A stretch of DNA of 64,000 bases from Microbacterium soli (lineage in GTDB: Bacteria; Actinomycetota; Actinomycetes; Actinomycetales; Microbacteriaceae): assembly GCF_039539005.1 (NCBI RefSeq), contig NZ_BAABCP010000001.1, forward strand, positions 1 through 64,000. Direction: 5' to 3'. Under the pieces are notes generated by a model, which saw only the letters and a program-made list of their open reading frames with translations, made no database searches and had not been told where the DNA came from. Both the position numbers and the translations under genes were made by a program. Position 1 is the stretch's first letter; the number at the start of each line of letters is the position of its first letter. This document shows positions 1 through 64,000 of this stretch, piece by piece.

Positions 1-70
1 GCTGCTCCGCGAGCTGCTGCTCATCGATGATCTCTCCCGTCACAGGATCGATCATCTCGGTCGTGTCCAT
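1..70 (-). CDS. Hypothetical protein, N-terminus only (runs off the window)
   Basis: The reverse strand opens an ATG at 70, preceded by a GAGAGGAA ribosome site about 9 bases upstream, and reads 23 codons without a stop to the window edge. The peptide starts MDTTEMIDPVTGEII, an acidic run with no recognisable domain. Its position beside an IS110 element and a broken serine recombinase suggests it belongs to the same accessory element, but no function can be assigned from 23 residues. Confidence 0.45.
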   Translation of the reverse strand, partial: MDTTEMIDPVTGEIIDEQQLAEQ

Positions 71-125
71 CACGGCCTATTCCTCTCGGTCAGGCCGACC
101 CAGAAACACCGAAAATAAGACAGTC

Positions 126-348
126 CCTTCGTGACCGTCTGGCGGAGGATGCTGGGCGGTGACGGCCTGCCGGGTTCGGCATGATTGGTCCCCCCTGTCC
201 TCGATGATCCGGGGGGTGTTGTCACCGAGCCTGGTTGGCGGTGTGTGATCGCTGATAGGGGCTGGACCCGAGCACGCTCGAGGCCGTTCGTAACGTGGAT
301 GCTGAGACGCACCGTCGCGGACGCCGTCGCGGATCGAACGGAGGCAAC
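126..348 (+). ncRNA. Candidate IS110 bridge RNA region
   Basis: This untranslated stretch upstream of the transposase contains nested pairing: GGTGAC (158-163) with GTCACC (221-226), enclosing two hairpins, TGCCG/CGGCA (168-172 with 177-181) and CCCCCC/GGGGGG (190-195 with 211-216). In IS110-group elements the non-coding left end encodes a bridge RNA whose internal loops specify target and donor DNA. The position and the two-hairpin layout fit that role. The RNA ends and guide loops are not resolved by eye, so this is an inference from family knowledge plus visible pairing. Confidence 0.45.
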
Positions 349-1569
349 GTGGTTACCAGCATCGACAGATACGACGAGGTCGACGTGTTCGTCGGACTCG
401 ACGTCGGGAAGGGCGAGCACCACGCCGTCGCCTTTGACCGGGCGGGCAATCGACTGTTCGACAAGGCGTTACCGAACGACGAACGCCTGCTTCATGGAGT
501 GCTCGACCAGCTCGCGGTGCGCGGCACGATCCTCCTGGTCGTCGACCAGCCAGCAACCATTGGCGCCCTGCCTGTCGCGGTCGCCCAGGCGGCCGGCGCT
601 GCAGTGGGCTACCTGCCGGGATTGGCGATGCGTCGCATTGCGGACCTGCACCCGGGAGAGGCGAAGACCGACGCCAGGGACGCGGCGATCATCGCCGAAA
701 CGGCGCGGACGATGCCGCACACGCTTCGGTCGATCCAGGTCGCTGACGAGCAGGTCGCGGAGCTGTCGATGCTCTGCGGGTTCGACGACGACCTCGCCGG
801 ACAGATCACCCAAGTCAGCAACCGCATCCGCGGGCTGCTGACGCAGATCCACCCTGCGCTGGAACGCGTGATCGGACCGCGGCTGGACCACCCGGCGATG
901 CTCGACCTGCTGCAGCACTACCCGTCACCGGCGGCGATGAAGGCAGCGGGCGAGAAGCGGCTCGGGAACCGGCTGCTGAAGAACGCGCCGAGGAAGGGCA
1001 GGGTCTGGGCGAGCGAGATCGCAACCGCCCTCGGTGAACAGACCGTCGTGGTCACCGGCACCGACGCCGCAGCCCTCGTCCTGCCCCGCCTGGCTGAGCA
1101 GCTCGCAGCGCTGCGTCGGCAGCGGGACGAGATCGCTATCGAGGTCGAGAAGATCGTCGACGTTCACCCTCTTCAGCCGGTCCTGACGAGCATGCCCGGA
1201 GTCGGCGTCAGGACCGCAGCCCGGCTCCTCACCGAAGTCACCACCAAGACCTTCCCCACCGCAGGGCACCTCGCCGCCTACGCCGGCCTCGCACCCGTCA
1301 CCCGCCGATCCGGGACATCGATCCGCGGCGAGCACCCCTCCCGGCGCGGCAACAAGATCCTCAAACGGACCATGTTCCTCTCCGCGTTCGCTGCCCTCCG
1401 CGACCCCGAGTCGCGGGCCTACTACGACCGCAAGATCGCCCAGGGCAAGCGACACAACCAGGCCCTCATCGCATTGGCGCGACGCCGCTCTGACGTCCTG
1501 TTCGCCATGCTCCGCGACGGCACCCTCTACGAACCACGACTCACTACCCCACCCGCCCTCGCCGCTTGA
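349..1569 (+). CDS. IS110-family transposase (DEDD recombinase)
   Basis: Predicted enzyme of about 406 residues that excises and inserts its own element. The N-terminal RuvC-like DEDD domain shows GLDVGKGEHH near residue 16 and KTDARDAAI near residue 105. The C-terminal Transposase_20 domain has SMPGVGVRTA and then AYAGLAPVTRRSGTS, which contains the region of the conserved serine. The length is normal for the family. I chose the GTG at 349 because GGAGG lies five bases upstream; an earlier in-frame ATG at 295 would translate the structured left end. No frameshift is visible. A TTGACA hexamer overlaps the stop codon. Confidence 0.9.
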   Translation: MVTSIDRYDEVDVFVGLDVGKGEHHAVAFDRAGNRLFDKALPNDERLLHGVLDQLAVRGTILLVVDQPATIGALPVAVAQAAGAAVGYLPGLAMRRIADLHPGEAKTDARDAAIIAETARTMPHTLRSIQVADEQVAELSMLCGFDDDLAGQITQVSNRIRGLLTQIHPALERVIGPRLDHPAMLDLLQHYPSPAAMKAAGEKRLGNRLLKNAPRKGRVWASEIATALGEQTVVVTGTDAAALVLPRLAEQLAALRRQRDEIAIEVEKIVDVHPLQPVLTSMPGVGVRTAARLLTEVTTKTFPTAGHLAAYAGLAPVTRRSGTSIRGEHPSRRGNKILKRTMFLSAFAALRDPESRAYYDRKIAQGKRHNQALIALARRRSDVLFAMLRDGTLYEPRLTTPPALAA

Positions 1570-1571
1570 CA
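1566..1571 (+). promoter_or_regulatory. TTGACA -35 box in the IS110 right end
   Basis: A perfect TTGACA overlaps the transposase stop codon and lies about 17 bases before the likely right border. In studied IS110 elements, the circular excised form joins a right-end -35 box to a left-end -10 box and so drives bridge RNA synthesis. A possible partner is the A/T-rich stretch at 112-121, although its match to TATAAT is poor. Confidence 0.4.
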
Positions 1572-1581
1572 AACGACATAG

Positions 1582-2472
1582 GGGCACCCCCCCCGGCGAA
1601 ATCCCGTGCGCAACCCGAGGCGCGCCAACCATGGGTGGACGGCTCCGGCGGTGAAGCAGATGCTCAGCATGGCCACCTACGCGGGGAAGCGTCAGCATCG
1701 TGGTCAGATCGTCGCCGACGCCGTATGGCCGGCGTTCATCGAGCCGCAGACCTGGGAGCTGCTGCAGCTGCGCCTGTTCGCGCCGGAGCGTCGACGCACC
1801 AACGACTGGCCGGTCACCCACCTGCTCAGCGGCATCAGCTTCTGCGCCGAGCGCGGGTCCCCGCTGCGAGTGGGCAAGCAGAGAAGCGGACACCGCCGCG
1901 GCGCCGACGACGGCGTGAAGCCCACCCACTATCTGACGTACGTGTGCTCGGGCCTGAAGGGCCGCGAGGTCGACGGCATCCGCAACGGCTTCCACGTCAC
2001 CATGAAGAAGGATCGGGTCGACATGCTCGTCGTCCGCGCACTCCTGAAGCGCGTGTCGCAGCCGGGGTTCGTGGCGCAGCTCAACAGCGGCGCCGGAGAG
2101 ACTTCAGCCGAACGCGAGGCGCTGCTGCATGAGATCCGCGAATGCGAGCAATACCTGGAGATGGCGAAGGAGACATCCGCTCGCGAACTCGACCTCACCT
2201 TCTACCTCGACCAGAAGCGCCGGCTGGAACCGAGGATCGAGACGGCGCGCGCGGCGTACAACCAGCTCTCCGGAGTGGATCCCCTGGTGCTCAAACTCGC
2301 CAGCGCGGAAGACCGTACGGCGATGTTCGAGTCGCTCGAGCTGCTGCAGAAGAGGCGCATCATCCGAGCGCTGATGACTCCGATCCTCCACCGCGCCGCA
2401 CCGGGCAAGCATGGCTCCCGTGTCATCGACCCGACTCGCATCGAGGTCCGTTGGGTCGGTCAGGACTACTGA
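1582..2472 (+). pseudogene. Large serine recombinase lacking its catalytic domain
   Basis: The reading frame is open from just after the IS110 right end to the TGA at 2470. It matches the middle and C-terminal parts of a large serine recombinase: a recombinase domain with GWTAPAVKQMLSMATYAGKR near the start, a zinc-ribbon region where only FCAERG and YVCSG remain obvious, and a C-terminal helical or coiled-coil region with LEMAKETSARELDLTFYLDQ. The N-terminal resolvase domain with the catalytic serine is absent, and no such piece is visible left of the IS110 copy. The gene therefore cannot catalyse integration. IS110 insertion plus deletion is the simplest explanation. Confidence 0.75.
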
Positions 2473-2585
2473 TCTGGTTTCTCGAGGGCGATGCAGTGCC
2501 TGCGGATACGAAACCCAGGCACGTATTTCGCTTGCATCCGTGATGGATGCGCACATCGAGCGTCTACGCTGTGAACGGAGGCATG

Positions 2586-3062
2586 ATGCTGTCGACGACA
2601 CGACGAACAAGCGACGCGGACGCGATCAGCGACACCACGCGCCCGTCAGCGACGAGCCAGGACGCCCAAGAGAGCCCGGACACTCTGGAGAGCCCGAACG
2701 CCCTCACGCTCAAGCAGGCCGTCTCGTACGCCGAGGTCAGCATGTCCACCCTCAACCGCTACATCGCCCAAGCCAAGCTCCGCTCCCGGAAGATCCGCGG
2801 CAAGCACTATGTGCAGCGCGAGGACCTCGACCGCGTCTTCGGCGACGCGACGAGCAGGCGTACGCGTGCCCGTCTCCGAAAGGCTGTGCCGACCCAGACC
2901 ACCGTGGAGGCGCCGCGTCCGGCTCGAACGGTCTCCGCGGAGGACGAAGACAAGCTGCTCGACGAGTGGGCGGAACGGGTCGCGGCCGCTGCTCCCCCGC
3001 TGACCGATCAGCAGGTGAAGGTCGTGCTCGCCGCGTTCGCGACAGTAGCCCCGAAGGACTGA
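2586..3062 (+). CDS. Excisionase-like / MerR-type helix-turn-helix protein
   Basis: Small DNA-binding protein of about 158 residues. A central HTH_17-type domain reads LTLKQAVSYAEVSMSTLNRY and continues to KHYVQREDLDRVF, the pattern of recombination directionality factors and MerR-like binders that recognise DNA and end in an arginine-rich wing. The C-terminal third is rich in Ala, Val and acidic residues. GGAGG at 2577-2581 favours the ATG at 2586 or 2583 over an upstream in-frame ATG at 2547. It lies directly behind the broken serine recombinase, so it probably belonged to the same integrative element. A regulator role cannot be excluded. Confidence 0.65.
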   Translation: MLSTTRRTSDADAISDTTRPSATSQDAQESPDTLESPNALTLKQAVSYAEVSMSTLNRYIAQAKLRSRKIRGKHYVQREDLDRVFGDATSRRTRARLRKAVPTQTTVEAPRPARTVSAEDEDKLLDEWAERVAAAAPPLTDQQVKVVLAAFATVAPKD

Positions 3063-3096
3063 GCGGCTCTGCCGGCTTGCTTCGCCGCGCGAACAG

Positions 3097-3144
3097 AACA
3101 GCTATCGGCTGTTGCACGGCGGTGACATTGACTCGTACAGCTGT
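3097..3144. promoter_or_regulatory. Paired palindromes between xis-like gene and 3159 gene
   Basis: AACAGC-TATCG-GCTGTT (3097-3113) is a perfect inverted repeat with a five-base centre, and ACAGCTGT (3137-3144) is a second palindrome sharing the CAGC/GCTG core. They sit 35 and 62 bases after the excisionase-like gene and just before the next start codon. This spacing suits an operator for a small HTH protein, possibly the one upstream. Binding is inferred. Confidence 0.35.
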
Positions 3145-3158
3145 TCTATCGTTGTCGC

Positions 3159-3473
3159 ATGGGTCAGAACCGCCGCTACGACATGGTGACGCCGGACATC
3201 GAGCGCGCCGCGCGGCGGCTGGAGCGCACGGCGATCCCGCTGAGTCTGGGCAGCGAACAGCTGGACACGTCCGGTCAGCGCGTAGATGCGGCAGATCCGG
3301 TTCCGGTCACCGCGTGGGTGCCGCACCAGGTCAGCTACACGGAGCAGGTGCGCGTCGAAGCCGAGGCGATCGCCTGGACGCAGAAGGCCGCGCTGCTGCG
3401 CTGGACTCCGCAGGGCCGGAGCACGCCGTCACACGTGTGGGTGTGGGCGGACGCCGTGACGCGAAGCCCCTAA
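3159..3473 (+). CDS. Hypothetical protein, 104 aa
   Basis: I do not recognise this family. The 104-residue product starts MGQNRRYDMVTPDIERAARR, is soluble, has no signal peptide or membrane segment, and has several Trp and Val residues near the C-terminus (VWVWADAVT). It lies between a strong pair of palindromes and a 133-base gap. No Shine-Dalgarno motif is seen; a TATCGT hexamer six bases before the ATG could be a -10 box giving a leaderless message. Codon use looks coding (G/C-rich third positions). It is probably a cargo gene of the integrative element. Confidence 0.5.
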   Translation: MGQNRRYDMVTPDIERAARRLERTAIPLSLGSEQLDTSGQRVDAADPVPVTAWVPHQVSYTEQVRVEAEAIAWTQKAALLRWTPQGRSTPSHVWVWADAVTRSP

Positions 3474-3606
3474 AGACGCACGCAGAGCGCGTTCATCACG
3501 CGATAACGAGAAGTTTCCCGGCGCCGAGTCACAGATCAGAGAACCGCCCCCGACACGTGCCGGGCGCACAGTCGCCATGTCGTCGCGTGGCCATAGAGTG
3601 ACGACC

Positions 3607-3882
3607 ATGGCACATGGTCTCCTCCCTCGAATCGGCACTGGTCGCACCTCTCGGCTCCCGGGTCGCGGCAAGGCCTTCGTCAAGGCCTCGATGGTCGACG
3701 AGAGCGGCTTCAGCTACGAGTACCAGGAACTCGAGGTCGACATGGCCACAGCTCGAGAGACCGTTGCCTCGCTGTTCCTGCACGCTGACCTGACGGCATC
3801 GCGTGCCGCCACGATCGATACCGATGCTGGTGCCGATAGCTGTGCGCGAACCGGCAAGAAGCCCCGCCGCCGAAGCGCCTGA
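3607..3882 (+). CDS. Hypothetical protein, about 91 aa
   Basis: Unrecognised small protein. The N-terminus is basic (MAHGLLPRIGTGRTSRLPGR), the middle is acidic with FSYEYQELEVDMA, and the end is basic (KKPRRRSA). I chose the ATG at 3607 because TAGAGT at 3594-3599 could act as a -10 box for a near-leaderless transcript; no ribosome site is visible. A very strong terminator follows 14 bases after the stop, which supports real transcription here. An ORF on the opposite strand overlaps it but looks like a mirror-frame artefact. Confidence is limited by the lack of homology. Confidence 0.45.
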   Translation: MAHGLLPRIGTGRTSRLPGRGKAFVKASMVDESGFSYEYQELEVDMATARETVASLFLHADLTASRAATIDTDAGADSCARTGKKPRRRSA

Positions 3883-3896
3883 GCGCACAAGCGAGA

Positions 3897-3944
3897 GCCC
3901 CCGGGCACGATCTCATCGAGATCGTGCTCGGGGGCATTCGTTTT
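3897..3944 (+). terminator. Strong rho-independent terminator
   Basis: An 18-base-pair hairpin with a three-base loop: GCCCCCGGGCACGATCTC (3897-3914) pairs with 3918-3935 with a single G-U pair, followed by ATTCGTTTT. It ends the small-gene transcript starting near 3607 and separates it from the decayed gene and sugar cluster to the right. Confidence 0.85.
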
Positions 3945-4089
3945 CATGCTGCGTTGACTCGATGTCGCAATGACGGGGCAACGATCGTCCGCATCACTTG
4001 CGACTGAGTCCCAGTCGAGAAATGTGCAGCGCAGGGCGGAGCTTCGTCTCCTCGTTGCTCCTCGTGATCGTCGCGACCGAAGGAACGAA

Positions 4090-4333
4090 AGCCGGATCGC
4101 TGCCCTACAGGACCTCATGCGCATACTCAGGGCAACCCAATCCGTCTACGACTGCGGCGCTTCCGCTGTCGCAGAGGAAGTGCCCGACACCGTGCGAAGT
4201 GTGACGGGACGATGCGAGGATCACTGATCGTTGCCAGTCTCGCCGTGTCGGACGATGGATTCTCTGCCTCCCGCGCGGTCGAACGAGCGCGAATGCGCTA
4301 CGTCAGGTTGCCGGAATCGACCGGAGCCGAGTG
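4090..4333 (+). pseudogene. Decayed tyrosine/dual-specificity phosphatase-like gene
   Basis: Two frames together resemble the catalytic loop and final helices of a dual-specificity phosphatase. The first frame gives LMRILRATQSVYDCG and then VRSVTGR, close to a CRSGTGR loop. The next frame, from 4212, continues GSLIVASLAVSDDGFSASRA and ERARMRYVR to a stop at 4333, overlapping the end of the glycosidase gene on the other strand. The cysteine loop is broken by a frame change and a stop, so the gene is dead if the reading is right. The rest of 3945-4297 holds nothing else I can support. Confidence 0.3.
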
Positions 4334-6229
4334 AGGGAGCGCTGAGGCGCCAGTGATTATCTGGGCAACGACGGCAACCGATGCAGCGGCCCAGGCCTGC
4401 GGGAAGCAGGATGTCGGGTATCTCTCCGGGTTCGGACGTTCAGATCGGGGTCGCCCCCCGACCAGCTCCTGGAGGCGCCAGTTCGAAACCTCCGCCTGCG
4501 CGAGAAGCTCGTCTGCGAGCAGGAGCGCTTCGGCATGGAATCCTGCTCGCTCCAGGCCCGACACAGCGATCGCAGTGTCGTGAGGCCACACGCTTCCGCA
4601 ATGGTAAGAGAGCGGCCAGTAACCTGCGCATGTCGTCGCAAGGGTTCGCAGTCCGAAACCGGTGCGGAGCGTGGGATGCATCAGCAGGCTGGCGATCTCG
4701 CGTTCCTCGCCGGTGGTGAGCAGTCCTGTGCCCAGGAGATGCCCGATGTTTGAGCTGAGCGCGTCGACGGGGGCATCGTGACCGTCCAGCGCCAGCGCCG
4801 GGTAGCGCACACCGTCCCGTTCGACCCAGAACCGCTCGCGGAACGAGTCGCGCAGGCGCGATGCCCGGTCCCTCATCTCCTCATGTCCGCCAAGACCGTG
4901 CCTCTCGCAAAGCTCTGCGGCTGCACACAGCGCCTCATGCAAGTAGCCCTGCACCTCGACGAGCGCAACCGGGCCACTCGCGATACGGCCGTCAGCGAAC
5001 CGCACCGCGTCGGAGGAGTCTTTCCAGCCCTGATTCACCAGCCCCGTCCCACTGGAGTCCATGTACCTCAAGAAGCCCTCGGGGTGCCCGTCAGCGGTCT
5101 CCGTGAGCCAGGTGATCGCTGACACGAGCGCAGGGAGATGCTCGATGGTCGCCGCAGCCCCTTCGGCCTGCTCGAGTGCATACAGGAGGCGTATCCATAG
5201 CGGTGTCGCATCAATCGTTCCGTAATACCGTGACGGGAACTGCAGTCCTTCGCGCGGGATGCCGTGCGCTGTTCCTCGCAACTCATGGACGATGGCGCCA
5301 GGCCGGGCTTGCGCCGCGGCGTCGCGCGTAGTCGCCTGCGTGGCGGCCAGCGCGGCGACAGTGCCCCGTGCGATCTCGGTGTCATATGGCATGAGCATGA
5401 GCGCACTCCATATCGCATCGCGACCGAAGAGGGTGAGATACCAAGGGGCGCCGGCTGCGATGAAGGGTCCCTGGCCTTCAGCCAGTGTCGTTGCCAATCC
5501 GCGTAGTTCAGCTGTCGCACGCTGAGCCCACCGCTCCAACCGGGTGTCTCCCCCGGTGGGCAGTTGTGGCGGAGACCAGCTGCTCGCTGCGACGGCCGCT
5601 CCGCTGTCGCCCACATGGACGATGGCGCGCTCAGTGCGGCGTGAACCTGCGGGAACCTCGAGCACCCATTCGGCACGCACGTGGAGGCCGTCGGCACGTT
5701 CCTGAATGTTCACATCGGCGCCGGGCAGCTGGACCTCGAGCCAGCGAAGCTCGGATGCCACCCGCACGGTGTCGCCGTCGGTAGTCACCGTCTCGCTTGT
5801 GCGGTCGCCTTCGATTCCCGCGCGCAACTGCCAGAGCGGTACGTCGTCGATCACCGCTTCCAGGACGAGCGGTACGCGGACCATGGCGTCTGTGGCGTTC
5901 TCGACCGCGAGATGGTCTTCGAGGCTGCCCGAACCTAGCCTGCGATCGATGGTGAGCAGAAGTCGTGGATCCTTCGTCTCGTCATCGAGCCCGCGGAGCG
6001 CTTGTACCACGGTTGACTTCGACACGGCATCGTCTACCGACACCTCGACCGCATCGCCGGGCACCCGGTAGCTCCACGTGGCGAGTCGTCGTCGGTCTGC
6101 GTGGATTAGGCCGCGAAAGCCTGAGCGCGTATCGACGTCGCCCGCACGATCGGACCAAAGCTGTGTGGGCGACGCAAGCAGCACCATGGCGTCGATCAGC
6201 GACGGGCTCACTGGCCTGTTCGTCATCAT
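4298..6229 (-). CDS. Glycogen-debranching-type amylo-alpha-1,6-glucosidase family protein
   Basis: A 643-residue protein of the glycogen debranching N-terminal domain plus (alpha/alpha)6-barrel type. Residues 1-240 form the beta-rich N-terminal part (GFRGLIHADRRRLATW). The catalytic barrel follows with PWYLTLFGRDAIWSALML, then NQGWKDSSDAV, which carries the expected acidic residues, and GSVWPHDTAIAV. No signal peptide is present, so it is probably cytoplasmic and acts on imported glucosides. It shares a four-base overlap with the ROK gene and is the last gene of the ABC importer operon. In this context it may hydrolyse a glucoside related to glucosylglycerate rather than glycogen; this is inference. 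Confidence 0.75.
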   Translation of the reverse strand: MMTNRPVSPSLIDAMVLLASPTQLWSDRAGDVDTRSGFRGLIHADRRRLATWSYRVPGDAVEVSVDDAVSKSTVVQALRGLDDETKDPRLLLTIDRRLGSGSLEDHLAVENATDAMVRVPLVLEAVIDDVPLWQLRAGIEGDRTSETVTTDGDTVRVASELRWLEVQLPGADVNIQERADGLHVRAEWVLEVPAGSRRTERAIVHVGDSGAAVAASSWSPPQLPTGGDTRLERWAQRATAELRGLATTLAEGQGPFIAAGAPWYLTLFGRDAIWSALMLMPYDTEIARGTVAALAATQATTRDAAAQARPGAIVHELRGTAHGIPREGLQFPSRYYGTIDATPLWIRLLYALEQAEGAAATIEHLPALVSAITWLTETADGHPEGFLRYMDSSGTGLVNQGWKDSSDAVRFADGRIASGPVALVEVQGYLHEALCAAAELCERHGLGGHEEMRDRASRLRDSFRERFWVERDGVRYPALALDGHDAPVDALSSNIGHLLGTGLLTTGEEREIASLLMHPTLRTGFGLRTLATTCAGYWPLSYHCGSVWPHDTAIAVSGLERAGFHAEALLLADELLAQAEVSNWRLQELVGGRPRSERPNPERYPTSCFPQAWAAASVAVVAQIITGASALPHSAPVDSGNLT

Positions 6230-7383
6230 GGGTTTGTCAGTCTCCGATTCACCTGAGCTGCAGAGAACAGATCATCCAGCGCCACGCGCGCGACGCCCAC
6301 GAGCGCGGCATCGCCCCCAAGCTCACCTGCACGAATCGTGAGATGGCGCGTTGCGCGGGGCACCGACGCACCGTAGATCGCGGAGCGGATCGCGGCGATC
6401 ACGGGTGACACCGCGAGCTCGCCTGTGAGGACGACCGCAGCCGGGTTCAGTACTCCCACAGCTGCGGCCAAGACTCGACCGATCGCCTCGCCGGCGGCTC
6501 GTACCGCGTCGAGCACGGCCGGCTCCGACGAGCTGACCGCTTCAAGCTGCGCGATCAGCGTCGGGAAGTCCTCGACGGCAACTCCTGCAGCCCGCAGGGT
6601 CCAAACGATCGCGTCACCGGATGCAACCGTCGCCAAGCACCCCACCCGTCCGCAGCGACATGTGCGAACTCCGCCGACGTCGACGTGACCGATGTCTCCT
6701 GCGCCGCCGTCGAGACCGCGATAGATCCGCCCGCCGATGATGAGTCCCGCGCCGATGTACTCAGAGAGCTTGACGCCGATCCACGGAAGGCCGGGTTCTG
6801 CGCCGGAGGCCGCCCACTCGCCGTAGGCCATCGCATCCGCGTCGTTCTCGAGGTACACAGGGACATCGAACACATCGCGAACCGTTTCCACGATGGGCCA
6901 GCCGTTCCACAGTGGCATCGTCGGCGGTTCGAGGAGACGGCTCGTCGCGGGGTCGATCGGTCCGGGCAGACTGATTCCCACCGCGCCCAGCCGTTCCGCG
7001 GCGATGTCCTCCTCAGCGAGGAGGGTGCTTGCTGTATCGAGGACGATGCCCAGTGTTCGCTCGGGACCTTCCGTTGTGTCCAGGACGAGGCCTCTGTCTG
7101 CGACAACTCTGCCGTGTGCATCGACAATCGCCATGCGAGCGCGATAGAGGTCGAGTGCTACCGCAACCACCACGGTGTCAGGGTCGAACGCGAATCGTGT
7201 CGCTCGCCGGCCACCGGTGACACCGTCATCGCCCGCGCCACGGATCAGCTTCGCGTCGATCAGCGCATCGATCCGCTGTGCTACGGTCGCTCGCGAGAGC
7301 CCGGTCTCTGCAAGGATCCCACCTCGTGTCGTCACGTTCCCGCTGCGAATGAGGTCGAGGATCTCCCCTGGTCCTTGCGTCAT
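6226..7383 (-). CDS. ROK-family transcriptional regulator
   Basis: A 385-residue repressor-like protein. The N-terminal winged helix-turn-helix reads TTRGGILAETGLSRATVAQR. The ROK sugar-binding part follows, with a GAGLIIGGRIYRG motif, a DIGHVDV motif and a CRCGRVGCLATVAS zinc-binding cluster. The ATG at 7383 overlaps the stop of the upstream permease (ATGA), so translation is probably coupled; longer starts run into the permease gene. Sitting inside the importer operon, it most likely senses the imported sugar or its phosphate and represses the divergent promoters at 10,570-10,691. Confidence 0.9.
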   Translation of the reverse strand: MTQGPGEILDLIRSGNVTTRGGILAETGLSRATVAQRIDALIDAKLIRGAGDDGVTGGRRATRFAFDPDTVVVAVALDLYRARMAIVDAHGRVVADRGLVLDTTEGPERTLGIVLDTASTLLAEEDIAAERLGAVGISLPGPIDPATSRLLEPPTMPLWNGWPIVETVRDVFDVPVYLENDADAMAYGEWAASGAEPGLPWIGVKLSEYIGAGLIIGGRIYRGLDGGAGDIGHVDVGGVRTCRCGRVGCLATVASGDAIVWTLRAAGVAVEDFPTLIAQLEAVSSSEPAVLDAVRAAGEAIGRVLAAAVGVLNPAAVVLTGELAVSPVIAAIRSAIYGASVPRATRHLTIRAGELGGDAALVGVARVALDDLFSAAQVNRRLTNP

Positions 7384-8246
7384 CCCTTGTTCGCACCTGC
7401 CGTGAGTCCGTCGGTCAGCCACCGCTCCGCGATGCCGTACAGCACGACGATCGGAATGGTGAGCAACACGCTACCGGCCATCAGGATCGTTCTGGACACC
7501 TCCTGGCCATCGGCGAGCCGTGTGAGCCCAAGCGACACTGTCCAGAGGTCTTGCTTTGCCGAGAGGAACAACAGTGCGAAGAGGAACTCGTTCCAGGCGA
7601 TCATGAACGAGTACAGAGCAGTCGACATGATTGTCGGCATGGCGAGTGGCACTGTGATTCTCGTCAGTATTCGCCACCGGCTGGCCCCGTCCATCAGCGC
7701 GGCCTCATCGATCGACTCCGGGATGCCCTTCAGATACGAGCGAAGCATGTGTACGCTTACCGGCACCGTCAGCGCGATGTATGCGATCGTCAGCCCGAAC
7801 AAGCTCGTTCCCAGCCCCAGGAGCTGGAAGCCGACGAAAATCGGCACCGCGATGATGATCGTCGGGAACATGTACACGGCGAGGAACGCGGCAGAGATCG
7901 TTCTTCTCCCCGCGAAGCGAAGCCGTGTCATCGCGTACGAGGCCGGGACTGCGAGGACCATCGTCAGCATTGTCGCCGCGACAGCCACTATGGCGGAGTT
8001 GCGCATGAAGCGACCGAAGCCGAATCCGCCCTCCTCCTCGCTCGCGATCACCCGCTGATAGGTCTCAATGGTGACAGATCCGAAGTCCGGCACGATGCGC
8101 AGCGGGTTTCGCAGCAGATCCTCGATGGGCACGAAGCTCATCATGGCCATGTAGTAGAACGGGAACACTGTCGCGACGACAAGCAGCGCAATGAGGACCC
8201 AGCGCAGCAGTCCGAACACACGGCTCTGCAGAATGTAGTTGTTCAC
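7380..8246 (-). CDS. Carbohydrate ABC transporter permease (MalG type)
   Basis: A 288-residue inner-membrane permease with six predicted spans, starting with LLRWVLIALLVVATVFPFYY. The EAA loop that docks the ATPase reads DEAALMDGASRWRI near residue 190. The length is normal for the MalG/AraQ-type subunit. It overlaps the upstream permease by four bases and the ROK gene by four bases, so the operon is tightly coupled. It forms a heterodimer with the product of 8243-9172. Confidence 0.93.
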   Translation of the reverse strand: MNNYILQSRVFGLLRWVLIALLVVATVFPFYYMAMMSFVPIEDLLRNPLRIVPDFGSVTIETYQRVIASEEEGGFGFGRFMRNSAIVAVAATMLTMVLAVPASYAMTRLRFAGRRTISAAFLAVYMFPTIIIAVPIFVGFQLLGLGTSLFGLTIAYIALTVPVSVHMLRSYLKGIPESIDEAALMDGASRWRILTRITVPLAMPTIMSTALYSFMIAWNEFLFALLFLSAKQDLWTVSLGLTRLADGQEVSRTILMAGSVLLTIPIVVLYGIAERWLTDGLTAGANKG

Positions 8247-9172
8247 GCCCGGCTCTCCTTCGTCCTCGTCAGTCGCAGGTAGACGCCCAAGCCGATACCG
8301 AGGATGACCGCGAGTATCACGGCGTTCGCGCTTGCAGCACCGATGTCACCTGAACCCACGAGCTGGTCATAGACGCGTACAGCGGCAACCTGTGTTCCCG
8401 CCGCTCCCCCGGTGAGCAGGTAGATGTCATCGAACTTGTTGAACGTCATCACGAGCCTCAACAAGGTGAGCAGCGCGACAACCGGCATGAGCTGGGGCAG
8501 TACGACATGTCGAAAGCTCTGCCACGGTGTCGCGCCATCGACAAGAGCGACCTCTTCGAGCTCACGGTTCAACCCGGTCAGCGCTGCGGCCAGGAACATG
8601 AATGCAAACGGGAAGTAGCGCCAGATCTCGAACACGATGACAGTGAGCAGCGCCTGCGGTGCGGCGCCTGTGAAGTTCACGGCGGTCTCCCAACCAAGGA
8701 ACTCCTTACCGATCGCGTTGATGATCCCGTATTGAGGGTTGAGCATCACCGTCCACACGTACGCTGCTGCAACGACCGGAGCGACGTAAGGAAGCAGCAT
8801 GAGAGCGCGCACCACGCCGCGGCCACGGAACTTGTCCCGCAATGCCAGTGCTGCAGCGAGCCCGACGACTACCGAACCGAGCGTCGTACCGATCGTGTAG
8901 ACCACAGTCGTCCAGATTGACTTCCAGAAGCCAGGCGACACGATCGCATCGATGTAGTTGTCGAGCGTGAACGGGTTGCCGAGTCCGTTTCGGGCGACAT
9001 CGCTGTACCTCGCGTCCTGGAAGGACAAGATCACCGTCCAGACGATCGGCACAACGATCACCGCGATGACGATCAGCGTGATCGGCAGCGCCATCGCGAG
9101 CCCGGTGACGTTCTCACGTCGCGCCGCCGTGCGGCGACCGGGTCGATGCCCGGTCGCCGCCGGCGTGGTCAT
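8243..9172 (-). CDS. Carbohydrate ABC transporter permease (MalF type)
   Basis: A 309-residue inner-membrane permease. A basic, Ala-rich N-terminus (MTTPAATGHRPGRRTAARR) is followed by six hydrophobic spans and an EAA loop, EEVALVDGATPWQSFR. The ATG at 9172 overlaps the stop of the binding-protein gene (ATGA); the longer open frame beyond it lies inside that gene and is rejected. No ATP-binding subunit is encoded in the cluster, so a shared MsiK/MalK-type ATPase elsewhere must power it, as is common in actinobacteria. Confidence 0.93.
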   Translation of the reverse strand: MTTPAATGHRPGRRTAARRENVTGLAMALPITLIVIAVIVVPIVWTVILSFQDARYSDVARNGLGNPFTLDNYIDAIVSPGFWKSIWTTVVYTIGTTLGSVVVGLAAALALRDKFRGRGVVRALMLLPYVAPVVAAAYVWTVMLNPQYGIINAIGKEFLGWETAVNFTGAAPQALLTVIVFEIWRYFPFAFMFLAAALTGLNRELEEVALVDGATPWQSFRHVVLPQLMPVVALLTLLRLVMTFNKFDDIYLLTGGAAGTQVAAVRVYDQLVGSGDIGAASANAVILAVILGIGLGVYLRLTRTKESRA

Positions 9173-10569
9173 CGCAGTCCCTCGAGCAACTCGGTCACCG
9201 CCTGCTGCATCTGCTCTTGCGCAGTCGCCGCATCGATGGACCCAGCGCTGAGATCGGCGAGGATCTTGGGGATCGGTAGCTGAGCGGTGAGCGGGCCCAG
9301 TACGGCGCCCTGCCCCTGCGGAAGCGCCCAGCGTGCAAGGTTCTGCGGCACCGACGTCATCGCATCGATAGTCTCTGCGCCGTAGATTTCCGCCAACGGC
9401 GCCTTCGTATCTACGCCCGCCTCCTTTGCGAGCCACTCATCGGTGTACTTGCTCGGATCGTCTGCAGTACCGGAGCGGACGGGGAACTTGCCTTCAGGTG
9501 CCATGCCGAACCAGCCCGAGTATCCGTCTGAGAGCATGAACTCCACGAAGGCAGTCGCGTCCTCTTCTGCGGCCGAGCTCGTGATCACCCACGACGTCAT
9601 CTCACCGTACGAACCGGCAATCCCACCTGCATCGGGCCCTGTGATGCGAGGCACGATCCCGGTGTGCTCAGCCAGCCAGGAGGTGCCCTCACACTCTGCA
9701 CAGCTCGGCGCTGCGTCGTTGCGGAGCCCAGCAAGCTCATCGAGGAGGAAAGTCGACCAGATCGTCATCGCTGCCTGACCCGAGAAGTACGAGGCACGCG
9801 TCGACTCGACAGTCTGCGTCCCGTCCGGCGACAGGTCGGTCGCCAATCGCTCGTACAACTCGATCGCGTGCAGACATGCCTCCGAGTCCAGGGTCGCGTT
9901 GCCGCCGTCGTCGACGAGCTGACAGTTGTTGCCGAGCGCGAGAGCCTCGAAGGTCTGCTGCGTGAAAGCGCTCGACGCGTCGCTCGCCAGGGAGATGCCG
10001 TAGTTGCCATCCCCCGTCAGCGCTTCTGCGGCAGCCAGAAGGCTCTCGTACGTGTCGGGCGCAGTCAACCCTGCCGCTTCAAAGAGATCCGTGCGATACA
10101 CGATGATCTGGCCCCACGCATCGCTGGGGACAGAGAGCTGGTCATCGCCATCACGAGTGAGCTCCAGTGCCGCGGATGCCCATGTGTCCTCTCCGAGCTG
10201 ATCGATCACCGCCGCGGCCGCGTCCGTGTTCAGATAGTCGTCACCCTGGAACGAGCGAACGAGGCCGAGCGACACCGATCCGATGACGTCCGGCAGCTCC
10301 CCGGACAGCGACGCTGCGGCCATCAGCTGTGAGATCTGGTCCTCCTCAACGGGGACGATCTCCACTTCGATACCCGTCGCTTCCTCGAACTTCTCAGCCT
10401 CGGCCTGCGTCGCCTGGATGCGGTCCGGCTGCACTTCGAGCGACCAGACCGTGAGGGTGCCGTCACCCTCGCGTGCTTCAGGCGCGCCGGAACCGCAACC
10501 GGTGACAAGCAAGCTCGCCGCTGTCGCCAGCGCCGCGACGAAAACGGCACGGGGTCTCATTGTCTTCAT
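9169..10569 (-). CDS. Extracellular sugar-binding lipoprotein of ABC importer
   Basis: A 466-residue solute-binding protein of the SBP_bac_1/8 type. The lipoprotein signal peptide ends with the lipobox LLVTGC near residue 25. The mature part has the usual sugar-binder features, including LTVWSLEVQPDRIQATQAEA and ADVIGSVSLGL-like segments, and two possible disulphide cysteine pairs. It captures the substrate outside the membrane for the two permeases just downstream. It is the first gene of the leftward operon, transcribed from the promoter at 10,640-10,668. The substrate is not visible in the sequence; neighbouring enzymes suggest glucosylglycerate. Confidence 0.9.
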   Translation of the reverse strand: MKTMRPRAVFVAALATAASLLVTGCGSGAPEAREGDGTLTVWSLEVQPDRIQATQAEAEKFEEATGIEVEIVPVEEDQISQLMAAASLSGELPDVIGSVSLGLVRSFQGDDYLNTDAAAAVIDQLGEDTWASAALELTRDGDDQLSVPSDAWGQIIVYRTDLFEAAGLTAPDTYESLLAAAEALTGDGNYGISLASDASSAFTQQTFEALALGNNCQLVDDGGNATLDSEACLHAIELYERLATDLSPDGTQTVESTRASYFSGQAAMTIWSTFLLDELAGLRNDAAPSCAECEGTSWLAEHTGIVPRITGPDAGGIAGSYGEMTSWVITSSAAEEDATAFVEFMLSDGYSGWFGMAPEGKFPVRSGTADDPSKYTDEWLAKEAGVDTKAPLAEIYGAETIDAMTSVPQNLARWALPQGQGAVLGPLTAQLPIPKILADLSAGSIDAATAQEQMQQAVTELLEGLR

Positions 10570-10630
10570 CGTTGGTACCTCTCTCCGTTGAGTGCGAACC
10601 TCCGCCGAGCCGCTTGCGCGAATCCGAGGA

Positions 10631-10688
10631 GCTATCTAATGTATAGCAAGGACGCAAAAGCGATACAACCTCTAGACATAAGGTATCG
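10631..10688. promoter_or_regulatory. Divergent promoter and candidate ROK operators
   Basis: For the leftward operon, -35 TTGTAT (10663-10668, reverse strand) and -10 TATACA (10640-10645) are separated by exactly 17 bases. Overlapping the -10 box is the inverted repeat GCTAT-CTAATGT-ATAGC (10631-10647). A second inverted repeat, CGATAC (10661-10666) with GTATCG (10683-10688), lies across the -35 box and before the rightward gene. Both are good operator candidates for the ROK protein of the same cluster. The rightward promoter is less clear: TTGCGC (10614-10619) and TAATGT (10637-10642) are 17 bases apart. Confidence 0.6.
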
Positions 10689-10691
10689 AAG

Positions 10692-12422
10692 ATGATCACC
10701 GATGCGCTCTGCGCTACCCTCGAGACCCACACGAGACGACTCTTCGCGGACGAGTCGACTGCTGCAGAGGTCGCTGCGACGCTCGCGCTGCGTGCCTCCG
10801 AGTACGCCGGGCAGATCCAAGCCACCACGAGGTCGGCACTCTCCGCCGCGACAAGTTTCCTCATCGCCTACGGCGACGCTGTCACCAGTCCCGGCACCCC
10901 GCCGCTTCGCACGCTCAAGCGCACGTTGGATCGATACATCGGCGACGTCATCACCGACGTACACCTGCTGCCGATATTCCCTTCCACTAGCGATGGCGGC
11001 TTCAGCGTCGTCGACTACCGCAAGATCGACCCGGCGCTCGGTGACTGGAATGATGTCCACGCGCTCGGAGTCGGGCGCGACACCATGCTCGACTTCGTCG
11101 CGAATCACACGTCGACGTGCTCGCCGTGGTTCCAGGGCTGGCTGTCCGGCGATGATCGGTATCGCGACTACTACTTGGAACGAAAAGACAGCTTCGACAC
11201 AAGCTCTGTCGTCCGCCCGCGAACGACAGAGCTGTTCCATGCATTCACCCGACCGAACGGGGCGGCGCTGGAAGCCTGGACGACATTCAGTGCGGACCAG
11301 GTCGATGTCAATGTCAGCAATCCGCGCGTGCTCGTGGAGCTCACCGAAGTTCTCCTGTGCTACCTCGCACATGGCGCGACCACCATACGACTCGACGCCA
11401 TCGGATACCTCTGGAAACGAAGCGGGACCACGTGCATTCATCTGCCGGAGACTCACACCATTGTGAAGCTCTGGCGATCGATCATCGACGCTGTCGCCCC
11501 CGGCGCCCGGCTGCTGACGGAGACAAACGTGCCCCACGCGGACAACATCGCCTACCTCGGCGACGGCGACGAGGCGCACATGGTGTATCAGTTTCCGCTG
11601 CCGCCACTCGTATTGCACACGTTCCTCACGGGATCCAGTGCAATCCTCAACGAGTGGCTTGAGGGATTGGAACCACTCAAGCCCGGATGCACGTGGTTCA
11701 ACTTCCTCGCCAGCCATGACGGTATCGGCATGCGGCCGTCGCTAGGCATTCTCAATGACGCCGAGCGCGCTGCGCTCGTCGCTCGCGCACTCGAGCACGG
11801 CGGTCGCGTCAGCTACGCAAGTGGGCCCAGCGGGACAAGTCAGGTGTATGAGCTCAACGTCTCCTTCCTTGACGCGCTCGTTCCGGCGAGAGTCGCTGCC
11901 GATGACGCAGCCGTTGCCGCTCGGGCTCTCGCGGCCCACGCGATCCTCCTCGCGTTGCAGGGCGTGCCCGCGATCTATTACCACTCGCTGTTCGGTTCGT
12001 CCCATGATCTCGAAGGGATGCTCCGAAGCGGCGACAACCGCTCGATAAACCGAGCGCGACTGGACGAGGCCTCACTGGATGCCGAGCTGTCAGTAGCTGG
12101 TCGCCGCCGCACCATCCTCGACGGCATGCTCACGCTCTTGCGCGCTCGAGCCGCTTCCTCCGCGTTCCACCCGCATTCGCCCCAGCGGATCATTCGCCTA
12201 GACGACCGCCTGGTCGCTATTGAGCGCGGCTCGGGAGCTGACCGCGTGCTGGTGCTGGTGAATATCGCGGGCACACCCGTACCGCTGCCGCACATCACGG
12301 GCAATGTGATCCTTGGAGACTCTGTCCAGCTTGATCGTGGCGCCATCGACCCGGACTCGATTCTCTGGATCGCGAACGCAACAGTCACCACACCGCGCTC
12401 GCCCGGGACCGGACACCGCTGA
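10692..12422 (+). CDS. GH13_18 sugar phosphorylase, probable glucosylglycerate phosphorylase
   Basis: A 576-residue cytoplasmic glycoside phosphorylase related to sucrose phosphorylase. Visible clan GH-H motifs are LDFVANHTS, IRLDAIGYLWK with the Asp nucleophile, LLTETNVPHADN with the Glu acid/base, and FLASHDGIGM with the third carboxylate. After the nucleophile it reads YLWKRSGTTCIHLPETH, which I associate with the non-sucrose GH13_18 branch that includes glucosylglycerate phosphorylase. It overlaps a glycerate kinase gene by one base, and glycerate is that reaction's second product. The start ATG has only a weak ribosome site. Sucrose phosphorylase activity is the main alternative. Confidence 0.75.
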   Translation: MITDALCATLETHTRRLFADESTAAEVAATLALRASEYAGQIQATTRSALSAATSFLIAYGDAVTSPGTPPLRTLKRTLDRYIGDVITDVHLLPIFPSTSDGGFSVVDYRKIDPALGDWNDVHALGVGRDTMLDFVANHTSTCSPWFQGWLSGDDRYRDYYLERKDSFDTSSVVRPRTTELFHAFTRPNGAALEAWTTFSADQVDVNVSNPRVLVELTEVLLCYLAHGATTIRLDAIGYLWKRSGTTCIHLPETHTIVKLWRSIIDAVAPGARLLTETNVPHADNIAYLGDGDEAHMVYQFPLPPLVLHTFLTGSSAILNEWLEGLEPLKPGCTWFNFLASHDGIGMRPSLGILNDAERAALVARALEHGGRVSYASGPSGTSQVYELNVSFLDALVPARVAADDAAVAARALAAHAILLALQGVPAIYYHSLFGSSHDLEGMLRSGDNRSINRARLDEASLDAELSVAGRRRTILDGMLTLLRARAASSAFHPHSPQRIIRLDDRLVAIERGSGADRVLVLVNIAGTPVPLPHITGNVILGDSVQLDRGAIDPDSILWIANATVTTPRSPGTGHR

Positions 12423-13552
12423 TGAGCGGACGCGCTCGCATCGTTATCGCCCCCGACAGCTTCAAGGGCTCGGTGGACGCTGCAGCTGCAAGCGCTCATC
12501 TGGCTAAAGGATGGCGCGAGGCTCGGCCAGACGACGAGGTCCTATCGCTCCCGATGGCAGACGGAGGCGAGGGTACCATGGCGGCGTTCGCAGCCGCAGG
12601 TTCCGGCGCCGAGCTCCAGCCCATCACCGTCACCGGCCCGCACGGCGCCCCAGTGCGCACATCGTGGCTACGTGTCCGGGCCGCTGGTGGCCGAGATACC
12701 GCGGTCGTGGAACTCGCAGCCACCAGCGGCATCGAGTTGCTGTCTGGTCGCCTCAGGCCGATGACAGCACACACCCTCGGCTTCGGCCAGGCACTCGACG
12801 CCGCTCTCCGCAGCGGAGCGGATCAGATCTACGCAGCAGTGGGCGGCAGTTCCTCGACAGACGCCGGCGTCGGTATGCTCCGCGGCCTCGGTGCCCGCGC
12901 GCTCGACCGCATCGGGAACGAGGTGCCGCTCGGAGGAAGCGGGCTCGAAGCTATCAGCACTATCGACCTGGATGCCGTACGCGCCCGAGTCGATCGCGAC
13001 ATCACAGTCCTCAGCGATGTCACCGCCCCGCTGATAGGCCCGACCGGCGCCGCAGCGATATTCGGACCGCAGAAGGGCGCGAGCAGCACGCAGATAGCGA
13101 TCCTCGACCGCGGGCTCTCACATGTGGCCGCCATTCTCGGCGTGGACCCGACTCTCCCTGGAACGGGTGCTGCGGGAGGGACCGGAGCGGCACTCGCTGC
13201 AATCGGCGCGCAATTGAGGTCCGGCGCCGCAGTGGTTGCGGACGCCGTTGGACTGCAGCAAGCGCTCGGCGATGCCGATCTTCTGATCACTGGTGAAGGG
13301 AGGTTCGATCTCCAATCGATGTCAGGCAAGGTCATCGGCCATCTCGTCCACCTTGCTCGCACGTCGGGCACTCCGGTGTCGCTCGTCGCAGGTCAGATCG
13401 CAGCCGATGTCTCCATGCCGTTCGCGCATGCCGTCAGTCTCTCCGCGCTTGCCGGCGGTACAGCAGCGGCACAAGCGACGCCAGAGCGTTGGCTGCGCGA
13501 AGCCGGCAGATCCCTGGCGAGCCGATTCGGCCGGGCAAACCGCGCGCTCTAG
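12422..13552 (+). CDS. Glycerate kinase (GlxK/GarK family)
   Basis: A 376-residue member of the glycerate kinase type-1 family, which phosphorylates D-glycerate with ATP to give 2-phosphoglycerate for lower glycolysis. The N-terminal signature APDSFKGSV, the PMADGGEGT loop, VGGSSSTDAGVGML and LITGEGRFDLQS are all present, and length is typical. Its ATG overlaps the stop of the phosphorylase (TGATG), so the two are translationally coupled. This coupling is the best evidence that the phosphorylase yields glycerate. A glycerate kinase for another pathway (glyoxylate or glycerate uptake) is less likely here. Confidence 0.93.
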   Translation: MSGRARIVIAPDSFKGSVDAAAASAHLAKGWREARPDDEVLSLPMADGGEGTMAAFAAAGSGAELQPITVTGPHGAPVRTSWLRVRAAGGRDTAVVELAATSGIELLSGRLRPMTAHTLGFGQALDAALRSGADQIYAAVGGSSSTDAGVGMLRGLGARALDRIGNEVPLGGSGLEAISTIDLDAVRARVDRDITVLSDVTAPLIGPTGAAAIFGPQKGASSTQIAILDRGLSHVAAILGVDPTLPGTGAAGGTGAALAAIGAQLRSGAAVVADAVGLQQALGDADLLITGEGRFDLQSMSGKVIGHLVHLARTSGTPVSLVAGQIAADVSMPFAHAVSLSALAGGTAAAQATPERWLREAGRSLASRFGRANRAL

Positions 13553-13695
13553 TTTCGGAGAACGAATCGCCGGACGGGGCTTTCCGCTGCAGGTGCGAGT
13601 CGACCGGGGTTCTCAAAGAGATCTCGACCGAGGACATCTACGACGCGGCGAAGGCGCTGGCCGAAGGCAAGACCATCACCGTCGCCGCGAACTGA
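13553..13695 (+). pseudogene. Orphan C-terminal gene fragment
   Basis: Right after the kinase stop, an open frame reads ENESPDGAFRCRCESTG and then EISTEDIYDAAKALAEGKT to a TGA at 13,693-13,695, followed 21 bases later by a strong terminator. The composition looks like real protein, but there is no start codon or ribosome site before it. I read it as the tail of a gene whose front was lost when the sugar cluster was joined here. The family is not recognised; a very short intact gene using a rare start is an alternative. Confidence 0.35.
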
Positions 13696-13716
13696 TCGGT
13701 CTGAGCACACAGGAAA

Positions 13717-13755
13717 CCCCCGTCTCCGATATGGAGGCGGGGGCTTCTTCTTCTG
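13717..13755 (+). terminator. Rho-independent terminator after the sugar operon
   Basis: CCCCCGTCTCC (13717-13727) pairs with GGAGGCGGGGG (13733-13743) over a five-base loop with one G-U pair, followed by a pyrimidine run. It should end the phosphorylase-kinase transcript. Confidence 0.75.
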
Positions 13756-13786
13756 GAGCCAGCTCTATCTCTGCCGCTGACACAGC

Positions 13787-13823
13787 AGAACCCCCGCGAC
13801 ACCTCGGAGTCTGCGGGGGTTCT
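13787..13823. terminator. Probable bidirectional terminator hairpin
   Basis: AGAACCCCCGC (13787-13797) pairs perfectly with GCGGGGGTTCT (13813-13823). It lies between the rightward sugar operon and the leftward toxin-antitoxin operon, whose last stop is 25 bases away, so it could serve both. Confidence 0.65.
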
Positions 13824-13847
13824 CATTTCTGAGCGACGGGCTGCCAA

Positions 13848-14153
13848 TCAGGCGACCTGGAGGCGCTTGTCACCGTCGACGTACTCGAGGGCGAGATCGC
13901 CGCCGACAGCCTCCATGTACTTGCGGATCGTGCCGACCTTCGCGCTGTCCAAGTCGCCGCTCTCGATCTTCGAGACCTGGCGCTGACCGACGCCGATGCG
14001 GATGGCGAGCTGACGCTGGGTCAGGCCGAGACGCTCGCGCAGCTCGCGCAGGCGATACGCACGCACCTCGCCCAGCATCCGCTCCCTGTGCGCGTCGACA
14101 CGCGCGCGGTTCGCGGGGCGCTTCTCGAGCATCTGCTCGCGAGTGAGAGCCAT
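13848..14153 (-). CDS. HigA-type antitoxin, XRE helix-turn-helix
   Basis: A 101-residue protein with a Cro/C1 helix-turn-helix, LGLTQRQLAIRIGVGQRQVSKIESGDLD, in its second half and a basic helical N-terminus (MALTREQMLEKRPANRARVD). It is expected to bind and neutralise the toxin encoded just upstream and to repress the shared promoter. The start at 14153 follows the toxin stop by five bases, giving the toxin-first order typical of higBA. A longer open frame extending into the toxin gene is rejected. Confidence 0.85.
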   Translation of the reverse strand: MALTREQMLEKRPANRARVDAHRERMLGEVRAYRLRELRERLGLTQRQLAIRIGVGQRQVSKIESGDLDSAKVGTIRKYMEAVGGDLALEYVDGDKRLQVA

Positions 14154-14158
14154 CGTGA

Positions 14159-14524
14159 TCACTGTCCTTCTCGGTTGTTGAGCTTGTCGAGGTGCTTCTG
14201 GAACAGCGCATCCGCCTTCGGAATGTTCCGCCGATACCACTGCTTCCAGTTGCCTGCCTTGTCGCCGGCGATCAGCATGATCGCCTGCCGCTCCGAGTCG
14301 AAGGCGAACAGCACCCTCAGCTCGGACCGTCCCGCAGAGCCTGGCCGAAGCTCCTTCATGTTCTTGTACGCGGACGCCTTCACCGTGTCTACCAGGGGGC
14401 GCCCCAGTTGTGGGCCGTGTTCCTCCAGCAGCTCAATCGCGGCGATCACCTGGTCGTACGAGTTCTCGTCCAGGCTGAACAGCCACTCCTCGATCAACTC
14501 GAGGTCAACAGTCCACACGCTCAC
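14159..14524 (-). CDS. HigB-type toxin (RelE/ParE superfamily, Gp49-like)
   Basis: A 119-121-residue predicted ribosome-dependent mRNA interferase. The family pattern is clear: WTVDLELIEEWLFSLDENSY, then LVDTVKASAYKNMKELRPG, RSELRVLFAFDSERQAIML and GNWKQWYRRNIPKADALF. Basic residues (Lys, Arg) near the C-terminus are the usual catalytic or RNA-binding ones. Two in-frame GTG starts exist at 14524 and 14518. The -10 box ends next to 14524, so a leaderless start at 14518 is likely. The antitoxin gene follows in the same transcript. Confidence 0.88.
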   Translation of the reverse strand: MSVWTVDLELIEEWLFSLDENSYDQVIAAIELLEEHGPQLGRPLVDTVKASAYKNMKELRPGSAGRSELRVLFAFDSERQAIMLIAGDKAGNWKQWYRRNIPKADALFQKHLDKLNNREGQ

Positions 14525-14553
14525 AGCGTAGACCCTGGAAGGTCTACCGACAA
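14525..14553 (-). promoter_or_regulatory. higBA promoter with operator palindrome in its spacer
   Basis: On the reverse strand, -35 TTGTCG (14548-14553) and -10 TACGCT (14525-14530) are 17 bases apart. The inverted repeat GTAGACC-CTGGAA-GGTCTAC (14528-14547) fills the spacer and overlaps the -10 box, the expected place for autorepression by the antitoxin or the complex. The start codon lies immediately downstream, implying a leaderless message. Confidence 0.65.
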
Positions 14554-14582
14554 GCCTACCCCCGGTCTCGCGCAGCAGGCTG

Positions 14583-15488
14583 TCAGCTCGCGATTCTCTG
14601 AACCCGCTGGCACCGCCGACAGAAGAAGCTCGACCGGTTCATGAACCGCTCCCGCACGATCGGGGTACCGCATCGATCGCACGGCTGACCCGTGCGGCCG
14701 TATGAACGCAAGTAGCGAGTGAAATACCCCGCCTGTCCGTTGACGTTCACGTACTGGGCGTCGAAGCTCGTGCCTCCTTCGGCGAGGGCCTTCTGCAGCA
14801 CCAGCCGCACCTCGTCGAGCAGGCGGTGCACGGCGCGCACCGACAGCGCCCGCCCCTCGGTCTCGGGATGGATGCGCGCCGCCCACAGCGACTCGTCGGC
14901 GTAGATGTTGCCGATGCCGCTGACGAGCGTCTGATCGAGCAGGATGCGTTTGATGGCGCTCGCACGTCTGCGCACGGATGCCGTGAACGCGACCTCGTCG
15001 AACGCGGGGTCGAGCGCATCGCGGGCGATGTGCGCGACCTGGGACGGCACGCGGGCATCCGGGCTGCCGTGGCCACCCGGAGCGGCGTCCGGCGTGTCCA
15101 GCAGCTCATCGACCGCCAACGAGCCGAAGGTCCGCTGGTCGGCGAACACGATCGCCAGACGCCCGTGCTGCGGATGCTCGATGTGCAGGCGGATGCGCTC
15201 ATGCCGCTCCGCGTCGGCATCCGGTGCGCGCAGCAGCATCTGCCCGCTCATGCCGAGATGCGCGATGACCGCGTCCGCACCACCGGCCAGCGGCAGCCAG
15301 AGGAACTTGCCGCGGCGTGCGGCTGCGGTGATGACGCGGCCCTCCAGTCGTCCGACGAAGTCGGCGGCGCTCTGCGGGTGCCGGGTCAGGGCGCGCTCGT
15401 CGAGCACGTCGACCGCGTCCACCCTCGCATCCACGACCGCCGGCGCGAGGCCTGCGCGGACGACCTCCACCTCGGGAAGCTCTGGCAC
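14583..15488 (-). CDS. mutM: Formamidopyrimidine-DNA glycosylase (MutM/Fpg)
   Basis: A 301-residue base-excision repair enzyme that removes oxidised purines such as 8-oxoguanine and cuts the abasic strand. The N-terminus MPELPEVE supplies the catalytic Pro2 and Glu3, RRGKFLWLPL the conserved Lys, and GIGNIYADESLW the helix-two-turn-helix. The C-terminal zinc finger is CDRCGTPIVRERF plus CRRCQ. Length is slightly above the usual 270-290 because of a loop after TFGSLAVDELL. It lies eight bases after rnc in a conserved actinobacterial cluster. Confidence 0.96.
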   Translation of the reverse strand: MPELPEVEVVRAGLAPAVVDARVDAVDVLDERALTRHPQSAADFVGRLEGRVITAAARRGKFLWLPLAGGADAVIAHLGMSGQMLLRAPDADAERHERIRLHIEHPQHGRLAIVFADQRTFGSLAVDELLDTPDAAPGGHGSPDARVPSQVAHIARDALDPAFDEVAFTASVRRRASAIKRILLDQTLVSGIGNIYADESLWAARIHPETEGRALSVRAVHRLLDEVRLVLQKALAEGGTSFDAQYVNVNGQAGYFTRYLRSYGRTGQPCDRCGTPIVRERFMNRSSFFCRRCQRVQRIAS

Positions 15489-15496
15489 CGCGGGCC

Positions 15497-16204
15497 TCAG
15501 TCGTGTCGGGCGTCGTCGCCGTCGTTCAGCGCACGCCAGGCCGTGAGGGCCGCGGCCATCTCGGCGGTCTTCTTGCTCGTGCCCTCACCCGTGCGGGACA
15601 GGTCGCCGACCGTCACGGTCGCGGTGAACAGCCGGTTGTGGTCCGGGCCGGAGGAGACGACGGAGTAGCTGGGCGGGGTCCTGCCCAGGCGCGCGGCGAG
15701 CTCCTGCAGGCTCGTCTTCGGGTCCATCGCGGCGCCGTAGCGCTCAGGGTCCTTAAGCAGGGGCTCGGTCAGTCGCAGCACGAGCGCCTCCGCGGCGTCC
15801 GGCCCCGCTGACAGGTAGGTCGCGCCGAAAACGGCCTCCATGGTGTCGGCGAGGATCGAGTCCTTGTCCCTGCCGCCGGTCTGCTCCTCGCCACGGCCCA
15901 GGCGCACGTGGTCGCCGAGTCCGATCCCACGGGCCACCTCGGCCAGTGCGACGGTCGACACGACGCTCGCACGACGCTTGGCCAGTTCGCCCTCGTCGAG
16001 ATCGGGGAGGGTCGTGAAGAGCATGACGGTCACCGCGATGCCCAGCACCGAGTCGCCGAGGAACTCCAGCCGCTCGTTGTGCGGGATGCCGCCGTGCTCG
16101 TACGCGTACGAACGATGAGTCAGTGCCCGTTCGAGAAGCTCGGCGTCGATGCCGACGCCGAGCTTCTCGATGAGAGCCTCCGCTCCCGCGGGTCCGTCCG
16201 CCAC
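15497..16204 (-). CDS. rnc: Ribonuclease III
   Basis: A 235-residue double-strand-specific endoribonuclease for rRNA and mRNA processing. The RNase III signature HNERLEFLGDSVLGIAV is near residue 41, ADTMEAVFGATYLSAG supplies the second metal-binding cluster, and the C-terminal double-stranded RNA-binding domain begins at MDPKTSLQELAARLG. The N-terminus MADGPAGAEALIEKLGV is as expected. It sits between rpmF and mutM in one leftward operon with gaps of about ten bases. Confidence 0.96.
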   Translation of the reverse strand: MADGPAGAEALIEKLGVGIDAELLERALTHRSYAYEHGGIPHNERLEFLGDSVLGIAVTVMLFTTLPDLDEGELAKRRASVVSTVALAEVARGIGLGDHVRLGRGEEQTGGRDKDSILADTMEAVFGATYLSAGPDAAEALVLRLTEPLLKDPERYGAAMDPKTSLQELAARLGRTPPSYSVVSSGPDHNRLFTATVTVGDLSRTGEGTSKKTAEMAAALTAWRALNDGDDARHD

Positions 16205-16214
16205 GGTCTGCCGA

Positions 16215-16424
16215 TCAGACGTCGGCGACCTTGCGGCCCTTGTACTCCAGGAAGAGCTCGGTGCCCTGCGAGTCGGTGACGACCTTCGCCTGGTGCGGGC
16301 GGCTGTAGACGACCTTGCCGTTCTCGACGGTCTTCACCAGAGCGGTGGGGGTCGCCTTCCACTGCGCGCGGCGCGACCGGGTGTTGGAACGGGAGACCTT
16401 GCGCTTCGGGGGGTTACCGGCCAT
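16215..16424 (-). CDS. rpmF: 50S ribosomal protein L32
   Basis: A 69-residue ribosomal protein. The start MAGNPPKRKVSRSNTRSRRA is diagnostic, with a basic N-terminal tail followed by a small globular part. I chose the ATG at 16424; the longer open frame lies in the yceD gene. Zinc-binding cysteines of the usual C-terminal pair are absent, so this is a cysteine-free form. It follows yceD after two bases, an order conserved across many bacteria. Confidence 0.95.
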   Translation of the reverse strand: MAGNPPKRKVSRSNTRSRRAQWKATPTALVKTVENGKVVYSRPHQAKVVTDSQGTELFLEYKGRKVADV

Positions 16425-16426
16425 GA

Positions 16427-16987
16427 CTAACTCTCTTCTTTCTCGGCGCCGCGGCTTCCTGCCTGGGCGTCCTGGTCTGTGATCTGTCGGAGCACGCTCC
16501 ACCGAGGATCGATGGGGGCAGAACTCTCTGCGTCGGTGCCAACAGTCAGCTTCTCACCCGTACTCGGGTCGAGGCCCGGGCAATCCGGCTGGCACACCGG
16601 CTGAAATGGAAGCGACAATACCACCGCATCCCTGACCAGAGTTTCAAGATCCACGTGGTCGTCTTGAACCTCGAAGTCAGTTTCTTCCTCCCCAGGATAC
16701 GCGAAAAGCTCCTGGAACTCGACTTCGACCGGCCGGGTGATGTCGGTGAGGCAGCGACTGCACACCCCGGTGTAGTCCGAATCCGCCGTCCCCGAGACGA
16801 GGATGCCCTCGTGGACGGACTCCAGGCGCACTTCAAGGTCGACGCTCTCGCCCGCCTCGACGGTCACGATCCCCTCGCCCCATCGCTCCGGGAGAGTCAC
16901 CGAGAAACGATGCTCGCGCATCTCCCCCGGTTTGCGGACGATGTCGCGGACGGGCAGGAAAAAGGGTCCGTTCACTCGGGTCTTCAC
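16427..16987 (-). CDS. YceD/DUF177-family protein (23S rRNA accumulation protein)
   Basis: A 186-residue protein of the DUF177 family. Conserved CSRCLTDITRPVEVEFQELF in the centre and CQPDCPGLDPSTG toward the C-terminus are the family hallmarks, and the cysteines may bind metal. In other bacteria YceD is implicated in 23S rRNA maturation, and the gene nearly always precedes rpmF, as here. The tail (SRGAEKEES) is charged and variable. No membrane segment or signal peptide. Confidence 0.9.
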   Translation of the reverse strand: MKTRVNGPFFLPVRDIVRKPGEMREHRFSVTLPERWGEGIVTVEAGESVDLEVRLESVHEGILVSGTADSDYTGVCSRCLTDITRPVEVEFQELFAYPGEEETDFEVQDDHVDLETLVRDAVVLSLPFQPVCQPDCPGLDPSTGEKLTVGTDAESSAPIDPRWSVLRQITDQDAQAGSRGAEKEES

Positions 16988-17037
16988 CCCGCCATGCTAC
17001 CGGCCCACAGTCTGCGAGGACCCGCAGCGTGGGACGT

Positions 17038-17535
17038 TCAGATGCCGCGCGCGCCCGTGTCGAGGAACGCCGCCACGGCCGGCGGGACGAACGGCGCGAC
17101 GTCCCCGCCGAGGGCGGCGACCTGGCGCACCAGGGAGCTGGAGACCATCGCGTGCGCGGGGTCGGGCAGCAGGAACACGGTCTCGATGTCGGCGAGATGC
17201 CTGTTGACGATGGCCATCGGCGACTCGTAGGCGACGTCGACCTGGGAGCGGATGCCCTTGACCAGGACTCCCGCATCCACGTCCCGCGCATAGTCGACCA
17301 GCAGGCCCATGCTCCATGAGCCGACGATGACGTGCCCGTCGATGCCGGCGTCCGCGATCGACCGCTCCAGCAGGTTCAGCCGCTGCGCGATGGGGAGCAT
17401 CGCCTCCTTGCCCGGGTTGTGCACGACCAGCACGTGCAGCTCCTCGTACAGTCGGGCCGCGCGGCGGATCACATCGAGGTGCCCGAGGGTGGGCGGATCG
17501 AAGGACCCCGGGACGACGGCGATACGACTGTTCAC
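17038..17535 (-). CDS. coaD: Phosphopantetheine adenylyltransferase
   Basis: A 165-residue enzyme of coenzyme A synthesis that joins 4'-phosphopantetheine and ATP to dephospho-CoA. The nucleotidyltransferase motif [16 protein letters not shown] starts at residue 8, and [16 protein letters not shown] and the ISSS-like [11 protein letters not shown] motif follow in order. I chose the GTG at 17535 with AAGGAG upstream; an ATG at 17622 would add 29 residues of non-conserved sequence. The gene lies between yceD and recG. Confidence 0.95.
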
Positions 17536-17590
17536 TTCGACTCCTTCGGATGCACGGCACGACGCACCCTTCCACCCTACGGCAGGGCCC

Positions 17591-19762
17591 TCAGTTCTTT
17601 CCGAGGGCGGCACGGTCGGCATCCGACACGCGCCTCTCGATCGCCGCTCTCAGTGCCGGGTGCCGTTCGAGGCGGGGATCGTCCGCGAAGATGCCTGCGG
17701 CGATCTCCCGCGCACGCGAGATGAGGGCGGCGTCCTTCACGACCCGAAGCAGGCGCAGCGAGGACCGCGCGCCGGACTGGGAGTCGCCCAGCACATCCCC
17801 CTCGCCGCGCAGCTCCAGATCGACCTCGGCGAGCTCGAAGCCGTCCGACGTGGCGGCGACCGCCTCCACACGCTCGCGCGCGAGCGTTCCCTCCTCGGCC
17901 TCGGTCACCAGCAGGCACAGCCCCGGATGCTCGCCACGGCCCACCCGGCCCCGCAGCTGGTGCAGCTGGGAGACGCCGAACCGGTCGGCCTCCATGATGA
18001 TCATCGTCGATGCGTTGGGGACGTCCACGCCCACCTCGATGACCGTGGTGGCGATGAGCAGATCGATCTCGCCGCGCGCGAAGGCGCGCATCACGGCATC
18101 CTTCTCCTCGGCGGGCATCCGCCCGTGCAGCACCGCGCGGCGGACGGAAGAGAGTTCCGGATGCGTGGCGAGCGCCTCTGCGAGCTGCACGACGCCCCAC
18201 CGCGGGCCCTTCCCCTCCGGGTCCGCGGGTCCCACGCCGTCGGCCTCCACCGTGTCCTTCGTGGTGTCGATGGCCGGGCACACCGCGAACACCTGCCGCC
18301 CGGCGGCGATCTCCTCCGCCGCTCGCGCCCATACCCGCTGGAACCAGGACGGGTGCTCCGCCAGCGGTGCGGTGAAGGTCTGGATGCCCGCACGCCCTGT
18401 GGGCAGGGAGCGGATCACCGAGGTGTCCAGGTCTCCGAAGACGGTCATGGCGACGGTGCGAGGGATGGGGGTCGCCGTCAGCACCAGCGCGTGCGGCGCG
18501 CTCCCCTTCGCCCGCAGCGCCGCGCGCTGCTCGACGCCGAATCGGTGCTGCTCGTCGACGACGACCAGGGCCAGATCGGCGAAGGTGGTCTTCTCGGACA
18601 GCAGCGCATGCGTGCCGATCACGACCAGCGACTGTCCGGACGCCACCCGCAAGGCCGCCTTGCGCCGTTCTGGAGCGGACATCTGCCCGGTCAGCAGTGT
18701 CGGGATCAGCTGCGGGGCGAGTTCCGGACCCAGCATCTTCGTGATCGAGCGCAGATGCTGCGCGGCGAGCACCTCCGTGGGGGCGATGAGCGCGGCCTGT
18801 CCGCCGCTCTCGGCCACCTGGAGCATGGCACGCAGCGCGACAAGCGTCTTGCCGGAGCCGACCTCGCCCTGCACGAGGCGGTTCATCGGGCGAGAGGCGG
18901 TGAGATCGGCCGCGATCTGTGCACCCACGAGCCGCTGGTCCTCGGTGAGTGCGAACGGCAGCATCGCATCGAACCGGGCGAGCAGACCGTCCGGTGCGGC
19001 TTCGCGCGGGGTGGCCGTCATCGAGCGCACCTGCTCCCGCTGCTGCAGCAACGCCGCCTGGAGGATGAGCGCCTCGTGCACGCGCAGCGTGCGCACCGCG
19101 GGAGCGATCTGCGCACGGTCCTGCGGGCGGTGGATGCGCTCGAGCGCCTCACGCGCGGTGAGCAGCCCCTCCCCCGCGCGCAGCGCCTCCGGCAGCGGCT
19201 CGGGCACCGCGCCGAGCCTGTCCAGCACCGCCGCGACGGCCTTCGCGATGCGCCAGCTCGCGATCGTCGAGGTCGCCGGGTAGATCGGGATGGGGATGTT
19301 CTGCCGCGCGGTGGCCTTGCGCTGAGCCGCATCCAGATCGTCGAAGAGCTCGTAGTCGGGATGCGCGAACTGGATGGTGTTCTTGAACATGCCGACCTTG
19401 CCGGAGAAGATCCCCCGGCGGCCCACCGCCAACTCCCGCGCGCGCCATTCGGCCTGGCTCATGCCCTTGGCGAAGAACGTCAACGACATGCGCCCCACCC
19501 CATCGCCGATGACGACCTCGGTCATCGCCCCGCGCCTGTTCCTCATGGGTCGCGCACTGGAGGCCAGCACCTCGGCGACGATCGTGACCGTCTCCCCGAT
19601 CGGCAACTCCCGGATGGGGGTGAGCTCGGCGGGATCCGCGTACCGACGCGGGTAGTGGCCGAGCAGGTCGCCCGCCGTCTTCATGCCGAAGGACCGGTCC
19701 AGCGCCCGCGCATCGGTCGCACCGACCGCGGTGGTCAGCGGCGTGTCCAGCTCGAAGGGCAT
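17591..19762 (-). CDS. recG: ATP-dependent DNA helicase RecG
   Basis: A 723-residue branch-migration helicase that reverses stalled forks and processes Holliday junctions. The N-terminal wedge (OB) domain reads [20 protein letters not shown]. The helicase core has Walker [13 protein letters not shown], the DEQH box [26 protein letters not shown], and the C-terminal [19 protein letters not shown]. Length is typical. Downstream come coaD, yceD and rpmF in the same direction; rsmD starts 77 bases away on the other strand. Confidence 0.97.
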
Positions 19763-19839
19763 GCTCCGAGTCTAGGGAAGGCCATGGACGCCGGTGCGCA
19801 GGGCGCAGGGGCGCCTCGGCGGTGTCGTATCGTGAACGG

Positions 19840-20454
19840 GTGACGAGGATCATCGCCGGCGCCGCGCGCGGCATCCGCATCGACGTGCCGGGGGCGGGAA
19901 CCCGCCCCACCAGCGATCGCGTGCGCGAGTCGGTGTTCGGTGCCCTGGAGTCGATGGGGGCCATCGACGGATCCCGTGTGCTCGACCTGTATGCAGGCAG
20001 CGGCGCCCTGGGACTGGAGGCATGGAGCCGCGGTGCGTCATCCGTCGACCTCGTCGAGCGATCGAGGTCCGCCGCGACCGTGGTGGAGCGCAACGGCGCC
20101 GCCGTCGCCCGGGCTCTCGGCGCCGCTCGCGGCCCGCGCGTGCACCAGGGCGCGGTGCGGGCGTTCCTCGGTCGCACGACCGGCCCCTACGATCTCGTGT
20201 TCACCGACCCGCCGTACGACATGGAGGACGCCGTGATGACGGCCGACCTGGTGGCGCTGGGCCCCTCGCTGTCGGCCGACGCCATCGTCGTCATCGAACG
20301 CGCGAAGCGCTCCAGCCCGCCCGATCTCGACGCCGCCGGGCTCGTCCCGCTGCGTGAGAAGTCCTACGGCGACACGTCCGTATGGTGGGCGACTCCGGTC
20401 GGCGCCGGGCCCGACACCGAAGCTCAGTCGACGGCGCCGTCCCAGTCCCGGTAG
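19840..20454 (+). CDS. rsmD: 16S rRNA (guanine966-N2)-methyltransferase
   Basis: A 204-residue class-I SAM-dependent methyltransferase of the small ribosomal subunit. ARGIRIDVPGAGTRPTSDRV at the N-terminus, the SAM loop LDLYAGSGALGLEA, and the catalytic VFTDPPYD are all diagnostic. I take the GTG at 19840, since homologous proteins begin with TRIIAG; an upstream ATG at 19822 is possible. The C-terminal 31 bases overlap thiL, which runs in the opposite direction, so the two genes are convergent. Confidence 0.93.
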   Translation: MTRIIAGAARGIRIDVPGAGTRPTSDRVRESVFGALESMGAIDGSRVLDLYAGSGALGLEAWSRGASSVDLVERSRSAATVVERNGAAVARALGAARGPRVHQGAVRAFLGRTTGPYDLVFTDPPYDMEDAVMTADLVALGPSLSADAIVVIERAKRSSPPDLDAAGLVPLREKSYGDTSVWWATPVGAGPDTEAQSTAPSQSR

Positions 20455-21434
20455 GGATCCCACCCGGCCGCAGGGATCGGCGCGCCGTCCAGGAGCACGC
20501 TGTGCTCGTTGCGCGGCGCCACGACGCCGAGGCGGTGGAAACCGCCGGGCAGGTCGACGTCCGCGGGGAAGACCGCGAGCAGACCGTGGTCCTCCCCTCC
20601 GGCCAGTGCGCGGCCGCGGTCGCCCTCGAACGCCAGCGCATCCAGTGCTTCAGAGGAGAAATCGATGCAGACGCCGGATGCCTCGGACATCCGGGCCGCG
20701 TCCAGAGCGAGCCCGTCCGACACGTCCATCATCGCGGTCGCCCCCGCTTCCGCCGCCACGGACCCCAGCCCGATCGGAGGGTGCGGACGCCGCTGTCGTT
20801 CCACGGCCCGTCGCTCGGCCGCGCCCAGGACGCCCACGTCGACCGCCGTCGGCGCACCGCCCTCATGGAATCGTCCGAACAGGATCTGCAGCCCCGCTGC
20901 GGCGGCCCCGAGCTCGCCCGCGAGTGCCACGACGTCGCCCACCCGCGCACCGGCCCGCGTCACGGCAGGGCGCCCCTCCAGGTCGCCCAGGGCCGTCACG
21001 GCGATCATCAGGCGGTCCGAGACCGTCAGGTCGCCGCCGACCACCGCGCACCCGGGCGCGAGTGCGTCGCACGCCGCGCGGAAACCCTCGGCCATGGCGG
21101 TGATCGCGGACAGCCGCGTCTCGCGCGGCACGGCCAGCGCCACGAGGAGCGCGGTGGGCACAGCGCCCATCGCCGCGACATCGGAGAGGTTGACCGCCGC
21201 GGCCTTCCAGCCCAGGTCGTAGCCGCTCGACCACGCGGTGCGGAAGTCCGGTCCGTCGACGAGGGTGTCCGTGGTGGCCACGACGGATGCCGAGGGCGCG
21301 GTGATCACGGCCGCGTCGTCGCCCGGTCCCAGCATCGCGTGCGATGCCGCCGGGGTGCGCGCGAGGATGGCCCGCAGCACCGTCCCCTCCGAGATGTCGC
21401 CGATGCGCGGGTCCTCGTCGGGTTCGGATGCCAT
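20424..21434 (-). CDS. thiL: Thiamine-monophosphate kinase
   Basis: A 336-residue kinase that makes thiamine pyrophosphate from thiamine monophosphate. The AIR-synthase-like fold shows GPGDDAAVI near residue 37, SDVAAMGAVPTALLVALAVP, VVGGDLTVSDRL and MMDVSDGLALDAARM. Length is normal. It is convergent with rsmD (31-base overlap) and divergent from the DUF3515 lipoprotein gene with a 23-base gap, so the two share a very compact promoter region. Confidence 0.94.
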   Translation of the reverse strand: MASEPDEDPRIGDISEGTVLRAILARTPAASHAMLGPGDDAAVITAPSASVVATTDTLVDGPDFRTAWSSGYDLGWKAAAVNLSDVAAMGAVPTALLVALAVPRETRLSAITAMAEGFRAACDALAPGCAVVGGDLTVSDRLMIAVTALGDLEGRPAVTRAGARVGDVVALAGELGAAAAGLQILFGRFHEGGAPTAVDVGVLGAAERRAVERQRRPHPPIGLGSVAAEAGATAMMDVSDGLALDAARMSEASGVCIDFSSEALDALAFEGDRGRALAGGEDHGLLAVFPADVDLPGGFHRLGVVAPRNEHSVLLDGAPIPAAGWDPYRDWDGAVD

Positions 21435-21457
21435 GCCGTCAACGGTAGCCTGGAATC

Positions 21458-21931
21458 ATGCTTCGCCGTCTCGCCCTGTCCGCAGGGGCGCTGCTCCTGC
21501 TCGCGCTGACCGGGTGCTCGGCGACGGTCGCGCTGCAGCCTGCCGAAGACGCGAACAACCCCGCGTGCGCGGAGGTGACCGTGCGCCTGCCGAATGCCAT
21601 CGGTGATCTGGATCGGCGCTGGACCGATGCGCAGGCGACCGGCGCGTACGGCGACCCGACCGCGGTGATCATCGCCTGCGGCGTCGCCGTGCCCGGCCCC
21701 ACCGCCGATCTGCAGTGCGTCAGCCTGGAGGGGATCGACTGGCTCGTCGACGAGTCGCAGGCGCCCAAGATGCGCATGACGACCTACGGCCGCGACCCCG
21801 CTGTGCAGGTGTTCGTCGACACCATGGTGATCGGCGCGAACGAGGTGCTCACGAACACGAGGCTCGTCAGCGGCATCCGCACGATCCCCGAGACCAGCGC
21901 GTGCGTCGCGCCGGACGAGCTGCCGCAGTAG
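21458..21931 (+). CDS. DUF3515 family lipoprotein
   Basis: A 157-residue exported lipoprotein of unknown function. The signal peptide MLRRLALSAGALLLLALTGC ends in a lipobox, and three further cysteines (CAEV, IACGV, ACVA) may form disulphides outside the membrane. The family is nearly confined to actinobacteria and is usually found next to ddl and thiL, as here, so a role in the cell envelope is plausible but unproven. The gene is convergent with ddl, with 32 bases between stops. Confidence 0.88.
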   Translation: MLRRLALSAGALLLLALTGCSATVALQPAEDANNPACAEVTVRLPNAIGDLDRRWTDAQATGAYGDPTAVIIACGVAVPGPTADLQCVSLEGIDWLVDESQAPKMRMTTYGRDPAVQVFVDTMVIGANEVLTNTRLVSGIRTIPETSACVAPDELPQ

Positions 21932-21963
21932 GCCGCCTCATCCGGTCGGGCCGGCCACGCACG

Positions 21964-23052
21964 TCACCGGCGCAGGCCGGCCTCGATGAGCTCCGTGATC
22001 AGCTCGGTGTAGCTCAGGCCGGAGGCGATCCAGCACTTGGGGAACATCGAGTACGGGGTGAACCCCGGCATCGTGTTCAGCTCGTTCACGACCAGCCCGC
22101 CCTCGGGCGTCACGAAGAAGTCGACGCGCGCCAGGCCCGTGCCGTCCACCGCCTCGAAGGCGCGCACGGCGGTCTCCCGCAGCCGTGCGATCAGAGCGTC
22201 ATCGACGTCGGCGGGGCAGACGATCTCGACGCCGTCGCCGCCGAGGTACTTGCCCTCGAAGTCGTAGAAGCTGCGCGAGGTGAGCACGACCTCACCGGGC
22301 AGGGATGCCCGCGCACGCCCCCCATCGTGACCTGCCAGCACGCCGACCTCGATCTCACGGCCCGCCACCCGCGCCTCCACGAGCACCTTGGAGTCCTCGT
22401 CGAACGCCACGCGGAACGCCTCGTCCAGCCCCTCGCCGTCGTCCACCCGCGAGACCCCGACACTCGACCCCGCGCTGGCGGGCTTGACGAACACGACCGC
22501 GCCCAGTGCGCGCACCCGTGCGCGCACTCCCTCCGGGTCGGCATCCCACTGCGCGCGTCGCACGGTGAAGCCCGGAGCGACGTCGATCCCGGCGGCCGAC
22601 AGCGCGAGCTTGGTGAAGTGCTTGTCGAGACACACCGCCGAGTCGAGGATCCCCCCGCCGGCGTACGGCACATCCAGTACGTCGAAGAAGCCCTGGATGG
22701 CGCCGTCCTCACCGTGCAGACCGTGCAGCAGCGGAAGCACGACGTCGATCTCACCGAGGTCGATCGTCGTGCCGTCCGAGGCGGTCACCCGCAGCATCCG
22801 GTCGCCGCTGGGCTCGGGCCAGCGCACTCTGGTGCCGTTGTCGACGACCTCCGGCATGTGCTCGGCGTCGAGAGCGAAGCGCGCGGGATCATCCCGCTCG
22901 AGCACGAACGCCCCCTCGCGGGTGATCCCGATGGGGATCACCCGGTAGCGGTCGCGGTCAATGGCCGCCAGCACCCCGCCCGCCGTTGCGGAACTGATCG
23001 AATGCTCGCTGGAACGCCCGCCGAAGAGCACCGCCACCGTCTGCTGCGCCAT
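21964..23052 (-). CDS. ddl: D-alanine--D-alanine ligase
   Basis: A 362-residue ATP-grasp ligase making D-Ala-D-Ala for peptidoglycan. The N-terminus AVLFGGRSSEHSISSAT, the central PLLHGLHGEDGAIQG and the C-terminal ARVDFFVTPEGGLVVNELNT are diagnostic, with the latter carrying Mg ligands. I chose the ATG at 23052, preceded by GGAGGAGAGG; an ATG 33 bases upstream is less likely. The first 89 bases overlap the end of gpsA in another frame. Confidence 0.95.
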   Translation of the reverse strand: MAQQTVAVLFGGRSSEHSISSATAGGVLAAIDRDRYRVIPIGITREGAFVLERDDPARFALDAEHMPEVVDNGTRVRWPEPSGDRMLRVTASDGTTIDLGEIDVVLPLLHGLHGEDGAIQGFFDVLDVPYAGGGILDSAVCLDKHFTKLALSAAGIDVAPGFTVRRAQWDADPEGVRARVRALGAVVFVKPASAGSSVGVSRVDDGEGLDEAFRVAFDEDSKVLVEARVAGREIEVGVLAGHDGGRARASLPGEVVLTSRSFYDFEGKYLGGDGVEIVCPADVDDALIARLRETAVRAFEAVDGTGLARVDFFVTPEGGLVVNELNTMPGFTPYSMFPKCWIASGLSYTELITELIEAGLRR

Positions 23053-24094
23053 GATTGGTCCTCTCCTCCTGTGGTGTGTCGTCATCGGTGGTCAGGTGCG
23101 GTGCGATGCGCCGCGGGTCCATCCGCCCGTCCAGCACCATCTTCACCTGTTCGACGATCGGCATGTGCACGTCGGACTCATGCGCCAGCTGCAGGATGGG
23201 CGTCACGGAGGCGAGTCCCTCCGCCGTCTGGTTCATCTGCTTGACGACGTCTTGGAAGCCGTATCCCTGACCGAGCAGACGCCCCGCCGTGTTGTTGCGG
23301 CTGAGCGGGGACTGGCAGGTCGCGATGAGGTCGCCCAGCCCCGCCAGGCCCTGCAGGGTCTCCTGCCTGGCGCCGTTGGCGACGGCGAAGTCCGTCATCT
23401 CCACGAGCCCGCGCGTGATGATCGACGCCTTGGTGTTCTCCCCGTAACCGACGCCGTCGACGATGCCGATCGCGACGGCGATGAGGTTCTTCAGCACTCC
23501 GCCGAACTCCGTGCCGATCACATCGGTGTTCACGAAGGAGCGGAAGTAGTGGTTCCGCGCGGTGCGCGCCACCGCATCCGCCGTCTCCTGGCTGCGGGAG
23601 GCGATGACGGCGGCCGTAGGCTGCTCCCGTGCGATCTCCAGGGCGAGGTTCGGTCCGGATGCCACGGCGACTCGCATCGGGTCGCACTCGAGCTCCTGCT
23701 CGATGACCTGGCTCATGCGCAGCCCCGTGGAGCGCTCGACACCCTTCATCAGGCTGATGATGGGGGCGTTCGTGCTCGTGAGCAGCGCGCGGAAGGTCTT
23801 GAGGTTGTCCCGCAGCGTCTGGCTCGGCACGGAGAGATAGATCTGCTCGGCGCCGTCCAGGGCGCGCTCGATCTCGTGCGTGGCGGCGATCGTGCGCGGA
23901 AGGTTCACTCCGGGCAGGTACTTCGAGTTCCGCTTGGCCTCGGAGATCTCCTGGGCGAGCTCGGGGCGTCTGGCCCACATCGTCACCTGCGCCCCGCCGT
24001 CGGCGAGCACCTTGCCGAAGGTCGTCCCCCAGCTGCCCGCGCCGATGATGGCCGTACGGGTGCCCGCACCCGCTGTCGTCCGTCTAGGAGTCAA
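22958..24094 (-). CDS. gpsA: NAD(P)-dependent glycerol-3-phosphate dehydrogenase
   Basis: A 378-residue enzyme that reduces dihydroxyacetone phosphate to sn-glycerol-3-phosphate for phospholipids. GAGSWGTTFGKVLADGG is the Rossmann motif, followed by SLMKGVERSTGLRMSQV and the catalytic VALKNLIAVAIGI-like segment (GGVLKNLIAVAIGIVDG). It starts at a TTG overlapping the plsC stop by 11 bases. The last ~30 residues (DGGGALRRAFQRAFDQFRNG and on) are non-conserved and overlap ddl by 95 bases, so the C-terminus may be an out-of-frame extension. Confidence 0.95.
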   Translation of the reverse strand: MTPRRTTAGAGTRTAIIGAGSWGTTFGKVLADGGAQVTMWARRPELAQEISEAKRNSKYLPGVNLPRTIAATHEIERALDGAEQIYLSVPSQTLRDNLKTFRALLTSTNAPIISLMKGVERSTGLRMSQVIEQELECDPMRVAVASGPNLALEIAREQPTAAVIASRSQETADAVARTARNHYFRSFVNTDVIGTEFGGVLKNLIAVAIGIVDGVGYGENTKASIITRGLVEMTDFAVANGARQETLQGLAGLGDLIATCQSPLSRNNTAGRLLGQGYGFQDVVKQMNQTAEGLASVTPILQLAHESDVHMPIVEQVKMVLDGRMDPRRIAPHLTTDDDTPQEERTNHGAADGGGALRRAFQRAFDQFRNGGRGAGGH

Positions 24095-24833
24095 GGCGAC
24101 CCGTCTCCCTCTGCCCGTGCTCGGATGGATTCCAGCGCTCGGCGGGCGCCTTCTCGTCCCGGAGCTGCTCCAACAGCTCGGTGATCGCCGTCATCAGCCG
24201 CGCCGTCGCCTCGTTCAGCACGGCGGGCTCGGCGGCTCTGCCCCGAAGGTCGGACAGGTCGACGGGGTCGCCGATGATGACCCGGACGCGCTTGCGCAGC
24301 GGCCACAGGCTCAGACCCTTCTGGTACCGCCCCATGATGTGCTGCGTCCCCCACTGCGCCATCGGGATCAGCGGGATGTCGTCGGCCAGGGCCAGGCGCA
24401 CCGCGCCCGACTTGCCCCGCATCGGCCACAGCTCCGGGTCGCGCGTGAGCGTCCCCTCGGGATACACGATCACACCGCGGCCATCCTCCACGAGCCTGCG
24501 GGACTGCGCCATGGTCTGCTTCGCTGCCGCCGCCGACGAACCTCGTGCCACGGGGACCATGCCGGTGCGGCGCAGCACCCAGCCCAGCACGGGCACGTGG
24601 AACAGGCTCTCCTTCGCCATGAACCTGGGCAGTCGGCCGGACCGGAACACCGAGACCGCCACGATCAGCGGGTCGAACTCGGAGTAGTGGTTGGGCGCCA
24701 GCACGAACGCGCCCCGCTGTGGAAGCTTGTCGGCATCCGTCGTGGTGATCTTCGCCAGCAACGACACCGGGGGGATGACCAGTACCGCCAGCAGCCAGAA
24801 CAGGCTCGGTCGACTCCGCTCGGAAGCAGGCAT
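24084..24833 (-). CDS. 1-acyl-sn-glycerol-3-phosphate acyltransferase family (PlsC-like)
   Basis: A 249-residue membrane-associated acyltransferase of phospholipid synthesis. After an N-terminal hydrophobic span (LFWLLAVLVIPPVSLLA) the catalytic HX4D motif appears as APNHYSEFDPL, then VIVYPEGTLTRDPELWP, the acceptor-binding motif. I start at the ATG at 24833; further upstream the frame lies in murA. It is four bases from murA and overlaps gpsA, which makes its glycerol-3-phosphate precursor, a sensible grouping. Confidence 0.9.
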   Translation of the reverse strand: MPASERSRPSLFWLLAVLVIPPVSLLAKITTTDADKLPQRGAFVLAPNHYSEFDPLIVAVSVFRSGRLPRFMAKESLFHVPVLGWVLRRTGMVPVARGSSAAAAKQTMAQSRRLVEDGRGVIVYPEGTLTRDPELWPMRGKSGAVRLALADDIPLIPMAQWGTQHIMGRYQKGLSLWPLRKRVRVIIGDPVDLSDLRGRAAEPAVLNEATARLMTAITELLEQLRDEKAPAERWNPSEHGQRETGRLDS

Positions 24834-24837
24834 CAGA

Positions 24838-26202
24838 TCACCGGACGACGTCGAAGTCAGCACCCAGCGCCTGCAGCTTGTCGAGGAACTTCTCGTACCC
24901 ACGGCTAAGGATGTCGACGCCGGACACCACCGACTCGCCCTCCGCGGTCAGCGCCGCGATCACGTGGCTGTAGCCGCCGCGCAGGTCCGGTACGACGATG
25001 TCGGCGCCGTGCAGCGGGGTGGGCCCGGTGATGACGGCGGCCTGCTCGAGCTCGCGACGGGGAACCCGGCGAGGACCGTCCTGCAGACCGTGCGGATGCA
25101 CGACGATGTCGGCGCCCATCTTCACGAGCGCCTCAGTGAAGCCCATCCGGTTCTCGTACACGGTCTCGTGCACGACGGACCGGCCCTCCGCCTGGGTGAG
25201 CGCGACGACGAGGGGCTGCTGCCAGTCGGTCATGAACCCGGGATGCACGTCGGTCTCCACGACGACGGGCTTGAGGTCGCCCGCGCGGCGGAACAGGATG
25301 CCGTCCTCACGGACGTCGAACCAGCCGCCGACCTTGCGGAACACGTTGAGGAACGTCAGCATCTCCTGCTGCCGGGCCCCTGCGACGAAGATCTCGCCGT
25401 CGGTGGCGAGTGCCGCGCACGCCCAGGAGGCGGCCTCGTTGCGGTCGAAGATGCAGCGGTGGTCGTAGCCGCGCAGCGTCTCGACGCCCTCGATGAGGAT
25501 GACGCGGTTGGGCTCGTAGGAGATGATCGCGCCCATCTTCTGCAGCACGGCGATCAGGTCCATGATCTCGGGCTCGATGGCCGCATTGCGCAGCTCGGTG
25601 ATGCCATCGGCGCGGACCGCGGTCAGCAGCACCTGCTCGGTGGCGCCCACGCTCGGGTACGGCAGGTGGATGTTCGCGCCCTTGAGCCCGTTGGGAGCGG
25701 ACAGACGGATGCCGCTGGGCTGCTTCTCGACGACCGCGCCGAACTTGCGCAGCGCGTCGAGGTGGAAGTCGATGGGCCGGTCGCCGATGCGGCAGCCGCC
25801 GAGGTCGGGGATGAACGCCTGACCGAGCTTGTGCAGCAGGGGTCCGCAGAACAGGATCGGGATGCGGGAGGCGCCGGCGTGGGCGTCGATCTCCTCGTAG
25901 TGCGCGGACTCCACGAGGCTCGGATCGAGCACGAGAGAGCCGGGCTCGTCGCCTTCGGTGACGTTGACTCCGTGCACCTCGAGCAGCGAGCGCACCACGG
26001 CCACATCACTGAGGTCGGGCACGTCGCGCAGCACGCTCGTGGTCTCGCCGAGCAGGGCGGCGACCATCGCCTTGGTCGCGAGGTTCTTCGCCCCCTTCAC
26101 GTCGACGCGTCCGCGCAGCGGCCTGCCGCCACGGATCGCGAGTACGGATGCGATCGGAGCCGGAGCCTCGGGGGCTGCGGCGGCGCGGAGCTGGGTCGTC
26201 AT
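24838..26202 (-). CDS. murA: UDP-N-acetylglucosamine 1-carboxyvinyltransferase
   Basis: A 454-residue enzyme of the first committed step of peptidoglycan synthesis. VDVKGAKNLATKAMVAALLG holds the conserved Lys-Asn pair, and IPDLGGCRIGDRPIDFHL carries the active-site Cys that is the fosfomycin target (mycobacteria have Asp there). EDGILFRRAGDL and the terminal FLDKLQALGADFD are also typical. The N-terminal Ala/Pro-rich 20 residues are an extension. It heads a short leftward group with plsC, gpsA and ddl. Confidence 0.95.
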   Translation of the reverse strand: MTTQLRAAAAPEAPAPIASVLAIRGGRPLRGRVDVKGAKNLATKAMVAALLGETTSVLRDVPDLSDVAVVRSLLEVHGVNVTEGDEPGSLVLDPSLVESAHYEEIDAHAGASRIPILFCGPLLHKLGQAFIPDLGGCRIGDRPIDFHLDALRKFGAVVEKQPSGIRLSAPNGLKGANIHLPYPSVGATEQVLLTAVRADGITELRNAAIEPEIMDLIAVLQKMGAIISYEPNRVILIEGVETLRGYDHRCIFDRNEAASWACAALATDGEIFVAGARQQEMLTFLNVFRKVGGWFDVREDGILFRRAGDLKPVVVETDVHPGFMTDWQQPLVVALTQAEGRSVVHETVYENRMGFTEALVKMGADIVVHPHGLQDGPRRVPRRELEQAAVITGPTPLHGADIVVPDLRGGYSHVIAALTAEGESVVSGVDILSRGYEKFLDKLQALGADFDVVR

Positions 26203-26267
26203 TCGGGCCTCTTCCTCATCAGGACAGGCGCGGCTGTGGCCGCGAGCCTCTCATCCAATCACGGCTG

Positions 26268-26294
26268 ATGCCGCGGGGGCTCTTGACCCCCGGC
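26268..26294 (-). terminator. Candidate terminator after leuCD
   Basis: GGGGG (26275-26279) and CCCCC (26287-26291) pair across a seven-base loop with GCC/GGC flanks, 20-46 bases past the leuD stop on the same strand. No long T run follows, so strength is uncertain. Confidence 0.4.
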
Positions 26295-26313
26295 TCACCG
26301 CGCCTCCTGTGCC

Positions 26314-26910
26314 CTACCGGACAGGGAGCGTACGTGGCCGCCACGACTCGCGGCGGGCCTCGAACTGCGCGATCTTGTCTTCGTTGCGCAGGGTGAGCCC
26401 GATGTCGTCGAGCCCTTCGAGGAGCCGCCACCTAGTGTAATCGTCGATCCCGATGGAGACCTGGAAGTCCGCGATCGTCGCCGTGCGGGCCTCCAGGTCG
26501 ATGGTGATGCTCCGGCCCGGTTCCTCGTCGATGAGCGCCCAGATGCGCTCGATGTCCGGTTCGTCGACGGTCGCCGCCAGCAGGCCCTGCTTACCGGAGT
26601 TGCCGCGGAAGATATCGGCGAAACGCGGGCTGAGAACGGCTCTGAACCCGTAATCGCGCAGCGCCCAGACCGCGTGCTCACGACTGGATCCCGTGCCGAA
26701 GTCGGGACCGGCGACAAGGACGGACGCGTGCTGGAACGGCTCCTGGTTGAGGACGAACGCCGGGTCCTTGCGCCATTCGTGGAACAGCGCGTCGTCGAAG
26801 CCCGTCTTGGTGACGCGCTTGAGGAACACGGCGGGGATGATCTGATCGGTGTCGACGTTCGAGCGCTTCAGCGGGGCGGCGACGCCGGTGTGCGTGGTGA
26901 ACTTCTCCAT
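26314..26910 (-). CDS. leuD: 3-isopropylmalate dehydratase small subunit
   Basis: A 198-residue small subunit of isopropylmalate isomerase in leucine synthesis; it supplies the swivel domain to Leu[21 protein letters not shown] near residue 17 and [20 protein letters not shown] are family hallmarks. Length is typical. It lies three bases after leuC and must share its transcript and leader control. Confidence 0.96.
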
Positions 26911-26913
26911 GTT

Positions 26914-28344
26914 TCAGACCTCCTCGGCGACCAGGTCGCTCGGACTCGACAGTGTGCCTCGGATGGCGGTGGCCGCGGCCACCAGCGGGGAGACCAGGTG
27001 GGTTCTGCCGCCCTTGCCCTGCCGCCCCTCGAAGTTCCGGTTGGAGGTGGACGCACAGCGCTCCCCCGGTGCGAGCTGATCGGGGTTCATCCCCAGGCAC
27101 ATCGAGCATCCGGCGAAGCGCCACTCCGCCCCGAACTCCTCGACGATCCTGTCGATGCCCTCGGCCTCGGCCTCCAGCCGCACCCGCGCAGAGCCGGGGA
27201 CGACCATGACCCGCACGCCGTCGGCCTTCTTCTTGCCCGCGATGACGGATGCGAAGGCGCGCAGGTCCTCGATGCGGCTGTTGGTGCACGAGCCCATGAA
27301 CACCGCATCCACCTTCACGTCCTTGAGGGGCGTTCCGGGGGTCAGATCCATGTACTCCAGCGCGCGCTCGGCTGCCGCGCGGTCGTTGGCGTCCTCGAAG
27401 TCGGCGGGGTCGGGGACGGATGCGGACAGCGAGCTGCCCTGTCCGGGGTTGGTGCCCCAGGTGACGAACGGCTCCAGCTCGCTCGCGTCGATGTCGACCT
27501 CGGCGTCGAAGACCGCATCGGGGTCGGTCGGGAGGGTGCGCCAGTACGCCACCGCATCCTCCCAATCCTGGCCCTGCGGCGCATGCGGCTTGTCCTTGAC
27601 GTACGCGAATGTCGTCTCATCGGGGGCGACCATCCCCGCGCGGGCGCCGGCCTCGATCGACATGTTGCAGATCGTCATACGGCCCTCCATCGAGAGGGCG
27701 CGGATGGCGCTGCCGCGGTACTCGAGCACGTAACCCTGGCCTCCGCCGGTGCCGATCTTCGCGATCACGGCGAGGATGATGTCCTTCGCCGTGACGCCGG
27801 GGCGCAGCTCGCCCTCGACGTTGATCGCCATCGTCTTGAACGGCTTCAGCGGGAGGGTCTGCGTCGCCAGCACGTGCTCCACCTCGCTCGTGCCGATGCC
27901 GAAGGCCATGGCGCCGAAGGCGCCGTGCGTGGACGTGTGCGAGTCTCCGCAGACGACCGTGATCCCGGGCATGGTCAGCCCCAGCTGAGGACCGACGACG
28001 TGCACGATGCCCTGCTCGGCATCGCCCAGGGAGTGCAGGCGCACCCCGAACTCCTCCGCGTTCCGACGCAGAGTCTCGATCTGCGTGCGGCTGGTGAGGT
28101 CGGCGATCGGCTTGTCGATGTTCAGGGTGGGGGTGTTGTGGTCCTCCGTGCCGATCGTCAGGTCGACGCGGCGCAGCGGACGCCCCTCGGCCCGCAGGCC
28201 GTCGAACGCCTGCGGGCTGGTGACCTCGTGGATCAGGTGCAGATCGATGTAGATCAGATCCGGCTCGCCGTTCTCGCCCTTGACGACGAGGTGGTCTTCC
28301 CACACCTTCTCGGCGAGGGTGCGGGGTCGGGTGCTGCTGGTCAT
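26914..28344 (-). CDS. leuC: 3-isopropylmalate dehydratase large subunit
   Basis: A 476-residue aconitase-family enzyme that isomerises 2-isopropylmalate to 3-isopropylmalate. The [4Fe-4S] ligands appear in [17 protein letters not shown] and [33 protein letters not shown] is another signature. The ATG at 28344 follows AAGGAG at ten bases, and that ribosome site is exactly complementary to Leu codons in an upstream leader ORF (28407-28457), suggesting leucine-responsive translation. Confidence 0.96.
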
Positions 28345-28354
28345 GCGGTGTGCG

Positions 28355-28470
28355 CTCCTTATGGCTCGATGAGTCGGCCCACGATGGACTCCGCGACGAG
28401 GAAGGCCTAGATCGAGGACCCGTCGCGGCGAATAAGGAGAACGAGCTCATGCCGCATGTCGGTCAGTCTA
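28355..28470 (-). promoter_or_regulatory. Leucine-responsive leader of leuCD (attenuator candidate)
   Basis: Going downstream on the reverse strand: -10 box TAGACT (28465-28470), the leader ORF (28407-28457), then the leuC ribosome site. Bases CTCCTTAT of the leader (28432-28439) are fully complementary to ATAAGGAG (28355-28362), which includes the leuC Shine-Dalgarno. A second hairpin pairs CCGCGACG with CGTCGCGG around the leader stop. Ribosome stalling at the Leu codons would block the anti-Shine-Dalgarno and free leuC translation. The mechanism is inferred; the complementarity is visible. Confidence 0.55.
28407..28457 (-). CDS. Leucine leader peptide, 16 aa
   Basis: A 16-codon ORF reading [16 protein letters not shown], with CTC-GTT-CTC-CTT-ATT (Leu-Val-Leu-Leu-Ile) in the middle. 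Such runs of the end-product amino acid are the hallmark of attenuator leader peptides, known upstream of leu and ilv genes in actinobacteria. The -10 box TAGACT ends seven bases before its ATG, so the transcript probably begins at the start codon and is leaderless; no ribosome site is needed or seen. It is 63 bases from leuC. Confidence 0.55.
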
Positions 28471-28527
28471 CAACGCGTCGCGCGGCCGGTCGCACCGCGA
28501 GACGGCGTGGTCGGTCGCATCACGGGA

Positions 28528-29511
28528 TCACCGCGCCGTGCGCTTGTCTCTCGAAGCGGCGATGATGCTCGCGACGCTCGCCACGATCATCGATCCGAAG
28601 ATCACCGCCAGCGACAGCCCGTTGCTGATCTCCGGGGCCCACCCGATCGGCTCCCCGCCGTTGATGAACGACAGCTCGTTGACGTGCATGGCGTGCAGCA
28701 CGAGCTTGACCCCGATGAAGGCCAGGATGAAGGCCACACCGTAGTGCAGGTACTTCAGGCGCTCGAGCAGGTCTCCCAGCAGGAAGTACAGCTGACGCAG
28801 ACCCATGAGCGCGAACAGGTTCGCGGTGAAGACGATGTACGGGTTCGTCGTGATGCCGAAGATGGCGGGGATCGAGTCGACGGCGAACATCAGATCGGTC
28901 ACACCGAGCGAGACGAAGACGATCAGCATGGGCGTCCACATCTTCCTGCCGTCCACGACCGTGCGCACTCTCGGCCCGTCGTACGCGTCGCTGATGGGCA
29001 CCACACGACGGATCTGGCGCACGATGAAGTTCTCGGTCCGCGCGTCCTCGTCATCCTTCTCGGGCAGGGTCTGCCGCACTGCGGTGAACAGCAGGAACGC
29101 TCCGAACACGTAGAACAGCGGACTGAGGTGCTCGATCGCTGCACCGACGATGATGATGAACACCGCTCGCAGCACCAGCGCGATGATGATGCCCACCATC
29201 AGCGCTTCCTGCTGGTAACGGCGTGGCACCTGGAACTGCGTCATGATCAGGATGAACACGAACAGGTTGTCGATCGACAGGCTGTACTCGGTCGCCCAGC
29301 CTGCGATGAAGTCGACGGAGGTGCCGGATCCTGCCACGAAGAACAGGACCCCCGCGAACAGCAGTGCCAGCGACACGTAGAAGACCACCCACAGGGCAGA
29401 CTCCTTCGTGCTGGGCACGTGTGGTCGCTTGAGGATCAGCAGCAGATCGCCGAGAAGGATCCCGGTCAGGACGACCAGGGAGACGATCTCGAACCAGACG
29501 GGAACAGCCAC
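28528..29511 (-). CDS. TerC-family integral membrane protein (Alx/MntP-like metal exporter)
   Basis: A 327-residue membrane protein with about nine spans. Conserved acidic intramembrane motifs are SLSIDNLFVFILIM and FAVDSIPAIFGITTNPYIV, and the PLFYVFGAFLLFTA and LGDLLERLKYLHYGVAFIL segments are typical of TerC/Alx. Family members have been linked to tellurite resistance, pH response and Mn2+ export. I chose the GTG at 29511 with GAAAGGA upstream; earlier starts lie in a structured leader. That leader matches the Mn2+-sensing yybP-ykoY riboswitch, which strongly suggests manganese export. Confidence 0.9.
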   Translation of the reverse strand: MAVPVWFEIVSLVVLTGILLGDLLLILKRPHVPSTKESALWVVFYVSLALLFAGVLFFVAGSGTSVDFIAGWATEYSLSIDNLFVFILIMTQFQVPRRYQQEALMVGIIIALVLRAVFIIIVGAAIEHLSPLFYVFGAFLLFTAVRQTLPEKDDEDARTENFIVRQIRRVVPISDAYDGPRVRTVVDGRKMWTPMLIVFVSLGVTDLMFAVDSIPAIFGITTNPYIVFTANLFALMGLRQLYFLLGDLLERLKYLHYGVAFILAFIGVKLVLHAMHVNELSFINGGEPIGWAPEISNGLSLAVIFGSMIVASVASIIAASRDKRTAR

Positions 29512-29521
29512 GTGAGGGGTC

Positions 29522-29642
29522 CTTTCGGAGACTGACGGAAGAACCGAAAGTCTCTCCCCGCGCCGAAGCGCGCCGCGGGACCGGAGCGACGATGACGACG
29601 CTCGTGATGACGATCCGCGCGATGACGGGATACTCCCTCTCG
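29522..29642 (-). ncRNA. yybP-ykoY-type (Mn2+) riboswitch with switching hairpin
   Basis: The aptamer reads on the reverse strand from 29642 to 29545. Stem P1 pairs CGAGAG (29637-29642) with CTTTCG (29545-29550). Directly inside P1 is GGAGTA, the invariant loop-1 sequence. Next comes TCGTCA, then a GAGCG/CGCTC stem and CGG, matching the loop-3 pattern. A GC-rich UUCG hairpin and GAGA precede the P1 3' strand. That strand, CTTTCGG (29544-29550), is also fully complementary to CCGAAAG (29522-29528) at the ribosome site, so P1 formation would open translation. Confidence 0.75.
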
Positions 29643-29773
29643 CACCGACGATGATAGCCGATGCCACCGGATCGGTCGCATCCGCCTAGAATCCGGGTCC
29701 CCGGCACGCCGATCTGAGACGATGAGGGCGCACGTGACACTTCCTGATCAGACAGACACGAACGGGACGGGTT

Positions 29774-30331
29774 ATGCCGACCAGCACACGGGATCGCGAG
29801 TGGGCCGCACGGGCGGCGTCCGGAGATGAGGCGGCCTTCCGCCAGATCTATCGCGCCCATGTCAGGCCGGTGTACTGGATCGCCCACGGCATCCTCGGTT
29901 CGGCGCAGGATGCGGAGGACATCACCCAGGAGACCTTCGTCGTGGCGTGGCGGAAGCTGCCGGGGCTGGAGCTGACCGGAGAGTCGCTGCTGCCCTGGCT
30001 GGCGACGATCTGCCGCTTCCAGGCGGCGAATCGGCTTCGGGTGCTGCGTCGCGATCGCGCGAACACGGCGGATGCCGTGGATGAGCGACTGCCCGACACG
30101 GTGAGCGTGGAGGATCAGGTGATCTCCGCGGAGCTGGCCGACCGCATCGCGCGGGAGGTCGGCCAGCTGGGTGAGGTCGACCGTCGCATCCTCATCCTGT
30201 GCGCCGTGCAGGGGTACGGCTACCAGGTCGCGGCCGACGAGGTCGGGCTCAGCCATGGGGCCGTCCGCAACCGTCTGTCGCGAGTACGCACGCGCCTGCG
30301 CGGCGCGAGCGAGGAGATGAGGGAGGCATGA
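29774..30331 (+). CDS. RNA polymerase sigma factor, ECF (sigma-70 family)
   Basis: A 185-residue ECF sigma factor. Region 2 reads FRQIYRAHVRPVYWIAHGIL then DAEDITQETFVVAWRK, the -10 recognition helix. Region 4 has LGEVDRRILILCAVQGYGYQ and a helix-turn-helix ending VRNRLSRVRTRLRG. The ATG at 29774 is chosen; no strong ribosome site is seen. Its stop overlaps the start of a DUF4349 membrane protein (ATGA), which may take the place of an anti-sigma partner. The target promoters are unknown. Confidence 0.9.
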   Translation: MPTSTRDREWAARAASGDEAAFRQIYRAHVRPVYWIAHGILGSAQDAEDITQETFVVAWRKLPGLELTGESLLPWLATICRFQAANRLRVLRRDRANTADAVDERLPDTVSVEDQVISAELADRIAREVGQLGEVDRRILILCAVQGYGYQVAADEVGLSHGAVRNRLSRVRTRLRGASEEMREA

Positions 30332-31416
30332 GCGAGAACAGCACTCCGGAACTCCCGCCGTTGAGCGAGGAGGCCATCGGGCGGATGGAGCGCGCGATCT
30401 TCGACGAGATCACGGACGAGGCGCCGAGACGCCCCACCGCCGCGCTCGGGCGCATGCGACCCCGCCGACGCTGGCTGACGGGGCTGGGCATCGCTGCGGC
30501 GTTCGTCGTCGGCGCCCTGGTCGCGCCTCCCCTGCTGTCCATGTTCTCGGCGCCGTCATCCCTGTCGGATGCCGCGCCGGTCGGGGCCTCTGCCGAAAGC
30601 ATCGAGATGCACAGCACCGGTCTCGCCCCCGCCGGGGCCGCCCCGGAGACGGCTGATGGGGCCGGCGGCACGGCGGCATCCGCGCTCACGGCCGGCGACG
30701 TGGCGGGCCGCGACATCATCACCACCGCGCAGATCGATCTGCGCGTGGCTGACGTGCGCCGCGCCGCTGACGCCCTCACTGCGCTGGCACGCGAGAACGA
30801 CGGCTACGTCGAGGCCGCGGACATCGGCAGCAGTGGCGATGCGCCCGTCGATTCCACGCGGGCGGACTCCCAGCGGGCGCCCTCGTCACCGAACCGCGGC
30901 ACGATCACGCTGCGTGTTCCCGCGGCGGACCTGACGTCCGTCGTCGACTCGGTCGGAGCCGAGGGTGATGTGCTGCAGTCGTCGATCTCCCGGCAGGACG
31001 TGACGTCGACAGCCATCGACCTGCGTGCACGCGTGGATGCGTCCGAGGCATCCGTGCAGCGTCTGACGGAACTGATGTCGAAGTCCGGGTCCGTGGGGGA
31101 CCTCATCTCCGCCGAGAGCGCGCTCAGCGAGCGCCAGGCGCAGTTGGAGAGCTACCGCCAGCAGCTGAAGAGCCTCGATGAGCAGGTGTCGATGTCGACC
31201 GTCCACGTGCAGCTGACCAGACGGACCTCCGCGGCGCAGGCCGACGCGACCGGTTTCGTGGACGGCCTGCTGAACGGCTGGAACGGGCTGGTGGTGACCC
31301 TGAACGCCGTCGTGGTCGCCCTCGGGTTCCTGCTGCCATGGCTGGCCATCGCCGCGGTGGTCATCGTGATCGTCCGGCTCATCCGCCGGCGCGCCCGCAG
31401 GACGCCGGAATCCTGA
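30328..31416 (+). CDS. DUF4349 membrane protein, partner of the sigma factor
   Basis: A 362-residue protein. A cytoplasmic N-terminus of about 45 residues (ELPPLSEEAIGRMERAIFDE) is followed by a membrane span (WLTGLGIAAAFVVGALVAPP), an external Ala/Ser-rich linker, the DUF4349 domain (IITTAQIDLRVADVRRAADA to LERQ-like coiled helices with SESALSERQAQLESYRQQ), and a C-terminal span LVVTLNAVVVALGFLLPWLA with a basic tail. GGGAGG precedes the ATG. The N-terminal helices could bind the sigma factor like an anti-sigma; that is inference from the operon. Confidence 0.85.
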   Translation: MSENSTPELPPLSEEAIGRMERAIFDEITDEAPRRPTAALGRMRPRRRWLTGLGIAAAFVVGALVAPPLLSMFSAPSSLSDAAPVGASAESIEMHSTGLAPAGAAPETADGAGGTAASALTAGDVAGRDIITTAQIDLRVADVRRAADALTALARENDGYVEAADIGSSGDAPVDSTRADSQRAPSSPNRGTITLRVPAADLTSVVDSVGAEGDVLQSSISRQDVTSTAIDLRARVDASEASVQRLTELMSKSGSVGDLISAESALSERQAQLESYRQQLKSLDEQVSMSTVHVQLTRRTSAAQADATGFVDGLLNGWNGLVVTLNAVVVALGFLLPWLAIAAVVIVIVRLIRRRARRTPES

Positions 31417-31636
31417 GAGGCGTCGCTCCTCCTTCCGTCCGTCCGCCGTATCGCGGCCGCGTGAAACTCCTCGAGCATGTTCGGCGGGGCCATGATGCTG
31501 ATCATGCTGCTCCCCCTGCGCACGCCCGGGATGCGCAGGCTGTCGCTGCGCTCCGCCGAGGATCTGTCCACAGCCGGGGCCATCGCATGATCTGACTGAC
31601 AGGTCCAGAGGTGCCGGCGTCTCCGCATCCGAGATA

Positions 31637-31670
31637 CGACACAGCCCCCGCCGAAGCAGGGGCTGTGTCG
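31637..31670 (-). terminator. Terminator of first tRNA-Glu gene
   Basis: CGACACAGCCCC (31637-31648) pairs perfectly with GGGGCTGTGTCG (31659-31670). It lies seven bases past the tRNA 3' end and may also stop the rightward DUF4349 transcript. Confidence 0.7.
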
Positions 31671-31676
31671 CGTCGG

Positions 31677-31749
31677 TGACCCCAGCGGGATTCGAACCCG
31701 CGTTACCGCCGTGAGAGGGCGGCGTACTAGGCCGCTATACGATGGGGCC
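31677..31749 (-). tRNA. tRNA-Glu (anticodon CTC)
   Basis: A 73-base tRNA from G at 31749 to the discriminator A at 31677. Acceptor GGCCCCA pairs with TGGGGTC, the anticodon stem-loop is GCCGC-CCTCTCA-CGGCGG with CTC, and the T arm is GCGGGTTCGAATCCCGC. The 3' CCA is not encoded. It is identical in sequence to the copy at 32056-32128. Confidence 0.95.
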
Positions 31750-31799
31750 GTCGCTGCAACCGTTCAAGTATGCCATGCTGCCCCGAGGCGAACAAATCG

Positions 31800-31934
31800 G
31801 TGTAAGAGCTCCTCATACTGGTTCAGGTCGAAAGCGAGCGGGAACGACTCGATGAACGGCCCTCGCTCAGCGACGATCTCCGCCCGCCCGCCGGAGACGG
31901 CGTCCAGGGCCGTGAACCGTGCGAACACCCGCAC
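31800..31934 (-). pseudogene. Remnant of a luciferase-like (LLM) monooxygenase
   Basis: Between the two tRNA-Glu genes the reverse strand reads [20 protein letters not shown] and then [20 protein letters not shown] plus EELL. This is the conserved core of bacterial luciferase-like flavin oxidoreductases (SGGRAE, ESFPL). Sequence before it continues in another frame, and after EELL it diverges into the tRNA upstream region. No start codon or intact frame exists, so it is a gene relic. The rest of 31750-32015 holds nothing else I can support. Confidence 0.65.
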
Positions 31935-32015
31935 TCGACGTCCGCCGGGTCGGCGACAACCTGCGGCTCGTCATTCGTATTCCCATGCATACATCTGCAC
32001 GGCGCCGAGGCAAGA

Positions 32016-32047
32016 CGAAGGCCCTCCGATTCCTCGGAGGGCCTTCG
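32016..32047 (-). terminator. Terminator of second tRNA-Glu gene
   Basis: CGAAGGCCCTCCGA (32016-32029) pairs perfectly with TCGGAGGGCCTTCG (32034-32047) over a TTCC loop; a T-rich run follows on the reverse strand. It begins eight bases after the tRNA 3' end. Confidence 0.8.
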
Positions 32048-32055
32048 TGTCACTG

Positions 32056-32128
32056 TGACCCCAGCGGGATTCGAACCCGCGTTACCGCCGTGAGAGGGCG
32101 GCGTACTAGGCCGCTATACGATGGGGCC
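32056..32128 (-). tRNA. tRNA-Glu (anticodon CTC), second copy
   Basis: Identical to the copy at 31677-31749: acceptor GGCCCCA/TGGGGTC, CTC anticodon, T arm GCGGGTTCGAATCCCGC, no encoded CCA. Two copies about 380 bases apart suggest local duplication; the intervening DNA contains a gene remnant. Each copy has its own terminator. Confidence 0.95.
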
Positions 32129-32272
32129 GTCCGTCCTGCGAAGGACTATCGGCAACCCCGCAAGTCTTTCATGAGCATTCCCCGGAGCCAAATCACGACG
32201 GCCTCGGCGATGACGCGGGCGTGTCGCCGTCGCGGTTGCCGCTCGGCGCGGTCCTGCGGTTGACTCGGATGC

Positions 32273-32911
32273 ATGCGCATCACCAAGCTCGAGCACGCCG
32301 CCCTCCGCATCGATGACCACGATGCGGCTCTGCTGGTCGACCCGGGGTCGTTCACCTCGCCGATCGACGGGCTCGACACCGTCGCGGCGATCGTCGTCAC
32401 GCACGAGCATCAGGACCACTGGACACCACAGCATCTGGACCGACTGCGGGATGCGGCCCCGTCGGTGCCCGTGTACGCGCCGGCGGCCGTGGCGGCCCTG
32501 GCACCCGGCTACGACCTGACGACGGTCGCTCCCGGCGACACGATGACCGCCGGCGGGTTCACGCTGCGCTTCTTCGGCGGTCTGCACGCCGTCATCCACT
32601 CCTCCATCCCTGTCATTGAGAACGTGGGCGTGCTCGTTGACGACGAGCTGTACTACCCGGGCGACTCCTACGCCGTGCCGGAGGGCGTCGATGTCGGGAC
32701 CCTCGCAGCGCCGCTCGGCGCACCCTGGCTCAAGATCAGCGAGGCCATGGACTTCGTCCTCGCCGTGCGGCCCCGACGCGCGTTCGGCACGCATGACGGG
32801 ACGCTGTCCGAGATCGGCAAGAGCCTGCACCGCGATCGTCTGAAGTGGGCCACGGAGCAGGGCGGCGGGGAGTTCTTCATCCTCGAGTCCGGCGACCGGC
32901 TCGAGGTCTGA
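32273..32911 (+). CDS. MBL-fold metal-dependent hydrolase (UlaG-like)
   Basis: A 212-residue metallo-beta-lactamase fold protein of the small UlaG-like type. The metal site is AIVVTHEHQDHWTPQH (HxHxDH), followed by FFGGLHAVIHSS, YYPGDSYAVPE and FGTHDGTLSE. No signal peptide. Family members hydrolyse lactones, phosphodiesters or similar, and the substrate here is unknown. The gene stands alone between tRNA-Glu and a LysR gene, so context gives no further clue. Confidence 0.88.
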   Translation: MRITKLEHAALRIDDHDAALLVDPGSFTSPIDGLDTVAAIVVTHEHQDHWTPQHLDRLRDAAPSVPVYAPAAVAALAPGYDLTTVAPGDTMTAGGFTLRFFGGLHAVIHSSIPVIENVGVLVDDELYYPGDSYAVPEGVDVGTLAAPLGAPWLKISEAMDFVLAVRPRRAFGTHDGTLSEIGKSLHRDRLKWATEQGGGEFFILESGDRLEV

Positions 32912-32957
32912 CGGGAGCGCCACGTCTCTTCGACGGATGCCCGTCGTCTCATCGCCA

Positions 32958-33863
32958 TCATGCCGCGGTATGCGGCGCGGCTGAGCGTCGCGTCGCGGAG
33001 CTGACGATCGCCTCGAGGAGCACCCGCGCCGCGGGACTCGGATGCGGCCTTGTCACGGCGTTGAAGTCCCAGTCGATCGGATGCGACAGCGGTCGCACCG
33101 ACACGGCGGCGCTCCTGTCTGTGATGAAGATCTCAGGAATCACCGCGACGCCCAGGCCGGCCTCGACGAAAGCCGGAATCGCTCCGAGTTCGCCGATCTC
33201 CGTCGCGATGACTCTCGTCACACCGAGGCCGCGCAGGGCAGCATCGAGAACCACACGCGGACCGAAGCCGTCCGGCGCCTCGACGAAGCTCTCCCGCGAG
33301 AGATCCTGCACCGCGACACTCTGCGCGTCGGACAGTGGATGCCCCAGGGGCAGGACCGCCACGAACGGGCTTCTCACGATCAATCGGGTTTCCAGCCCCG
33401 GCGCCGACGACGGCGGAAGCCCGAAGAATGCCAGGTCGAGGCGCCCGCGACGCACGTCCTCAGCCAGTTCCGAGGATCCTCCACGGGAAGGGCGCAGACG
33501 AAGGTCGACGAGCGGATGTCTCTGATGGAATGCCCCGATGACCGACGGCAGATCCAAGTATCCGAGGTGGGCGAAGACCCCCACGCGCAGTTCACCGCGA
33601 AGACCGCCGGCAGGATCGACCGCGGTCCGGATCCGCTCTCCCGCGGCGAGGAACTCACGCAGCAATGGAAGAACCGCCTCACCGGTGCTCGTGATCCGCA
33701 CACCCCGCTTGTCTCTGTCGAACAGTGCGACGCCGAGTTCGGATTCGAGTGCACGAACGCCGACGGACACCGTGGACTGCACGGCGAAGACGCGTTGCGC
33801 AGCTCGCGTGAAGTTCAGTTCCTCCGCCACGGCGACCGCGTACTCGATCTGTCTCGTATCCAT
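32958..33863 (-). CDS. LysR-family transcriptional regulator
   Basis: A 301-residue regulator. The N-terminal helix-turn-helix reads IEYAVAVAEELNFTRAAQRV then QSTVSVGVRALESELG, followed by the effector-binding domain with LRGELRVGVFAHLGYLDLP. I start at the ATG at 33863; 32 upstream codons would extend across the divergent promoter. It is divergent from an MFS transporter gene with 79 bases between starts, so it probably controls that transporter in response to its substrate. Confidence 0.92.
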   Translation of the reverse strand: MDTRQIEYAVAVAEELNFTRAAQRVFAVQSTVSVGVRALESELGVALFDRDKRGVRITSTGEAVLPLLREFLAAGERIRTAVDPAGGLRGELRVGVFAHLGYLDLPSVIGAFHQRHPLVDLRLRPSRGGSSELAEDVRRGRLDLAFFGLPPSSAPGLETRLIVRSPFVAVLPLGHPLSDAQSVAVQDLSRESFVEAPDGFGPRVVLDAALRGLGVTRVIATEIGELGAIPAFVEAGLGVAVIPEIFITDRSAAVSVRPLSHPIDWDFNAVTRPHPSPAARVLLEAIVSSATRRSAAPHTAA

Positions 33864-33942
33864 GTGCTCATCGTATTTCTCGATCACTGCCATGCATACC
33901 ACTCGTTGGACACGATCACAGGGTTGCCGCGAACCTGAACAG

Positions 33943-35178
33943 ATGACCGAAACCGACACCCTTCCCTCCCCGACGCACGAGCATCGACGGCATCACCGCC
34001 GCGATATCCGGTTCACAGCGCGATCCGGGTTCTGGATCATCTCGTCCGCCTTCCTCATCGAGATGGCATTCTGTGCCGTGCCAACGCCCCTGTACGCGAT
34101 CTATCAGCGCAGAGACGGCTACCCGACACTCGTCGTCACCGTGATCTTCGCCGCTTACGCCTTCGGTGTGATGCTCTCTCTGCACCTCGCCGGACACCTG
34201 TCCGACCGCTTCGGGCGTCGACGCATGGTGTTCCTCTCGCTGATCGTCAATCTCGCATCGGTGATCGTGTTCCTGTTCTGGAATGATGTGGCAGGGCTCA
34301 TCGTCGCCCGAGCCGCGAGCGGAATCGCCATCGGCCTGCTCACCGCCACCGCCACCGCCTATCTCGCTGAGCTCGGTACGAGAACCGGGCGTAGGCCGCT
34401 TGTGTCCACCGTCATCGCAACGTTCACCAATCTGGGCGGCATCGCATTGGGCCCTCTTGCCGCCGGCATCATCGCCACGGTCTCGGCACACCCGCTCGTG
34501 TGGTCGTACATCCCCTTCGGTGCGCTGTTCCTCATCGGCTTGATCCTCGTCCCTCGCGTGCCCGAGACAGCGAAGATCTCCACACCCCACGTCCCGTACC
34601 GACCGCAGCGGATCCGCGTACCTTCCACTTCTCGGGGCGTCTACTTCGCCGCGGCGGCCGCGGCGTTCGGCGGGTTCGCCGTGTTCGGCACCTTCTCCGG
34701 CCTGAGTTCGACGTTCCTCGTCGGGATCCTGCACCTGCATTCCGCTCTGATGGCGGGCGTCGCACCGTTCATCGTGTTCATCTCCGCTTCGCTCGCCCAG
34801 ACGCTGACAGTGCACATGGGGCAACGTCAGCAGCTCGCCCTCGCGATCATCGCCGCCGTGGCGGGCTTGGGCGCACTGGCGCTGAGCGCTGCCGGAGGAT
34901 CACTGGTGCTCTTCCTGCTGGGCGGCGGTCTTGCCGGAGCGGGAGTCGGAGTGCTGTTCCGTGCGGCCCTCTCCGCTGTCGGACGGATCGCCGATGATGC
35001 ACACCGTGGCGAGGCCCTGGCAGGCATCTTCCTCATCGCCTACGTCGGCATGACGATACCGCCGCTGCTCACCGCGATCGCACTGCTGTTCTGGAGTCCG
35101 ATGGCAGTGCTGACCGTCCTCAGCGCGGCGATCGCCGTTCTCGTGGCCATCGCAGGGTCGCGGATGCTGAGGAGTTGA
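33943..35178 (+). CDS. MFS transporter, sugar/drug efflux type
   Basis: A 411-residue membrane protein with 12 predicted spans. After a His-rich cytoplasmic start (HEHRRHHRRDIRF) the first span leads to the MFS loop-2/3 signature [19 protein letters not shown]. Other segments include ARAASGIAIGLLTATATAYL. The ATG at 33943 is preceded only by a weak ribosome site. Substrate unknown; the divergent LysR gene suggests export of a small aromatic or antibiotic-like molecule. It ends six bases before the pepN stop (convergent). Confidence 0.9.
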   Translation: MTETDTLPSPTHEHRRHHRRDIRFTARSGFWIISSAFLIEMAFCAVPTPLYAIYQRRDGYPTLVVTVIFAAYAFGVMLSLHLAGHLSDRFGRRRMVFLSLIVNLASVIVFLFWNDVAGLIVARAASGIAIGLLTATATAYLAELGTRTGRRPLVSTVIATFTNLGGIALGPLAAGIIATVSAHPLVWSYIPFGALFLIGLILVPRVPETAKISTPHVPYRPQRIRVPSTSRGVYFAAAAAAFGGFAVFGTFSGLSSTFLVGILHLHSALMAGVAPFIVFISASLAQTLTVHMGQRQQLALAIIAAVAGLGALALSAAGGSLVLFLLGGGLAGAGVGVLFRAALSAVGRIADDAHRGEALAGIFLIAYVGMTIPPLLTAIALLFWSPMAVLTVLSAAIAVLVAIAGSRMLRS

Positions 35179-35183
35179 GCGCC

Positions 35184-37703
35184 TCAGCCGTGCGTGAGAG
35201 CACCCTGCGCCGCTCGCACCCGCAGATCGCGCGCCAGCTCGTCACGGCACTCGATCACGAGGCGCCGCAGAGCGCCGGGGGCGTCGACGTTCTCATCCAG
35301 CCAGGCATCCGCCAGTGCGGTGGAATGCGAGGCCGGGAACAGGCCGAGCACGAGACGCCGCGCGATCTCGATGCTGCGAGTCTCCCAGGCTTCCCGGATG
35401 CGCGTGAAGTACTCCTCGTCGTAGGCGGCGATGAGATCACGGCGACCGCCTGCCCGGAACCCGTCGATGGTGGCGTCGAGGTGGTCGTTGCTGAGCACGA
35501 GATCGTTCCAGGCGGCTGCCCAGGCCGCCGCACGCACGTCGGGGTCCGGTCGTGACGCCAGGGCTCGGATCTCCGCTGTGCGACCCGCCGCGGTGTCGTC
35601 CCGGTCGCACTCAGCCACGATGTCCTCCGCCGACGCGTCCCCCGTCGTCGCCCGCGCCGTCAGCAGCAGCCAGCGCAGGTCGGCGTCGACGACGAGTCCA
35701 CGCGGCGCATCGCCGTCCAGGATCGCCCGCACGTCGTCCGTGTGACCGCCGAAGGCCGCTGCCGAGGCGAAGGCGCGCGCCCAGGTCAGCTGCGCGTCGC
35801 TGCCGGCGTCCGCCGACTGCAGGGAGGCCCAGGTCGTGTCCGTCCAGGCCCGTGCCTGGCCTTCCCGCGCCTCGTCGGCGACGTAATGGCGCACGGCGAA
35901 GGCCGCGTTGCCGAGGACGGCCCCCAGCAGTCCCACGTTCGTCTCGGCCATGGCATGGCGGCGCACGATATCGAGATAGCGCTGCGCGGGCAGCTCCCCG
36001 TCCCGGGTGGCATTCCACAGCGCCGACCACACCAGGCCCCGCGCGAGGTCGTCCTCCAGGGTCGACAGCGACTGCTCCACCGTCTGCAGGGACCGCTCGT
36101 CCAGGCGGGCCTTCGCATAGGTCAGATCGTCGTCGTTGAGGAGGACGAGGTCGACGTCCGGGATCTCGATCTCCGTGCGCGCCTGCGTGACGTCGAGCTC
36201 GATGCGCTCGCGCAGCGCCAGGCGCCCGCCGCGCAGGTCGTACAGGCCCACGCGCAGCCGGTGCGGGCGGGGCCCCGCCGCACCGGCGTCCTGGAGGAGG
36301 ACGCGGTGCCCCTCGGCATCCGTCTCCAGCCGCAGTGCGGAGACCCCGCTGGTCTGCAGCCAGGCGCGGGACCACGCGTGCAGGTCGCGACCCGAGACCT
36401 CTTCCAGCTTGTCCAGCAGATCATCGAGCGTGGTGTTGCCGAACGCATGCGCGGCGAAGTATCGGCGGGCGCCTTCGAAGAACGCCTCCTCGCCGACGAA
36501 CGCGACGAGCTGCTTGAGCACGGCGGCGCCCTTCGCGTAGGTGATCCCGTCGAAATTCAGCTTGGCCGCCTCGAGGTCGGGGATGTCGGCGACGATCGGA
36601 TGCGTGGTGGGCAGCTGGTCCTGCTTGTACGCCCACGCCTTGCGGGTGTTCGCGAACCGCGCCCAGGCGTCCGTGAACCGTGTCACCGCGGCGGAGACGT
36701 GAGACCCCATGTAGTCGGCGAAGGACTCCTTGAGCCACAGGTCGTCCCACCACCGCATCGTGACGAGATCGCCGAACCACATGTGCGCCATCTCGTGCAG
36801 GATCGTGTTGGCCCGCGCGCCCCGCTGCGCATCCGTCGCCGCGCCGCGGCTGATGTACGCCTCCGTGAAGGTCACCAGACCGGGATTCTCCATCGCGCCG
36901 AGGTTGTACTCGGGCACGAAGATCTGATCGTACTTGCCCCACGGGTAGGGGTACGCGAAGGCGTCGCTGTAGAAGTCCAGCCCCTGCCGGGTGACCTCGA
37001 GGATCTCGTCCGCCTCCAGGTGCTCCGCCAGCGACGCACGGCACAGCACCCCCAGGGCGATGTGCTGATCGGCCCGGGACCACTCCCCGTCGATGCGGGC
37101 GTACGGACCCGCGACGACGGCCGTGATGTAGCTGGAGATGGGCAGCGTCGGTGCGAACTCGACCGTCTGCACGCCGATGCCCTCGCGCACGCGCCCGGCG
37201 GCCTGGTTCGAGAGCAGGTGCCAACCCGCGGGCGCGGTGACCTCGAACGTGTACGACGCCTTCATGTCCGGCTGCTCGAAGCACGCCATCACGCGGCGCG
37301 AGTCGGCGGGCTCGTACTGCGTGTACAGATAGGTCTCGCCGTCGACCGGGTCGTGGAAGCGGTGCATGCCCTCGCCGGAGCGGCTGTAGGCGGCCACCGC
37401 CTCGATGCGGACCTCGTTCTGGGCGCTGAGCGCGTCGATCGCGATGCGCGCACCGTCCCACCGCACGTCCCGCTCCTGGCCGTTCACGATGACACGGGAG
37501 ACCTCCTCGCCGATGAAGTCGATCCAGGTCGTCTCCGTGGTCGCCCCGAACTCCAGTGTCGTGATGCTCGGGAACCCGGTGCGCGTCTGCTCGGGCGCGC
37601 CGCTGAGATCGAGTTCGACGCGGATGCTGCGCGGCGATATGCACGACGCCCGCTCAGCGGTCTCTTCGCGGGTGAGATTGGCTGCGGCGTTGACGGAACT
37701 CAT
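35184..37703 (-). CDS. pepN: Aminopeptidase N (M1 family)
   Basis: An 839-residue zinc aminopeptidase that trims N-terminal residues from peptides in the cytoplasm. The exopeptidase motif YNLGAMENPGLVTFTEAYI and the zinc site HEMAHMWFGDLVTMRWWDDL (HExxH with the distant Glu in LKESFADYMG) are intact. The N-terminal beta domain holds YTQYEPADSRRVMACFEQPD. The C-terminal half is the ERAP1-like helical domain. Length is typical of actinobacterial PepN. The gene stands alone. Confidence 0.97.
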   Translation of the reverse strand: MSSVNAAANLTREETAERASCISPRSIRVELDLSGAPEQTRTGFPSITTLEFGATTETTWIDFIGEEVSRVIVNGQERDVRWDGARIAIDALSAQNEVRIEAVAAYSRSGEGMHRFHDPVDGETYLYTQYEPADSRRVMACFEQPDMKASYTFEVTAPAGWHLLSNQAAGRVREGIGVQTVEFAPTLPISSYITAVVAGPYARIDGEWSRADQHIALGVLCRASLAEHLEADEILEVTRQGLDFYSDAFAYPYPWGKYDQIFVPEYNLGAMENPGLVTFTEAYISRGAATDAQRGARANTILHEMAHMWFGDLVTMRWWDDLWLKESFADYMGSHVSAAVTRFTDAWARFANTRKAWAYKQDQLPTTHPIVADIPDLEAAKLNFDGITYAKGAAVLKQLVAFVGEEAFFEGARRYFAAHAFGNTTLDDLLDKLEEVSGRDLHAWSRAWLQTSGVSALRLETDAEGHRVLLQDAGAAGPRPHRLRVGLYDLRGGRLALRERIELDVTQARTEIEIPDVDLVLLNDDDLTYAKARLDERSLQTVEQSLSTLEDDLARGLVWSALWNATRDGELPAQRYLDIVRRHAMAETNVGLLGAVLGNAAFAVRHYVADEAREGQARAWTDTTWASLQSADAGSDAQLTWARAFASAAAFGGHTDDVRAILDGDAPRGLVVDADLRWLLLTARATTGDASAEDIVAECDRDDTAAGRTAEIRALASRPDPDVRAAAWAAAWNDLVLSNDHLDATIDGFRAGGRRDLIAAYDEEYFTRIREAWETRSIEIARRLVLGLFPASHSTALADAWLDENVDAPGALRRLVIECRDELARDLRVRAAQGALTHG

Positions 37704-37776
37704 TGCTCCATCGTTTCACGACGTGCACGGGCGCATGTTGTGCGTTCGGGGAACCCCCGGCATCCGCGTCAGCGCA

Positions 37777-38967
37777 TCAGACGGAGGCCGCTTCGGGCGT
37801 CGCCGCCAGCGCCTGCGTCAGGTCGGCGGCGAGATCGTCGATGTTCTCCAGACCGATCGACAGCCGGATGATGTCGGCTCCCGGCCGCACGTCGGGAGGC
37901 AGGGGCCGATGCGTGAGGGCGGCGGGATGCTGGATGAGGGAGTCCACTCCGCCGAGCGAGACCGCGTGGGTGAACAGCCGCACCGCGCCGGTGAGCGCCT
38001 CCGCGGCCGCATAACCGCCGGTCAGACGGATGGAGACCATCGCTCCCCCGCCCCGCATCTGCCGTCCGACGATGCCGCGCGGGTCATCCAGCCCCGGGTA
38101 GAACACGGTCGCAACAGCGGGATCGTCCTGCAGCAGCGTGGCCAGCTTCCGCGCGTTCTCCTGCTGCACCTGCATGCGCACCGGCAGAGTCGGCAGGCCC
38201 CGGTGCAGCAGATACGCGGCCAGGGGGTGCAGCAGCGAGCCCGTGATCGCGCGGACTCGCCGCAGCTGCTGCGCGGTCTGCGCGGAGCAGGCGATGGCGC
38301 CGGCGATCACGTCGCCGTGCCCGCCGATGTACTTGGTCGCACTGTGCAGCGACATCGTCGCGCCCAGGTCGAGCGGATTCTGCAGCAGCGGGGTGGCGAA
38401 GGTGTTGTCGACGAGGACGGGAACACCCTCGGCGTGCTCGACGACGGCGGCGATGTCGACGAGGTCGAGGGTGGGGTTGGCGGGCGTCTCCAGGACGATC
38501 AGTCCGGTGTCGGGACGGATGGCCCCCGGTACCTCCCCCTCTTCGCAGAACGTGACCTCGGCCCCCAGGAGTCCCGAGTCGAGCAGGTGGTCGGTGCCGC
38601 CGTACAGCGGGCGGACGGCGACCACGTGATGCTTGCCCACCGCGGTCGTGTGCGACAGGATCGCCGCGGTGGTCGCGGCCATTCCGGAGCTGAACGCGAC
38701 GGACTCCTCGGCGTGCTCGAGCTCGGCCAGCGCCTCCTCGAACCGCGCCACCGTCGGGTTCCACAGCCGTCCGTACACGTTGCCGCCTTCGGGCAGCGGG
38801 TGGCCGCCCGTCGAGATCGACTCGTAGGAGTCGCCGCCGTGCACGATGTCGGGCAGCGGGTTGGTCGAGGACAGATCGATGGGAGACGCATGCACCCCCA
38901 GTGCGGCGAAGTCGGAGCGTCCGGCGTGGACGGCCACGGTGTCGGGGTGCAGCGGCTGATCAGACAT
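37777..38967 (-). CDS. Trans-sulfuration PLP enzyme (cystathionine gamma-synthase/lyase family)
   Basis: A 396-residue PLP-dependent enzyme of Cys/Met metabolism. PLP-binding lysine lies in SLHSATKYIGGHGDVIAG; EDFSS-like SVAFSSGMAATTAAIL and LVVLETPANPTLDLVDIAA (read as LIVLETPANPTLDLVDIA) are family motifs. It could be MetB, MetC-like lyase or methionine gamma-lyase; the sequence alone does not decide. I start at the ATG at 38967. A divergent Lrp/AsnC-type regulator 113 bases away suggests amino-acid-responsive control and favours a catabolic lyase. Confidence 0.9.
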   Translation of the reverse strand: MSDQPLHPDTVAVHAGRSDFAALGVHASPIDLSSTNPLPDIVHGGDSYESISTGGHPLPEGGNVYGRLWNPTVARFEEALAELEHAEESVAFSSGMAATTAAILSHTTAVGKHHVVAVRPLYGGTDHLLDSGLLGAEVTFCEEGEVPGAIRPDTGLIVLETPANPTLDLVDIAAVVEHAEGVPVLVDNTFATPLLQNPLDLGATMSLHSATKYIGGHGDVIAGAIACSAQTAQQLRRVRAITGSLLHPLAAYLLHRGLPTLPVRMQVQQENARKLATLLQDDPAVATVFYPGLDDPRGIVGRQMRGGGAMVSIRLTGGYAAAEALTGAVRLFTHAVSLGGVDSLIQHPAALTHRPLPPDVRPGADIIRLSIGLENIDDLAADLTQALAATPEAASV

Positions 38968-39080
38968 GAGACCAGGATGCTCCGAGCAGCCATGATCGTC
39001 CAATCACGTTGTCATGGAAGCACGTTCTCGTCGACTACGTTGTTGACAGGACAATCGTGACGTCGTCGAAGGAGCCGAGA

Positions 39081-39560
39081 TTGCCTGCAGCGCACACCAC
39101 CGGGGTGGACACGCTCGACCTGCGCATCCTCGCCGCGCTGACCGCGCAGCCGGACGCGCCCGTGAAGCAGATCGCGGCAGGGCTCGGCATCCCCGCCTCG
39201 ACCTGTGCGTTCCGACTGCGGTCGCTGCGATCCCGGGGCGTGGTCACCGGGCCGAAGGTCGTGATCGATGCCGCTGCGCTGGGCGCCACCGTGCAGGCGG
39301 TGATCCGCGTGCGCTTGGCCAACCACAACAAGAGCGGCGTCGACGCGCTCTTCGATGCGCTCGTTGCCACGCAGGGGGTTCTGCAGGTCTTCCACATCGC
39401 CGGCGCCGACGACTTCCTCGTGCATGTCGCGGTGCCGGATGCCACGGCCCTGCGCGACATCGTGCTGGAGCAGATCACCGTGCATGAGGTGGTGCGCGCC
39501 ACGGAGACGCAGCTGGTCTTCGAACGGCGCGACGGGGCGGGCGTGCTGCCGGGGACGTGA
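39081..39560 (+). CDS. Lrp/AsnC-family transcriptional regulator
   Basis: A 159-residue regulator. The winged helix reads LDLRILAALTAQPDAPVKQI and IPASTCAFRLRSLRSRGVVT, and the C-terminal RAM ligand domain contains ADDFLVHVAVPDATALRDIV. I chose the TTG at 39081 because AAGGAG lies six bases upstream; longer starts add non-conserved residues. It is divergent from the trans-sulfuration enzyme and probably controls it with an amino acid such as methionine as effector. It is convergent with msrA. Confidence 0.88.
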   Translation: MPAAHTTGVDTLDLRILAALTAQPDAPVKQIAAGLGIPASTCAFRLRSLRSRGVVTGPKVVIDAAALGATVQAVIRVRLANHNKSGVDALFDALVATQGVLQVFHIAGADDFLVHVAVPDATALRDIVLEQITVHEVVRATETQLVFERRDGAGVLPGT

Positions 39561-39595
39561 TGCCCTGGGCATCCGTCCCCGGGGACCGACGCGGG

Positions 39596-40150
39596 TCAGG
39601 CGGTGGTGGCGGTCCTCCGCGGCAGCACCCATCCAGCGCGCGGGAAGTGGCAGGTGTAGCCATACGGGTAGCGCTCGAGGTAGTCCTGGTGCTCCGGCTC
39701 GGCCTCCCAGAACGGCCCGGCCGGCTCGATGGTCGTCACGACCGGTCCCGGCCACAGTCCCGATGCATCGACATCGGCGATGGTCTCGCGCGCCACCCGC
39801 TCCTGCTCGGCATCGAGGGGGAAGATCGCCGAGCGGTAGCTCGTGCCGATGTCGTTGCCCTGCCGGTTCAGCGTGGACGGGTCGTGGATCTGGAAGAAGA
39901 AGGCGAGCACGTCGCGATAGGTGGTCTTCGCCGGGTCGTAGACGACCTCGATGGCCTCGGCGTGGCCGGGATGGTTCCGATAGGTGGCGTGCGCGTTCTC
40001 GCCGCCGGTGTAGCCGACGCGGGTGCCGAGCACGCCGGGCTGCTTGCGGATCAGATCCTCCATGCCCCAGAAGCATCCGCCGGCGAGGACGGCCGTCTCG
40101 GTTCCGGGTCGGCGGGTGATGGTTCCGGTGTCGCTGCTGCCACTGGTCAT
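39596..40150 (-). CDS. msrA: Peptide methionine sulfoxide reductase MsrA
   Basis: A 184-residue repair enzyme that reduces methionine-S-sulfoxide in proteins. The catalytic Cys is in [19 protein letters not shown], and [20 protein letters not shown] and [19 protein letters not shown] follow as in the family. The ATG at 40150 is preceded by AGGAG; an ATG at 40192 adds 14 non-conserved residues. Resolving cysteines at the extreme C-terminus are not obvious (a single Cys in YGYTCHFP), so recycling may use thioredoxin directly. Confidence 0.95.
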
Positions 40151-40330
40151 CTGCTGCGCTCCTCTGTTGGCTGGTCGTCGCATTGCATCCATCCATTCTC
40201 CCGCGGTATTCGAGAGATGGACCCGTCTTCGAGGCAGGCCGGGGGTCGGACCGGGGAATGCCGTCGAAGCACTCTAGGTTGGTGCTGACGACGGAATCCC
40301 CGCTGTCCGCCCCGTATCACGAGGAGAGTC

Positions 40331-40804
40331 ATGGGTCTGTACCTGGACAAGTCCGCGCCCGACGTCTGGAAGGCCGTGACCGCATTCTCGGCCGCGGTCG
40401 CGAAGGAGGTCGAGCGCAGTGGGCTGTCGGCGCAGGAGGCGGAGCTCATCAAGGTGCGCGCCTCGCAGTTGAACGCCTGCGCGTTCTGCTTGGACCTGCA
40501 CTCCCGAGAGGCACGGGCCGCGGACATCGCCCAGCAGAAGCTGGATCTGCTGCCGGCATGGCGGGAGAGCGGGCTGTACACCGAGCGGGAGAGGGCCGTG
40601 CTGGCGGTCGCGGAGGCGGCGACGCGACTGCCGCTGAGCGAGGAGTCGAAAGCCGACCTGGCCGGTGCCCGATCCGAGCTCGGCGACGCGGCGTTCGCGG
40701 CCGCCGAGTGGGTGGCGCTGACCATCAACACGTTCAACCGGATCTCGATCCTCAGTGAGCACCCCGTGCGTCCGCGCGGGGCCGACGGAAAGGTGCTGTC
40801 ATGA
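40331..40804 (+). CDS. Carboxymuconolactone decarboxylase/AhpD-like family protein
   Basis: A 157-residue protein with the peroxidase-type CxxC motif ASQLNACAFCLDLHSREARA, typical of AhpD-like carboxymuconolactone decarboxylase family proteins that act in thiol-peroxidase or electron-relay reactions. GAGGAG lies five bases before the ATG. It overlaps a GNAT-like gene by four bases. The specific role (peroxide reduction versus aromatic ring chemistry) is not resolved, but the CxxC favours redox. Confidence 0.88.
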   Translation: MGLYLDKSAPDVWKAVTAFSAAVAKEVERSGLSAQEAELIKVRASQLNACAFCLDLHSREARAADIAQQKLDLLPAWRESGLYTERERAVLAVAEAATRLPLSEESKADLAGARSELGDAAFAAAEWVALTINTFNRISILSEHPVRPRGADGKVLS

Positions 40805-41151
40805 CCGAAGAGCGTTTCATCGTGCGGCATGCCCCCGATCAGTCCCGATACGTGCTGCTCGATCGCGGAGAGGACGGCACCGGGGCGACCGAGATCGGCG
40901 AGGAATCGTACGTGGATGTCGGGGACGAGCGCGTCCTGCACCACACCGGCGTCTCGGAGGAGTACGGCGGGCAGGGCCTGGCATCCCGGCTCGTGCTCGC
41001 CGCCGTGGAGGACACCGTCGCGTCGGGCAGGAGCATCGTGCCCGTGTGCCCGTACGTCGTGGCGTGGCTGCCGAAGCATCCGGAGTTCGACGCGCACGTC
41101 GTCCGGCACCGTCCGGAGCACATCGCCGCCATCAAGGCGCAGCAGAGCTGA
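40801..41151 (+). CDS. GNAT-type N-acetyltransferase (YjdJ-like)
   Basis: A 116-residue small acetyltransferase-fold protein of the N-acetyltransferase DUF (Gcn5-related, short) type. HHTGVSEEYGGQGLASRLVL is the acetyl-CoA loop, followed by VCPYVVAWLPKHPEFDAHVV. Its ATGA overlap with the redox gene implies coupled translation. Substrate unknown. Confidence 0.88.
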   Translation: MTEERFIVRHAPDQSRYVLLDRGEDGTGATEIGEESYVDVGDERVLHHTGVSEEYGGQGLASRLVLAAVEDTVASGRSIVPVCPYVVAWLPKHPEFDAHVVRHRPEHIAAIKAQQS

Positions 41152-41170
41152 TCCGACGGCTCGGCCTCCG

Positions 41171-42166
41171 TCACTCCCGCGGGCGCAGCTGCACGGTCGG
41201 CATCGGCGGCGCCGGAAGCGGCGGCAGCTGGCCGTCGGGATACGGTCCGAACAGGTCGGGCCCGTCGGCGTCCCGCGGGTCGGCCGGGTCGAATCCCAGT
41301 TCGGCCTGATAGCGGCGGCGGAATTCGACGATCTCATCATGGCTGCGGCCGACGAAGTTCCACCACATGACGATGCGCTCCCCCAGCGGCACCCCTCCGA
41401 GCAGGATCACACGGGTGCCTTCGTCGCCCGCGACGATGCGCAGGGTGTCGGCGCCGGTGGGCGTGTAGCCGAGCTCACGATGCTGGAGCGCCGCGCCGTT
41501 CATCCAAATCGTGCCGCTCTCGGCAAGAGCGGCGTGCTCGAAGTCGGCGCGCACGTCGAGCAGCACCTCGGCGTCCGGTTCGAGGACGAGTTCGGCGCCG
41601 AGCATGTCGGGGGTGCGCGTGTCGACGGGAGAGGTGGACCCCAGCAGCGAGCCGATGAAGACGCGGGCGACGGCGCCGGGCAGGTGCACGGGGTCCGGTG
41701 CGTAGTGGGCGAAGACGTGCCCGGAGAAGCGGGTGGCATCCGGCAGGGCGTACCAGAGCTGCACGCCGTGCAGCACGGTCGTGTCGGCGGTGCTGATCTC
41801 CTGGTGGGTGATGCCGCGTCCGGCGATCATGAGGTTGAGCTCGCCGGGGCGCACCGCGGCGGCGACGCCGCTGGAGTCGAGATGGTCGATCTGGCCGGTG
41901 AACAGCCAGGAGACCGTCGCGAGTCCGGTGTGCGGATGCCGGGGCACCTCCATCCCGCCCGTGCGGGCCACGTCGTCGGGACCGTAATGGTCGAGGAAGC
42001 ACCAGGACCCGACCAGGGAGCGCTGCTTCTGCGGCAGCGTTCGGTACACCGGCATGGCCCGCGGCCCGCCCAGCGGCACCTCCCGCGGGGTGAGCACCTC
42101 GACATCCGTGCACAGCGCGCCCGGTCCGAGGACGCTCTCGATCGGGTTCGACTCCTGATTGCTCAT
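41171..42166 (-). CDS. Pirin family protein
   Basis: A 331-residue double-cupin protein. The metal site lies in EVPRHPHTGLATVSWLFTGQ and MIAGRGITHQEISTADTTVL, which hold the conserved His and Glu residues of pirins. Bacterial pirins have been tied to quercetinase activity or metabolic enzyme control; which applies here is unknown. The C-terminal cupin ends in a Pro-rich tail. The gene is convergent with the GNAT gene, 19 bases apart. Confidence 0.93.
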   Translation of the reverse strand: MSNQESNPIESVLGPGALCTDVEVLTPREVPLGGPRAMPVYRTLPQKQRSLVGSWCFLDHYGPDDVARTGGMEVPRHPHTGLATVSWLFTGQIDHLDSSGVAAAVRPGELNLMIAGRGITHQEISTADTTVLHGVQLWYALPDATRFSGHVFAHYAPDPVHLPGAVARVFIGSLLGSTSPVDTRTPDMLGAELVLEPDAEVLLDVRADFEHAALAESGTIWMNGAALQHRELGYTPTGADTLRIVAGDEGTRVILLGGVPLGERIVMWWNFVGRSHDEIVEFRRRYQAELGFDPADPRDADGPDLFGPYPDGQLPPLPAPPMPTVQLRPRE

Positions 42167-42215
42167 GCGGCTCTCCTCGGCATCCGTGACGTGACCCTGC
42201 CAGAGTATCCGCCGG

Positions 42216-42749
42216 TCACGGGTTGCGGAGGGCGGAGAGCACCATGCCGACGGGGATGCTCACGGCCAGCACGATCAACAGCATCCGGTAGCCCAGCAGA
42301 AGGAGTCGCGGCGCCATCGGCGGATGCGCTCCCCCACGCGGGCGGAAGGTCACGAGGAAGGCCAGCGCGAGCGACACCACGAGCAGCGCGGAACCGATGA
42401 ACACGGTGACCGTCGAGCCGCCGAGCGTGCCGAGGAGCACGCCCAGGTTCCCGAGGTTCCACAGGGCGAACTGCACCCAGCCCCGGGCGCTCCCGGTCGT
42501 TCCTCGACCGTGGACCCCAGCGGACCCCATGACGACCTGCGCGACCCCGGCGACGAGGACGAGGTACGCGGCCGTCCAGCTGCCCCTGTCGAGCGCGAGC
42601 GGGCCGGTGACGGCCGCCACCAGGCCGCCGAGGATGACGCAGACGGCGCCGACGACGCGCATCGCCGTGGCGGAGGATGGTGCCGAGGCGGGGTCGGATG
42701 CGGGGACCGGATCGGAGGAGGAGGCCGGGACGGATGCTGAGGATGCCAC
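42216..42749 (-). CDS. Small integral membrane protein
   Basis: A 177-residue protein with about five hydrophobic segments (AVCVILGGLVAAVTG, AAYLVLVAGVAQVVMG, VTVFIGSALLVVSLALAFLV, LLLLGYRMLLIVLAVSIPVG). The N-terminus is Ser/Ala-rich and variable. I do not recognise the family. It stands alone, divergent from a macro-domain gene, with no further functional hint. Confidence 0.7.
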   Translation of the reverse strand: MASSASVPASSSDPVPASDPASAPSSATAMRVVGAVCVILGGLVAAVTGPLALDRGSWTAAYLVLVAGVAQVVMGSAGVHGRGTTGSARGWVQFALWNLGNLGVLLGTLGGSTVTVFIGSALLVVSLALAFLVTFRPRGGAHPPMAPRLLLLGYRMLLIVLAVSIPVGMVLSALRNP

Positions 42750-42827
42750 GCCTCGACGCTACTCGCCCGGGCTTGGCATGGGCCGAGAGGTGCGATGGCA
42801 GGCGGATGCCCGCACTACAGTGATCGC

Positions 42828-43439
42828 ATGACGACAGTGACCTGCCTGCGGGGAGACATCACGCATCAGCGCGTCGACGCCATCGTCAACGCCGCGAATC
42901 GCCGAATGCGCGGTGGTGGCGGCGTCGATGGCGCGATCCATCGCGCGGGCGGGCCGGAAGTGCTCGCGGACTGCATCGCGCGCTTCCCGCACGGCCTGCA
43001 GACCGGGGAGGCGGGGTGGACCACGGCGGGCCGACTGCCGGCGAGGTGGGTGATCCACACCGTCGGACCGGACTACGGTGCCGGCGAGCGGGATCCCGCC
43101 CTGCTGGAGTCCTGCTATCGGCGGTCGCTGGAGGTCGCCGACGAGCTGGGCGCGCGCAGCGTGGCGTTCCCGCTGGTGAGCGCCGGCGTGTACCGGTGGC
43201 CACGGACGGATGCCGTGCGGATCGCCGTGCACACGCTGCTGCGCACGCCCACACGCGTCGAGGAGGCGCGCATCGTCGCCTTCAACGACGAGATCGAGGG
43301 GGCCGTGCGCGCCGAACTCGTGCAGGCGCGTGAGGAGCCTCTGACGGCCTTCGCGGACGGGGATCCAACGCCGCCCGGACGGGCGATCAGCGGAGGGTCC
43401 GGTGTCCGTTCACCAGAGCCGCCGGACCGGAGCGCCTGA
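42828..43439 (+). CDS. Macro domain protein, O-acetyl-ADP-ribose deacetylase type
   Basis: A 203-residue macro-domain enzyme (YmdB type) that probably removes acetyl or ADP-ribose groups linked to ADP-ribose. QRVDAIVNAANRRMRGGGGV and DGAIHRAGG bind the ADP-ribose, and VAFPLVSAGVYRWPRTDAVR is the second loop. The last 35 residues are a Pro-rich extension. The start ATG has no clear ribosome site. It stands alone. Confidence 0.9.
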   Translation: MTTVTCLRGDITHQRVDAIVNAANRRMRGGGGVDGAIHRAGGPEVLADCIARFPHGLQTGEAGWTTAGRLPARWVIHTVGPDYGAGERDPALLESCYRRSLEVADELGARSVAFPLVSAGVYRWPRTDAVRIAVHTLLRTPTRVEEARIVAFNDEIEGAVRAELVQAREEPLTAFADGDPTPPGRAISGGSGVRSPEPPDRSA

Positions 43440-43496
43440 GCAGCCCCAGGCCGGCAGGTCTGATGAAACTCGTCACGGGGCGCGAGCCGCGCGTGG

Positions 43497-44402
43497 TCAT
43501 GACGGTAGGGCACTCTCTGCGACCGCCGACACCACGCGTTCGATATCGCTCTCGTCGCGCAGGGTCGACAGGGCGATCAGTGCGCGGTCGGCCCCGGCGT
43601 CTTCCAACCGGCGGAGCAGATCGCGGTTCGGGAAGGTGCGCGGTGTCAGGTCGCCGTCGTGCTGCGGGCCGCGCAGGATCATGGTGATCTGCAGTTCGCG
43701 CGGGTCGCGTCCGATCCGTTCTGCGGCGTCGTCGAGCCGTTGGCGGGCCTCGCGCGCCAGTTCGGGCGCCTGGGCGATGTTCTCGTCTGTGAACAACACG
43801 GCCAGCCATCCGTCGGCGTGGCGCGCGATGCGTTCGACGCTGCGATCGGTCAGCCGCGCGCCGAGCAGGTACTTCGGACCGCGCGGCTGCGCGGGGCCTG
43901 GATAGAGCTGCATCGGCGGGAACGAGTAGAACTCGCCGGAGTGCTCGACCGTCTGCTCCGTCCACAGCCGGCGCATGATGCCGAGCGATTCGATCGTCTG
44001 CGCCCAGCGCCGGTCGTAATTCCCGCCGAGCGCTTCGATCTCGGGCCGGCTCCATCCGGTGGTCGCGCCGCAGATGATCCGCCCGCCGCTGTACAGATCG
44101 AGCGATGCGAGCTCGCGGGCGAGGCGGATCGGGTGATGCTCGGGAATGAGGAAGGCGCCGGCACCGAGCGTGATGGTGGATGTGAGCGCCGACGCACGCG
44201 CGAGCATGACCATCAGGTCTTGAAAGTGGGGCACACCGTTGTTGTGCACGTGGAAGCTGGGCCCCGACACGGGCCTGATCGGGTGCTCACCGTAGAACAC
44301 GGACTCGAACCCGCACTGCTCGGCGTACTGGGCGACGAGCGCCCCGTCGACGTCGGGGTAACCCTGCGGCGGTGTCGGCGGACGGCTGATTCCGATGTGC
44401 AT
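43497..44402 (-). CDS. Luciferase-like (LLM) flavin-dependent oxidoreductase
   Basis: A 301-residue protein with the luciferase-like TIM barrel. The start MHIGISRPPTPPQGYP, SALTSTITLGAGAFLIPEHH, LASLDLYSGGRIICGATTGW and the end TLRDESDIERVVSAVAES match the F420- or FMN-dependent oxidoreductase family. It is the last gene of a leftward cluster with a TRAP importer 33 bases upstream. It may oxidise the compound imported by TRAP or its lactone product. The cofactor is not decidable from sequence alone; the family includes both kinds. Confidence 0.88.
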   Translation of the reverse strand: MHIGISRPPTPPQGYPDVDGALVAQYAEQCGFESVFYGEHPIRPVSGPSFHVHNNGVPHFQDLMVMLARASALTSTITLGAGAFLIPEHHPIRLARELASLDLYSGGRIICGATTGWSRPEIEALGGNYDRRWAQTIESLGIMRRLWTEQTVEHSGEFYSFPPMQLYPGPAQPRGPKYLLGARLTDRSVERIARHADGWLAVLFTDENIAQAPELAREARQRLDDAAERIGRDPRELQITMILRGPQHDGDLTPRTFPNRDLLRRLEDAGADRALIALSTLRDESDIERVVSAVAESALPS

Positions 44403-44434
44403 GTCGTTCCTGCTTTCGTGATGGGTGATCGAGG

Positions 44435-45844
44435 TCACAGAGCGCCGGCGATGCGCGGCAGCCAGAGGATGAGGTCGGGAAAGATGAAGAACCCCGCTGT
44501 GATGACGAGATCGAGGATCACGAACGGTGTGATCGACAAGAACACGCGCTCGGCACGGACCTTGCCGATGCCAGCGGCGATGAACACGTTCAGGCCGACC
44601 GGCGGCGTGATGAGCCCGATCTCGATGAGCTTGACGGCGAGGATACCGAACCAGACGCCGTCGAATCCGAGTTCCATGACCACGGGTGCCGCGATCGGCA
44701 CGAACAGCAGCATCGTCGACAGCCCGTCGAGGAACATGCCGATCGGGATGAGCAGCAGCAGCATGATCCCGACAACCGCGAGTGGTTCGACGGGCAGGGT
44801 CGAGACCCACTCCGCGATGCGGGCCGGAATGCTCGTGAGCGCAGCGAAGTAGGTGAACACGGCCCCGGCGATCAGCAAGAGGAAGATCATCGAGGTCGCA
44901 CCGGCGGTCTCGCGGATCGATCCGCCGATGAGCTTTCCGATGGACTGCCCGGGATTGCGTCGTGCGATGATCGCGATGATCAGCGCTGCGAAGGCTCCGA
45001 CAGCGCCGGCCTCGGTGACGGTGAAGATGCCGAAGGCCAGGCCGCCGACCACGACGCCGAACAGCAACACCGTATACGCCACGGACATGGCGTCAGCGCC
45101 TCGCAGCGACCGCCACCCTTCACTGGTCGGCGTGCGGTCGGCTCGCGCCGGTTCGACGTCGGCCGACGCCAGGTCCGCGTCGATGCCGCCCGCTGCACCG
45201 ACGAGCGCCGGCTGTCGTGCGGCCATCTTCGCCCGCGGCCCGACGGCATTGGTCAGCACGACCCAGGCGATGAGCACGAAGCATGAGACGGCGCCGGGAA
45301 TGACGGCCCCGAGGATCATGGCCGCGATGCTGACCTCAGCGAGCACGCCGTAGACGACGAGGATGATGCTGGGTGGGATGAGCACCGCGAAGGTGCCTGC
45401 GGCGGCCACCACGGCCGCCGCATAGTGCCGCGAGTACCCGAACTTCGACATCTCCTGAATCGAAATTCGGCCGAACGAGGCGACGTCGGCGGCGGTCGAG
45501 CCCGAGATGCCGCTGAACATCGCGGTGGCGGCGACTGCGGTGGCCGGCAGCCCGCCGGGCAGTCGGCGCAGCAGCACGTTCATGACGCGGTAAATGCCTG
45601 CCCCGACGCCGGAGTTGGCGATGAGTGAGCCGAGCAGCACGTACATGGGTATGACGACGAGAGCGTACTTCGCAGTAGCGGAGTATGGCAGTGCGCCCAG
45701 CGTCGCCTGCGTGGTCGCGCTGCCGCTGAGGATGAGGATGCCGATGGTGCTGCCGGTCAGCAGCGCGAGCGCGATCGGGACGCGCATCGCCATGAGCGCG
45801 ACGAAGACCAGGATGGTGAGGACGATGACGATCTCAGTGGACAT
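44435..45844 (-). CDS. TRAP transporter large permease (DctM-like)
   Basis: A 469-residue membrane protein with about 12 spans. Conserved segments include LGALPYSATAKYALVVIPMY, FSGISGSTAADVASFGRISI and LITPPVGLNVFIAAGIGKVR, typical of the DctM component that moves the solute with Na+. A cytoplasmic insertion with ADVEPARADRTPTSEG sits in the middle. It forms the importer with the small subunit and binding protein encoded just upstream. Confidence 0.95.
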   Translation of the reverse strand: MSTEIVIVLTILVFVALMAMRVPIALALLTGSTIGILILSGSATTQATLGALPYSATAKYALVVIPMYVLLGSLIANSGVGAGIYRVMNVLLRRLPGGLPATAVAATAMFSGISGSTAADVASFGRISIQEMSKFGYSRHYAAAVVAAAGTFAVLIPPSIILVVYGVLAEVSIAAMILGAVIPGAVSCFVLIAWVVLTNAVGPRAKMAARQPALVGAAGGIDADLASADVEPARADRTPTSEGWRSLRGADAMSVAYTVLLFGVVVGGLAFGIFTVTEAGAVGAFAALIIAIIARRNPGQSIGKLIGGSIRETAGATSMIFLLLIAGAVFTYFAALTSIPARIAEWVSTLPVEPLAVVGIMLLLLIPIGMFLDGLSTMLLFVPIAAPVVMELGFDGVWFGILAVKLIEIGLITPPVGLNVFIAAGIGKVRAERVFLSITPFVILDLVITAGFFIFPDLILWLPRIAGAL

Positions 45845-45861
45845 GAGGTTCTCCGGGTCTG

Positions 45862-46410
45862 CTAGATTCCGGCGTCGACGTCATCGTCGAAGTCAGGCTT
45901 TCGACCGAGCTGCACGTCGCGACACAGGATCAGGGCGTCGTTGACCAACGCCAGGAAGAGGGCGGCCAGTCCGAGCGGAATGATGAGCTTCGCCGGCCAG
46001 ACCGGCACCGACAGCAGGCCGTACCGATACTCGCCGGCGAGTGCGGATTGGATGCCGGTGAGTGCGGTCGCGTAGATCATCCAGCCGAGAACGACCAACG
46101 CGACGACGAGTCCTACGATGGTGAGTGTGCCACCCAGGCGGGCAGGCAGTCGGCTCACCAGCAGCGGGGTGCGGATGTGGAGCTTCATGACCTCGGCGGT
46201 CACCATGCCCGCGAACACCGCGAACACCAACAGCACCTCGCCCAGTTCGATGGCGCCGCGCAGGCTCGTACCGACCAGTTGTCGCATGGTGACGTCGATG
46301 ACGGTCAGCGCCATCATCGCGATGGTGGCCACCCCGGCCAGTGCCGTCAGGCCGACGGACGTGCCGCGGACGGCGCTGTCGAAACCCGCCAGCAACTTGT
46401 CGAACCGCAT
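45862..46410 (-). CDS. TRAP transporter small permease (DctQ-like)
   Basis: A 182-residue membrane protein with four spans, matching DctQ: VTMRQLVGTSLRGAIELGEV is the conserved cytoplasmic segment. The ATG at 46410 has AAGGAGG eight bases upstream. It lies 17 bases before the large permease gene and is separated from the binding protein gene by a perfect 17-base-pair hairpin. Confidence 0.93.
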   Translation of the reverse strand: MRFDKLLAGFDSAVRGTSVGLTALAGVATIAMMALTVIDVTMRQLVGTSLRGAIELGEVLLVFAVFAGMVTAEVMKLHIRTPLLVSRLPARLGGTLTIVGLVVALVVLGWMIYATALTGIQSALAGEYRYGLLSVPVWPAKLIIPLGLAALFLALVNDALILCRDVQLGRKPDFDDDVDAGI

Positions 46411-46434
46411 GATCAACCTCCTTGTCATCGGTGT

Positions 46435-46481
46435 GGGGAACGCTGTCCTCGCCACAGCAAGGCGCGAGGACAGCGTTCCCC
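46435..46481 (-). promoter_or_regulatory. Intercistronic 17-bp hairpin between dctP and dctQ
   Basis: GGGGAACGCTGTCCTCG (46435-46451) pairs perfectly with 46465-46481, with a 13-base loop and no T run. It lies nine bases past the binding-protein stop. Such stems often protect upstream mRNA from 3' decay and raise binding-protein levels above those of the permeases; partial termination is the alternative. Confidence 0.65.
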
Positions 46482-46490
46482 AGCTGTGGC

Positions 46491-47609
46491 TTAGAGCTGT
46501 CCGGCAACGCAGCGCTCGAAGGCGGGCACGTAATCCGACTCGGACTCGTGCTTCTCCAGGGTCGAGTCGTACGCCTCCCAGAAGCCGTCGATCTCAGCCT
46601 GCGAGTACCCCGCACCGAGGCCGATCTCGACGAACGCGTCGAAGACGGCGTCGCGGGAGGCGTCACGCCATTCCGCCTGCACCGCGTCGCTCCACACCGC
46701 CAGCTCTGAGGTCTTCTGCAGCGTGGTGCAGGCCTCGGCGTACTTCACGTCAGCGATGTCGCCGAGCTGCTCGGTGATCTCTTTCGATGCCTGCTCGAAC
46801 ACCGCTTTGTGGTCGTCGCTCAGTGAGTTCCACACCTGAGCGTTCATCATTACGTCGAACGCGCCGAAGGCGCCGTAGCCGGGGTCGTAGATGAAGTCGG
46901 CGACCTCGCCGAGGCCGGTGTCCGCAGCGGTGTCCATGGCAACGGCCGCGTAGCAGTCGACGACTCCGCGGTCGAGGGCATCGCGCAGCTCGTCGACCGG
47001 CAGCGCCACGATGTTGCCCGCAATGGGCTCCAGCGCGACGTCGAGCAGACCGCCTGAGCGGATCGACATGTTGGACAGGTCCCCCAGTGCCACGGCCGGC
47101 TTGTTGCAGCCGATCGTCGTGGGGGCGGGCACCCACGTGAACATCTGCTGTACGCCGAGCTTCTCATACTGTCCGGCCAGCAGTTCGTTGCTTCGTGCGA
47201 GTTCGTAGAACGTCTCCGAAATCGCCGGCAGATTCGCGGACCGGAAGGCGACACCGACTGCGTGCGAGAACGGAAGCTCTGCCGGGTAGTAGATGATGCC
47301 CGGAGCCGTGATGTCGGCGCGACCGTCGCGAGCAGCGGGAAGCATGTCGACGGCGTTCACGAGCGCACCGCTGTTGAACAGTTCGATCTCGATCTCGCCG
47401 TCGGACAGCTCCGCGATGCGGTCGATCCACTTGACGTAGCCGGCATTGTCGGCCGACGACGGGCCGGTGTAGGTGGCCATGCGCAGGCTGACCTTTTCTC
47501 CGGTGGGACCGTCGCCCCCGGTCGACGGGGCAGTCTCGCCGCTGCACGCGGTGAGAGTGAGCGCGGTGAGGGCGAGCGCGCTGAGAATGACTTTCATGGA
47601 ACGACGCAT
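46491..47609 (-). CDS. TRAP transporter solute-binding lipoprotein (DctP-like)
   Basis: A 372-residue periplasmic-type binding protein anchored as a lipoprotein: signal peptide MRRSMKVILSALALTALTLT with lipobox Cys at residue 22. The DctP fold signature DLSNMSIRSGGLLDVALEPI and GVVDCYAAVAMDTAADTGLG are visible. GAAGGAG precedes the ATG at 47609. TRAP systems normally import carboxylates, so the substrate is likely an organic acid. The mature protein has an Ala/Asp-rich linker. Confidence 0.93.
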   Translation of the reverse strand: MRRSMKVILSALALTALTLTACSGETAPSTGGDGPTGEKVSLRMATYTGPSSADNAGYVKWIDRIAELSDGEIEIELFNSGALVNAVDMLPAARDGRADITAPGIIYYPAELPFSHAVGVAFRSANLPAISETFYELARSNELLAGQYEKLGVQQMFTWVPAPTTIGCNKPAVALGDLSNMSIRSGGLLDVALEPIAGNIVALPVDELRDALDRGVVDCYAAVAMDTAADTGLGEVADFIYDPGYGAFGAFDVMMNAQVWNSLSDDHKAVFEQASKEITEQLGDIADVKYAEACTTLQKTSELAVWSDAVQAEWRDASRDAVFDAFVEIGLGAGYSQAEIDGFWEAYDSTLEKHESESDYVPAFERCVAGQL

Positions 47610-47681
47610 GGTGGTCTCCTTCGACGTAGGGATGCGCTATGCGGGGTTATCTGTTGCGGGGTGTGGCGGGTGGGCAGAGCC

Positions 47682-49148
47682 TCACGGTGGCGATGTTGCG
47701 GCCTTTGAGGTGCTCGGGTCTTGCTGAGGCTTCGATGGATCGGCGTGCTGTAGAGCGGGATGGTTGCGTTCCAGACGCTCCTCCACGCCGCGATTGACGG
47801 TAAGGCGGTCAGCACTGAGGCGAGACGCGGCACGGCGCCGGGCACTGTCTCGCTGCTCTCGACGCAGCAGCGCCAGGTACGGACCCGGCTCGAGCTCGAA
47901 CGCGTAGCGCGGGCCGGGCGGGTACCGACGCGCAAGCCACTGCGCGGTCGCGGCGACTTCGGCTTCCATGTCACCCACGGTCGGAAGCACCAGCTCGCCG
48001 CTTTCGATCGCCGCGAACCATCGCGACTGATGCTCCATCATTCGCGGATTCGACAGCCCGTTGGTGTTGAAGAAGCCGTTGAAGTACAGGCCCGGCCAAC
48101 GCGGTGGGATGCCGCGGCCGAACAGGTTGAGGCTGCCGCCGGCGTCAAGCGACACGATGCGCGGGTCAAGGAATGGGAACGAGAGTGTGTAGCCGGTGGC
48201 AGCGATGATGGCGTCGTACCGATCTTCGGCTCCGTCTGAGAATGTCACCGTGTCGCCGGCGGCGGCGACCACACCCCGACGTACCTGCACCCGCTCGTAG
48301 GCGATGTGCTGGATCAGGGTCGCCTGCGAGATCGGGTGGGTGCGGCCCTTGGGCGTCTGGATGCCCCACGTCTCCATGCGCCCGTGCACGAGTCGGGTCA
48401 CCAGCCGGCGCACGAGCAGGTAGGTGTCGCGCGGCAGCCATGGCTTGCGGAACCATCCCTCCACCTGGCTCAGCGGACGACCGAGGAAGATCTTCGGGGT
48501 GATCAGTTCGGGCGAGCGGATCGCGATGTGGGTGGTGTCGGCGACCGTCGCGAGGTCGGCGGCGATGTCGACCGCCGAGTTGCCCGAGCCGACCACGAGC
48601 ACCTTCTTACCGCGGTACTCCCATGGCTCCTTGTAATAGTGGGAATGGATGAGATTGCCGGTAAAGCCGTCGAACAGGCTCGGCAACGACGGCTCTGTGA
48701 GATGGCCCGTCGCTACGATAACGCTGTCGAACCAGCCGGTAAAGCCGTCGCCCGCGGTGACATGCCAGCGCAGCGGTGCGGCGGGATCATCTGAAGTGAC
48801 GGGGACGACTGCGGTCACCTCGGCGCCGAAACGCACATGCCGACGCAGGTCGAACTGGTCCGCATAGTCGTTGAGGTAGGCGCCCACCTGCTCGTGGCTC
48901 GGAAACATGGTCGGCGCGGCGCGGAAGCCGTAGTCGACGAAGTGCGTCGCCTCACGCGCCGTGTTGATATGCAGGCTGCGGTAGGCCGAGCTGCGGCCGT
49001 TGTCGTTGTTGTAGATCCAGATACCACCCAGCTGCGAGCCGATCTCGAAGATCGTGACGCGGTGGCCGGCTTCGATTGCGGATTTGGCGCTGACCAGCCC
49101 GGCAGCGCCACCGCCGATGATCGCGATCTCACGTGATGTCCTCGTCAT
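47682..49148 (-). CDS. Flavin-containing monooxygenase / Baeyer-Villiger type
   Basis: A 488-residue flavoprotein. FAD site IAIIGGGAAGLVSAKSAIEA at the N-terminus, NADPH site VLVVGSGNSAVDIAADLA, and FTGNLIHSHYYKEP, matching the FxGxxxHxxxY fingerprint of class-B flavin monooxygenases. It could hydroxylate a heteroatom or insert oxygen into a ketone. The neighbouring lactonase-like hydrolase favours Baeyer-Villiger chemistry giving a lactone. The C-terminal 50 residues are Arg/Ser-rich and variable. Confidence 0.9.
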   Translation of the reverse strand: MTRTSREIAIIGGGAAGLVSAKSAIEAGHRVTIFEIGSQLGGIWIYNNDNGRSSAYRSLHINTAREATHFVDYGFRAAPTMFPSHEQVGAYLNDYADQFDLRRHVRFGAEVTAVVPVTSDDPAAPLRWHVTAGDGFTGWFDSVIVATGHLTEPSLPSLFDGFTGNLIHSHYYKEPWEYRGKKVLVVGSGNSAVDIAADLATVADTTHIAIRSPELITPKIFLGRPLSQVEGWFRKPWLPRDTYLLVRRLVTRLVHGRMETWGIQTPKGRTHPISQATLIQHIAYERVQVRRGVVAAAGDTVTFSDGAEDRYDAIIAATGYTLSFPFLDPRIVSLDAGGSLNLFGRGIPPRWPGLYFNGFFNTNGLSNPRMMEHQSRWFAAIESGELVLPTVGDMEAEVAATAQWLARRYPPGPRYAFELEPGPYLALLRREQRDSARRRAASRLSADRLTVNRGVEERLERNHPALQHADPSKPQQDPSTSKAATSPP

Positions 49149-49162
49149 GCTTCCCTCCTTTC

Positions 49163-49945
49163 TCAGCTGCGCGGATGTGCTCGGTAGATGCCACCGCCGA
49201 TGGTTTCGAGCTCGTCGAGCATGAGCGGGTCATGGCCGGGCAGCCAGCGGCCACCAGCTGATACGGCCGTGATGCGATCGAATCCCCGTTGGTACGCGTC
49301 GTAATCGTTGAGCAGCGCGGTCGGCGTACGGGTCTGCAGGTTGACGAACAGGTGGCTCGCATCGCCCGCGAGCACGAGCGGCCCGCTGTCGAGATCAAGC
49401 ACGGTCATCTGCATGCCCGGGGAATGCCCGGCGATCCGTTCCACCCGCAACCCCGGCCGAATGACCTGGTCACCGTCGAGCGCGGTGACCCGATCGGCTG
49501 CGATGAGCGCACGCAACTCGTCGAGGCTCGCTCGGTCTCCGAGCTCGACGGCGAGGGGATGGTTCTGCCCACGCCCGAGGTAGTACTCGATGTCGGAGCG
49601 TTGGATGAACAGCCGTGCGTTCGGGAAGCGCTGCGGTGTGTGGAAGTGATCCCAATGCAGGTGCGAGACGATCACAGTGCCGACGTCGCTCGGCGATAGG
49701 CCGAGGCGCGCGAGCTGCTCGCACGGGTCGCGGTAGTCGACGACATGTTTCTCCACCGCGGCTTCAGGCGAGAACCCGGTGTCGACGAGCACGACCTCGG
49801 CGTCGTACTGCAACACCCAGATGAGAAACGCGACCTGTACCTGCTCGCCGGAGGCGTCGAGATGCACAAGGCGGTTGCGGTCGACCCATTTGTGCCCGAG
49901 CAGGCACGCATGGACCGCAGATGGTGAATTGCTGGCGGTACTCAT
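49163..49945 (-). CDS. MBL-fold lactonase-like hydrolase (N-acyl homoserine lactonase family)
   Basis: A 260-residue metallo-beta-lactamase fold enzyme. The metal motif VIVSHLHWDHFHTPQRFPNA (HxHxDH) and IAGHSPGMQMTVLDL and LVLAGDASHLF match the quorum-quenching lactonase family. It is likely a lactone hydrolase. The start ATG at 49945 overlaps the epimerase stop (ATGA). Given the monooxygenase next door, it could open the lactone formed by that enzyme. Confidence 0.85.
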   Translation of the reverse strand: MSTASNSPSAVHACLLGHKWVDRNRLVHLDASGEQVQVAFLIWVLQYDAEVVLVDTGFSPEAAVEKHVVDYRDPCEQLARLGLSPSDVGTVIVSHLHWDHFHTPQRFPNARLFIQRSDIEYYLGRGQNHPLAVELGDRASLDELRALIAADRVTALDGDQVIRPGLRVERIAGHSPGMQMTVLDLDSGPLVLAGDASHLFVNLQTRTPTALLNDYDAYQRGFDRITAVSAGGRWLPGHDPLMLDELETIGGGIYRAHPRS

Positions 49946-50928
49946 TCGACGCGATCCAGCCAGCTGATCATCATGCCGATGCCCTCTTCGATGCCGACGG
50001 CCGCCTCCCAATCGAGATCTGTCTTGGCAGCGGAGACGTCGAGATGCAGCGATTCGCGCAGGGTGGGCGCAGCCGCACCGCGCTCGTCCGGGACGAACCG
50101 CGGCCGCAGGTCGGTTCCGGTGATGCGGATGACGGCTTCGACCGCTTCTCGGGTAGTCAGCGAGCGACCGGTGGCGATGTTGTACGCGGCGCCGGTGCGG
50201 CCGACCTCCATGGTGCGGACCATACCTTCCGCAGCATCACCCACGTAGATGAAATCGTGGCCGTCGTCGCCCGAGCCGACGATGACGGGCCGCTCACCCA
50301 TCTGGATCGCCTTGTATGCCTTGACGATCTGCAGGGCGTTCAGCCCGCGCTCGTGCTGTCTCTCACCGTAGACAGTCGCGAATCGCACGGTGGAGAACTC
50401 AGGACCACCGCTGGCGGCGTACAGTGCACCGAGCTGCTCGCCGATGAGTTTCGACAGCGCGTACAACGCGAATGTCGGTGAGATGTCTGTGGAGCTGAAG
50501 GGGCTCGATTCCGATACCAGCCCGTCGATGGCGGCGCCGTAGACCGAGATCGACGAAGCGAAGACGACCTTGCCCACGGATGCGGCGCGGGCAGCCTCGA
50601 TCACGTTCATCATGCCGTTGATGTTGACGTTCAGCCCAAGTCGGACGTCTCGGCTCATCGGGATGACGAGGAATGCCGCGATGGCGAATACGCCGTCGGC
50701 GCCGTCGAAGGCCTCGGTCAGCGACTCTCGGTCGAGGATGTCGGCCTGCACGAAGGTCACGCGGTCGTCGCTGATGAGATCGTCGAGGTGGGTCAGGGCG
50801 CTGAGCGACAGGTTGTCGAGCAGGGTGACGTGGGCGGCACCGCGCTCGAGCAGCGTCTGGGCCACCCTCGTTCCGATGAGGCCGGACCCGCCGGTGATGA
50901 CGAAGCGCTTGTCGGAGATCTCTTGCAT
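49942..50928 (-). CDS. NAD-dependent epimerase/dehydratase
   Basis: A 328-residue extended short-chain dehydrogenase. GGSGLIGTRVAQTLLERG is the Rossmann motif and LYALSKLIGEQLGALYAASG holds the Tyr-x3-Lys pair; SSISVYG carries the catalytic Ser. Typical substrates are nucleotide sugars or 3-hydroxy acids; here an aliphatic or sugar-acid intermediate is more likely. It lies between the aldolase and lactonase genes in the leftward operon. Confidence 0.9.
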   Translation of the reverse strand: MQEISDKRFVITGGSGLIGTRVAQTLLERGAAHVTLLDNLSLSALTHLDDLISDDRVTFVQADILDRESLTEAFDGADGVFAIAAFLVIPMSRDVRLGLNVNINGMMNVIEAARAASVGKVVFASSISVYGAAIDGLVSESSPFSSTDISPTFALYALSKLIGEQLGALYAASGGPEFSTVRFATVYGERQHERGLNALQIVKAYKAIQMGERPVIVGSGDDGHDFIYVGDAAEGMVRTMEVGRTGAAYNIATGRSLTTREAVEAVIRITGTDLRPRFVPDERGAAAPTLRESLHLDVSAAKTDLDWEAAVGIEEGIGMMISWLDRVE

Positions 50929-50952
50929 GTCTGTTTCCTTTGTTGCAGCGGC

Positions 50953-51747
50953 TCAGGCGCCGATGTCGGTGAGGAGGGTGCGGTACGCGTTGGCGAGCAC
51001 CCGTTGGTCGATTGAGACGATGAGCAGGTCGACGCCGGCCCCGGCCCAGCGCAGGGCCTGCTCGCGATTGGTGACGTACATGCCGACGCGCGAGCCCGCG
51101 TTACGGGCGGCTGCGATGATGCGGTCCACCGCGTCGAGCACCAACGAGTGGTCGAGCTGCCCAGGCACGCCCAAAGACGTGGCGAGGTCACCAGGGCCGG
51201 GCACGACGACGTCGAACGCGAACTCGGCGAGCAGGTCATCAGCTCGGTCGAGCACGATGCTGTCTTCGACCAGTCCCAAGGCGATGATGTCGCGATTCGC
51301 TTCGGCGGATGCTTCGGGGAACGACGAGAGACCGTAGTCGGCCGAACGCACGGCAGAACAGGTCGGCCGTGTGCCGACGGGCGCATAACGCATGGCGCTC
51401 AGTGCTTCGCGAGTGCGGTCGGCGTCGAGTCCCACGTGCGGCAGCACGATGCCGTCAACGCCGGTGTCGAGCATGCGGCCGATCTCCGCAGGGTCGTTCT
51501 GCCGCACGCGACCGATCGGCGAAGCGCCACCGACGCGTGCGGCCCGCACGTGCTGGGTGAGCTCGAGGGCGCCGAGCGGCGCGTGCTCGGTATCGATGAG
51601 CACGAAGTCGTAGCCTGCCAGGCCGATGATCTCGCTGTGGGCGGGGTCGGGCGAGAAGACGAATGATCCGACGGCGAAGCGGTCAGCGTTCCAGGCGTCT
51701 CGGATACCGCCACCTGATGCGGGACGCAATGTTGAGCGATCAGTCAT
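50953..51747 (-). CDS. HpcH/HpaI-family aldolase
   Basis: A 264-residue class-II aldolase of the HpcH/HpaI/citrate lyase-beta family. GYDFVLIDTEHAPLGALELT, GVDGIVLPHVGLDADRTREA and FDVVVPGPGDLATSLGVPGQ hold the metal ligands (Glu, Asp) and the Arg of the pyruvate-binding site. It usually cleaves 2-keto-4-hydroxy acids to pyruvate and an aldehyde. The ATG at 51747 overlaps the GntR gene by eight bases. It would act late in the island's pathway. Confidence 0.9.
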   Translation of the reverse strand: MTDRSTLRPASGGGIRDAWNADRFAVGSFVFSPDPAHSEIIGLAGYDFVLIDTEHAPLGALELTQHVRAARVGGASPIGRVRQNDPAEIGRMLDTGVDGIVLPHVGLDADRTREALSAMRYAPVGTRPTCSAVRSADYGLSSFPEASAEANRDIIALGLVEDSIVLDRADDLLAEFAFDVVVPGPGDLATSLGVPGQLDHSLVLDAVDRIIAAARNAGSRVGMYVTNREQALRWAGAGVDLLIVSIDQRVLANAYRTLLTDIGA

Positions 51748-52465
51748 GGGTCGGTCCTTTTCTTTCGGCGGGACGGTCGTGCTCGCGGGCGGTGAGGGTG
51801 AACAGCACGCGCTCTTTCGAGAAGCGCAAGACGTCTTCGACCAGGGTGTGGAACGGCTCGCGGGCCCGGAACGCATCGAGAATGAGCCGGTGCTGCTCTA
51901 GTGACTGCTCGAGAGTGCCGGGGCGGCTGATGCCGAAAGCGCGCAGTTGCAGACCACGGGCGGCGGTGCGGTTGACGATCTGCACGAGGTGCCTGTTGGG
52001 GCAGACCGCTCGGTAAGCCCTGTGGAAGTTCTCCGACGCGTTGAGCCGGTCACCGTACGCATGACGCTCCTGTGCGGCGGCCATCTCGTCGAAAGCGCGT
52101 TGGGCAGTGGCCACCACCTCGTCGTCGATGTGCGGCCCGGCCAACCGGGCGCACTCGGGCTCGATCAGAATGCGGCAGTCGTAGAACTCGCAAGCGGACT
52201 GCGGATCGGCTTCAGCAACTCGAAAGCCGCGGCCGCGCTCTCGCGTGAGCACCCCGGCATCGAGCAATGACAGCAGCGCTTCACGCACCGGTGATCGGCT
52301 GATGCCGAGCTTGGTCGAGATCCACGGTTCGCTGACATGCGAGCCGGGCTGCAACTCACCGCGGACGATGGCGTCGGCGAGCCAGACATAGGTCTGATTG
52401 GCAAGTGGCGAGACGCCCTCGTCCTGGAAAGGACTCGGCTGCGCGACATACACCATGCTCTCCAT
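51740..52465 (-). CDS. GntR-family regulator, FadR/FCD type
   Basis: A 241-residue regulator. Winged helix with PLANQTYVWLADAIVRGELQ and KLGISRSPVREALLSLLDAG, then an FCD ligand domain with ECARLAGPHIDDEVVATAQR and ASENFHRAYRA, whose His/Asp ligands often bind a metal and carboxylate. The ATG at 52465 or 52456 is the start; GGAGA suits the latter. A TGTATACA palindrome (52475-52482) lies ten bases upstream, consistent with autorepression and with control of the island's genes. Confidence 0.88.
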   Translation of the reverse strand: MESMVYVAQPSPFQDEGVSPLANQTYVWLADAIVRGELQPGSHVSEPWISTKLGISRSPVREALLSLLDAGVLTRERGRGFRVAEADPQSACEFYDCRILIEPECARLAGPHIDDEVVATAQRAFDEMAAAQERHAYGDRLNASENFHRAYRAVCPNRHLVQIVNRTAARGLQLRAFGISRPGTLEQSLEQHRLILDAFRAREPFHTLVEDVLRFSKERVLFTLTAREHDRPAERKGPTHD

Positions 52466-52474
52466 CCCTACGTC

Positions 52475-52482
52475 GTTGTATA
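52475..52482 (-). promoter_or_regulatory. GntR -10 box and operator palindrome
   Basis: TGTATACA is a perfect palindrome; TATACA within it could be the -10 box of the leftward operon. FadR-type regulators bind short palindromes of this kind (TNGTNNNACNA-like), so it is a candidate autoregulatory site. Confidence 0.4.
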
Positions 52483-52546
52483 CAGCTTGTGACGCTCATC
52501 GGCAGGGGATCTGCACGATGCAAGACCATAGTGGGGAAATCAGGGT

Positions 52547-52583
52547 TTGTAGATGGATGATTCATCCCATTTAATGCACTTCT
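52547..52583 (+). promoter_or_regulatory. Promoter of PucR-type regulator with spacer palindrome
   Basis: -35 TTGTAG (52547-52552) and -10 TTTAAT (52570-52575) are 17 bases apart; the ATG at 52584 is about eight bases past the -10 box, so the message is probably leaderless. GGATGATTCATCC (52555-52567), a perfect palindrome with one central base, lies in the spacer and is a candidate operator. Confidence 0.5.
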
Positions 52584-54128
52584 ATGGATAAACTATCCAA
52601 CATGCCGGAGGTTACCCTGGAGCGCTTGTGCGGGGTCCTGCTGAACGACCTTGTCCCGATGTCGCGTGAGTTGAGCCTGAACGTCGCCCTGTCGGACGTG
52701 CATGTGTCAGAGCTTGTCGACCCGACCCCGTACCTGGGCGGCGGTGAACTGATCCTCACCACGGGCATGCCGTTCATCGGCACTGACCGAGACATCACCG
52801 CCTACGTGAACCGGCTCGTCGAGCACGGTGTCGCGGCACTCGGGCTGGGGCTCGGCGAGGGGCTCAACATTCCACCGCAGGAGCTGGTCGACGCGTGTCA
52901 CGACGTCGGCATGCGACTGCTGATCGTGCCTGACCGGGTACCGTTCATGAATGTCTCACGGGCGTTCAGAGATCTGGTCGGCTCCGCCCAGCGTGCGATC
53001 TTCGCCTCGAAACTGGCAAAGCAGACGGCCCTGGCACGCAGCGTGGCCGAACGTCGGAACGTCGAGGGTGTGCTCCGCCAGATTGCCGAGACGCTGGGCG
53101 GGTGGGCGGTGTACTGGCGTCCGAGCGATGAGAGTGCGAGCGTGTGGCCGCCCGAGCAACGGGCGACTGTACCGAAGCTGCGGGCGCAGTCGGCACGCCT
53201 GCGGCTGGCCAACCTGCACACCGCTTCGACGTTCGAGCTCGACGGCGCCGAGGTCGTGCAGCACTCGGTCGCGACCCATGGGGCGATCGACGGATTCCTC
53301 GCCGTCGGCGTGTCCTCGGGCGCTCGGCGCGATGACCACCGCGAGTTTACGCTCATGGCCACGGCCTTCATCTCGCTCGTGCGTGCCGCCGAGGTCGATC
53401 TCGAGCGGGCCCACCGTGCCCTCGACTCGAACGTCACGACCCTCATGGTCAACGGTCATCTCGACGCCGCACGCATGCTCGCCCACCCCCGGCGATTGCC
53501 GACGCACGTCTGGATCCTCGCTATCCGCGGCGAACGCTCCGCCGAACTGAGTCCCATCGAGATCGCTGCCACGACTCCCCTGCCTGCTGGCCTCGACAAC
53601 CCGCAGATGCGGATGCGCATCGCCAATTGCCGGCACTGGACACACCTGACGGAAACGACGTTCGCGCTACTCGACGCCGACGCGAGGCAGGCAGAGGAAG
53701 CAGCTCTCAAGCCTCGTGTCGAGCAGCCCAGCAGCAGCCTCGCGGCCTCACTGAGCGGCGTCGTCGCAGTGTCGACCATTGCAGACCAGCTTGGGCCGCT
53801 GAGCGCAGTGTGCGAAGCGACACCATTGGGCCAAGCCGCACACTTCGACCGCGTGGTCACCACCAGAGCGAAGGACTGGGTCGCACGACTCACCGAGAGC
53901 TGCGGCCACGACATGGTGTCCCTCGTTCGCTCGTATCTGCAGTTCCGTGGTCGATGGGAAAAAGTCGCGCAGGCCCACCACCTGCACCGCAACTCCGTCC
54001 GTAGCCGCATCTCCACCGTCGAGCGCTTGCTTGGCCTGGATCTCGACGACCCCGACGTCGCAGCGGAATTGTGGATCGCCCTCGGCACGATTACCGGGCC
54101 GAGTACCCCTCGACCGCCAAGGCCATAG
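52584..54128 (+). CDS. PucR/CdaR-family transcriptional regulator
   Basis: A 514-residue regulator. The N-terminal PucR ligand-sensing domain includes LGGGELILTTGMPFIGTDRD and GVAALGLGLGEGLNIPPQEL. The C-terminal HTH_30 helix-turn-helix reads FRGRWEKVAQAHHLHRNSVR then SRISTVERLLGLDLDDPDVA. The last 11 or so residues (GPSTPRPPRP) are encoded by IS3-derived DNA, so the native C-terminus has been replaced. The HTH itself is intact. It is divergent from the GntR gene and probably senses the island's substrate. Confidence 0.88.
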   Translation: MDKLSNMPEVTLERLCGVLLNDLVPMSRELSLNVALSDVHVSELVDPTPYLGGGELILTTGMPFIGTDRDITAYVNRLVEHGVAALGLGLGEGLNIPPQELVDACHDVGMRLLIVPDRVPFMNVSRAFRDLVGSAQRAIFASKLAKQTALARSVAERRNVEGVLRQIAETLGGWAVYWRPSDESASVWPPEQRATVPKLRAQSARLRLANLHTASTFELDGAEVVQHSVATHGAIDGFLAVGVSSGARRDDHREFTLMATAFISLVRAAEVDLERAHRALDSNVTTLMVNGHLDAARMLAHPRRLPTHVWILAIRGERSAELSPIEIAATTPLPAGLDNPQMRMRIANCRHWTHLTETTFALLDADARQAEEAALKPRVEQPSSSLAASLSGVVAVSTIADQLGPLSAVCEATPLGQAAHFDRVVTTRAKDWVARLTESCGHDMVSLVRSYLQFRGRWEKVAQAHHLHRNSVRSRISTVERLLGLDLDDPDVAAELWIALGTITGPSTPRPPRP

Positions 54129-54480
54129 TCGCTGTCGCCCAGCAGGGAGGCGCCAGTGCGGAATCGTTGCGTCGATGGATGTTCCAGGCCGGCATCGACA
54201 CCGGCGACTGCCGGCGAATATCGACGGTCCCGAAGCGACAATGACCTTCTTCGCGGGGAATTCGACTCCCGCAATCGTTGATCAGGGGCGTCATCGATCA
54301 GATGAGAGCCGAAGGGCACACGGTCGAGTCGAATATCCGGGCCCTGCAAGAGCAGGGTGTGAAGTCCGTCACGCGCGCCCACCGGGTCTGGCGACAGGAT
54401 GCACTCCGTGCCGGACAGTCACCGACGCGATCGTCTTCGACGCCGTGCATGACGCCGCCTGGCGTGTTGAAGCGATGCCC
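54092..54480 (+). mobile_element. IS3-family insertion sequence remnant
   Basis: Fragments of both IS3 transposase genes are visible in different frames. OrfA gives EYPSTAKAIVAVAQQGGASA and ESLRRWMFQAGIDTG (54094-54210), then the TFFAG of its C-terminus near 54243. OrfB gives VIDQMRAEGHTVESNIRALQ from 54290, then RTVTDAIVFDAVHDAAWRVE in another frame. Start, most of the DDE domain and terminal repeats are missing. The OrfA 5' part overlaps the PucR stop. No other gene is seen in 54129-54495. Confidence 0.8.
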
Positions 54481-54495
54481 GTTTCAACGAATTTT

Positions 54496-54570
54496 TGGCT
54501 GGGGTACCTGGACTCGAACCAAGAACAACTGAACCAGAATCAGCCGTGTTGCCAATTACACCATACCCCA
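54496..54570 (-). tRNA. tRNA-Gln (anticodon CTG)
   Basis: The 72-base body runs from T at 54570 to the discriminator G at 54499, and CCA is encoded at 54496-54498. Acceptor TGGGGTA pairs with TACCCCA, the anticodon stem-loop is GCTGA-TTCTGGT-TCAGT with CTG, and the T arm is CTTGG-TTCGAGT-CCAGG. It is next to gltX, whose enzyme charges tRNA-Glu and, in actinobacteria lacking GlnRS, also tRNA-Gln. Confidence 0.95.
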
Positions 54571-54773
54571 AGGGCGAGAACCGAAGCCCCGCACCGAGGT
54601 TCAAGCTTACCCGACAGGCATCCGGATGGCGAATCGAGACGGATCGGCCGGGCGTGGCGCACGCACCCCGCAGCACCACCGCAGACCCGGAATCAGGGGC
54701 GCCGAAACACCCGGATCACGTACCGGCAGACCCCACTCGCAACGGCACCGCACCGCGGCATCCGTCTCCGTGA

Positions 54774-56282
54774 TCAGCCCAGGTGCGCGACCAGCGCGCG
54801 CAGGCGCGCGAGCGTCTTCTCCTTGCCGAGCAGCTCCATCGACTCGAACAGCGGGGGCGAGACGCGCCGGCCGCTGAGCGCGACGCGCGGCGGACCGAAG
54901 GCCACCCGCGGCTTGAGCCCGAGCTCGTCGACCAGTGTGGTCGACAGCGCCTGCTTGATGGCATCCGTCGTGAACTCCGCGACCGGCTCGAGGGCGGCGA
55001 TCGACGCCGTGAGCACCTCGCCGGCGTTGACCGGCAGCCCCTTCAGGGCATCCGGCTGGTACTCGATCTCGTCGGCGAACAGGAAGCCCAGCAGCCCCGG
55101 CGCCTCCCCCAGCAGCCGCATGCGCTCCTGCACGAGCGGCGCGGCGCGGAACGCCAGCACGATCTGCTCGTGCGTGGGCTCGGCCGCCCCGAACACCCCG
55201 GCATCCGCGAGGTACGGCAGCATCCGCTCGGCGAAGTCCTTGCCGTCCAGCAGGCGGATGTGGTCGCCGTTGATGGCCTCGGCCTTCTTCTGGTCGAAGC
55301 GCGCCGGGTTCGGGTTCACATCGGCGATGTCGAACTCGCGGATGAACTCCTCGAGGGAGAACACGTCGCGGTCGGGGCCGATCGACCAGCCCAGCAGCGC
55401 CAGGTAGTTCAGCAGCCCCTCGTGGATGAAGCCGTGCTCGCGGTGCAGGAACAGGTCGGCCTGCGGGTCGCGCTTGGACAGCTTCTTGTTGCCGGTCTCG
55501 CCAAGCACCAGCGGCATGTGCGCGAAGCGCGGCACGAACGTGGTCACGCCGGCCTTGATGAGCGCGTCGTACAGCACCAGCTGGCGGGCGGTGGAGGGCA
55601 TGATGTCCTCGCCGCGCAGCACGTGCGTGATGCCCATGAGCGCATCGTCGACGGGGTTCACGAACGTGTACAGCGGCTGACCGTTCGGGCGCACCAGCAC
55701 GTAGTCGGGGAACGAGCCCGCCGGGAACGTGATCTCCCCGCGGATGAGATCCACGTAGGTGAGGTCCTCATCCGGCACCCGCAGACGCAGCGCGGGCTGA
55801 CGTCCCTCGGCGCGGAACGCGGCCTTCTGCTCGTCGGTCAGGTCGCGGTCGAAATTGTCGTAGCCGAGCTGCTTCGCCCGGCCGTTCGCCTCATTGCGGG
55901 CGTCGATCTCCTCCGCGGTGGAGAAGCTCTCGTACACGGCACCCGACGCCTTGAGCTTCTCGATCACCTCACGGTAGATGTCGTGCCGTTGCGACTGCCG
56001 GTACGGGCCGTTCGGGCCGCCGACCTCCACGCCCTCGTCCCAGTCGATCTTCATCCAGGTGAGCGCATCCACCAGCTGCCGGAAGCTCTCCTCGCTGTCG
56101 CGGGCGGCATCCGTGTCCTCGATGCGGAAGACCAGCTTGCCGCCGTTGTGCCGCGCGTACGCCCAGTTGAACAGCGCCGTGCGCACCATGCCGACATGCG
56201 GCAGGCCGGTCGGCGAGGGGCAGAAGCGCACACGGATGTCTGGCCCGGTGGCGGTGGTGGTGAGGGGGTGCACAGTAGCCAT
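54774..56282 (-). CDS. gltX: Glutamate--tRNA ligase
   Basis: A 502-residue class-I aminoacyl-tRNA synthetase. The HIGH-type motif is [12 protein letters not shown] (residues 21-32) and the KMSKS-type motif is [11 protein letters not shown]. The C-terminal anticodon-binding part is complete and ends in [11 protein letters not shown]. In most actinobacteria it is non-discriminating and forms Glu-tRNA-Gln for GatCAB. It starts at the ATG 56282. Confidence 0.96.
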
Positions 56283-56348
56283 ATCCCGTCGATTCTACCG
56301 GGGCGGATGCTGCGCCCGAAGCCGCGCATCAGGCGACGCCGAAGCCCG

Positions 56349-57599
56349 TCAGCGGATGCGCCCGAGCGGCGACAGCACGGTGATGGCGACGACGAACACG
56401 AGCGCGACGATGCTGAGCCCGCCGTAGCCGAAATGCGTGAGCACCGGGCCCGCCGCGGCCGCTCCCACAGCCGCGGTGAGACTCATGAGCGAGTCGCTGA
56501 TCCCCTGGCGCCGAGGACGCCGCGGCACCGTCGACGACTCGGTCAGCAGTGCGGCGCCGGCGACCGTGGCGGCGCTCCACCCGAGACCCAGCAGCACCAG
56601 GGCGATCATGACGCCCGCCGGGTTCTCCCCCGCGACGATGGCCGTCACCAGTGACGCCGCCAGCACGGCCTGTCCCAGCAGCACCACGCGGATCCTCCCC
56701 CACCGGTCGGCGAGGATGCCGAACACCGGCGACAGCCCGTACATCCCGGCCACGTGCAGGGCGATCGTGATGCCCACGAGCAGCGTCACATCCGTGCTGG
56801 AGGGCATCCCGCCGCCCATGCCGTGCGCCATGTGCTTGAGATGGATGGGCGTCATCGCCATGACAGACGCCATCACCGCGTGCGACCCCGCCACGGCGAA
56901 GATCGCATACCGTGCGGCCACCGGATGGTCCTCACCGGCTCCCAGCACCGCCGCGCGCGAGGGCGACTCGACCATGCGCAACGCCGTGAGCAGCGGATCC
57001 GGCCGCAGCGCCACGAGATACAGCACGAGGGCGGCGGCCTGGGCGACGAAGGAGAACAGGTATGAGCCGGTCAGCGGCGGCATCCCGACCGCCTGGCCGA
57101 CCACCTCCCCCGGCGTCAGCAGCAGCGGACCGGCCACACCGCCGACCGTCGTCGACCACACGACGATCGACAGATCGCGGCCACGATGCTCGGGCGAGGC
57201 GAGGTCTGCGGCCGCGAAACGGGACTGCAGGTTTCCGGCGTTGCCCATGCCGATCATGACGATCCCGACCAGCAGCAGCGGGAACACCCGCCAGGCCGCC
57301 GCTGAGATCACCACGGCGATGCCGATCAGCGCCAGCAGGTTCCCCGCCGTCAGCGACAGCCGCCGGCCCCGCCGGGCCGCGAAGCGGGCGAGCGGGATCG
57401 CGAACGCCGCGGCGCCCAGGGTGACGGATGCCGTGGCCAGGCCCGACAGCGCATCGTCGCCGGACAGGTCCGCCGCCAGCAGCGCCCCCAGCGACACGGT
57501 CGCACCGAAGGCGATGCCGCCCAGCACCTGCCCGAGCGACAGCACACGGACGGTGCGCCGTTGCACGGCCCTGAGCCGGTCGGCGGTCAGCGTGCTCAC
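56349..57599 (-). CDS. MFS transporter
   Basis: A 416-residue membrane protein with 12 predicted spans; the first is VLSLGQVLGGIAFGATVSLG, and ADRWGRIRVVLLGQAV is the MFS loop. A His/Met-rich loop, HLKHMAHGMGGGMPSS, is notable and might bind metal. I start at the GTG 57599, overlapping the FAH stop by four bases (GTGA); the longer frame lies in the FAH gene. Substrate unknown. It lies between gltX and FAH in a conserved block. Confidence 0.88.
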   Translation of the reverse strand: MSTLTADRLRAVQRRTVRVLSLGQVLGGIAFGATVSLGALLAADLSGDDALSGLATASVTLGAAAFAIPLARFAARRGRRLSLTAGNLLALIGIAVVISAAAWRVFPLLLVGIVMIGMGNAGNLQSRFAAADLASPEHRGRDLSIVVWSTTVGGVAGPLLLTPGEVVGQAVGMPPLTGSYLFSFVAQAAALVLYLVALRPDPLLTALRMVESPSRAAVLGAGEDHPVAARYAIFAVAGSHAVMASVMAMTPIHLKHMAHGMGGGMPSSTDVTLLVGITIALHVAGMYGLSPVFGILADRWGRIRVVLLGQAVLAASLVTAIVAGENPAGVMIALVLLGLGWSAATVAGAALLTESSTVPRRPRRQGISDSLMSLTAAVGAAAAGPVLTHFGYGGLSIVALVFVVAITVLSPLGRIR

Positions 57600-58372
57600 G
57601 GGGTGGGCGGCGCGTCCCGCACCGGGTTGCGCAGCGTCCCGATCCCCGTGATCTCGATCTCGATGGTGTCGCCGGCCTGCACCGGTCCGACGCCGGCGGG
57701 GGTGCCGGTCATGATGACGTCGCCCGGGAGCAGGGTGAACACCGCCGAGGCGTAGGCGATGATGTCGGCGACGGAGTGGATCATGTCCGTCAGCGGGGCC
57801 TGCTGGCGGACCTCTCCGTTGACCCGGGTCTCCAGACGCGCAGACTCTGCGTCGAACTCCGTCTCGATGACCGGGCCCAGCGGGCAGAAGGTGTCGAAGC
57901 CCTTCCCGCGCGTCCACTGCCCGTCCTTGCGCTGCAGGTCGCGTGCCGTGAAGTCGTTGCCCACCGTGTACCCGAACACGTGGTCGAGCGCGTCATCGGC
58001 CGAGACGTTCTTCGCGATGCGTCCGATGACGGCCACCAGCTCGCCCTCGTATTCGGTGCGCTCCGAGATCGCCGGGCGCACGATCGTGTCGCCGGGCCCG
58101 ATCACGGAGGTGTTGGGCTTGAGGAACAGCAGCGGCTCCTCGGGCGCCACGTTGCCGAACTCCGCGGCATGCTCGTGGTAGTTGCGACCCACGCACACGA
58201 CCTTCGAGCGCGGGATCACCGGCGCGAGCAGTGCCGCATCCGACAGCGGGATCCGCTCGCCCGTCGTCTCGAACCCGGCGAACATCGGGTCACCGGAGAG
58301 CACGACGAGTTCGCCCTCATCGACGATGCCGTACCGGATGCCCTCACTGTGACTGAATCGTGCGATCTTCAT
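57596..58372 (-). CDS. Fumarylacetoacetate hydrolase family protein
   Basis: A 258-residue FAH-fold metalloenzyme. KVVCVGRNYHEHAAEFGNVA, ERTEYEGELVAVIGRIAKNV with metal-binding Glu, and FGYTVGNDFTARDLQRKDGQ are diagnostic; DVIMTGTPAGVG near the end also fits. The reaction (acylpyruvate hydrolysis, oxaloacetate decarboxylation or other) is not decided. It often lies between gltX and ilvE in actinobacteria, suggesting a housekeeping role rather than aromatic breakdown. Confidence 0.93.
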   Translation of the reverse strand: MKIARFSHSEGIRYGIVDEGELVVLSGDPMFAGFETTGERIPLSDAALLAPVIPRSKVVCVGRNYHEHAAEFGNVAPEEPLLFLKPNTSVIGPGDTIVRPAISERTEYEGELVAVIGRIAKNVSADDALDHVFGYTVGNDFTARDLQRKDGQWTRGKGFDTFCPLGPVIETEFDAESARLETRVNGEVRQQAPLTDMIHSVADIIAYASAVFTLLPGDVIMTGTPAGVGPVQAGDTIEIEITGIGTLRNPVRDAPPTP

Positions 58373-58402
58373 CCGGACAGCCTAGTCGGGGTCCGCCGAG
58401 CC

Positions 58403-59503
58403 TCAGGCGTCGAGCCGGTGCAGCCAGCCATGCCTGTCCTCACGGCGGCCGTACTGGATGTCGGTGAGCTCCTCGCGCAGCGACAGCGCCAGCTCGCCCA
58501 GAGGCTGCACGTCTTCGAAGCCCTCCGCCACCAGCGCGCCGATGGGGGTGACCACGGCGGCCGTGCCGCACGCGAACACCTCGACGATGTCACCGGACGC
58601 CACACCCTCGCGCCACTCGTCCAGCGAGACGTCACGGCGCTCGACGGTCAGGCCGCGGTCCTCGGCCAGCTGCAGCAGCGAGTCGCGCGTGATGCCCTCG
58701 AGGATCGACTCCGAGGCGGGTGTAGCCAGGTGCCCATCCTTGAAGACGAACACGATGTTCATGCCGCCGAGCTCCTCGACATGGCGATGCTGGTCGAGGA
58801 AGACCACCTGGTCGCAGCCCTTGTCGTTCGCCTCGGCCTGCGGGAGCAGGCTGGACGCGTAGTTGCCGCCCGTCTTCGCCGCGCCCGTGCCGCCCTTGCC
58901 CGCCCGCGCGTAGTTCTCGCTGAGCCAGATGCGCACCGGTTTGACGCCGCCGGAGAAGTAGGCGCCGGCGGGCGAGGCGATGAGGTAGAAGCCCACCTTC
59001 TTCGCCGGACGCACACCGAGGAACGCCTCCTTCGCGAACATGAAGGGGCGCAGGTACAGGCTCTGGTCTTCCCCGGAAGGCACCCAGGCCCCGTCGACGG
59101 CGATGAGCTCGTGCAGCGCCTGGATGAAGTACTCGGTGGGCAGTTCGGGCAGTGCCAGGCGACGGGCGCTGTTCTGCAGCCGGGCCGCGTTGCGGTCGGG
59201 ACGGAAGGTGTGCACGGAACCGTCGGTATGCCGGTACGCCTTGATGCCCTCGAAGATCTCCTGTCCGTAGTGCAGCACGGCCGCGGCGGGATCCAGGGAG
59301 ATCGGACCGTAGGGCTGCACGCGCGGACGGTGCCAGCCGCCCTTCTCCGACCAGCAGATGTCGACCATGTGGTCGGTGAAGTGCAGGCCGAACCCGGGGT
59401 TGCGCAGGATCTCCTCCCGCTGGGCGGTGCTGGCGGCCGCGAGGTTCTTCGTCACGGCGAACGTGAGTTCACCGGCGGGTGCGCTGGTCGTGGTGTCGGT
59501 CAT
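58403..59503 (-). CDS. ilvE: Branched-chain amino acid aminotransferase
   Basis: A 366-residue fold-type IV PLP enzyme that makes Leu, Ile and Val from their keto acids. The Lys of GAAKTGGNYASSLLPQAEAN is the probable PLP ligand, and DGSVHTFRPDRNAARLQNSA and EVFACGTAAVVTPIGAL are family motifs. Length is typical of the actinobacterial type. It stands 49 bases from leuB, with which it shares the pathway. Confidence 0.96.
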   Translation of the reverse strand: MTDTTTSAPAGELTFAVTKNLAAASTAQREEILRNPGFGLHFTDHMVDICWSEKGGWHRPRVQPYGPISLDPAAAVLHYGQEIFEGIKAYRHTDGSVHTFRPDRNAARLQNSARRLALPELPTEYFIQALHELIAVDGAWVPSGEDQSLYLRPFMFAKEAFLGVRPAKKVGFYLIASPAGAYFSGGVKPVRIWLSENYARAGKGGTGAAKTGGNYASSLLPQAEANDKGCDQVVFLDQHRHVEELGGMNIVFVFKDGHLATPASESILEGITRDSLLQLAEDRGLTVERRDVSLDEWREGVASGDIVEVFACGTAAVVTPIGALVAEGFEDVQPLGELALSLREELTDIQYGRREDRHGWLHRLDA

Positions 59504-59551
59504 GTCTGTCCTCGGTCGGGGTGCGGGCGGCGATGCGCGCGTATTGTCAGA

Positions 59552-60601
59552 TTACGCCTGAAGCCCGGCGATCACGGCGTCGCCGATCTCGCTGGTCCGG
59601 CGGGTGCCCTCGCGGGCGGCGATGTCCTGCTCGACGGCGCGCTGCACGCGTGCGGCCTCGTCGCGCAGCCCGAGGTGTTCGAGCAGCATCGCGACGGAGA
59701 GGATCGCCGCCGTGGGGTCGGCCTTCTGCTGTCCCGCGATGTCCGGCGCCGAGCCGTGCACGGGCTCGAACATCGAGGGGAAGGCGCCGTCGGGGTTGAT
59801 GTTCCCCGAGGCTGCCAGGCCGATGCCGCCGGTGACGGCGCCGGCCAGATCGGTGAGGATGTCGCCGAAGAGGTTGTCCGTGACGATCACGTCGAAGCGG
59901 GACGGGTCGGTCACGAGGAAGATGGTGGCGGCGTCGACATGCAGATAGTCGACGGCGACGTCGGGATGCTCGGCGGCGACCTCGTCGACGATGCGCTTCC
60001 ACATGCCGCCGGCGTGCACGAGCACGTTGGTCTTGTGCACGAGGGTGAGTCGGCGGCTGCGGCGCTCGGCGAGGTCGAACGCGTAGCGCACCACCCGCTC
60101 CACACCGAAGGCGGTGTTCACGCTGGTCTCGTTGGCGACCTCTTGCGGGGTGCCGCGCCGGATGCTGCCGCCGTTGCCGACGTACGGCCCCTCGGTGCCC
60201 TCGCGCACCACGACGAAGTCGATCTCGCCGGGGTTCGCGAGCGGTCCGGATGCTCCGGCGAACAGCTTCGAGGGGCGCAGGTTCACGTAGTGGTCGAGCT
60301 CGAAGCGCAGCCGCAGCAGCAGACCGCGCTCGATGTTGGCGTCCTTCAGACGGGGGTCACCGGGCTGTCCGCCGACAGCGCCGAGCAGGATCGCGTCGTG
60401 CGCGCGGATGGACTCCAGATCGGCATCCGTGAGCGTGTCCCCGGTCTCGAGGAATCGGCCGGCGCCGAGCGAGAACGTCGTCTTCTCGAACACGACCTCG
60501 CTGTCCGCCGTGACGGCGTCGAGCACGCGCTCGGCCTCCGCGATGACCTCTCGGCCGATCCCGTCACCGGGGATGACGGCCAGCTTCACGATACGCGACA
60601 T
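59552..60601 (-). CDS. leuB: 3-isopropylmalate dehydrogenase
   Basis: A 349-residue enzyme that oxidises 3-isopropylmalate with NAD+. [20 protein letters not shown] starts the fold, [19 protein letters not shown] and the signature [20 protein letters not shown] follow. The Mg-binding Asps are intact. GGGAGATCC precedes the ATG at 60601; the frame upstream is a read-through that overlaps the MFS gene and is not used. Leucine genes are thus split: leuCD at 26-28 kb and leuB here. Confidence 0.95.
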
Positions 60602-60720
60602 GGATCTCCCTTGCACCACGACCGTCCGCCACGCGAGTCGCCGCGGACACGTGCACCAGCGTAGTCGTGACAGGACGCCGGTCCTGACCGCGAGTCGTGC
60701 GCTCGGCCCGTGGATGCCGA

Positions 60721-62265
60721 TCAGCGCGGTGTCCGACGACGTTCGGGGCGCAGTGTGACGAGCGCGACGATCAGGGCGCCGCACACCAGTAGCGCGCCGA
60801 TGATCGAGGTGGTCACGACGCCGGAGCCGAAGGCGGAGGACGCCGCCTCCCACAGTGCGCCGCCGAGACGCTCCGGCAGGCGCCCGACGGCCGTGTAGGC
60901 GCCGGCGAGCGTCTCCCGGGCCTCCGCGGCGGCGGCCGTGGGCACCCCTTCGGGAATGCGCAGTGCGCCGCGGTAGAAGGCGGTGATGATGCCGCCCAGC
61001 ACGGCCGTGCCCAGGACCGCCCCGAGCTCGTACGCCGTCTCGGACACGGCGCTGGCCGCACCCGCTTTCGCGGCGGGGGCGTTCGCGAGGATCAGCTCGT
61101 TCGAGATCGTCTCCGCCGCCCCGATGCCGAGCCCCAGCACGACGAACGCGCCCATGAGCCAGCCCGCGCTGTTCAGGCTCGCCGTGGCGGCGACCATCGC
61201 GTACCCCAGTGCGGACAGGGACAGCGCGGTCGGCACGACGATGTGCGGCGCCACCCGCCGCGAGATCGGCACCACGCACAGTCCCGCCACGATCATGGCC
61301 GCCATCCCGGGCACCAGCGCGAGCCCGGCCACCAGGGGCGACAGGCCGATCACGAGCTGAAGCTGCTGCGACACGAAGTACAGGAAGCCGACCAGGGCGA
61401 TGATGCTGAGCAGGTTGACGAGGATCGCCCCGCTGAAGCCGCCCCGGCGGAACAGGGTCATGTCGAGCATCGGATGCGCTGCGCGCCGCATCCGCCGCAC
61501 GAACAGGGCGGCGGCAGCCGCACCGGCCAGCAGCAGCACCGCGGCCAGCGCATTCACCCCGTCGACGGCCAGTGATTTGATGGCGAAGACGACGGGAGTC
61601 ATCGCCGCCATCGACAGCAGGATTCCCAGCGGGTCGATCCGACCCGGATCGGGGTCGCTGCTCTCCGACAGCAGCCGCAGTCCGCCGATCAGCAGCGGCA
61701 CGAGGACGGGCACCGCGATGAGGAACACGGCTCCCCACCAGAAGTGCTCGAGCAGGATGCCGCCGACGACGGGTCCGAGCGCGGATCCGGCGGAGAAGGC
61801 GGCGGCCCACACCGCGATGGCCAGGCGACGCTGGTCGCGATTGCGGAACACGGAGCGCAGCAGCGACAGGGTGGACGGCATGAGCATCGCCCCGAACACG
61901 CCCAGGACCGCGCGGGCGGCGATGAGGAGCCCCGCCGTCGGCGCAAAGGCCGCGATCGCGGACGTCACCGCGAAACCCGTCGCTCCGATCAGCAGCATCC
62001 GTCGCCGTCCGAACCGGTCTCCCAGCACCCCCATCGTCACGAGGAGACCTGCGAGCACGAGCGAGTAGACGTCGATGATCCACAGCTGCTCGGTGCCGCT
62101 GGGCGCCAGCGCCAGCGAGATCTCGGGGATCGCGAAGGCCAGCACCGTGTTGTCGACCGACACGAGCAGCACGGGCAGCATCAGCACGATCAACGCCGCC
62201 CAGCCGCGCGCTCCCACGCGCGGGCCGTCCTCGTGCAGGAGCGGGATCGTCCCCGTCGTGGACAT
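60721..62265 (-). CDS. MFS drug-efflux transporter (DHA2, EmrB/QacA type)
   Basis: A 514-residue membrane protein with 14 predicted spans. [20 protein letters not shown] is the motif C-like/first-span signature, [19 protein letters not shown] the loop-2/3 signature, and [20 protein letters not shown] motif C of exporters. GGAAGG lies before the ATG at 62265; an ATG at 62280 is in the TetR operator. A divergent TetR-family regulator with a palindromic operator suggests an inducible multidrug exporter. Confidence 0.92.
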
Positions 62266-62279
62266 GACGCGCCTTCCCA

Positions 62280-62307
62280 TTACTTAACCGTCCAGATGGT
62301 ATAGTAA
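62280..62307. promoter_or_regulatory. TetR operator between MFS exporter and regulator
   Basis: TTACTTAACC (62280-62289) and GGTATAGTAA (62298-62307) are inverted repeats matching at 8 of 10 positions around an eight-base centre. The right arm contains TATAGT (62300-62305), a good -10 box for the TetR gene. Placement between the divergent genes fits dual repression. Confidence 0.6.
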
Positions 62308-62345
62308 CACAGACAGGAACCATGACCGTCAGAGTCGGAGGCACC

Positions 62346-62900
62346 ATGCCGCGCCCACCGCTGGCCCGCGAACGCGTACTGGACGCGTACGAGGACCTGC
62401 TCATCGCCGAGGGTGAGCGCGCGGCGACGCTCGACGCCGTCGCCAAGGCCGCCGAGGTGTCCAAGGGCGGGCTACTCTATCATTTCCCCTCGAAGGACGA
62501 CCTGGCGGCCGGTCTCGCAGAGCGCCTGGCCGCCCTGACCGCCGCCGACCTGGCGCGCATGCGCGCCGCCGCGGAGGGTCCCATCGCCTACTACATCCGA
62601 ACCTCGGTGATGGAGGACGACGCGCTCGATCGCGCCCTCATCGCCACCACACGGCTCGCACAGGGCGGCTCATCCGCCGCATCCGCAGCGCTGCGCGAAT
62701 CCCGCCGGTTGTGGGCGGAGGCCATCCGCCCCCACGTGCGCGACGAGGCCGCGCTGGATCTGGTGATGCTTCTCAGCGACGGACTGTACTTCAACAACTC
62801 GCTCGCCGACCCCGACGGCGACCCCGGCGACAGCGTCCCGTCGGGTGCCGCGCTCGCGCGGCTCATCGAGCTGGTTCAGACCTCGGTGATCTCCACCTGA
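62346..62900 (+). CDS. TetR-family transcriptional regulator
   Basis: A 184-residue repressor. The DNA-binding half reads [20 protein letters not shown] and [20 protein letters not shown], a TetR helix-turn-helix. The C-terminal ligand domain is variable. I prefer the ATG at 62346 with GGAGG upstream; an ATG at 62322 with AGGA is also possible. Divergent from the drug exporter it probably represses. Its stop overlaps serA by 25 bases (convergent). Confidence 0.9.
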
Positions 62901-64000
62901 CGGAACAGGTCGGCATCGATGGCGGCGCTGATCTCGGCCAGCAGCTCGTCGGTCACCGGCGAGTCCAGCGTCAGCACGCTGAGCGCCTGCGCGCCCGCAG
63001 CCTCACGCGCGACCTGCATGCCGGCGATGTTGATGCCCGCCTCACCGAACTTCTGGCCGAAGACGGCCACAATGCCGGGGCGGTCGGTGTACATCATGAC
63101 GACGTGGTGCTTCTCGATGGGCAACTCGATGGCGTGGTCGTTGATGGCGACGAGCTTCTCGACCTGCTTGGGACCGGTCAGCGTGCCGGACACCGACAGC
63201 TGCGAGCCGTCCGAGAGCGCACCGCTCAGTGTGATGACGTTGCGGTACTCCTCGCTCACGTCGTCCTTGAGCAGCCGCACGGTCACACCGCGCTGGTCGG
63301 CCAGCAGCGGGGCGTTGACGTACGACACGGTGTCACTGACGATGTTCGTGAAGACGCCCTTGAGCGCGGCGAGCTTCAGCACGCTCACGTCGTAGTCGTT
63401 CAGCTCGCCGTGCACCTCGACGTCCAGGCTGGTCAGCGGCGACTGCGAGAGCGCCGAGAAGATCTGGCCGAGCTTCTCCACCAGCGCGATGCCGGGACGC
63501 ACGTACGGGTCGATGACACCGCCCGCGACGTTGACGGCATCCGGCACCAGGTCTCCGCCCAGCGCGAGGCGCACCGAGCGCGCCACCGACACACCGGCCT
63601 TCTCCTGCGCCTCGACGGTGCTGGCGCCCAGGTGCGGGGTGACGACGACGTTCGGCAGGCTCAGCAGCGCGTGGGCGGTGCTGCCCTCCGCCGGCGGCTC
63701 GGACGTGAACACGTCCAGACCCGCACCGGCGATCTCACCGGCGACGAGCGCCTCGTACAGATCGGCCTCGTCGATCAGGCCGCCGCGGGCGACGTTCACG
63801 ATGAAGGCGGTCTTCTTCATCGCGGCGAACTGCGCGGCGCCGATCATGCCCGTCGTCTCGGGGGTCTTGGGCATGTGGATGGTGATGAAGTCGGACTCGG
63901 CGGCGAGCTCGTCCAGCGACACCAGCTGCACGCCCAGCTGCTGCGCACGAGAGCTCGTGACATACGGGTCGTAGGCGATCACGCGCATGTCGAAGGCGTT
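62876..64000 (-). CDS. serA: D-3-phosphoglycerate dehydrogenase, partial
   Basis: The C-terminal 374 residues of a serine-biosynthesis enzyme oxidising 3-phosphoglycerate; the N-terminus lies beyond the window. MPKTPETTGMIGAAQFAAMK, VNVARGGLIDEADLYEALV and VTPHLGASTVEAQEKAGVSV (catalytic His) are the D-2-hydroxyacid dehydrogenase motifs. The intervening and ACT domains at the end (MYTDRPGIVAVFGQKFGEAG) mark the long actinobacterial, serine-regulated type. Confidence 0.96.
   Translation of the reverse strand, partial: NAFDMRVIAYDPYVTSSRAQQLGVQLVSLDELAAESDFITIHMPKTPETTGMIGAAQFAAMKKTAFIVNVARGGLIDEADLYEALVAGEIAGAGLDVFTSEPPAEGSTAHALLSLPNVVVTPHLGASTVEAQEKAGVSVARSVRLALGGDLVPDAVNVAGGVIDPYVRPGIALVEKLGQIFSALSQSPLTSLDVEVHGELNDYDVSVLKLAALKGVFTNIVSDTVSYVNAPLLADQRGVTVRLLKDDVSEEYRNVITLSGALSDGSQLSVSGTLTGPKQVEKLVAINDHAIELPIEKHHVVMMYTDRPGIVAVFGQKFGEAGINIAGMQVAREAAGAQALSVLTLDSPVTDELLAEISAAIDADLFRQVEITEV

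Follow-up and report, generated by a model that had tools for sequence, protein, structure and literature searches.

A very probable yybP-ykoY riboswitch for Mn2+ in the leader of a terC gene of Microbacterium soli

Main finding

In Microbacterium soli, the 5′ leader of the terC gene very probably contains a yybP-ykoY riboswitch that senses Mn2+. Its membership of this class is supported by homology to the alx leader of Escherichia coli, by conserved metal-site letters, by covariation and by the position before metal-exporter genes, all read from sequences. The present Rfam library misses the actinobacterial branch of this riboswitch in the genomes sampled.

Parts of the locus

The window is the whole stretch analysed (64,000 nucleotides). 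Coordinates are those of the window, and the basis of each feature is given in brackets. SD, Shine-Dalgarno sequence. R1, covariance model built from 40 leaders including that of the window, but none from E. coli or from the Comamonadaceae loci L032 and L037.

29651..29656, minus strand: -10-like hexamer TATCAT (sequence).
29542..29646, minus strand: Mn2+-class (yybP-ykoY) aptamer, whole model R1 (86.9 bits, E 4.9e-21; own sequence among the 40 of R1).
29637..29642, minus strand: P1.1 5′ strand CGAGAG, partner CTTTCG 29550-29545 (sequence, 40-leader alignment).
29631..29636, minus strand: L1 5′ part GGAGTA, directly inside P1 (sequence, R1 matches).
29627..29630, minus strand: P1.2 5′ strand TCCC, partner GGGA 29558-29555 (alignments).
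29611..29620, minus strand: P3.1 5′ strand GCGCGGATCG, C29617 bulged (R1, predicted fold).
29604..29610, minus strand: L3 UCAUCAC (alignment, R1 matches).
29584..29603, minus strand: P3.2 hairpin, GAGCG (29603-29599) with CGCTC (29588-29584) (alignment, R1).
29575..29583, minus strand: CGG (29583-29581) and the remaining P3.1 3′ strand (R1).
29559..29572, minus strand: P4 hairpin CGCGC-TTCG-GCGCG (R1, predicted fold).
29555..29558, minus strand: P1.2 3′ strand GGGA (alignments).
29551..29554, minus strand: L1 3′ part GAGA, just before the P1 3′ strand (sequence, R1 matches).
29545..29550, minus strand: P1.1 3′ strand CTTTCG (sequence, alignment).
29522..29528, minus strand: CCGAAAG, complementary to the P1.1 3′ strand and one further G, overlapping the SD (sequence).
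29520..29526, minus strand: SD GAAAGGA (sequence).
29509..29520, minus strand: ACCCCTCACGTG, expected to pair with the region of the P1.1 5′ strand when no ligand is bound, including the first two start-codon bases (prediction).
28528..29511, minus strand: TerC-family membrane protein, 327 aa, GTG start at 29511, stop included (PF03741, E 2.6e-48).

The R1 match is the sole one in its own genome at E<=1. A sequence-only reading of this DNA had listed P1 (CGAGAG/CTTTCG), GGAGTA, TCGTCA, GAGCG/CGCTC, CGG and GAGA, and all of them are present on the minus strand where it had placed them. TCGTCA (29613-29608) runs into L3, TCATCAC (29610-29604). Judged by alignment, A29608 in L3 corresponds to A41 of Lactococcus lactis, the adenosine that contacts Mn (PMC6754395). 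A P2 hairpin and a four-way junction are absent from the leader of the window, which has just 6 nt at that position; the P2 hairpin is not universal in the class and is thus not taken as defining. The alx leader also aligns without P2, and Agromyces leaders appear by eye to have it.

The mRNA is expected to start near 29645, as suggested by the hexamer TATCAT. By eye, several relatives have TAGCAT- or TAGACT-like hexamers at a similar distance. A simple sigma-70 scan and a terminator scan of the region found nothing. A plus-strand ORF (29774-30331) that reads by eye like an ECF-type sigma factor is divergent from terC, with 262 bases between them. A tRNA-Glu(CTC) gene is found in two identical 77-base copies (31676-31752 and 32055-32131), 379 bases apart.

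Leaders of related terC genes

The comparison includes 110 TerC loci: the 80 top-scoring ones out of 288 in named genomes, and 30 drawn from the 191 genomes of the family in which a match was seen. The leader is present in 85 of the 110, the window's own copy being counted. Because the words GGGAGTA and GAGAGAC served to select the leaders, both are invariant by construction; neither TCCC nor GTCA was a requirement. Of the 85 leaders, which comprise 84 distinct sequences, 40 were used for R1 and 83 for the linker tests (72 of those 83 for the SD count). The P1.2 strand TCCC is identical in 85/85 leaders. L3 is CGTCANNAC in 84 leaders, the remaining one having GGTCAGTAC, and GTCA is found in all 85 of these leaders, whose loci were picked by protein.

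In the 40-leader alignment (A1; P1.1, P1.2, P3.1, P3.2 and P4), 88.5% of cells are paired, versus 75.2% after shuffling and no more than 48.2% after sliding of the partners, the structure being favoured over its slid versions because it was drawn from the same alignment. Cells changed on both sides number 178, versus a shuffled mean of 61.8. P3.1 (91.2% of cells paired) and P3.2 (90.6%) each have six pairs changing on both sides. P4 is a weak helix (66.4%). P1.2 has no compensated variation in A1 and is compensated in A2, an alignment fitted to the model, where its first pair is UA in 56 of 95 rows, GC in 22, CG in 11, AU in one and other in five; read from their own sequences, alx has A-U and mntP G-C at this pair. 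As judged from these sequence comparisons, the leader and its pairing exceed chance.

The 25 TerC loci without the picking words (L006, L008-L010, L013-L015, L017-L021, L023-L029, L031, L033, L051, L068, L100 and L107) were not matched by R1 at E<=0.01; L025 came closest (0.013). By title, 23 of them belong to Microbacterium or Microbacteriaceae, six being titled M. testaceum. In those inspected, a GATAAACT/GATAGACT-like -10 is often close to the gene and the ribosome site GAAAGG is kept. Just upstream of the TerC match of L009 and L068 (near 1950-2000) there is no aptamer, yet a pair of segments, CTTTCGG and TTCGAAAGG, resembling the switch region is still present.

Reach of R1 and genes downstream

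R1 recognises the alx leader of E. coli over its whole span, with 47.6 bits and an E value of 2.3e-10. In the taxonomic class of the Comamonadaceae genome that carries L032, it matches only 3 of 185 genomes, that genome included; as searched, R1 is thus largely an actinobacterial model. UCA-type leaders before TerC-like genes were seen outside Actinobacteria at L032 and L037 (Comamonadaceae) and at L232 and L234 (taxonomic class of L032); L232 has a small zinc-ribbon-like ORF between the leader and the TerC-like ORF, these genes being named by eye.

Downstream genes were named by a three-frame search for 99 R1 matches from 100 chosen loci (the 30 best of the class search, 60 regions taken partly for second copies, ten loci found with the Rfam model RF00080, and alx). 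The own copy (L132) is left out of the 99; setting aside alx and four repeats leaves 94 distinct places. The next gene is TerC in 69 cases, GDT1/UPF0016 in 23, Na/Ca exchanger-like in two (one place seen twice), PGPGW in one and none of these in four, so that a TerC or GDT1 gene follows 92 of the 99. GDT1, Na_Ca_ex and PGPGW were each confirmed in a single case with Pfam, which also identifies two of the four unclassified genes, as an Na_Ca_ex protein (L162) and a GreA/GreB-like protein (L206). The matches L189, L194, L206 (GreA/GreB-like) and L207 (PGPGW protein) precede neither TerC nor GDT1. GDT1 genes have been reported to be largely under a yybP-ykoY riboswitch (328/333 strains; PMC7380456). 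In the genome of M. soli, no GDT1 gene was found at E<=1e-10.

L1 GGAGUA is identical in 98 of the 99 matches, and the Mn-contact adenosine of L3 is kept in 99/99. This adenosine contacts Mn in crystal structures, and the role of A41/A48 has been described (PMC6754395). These letters bear on a highly unlikely alternative, a variant yybP-ykoY fold that controls TerC in response to pH or to a divalent metal other than Mn2+. Variants of the class are expected by a review (PMC7266159), alx also responds to alkaline pH (PMC9603457), and the L3 of the window differs from the Xanthomonas/mntP form; against another metal, the contact adenosine is universally kept in these matches, L3 UCANNAC is the form of the Mn-responsive alx, and the downstream gene families are linked to Mn in the publications cited here.

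Two forms of L3

L3 is UCA-type in 68/68 distinct TerC places and ACA-type in 20/20 GDT1 places (Fisher p 3e-20, a value inflated by shared ancestry). The split holds in 15/15 fetched genomes with both leader kinds. Among 30 GDT1 loci (the top scorers from 74 matching genomes, at least five being already among the 94 places), 21 have an R1 leader, and 21/21 read CGACA, several of these places having been counted before. E. coli fits the split: UCAUUAC in alx (TerC family), ACAUACU in mntP.

The L3 forms themselves are known, since both were noted in L. lactis and Xanthomonas oryzae (PMC6754395). A partial literature search, with the founding papers outside it, found no publication tying them to gene families. 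From the split, it may be proposed that Actinobacteria carry two old, separately inherited Mn riboswitch forms per cell, the UCA-type controlling TerC and the ACA-type controlling GDT1-type exporters, maybe tuned to different Mn levels or signals, with current Rfam passing its cut-off on neither in the genomes sampled. Taken as a whole, this proposal is speculative and on balance improbable. The UCA-type switch of L. lactis presumably precedes a P-type ATPase gene, in which case the rule linking L3 to gene family would not be universal. If true, the tuning might, for example, set metalation or slow export against emergency efflux. The split by exporter family is in itself a natural experiment on one metal sensor tuned to two tasks.

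Sensitivity of the Rfam model

The sequence-only reading had proposed a covariance-model match of RF00080 at 29545-29642 as its check. This check failed: RF00080 (Rfam 15) has no match in the window at the gathering score, nor in a 451-base region at E<=10. Thirteen related loci likewise yielded nothing with this model at E<=1. In a control scan of E. coli, the alx leader was not found at E<=0.1, and mntP reached 41.6 bits versus a cut-off of 45. Reporters of both alx and mntP are turned on by Mn (PMC9603457). Since these Mn-responsive leaders also fail, the missing match reflects the model more than the sequence and, as alx is missed, does not exclude membership of the class. RF00080 was therefore rejected as a deciding test, being insensitive. 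Weak Rfam matches of the region to MIR8032 and raiA-hairpin are far below their cut-offs and were rejected.

Of the genomes of 19 relatives, 14 had RF00080 matches at E<=10, and the cut-off was passed in none. The best of these matches is at a different place with an mntP-like core: L112, 1505-1614 (Arthrobacter sp. B1805 genome), a second, mntP-like element (RF00080 23.4 bits, R1 32.2 bits). Among control genomes, 2/14 pass the cut-off; that of Corynebacterium glutamicum has a match at E<=10 which is absent at E<=0.01 under stricter filters. Stricter Infernal filters were used for the class searches, the E limits being 0.001 for R1 and 0.01 for RF00080. Under these settings, RF00080 matched 11 of 296 sampled genomes of the taxonomic class at E<=0.01, and R1 matched 177 at E<=0.001. 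Annotation by the Rfam cut-off thus finds 0 such leaders in 296 genomes, 177 of which have one or more according to R1. R1 also finds 9 of 10 fetched sub-threshold loci of RF00080; both models therefore see the same family.

Identity of the element

A yybP-ykoY aptamer of the Mn2+ class before TerC, as the sequence-only reading had proposed, is upheld by other evidence than RF00080: homology of the leader to an experimentally Mn-responsive member (R1 against alx), a P1.1 that closes L1 GGAGUA/GAGA, a 7-nt L3 with the invariant Mn-contact adenosine (UCAUCAC, A29608), paired P1.2, P3.1 and P3.2 with covariation (that of P1.2 from A2), and the association with Mn exporters, the leader preceding a Mn homeostasis gene (TerC). 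In Vibrio parahaemolyticus, terC and mneA lie behind a yybP-ykoY riboswitch and are Mn-induced (PMC13274385).

It is extremely unlikely that the leader, riboswitch-like by descent or chance, acts otherwise, as a leader peptide, a protein-binding RNA or through transcription attenuation. The lack of an Rfam match in the leader and of a clear gating of the SD in the folding would fit such a route; the covariation, the homology to alx, the same core in GDT1 leaders and the scan that found no terminator-like site argue against it.

How it would switch

Control of terC by Mn2+ is likely of the ON type, by analogy with alx and mntP. Mn2+ stabilises P1.1 in this class (PMC6754395). At high Mn2+, L1 and L3 would come together on the ion, which would stabilise the switch helix, P1.1. 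At low Mn2+, P1.1 would open and its strands would instead pair with parts of the leader close to the SD and the start codon, reducing translation. As the P1.1 strands freed without Mn2+ would pair there, Mn2+ would turn terC ON, and TerC would then remove Mn or pass it to exported enzymes. Export of Mn by this TerC, as the sequence-only reading had supposed, is plausible by analogy. The TerC proteins of Bacillus subtilis have been described as having minor efflux activity only, with a role in metalating exported enzymes (PMC10550928).

Either P1.1 strand is a candidate for masking the start. The predicted best ligand-free fold keeps P1.2, P3 and P4 and replaces P1.1. The P1.1 5′ strand region pairs there with ACCCCUCACGUG, which includes the first two start-codon bases, and GAGACU, which spans the end of L1 and the first letters of the P1.1 3′ strand, pairs with the AGUCUC that follows shortly after it. 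The fold with P1.1 lies 8.6 kcal/mol above this best fold. When P1.1 is forced, the SD is more open in 34/72 leaders (mean unpaired 0.43 free, 0.37 forced); in the window, it is less open (0.64 to 0.23). This folding test of SD opening is weak, because the same program gives P1.1 of alx zero probability too. With the SD opened in 34/72 only and the alx control behaving alike, minimum-energy folding was rejected as a proof of the ON switch.

Each P1.1 strand was compared with its own linker in 83 leaders, against permuted partners. For the 5′ strand, permuted partners were as good in 0/2000 cases (28/2000 within groups). Within Microbacterium it beats permuted partners (1 and 0/2000 as good); it is no better than permuted in Agromyces (644/2000), Arthrobacter (643/2000) and the mixed remainder (1603/2000). 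For the 3′ strand, the score is -8.24 versus -7.69 permuted, with 2/2000 as good (6/2000 within groups). It is no better than permuted within Microbacterium (321 and 291/2000) and in the mixed remainder (331/2000), and borderline in Arthrobacter (50 and 57/2000) and Agromyces (69 and 71/2000).

The 'visible ON-switch' of the sequence-only reading stands in part. It had drawn the P1 3′ strand CUUUCGG as pairing with CCGAAAG at the SD, and this complementarity is real: 29550-29544 and 29528-29522 form a perfect 7-bp complement (-9.9 kcal/mol). That exactly this pairing forms at low Mn2+ within the Mn switch is possible, though we would not expect it. The perfect complement, the slight advantage of matched 3′ strand partners over the 83 leaders and the borderline values in Arthrobacter and Agromyces speak for it. 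With this pairing imposed, the energy is 4.3 kcal/mol higher than in the best fold, and the pairing is unevenly conserved: the 3′ strand match is not significant within Microbacterium, and in Arthrobacter this strand is mostly not paired with the SD, many leaders pairing weakly and others with GGCGTA upstream of the SD. GAAAGG, moreover, remains the SD in Microbacterium relatives without the aptamer. ON control itself, with either P1.1 strand as the candidate mask, is kept here as the likely reading.

Comparison with known systems

The closest system is the alx leader of E. coli. Like the leader of the window, it has no P2 hairpin, has GGGAGUA, CGG and GAGAC, and precedes a TerC-family gene; its L3 is UCAUUAC, versus UCAUCAC in the window. 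It differs by the first pair of P1.2 (A-U, versus U-A in the window), a longer P4 region, a lower GC content and a different linker. The mntP leader of E. coli and the RF00080 consensus share L1 GGGGAGUAGC and the general core with the window, but have the ACAUACU form of L3 and a P1.2 starting with G-C. The RF00080 consensus has a P2 hairpin, unlike the window, and mntP belongs to another gene family than TerC. In C. glutamicum, the leader of cg2157 (terC) resembles that of the window in being an RF00080-class element before terC, a likeness drawn from the published prediction only: an older Rfam gave RF00080 at 49.13 bits, with an observed transcript start, in 2013 (PMC3890552, Table 2). Since an RF00080 element before terC had been predicted there, the element of the window joins an already known kind, and it is ordinary for its class.
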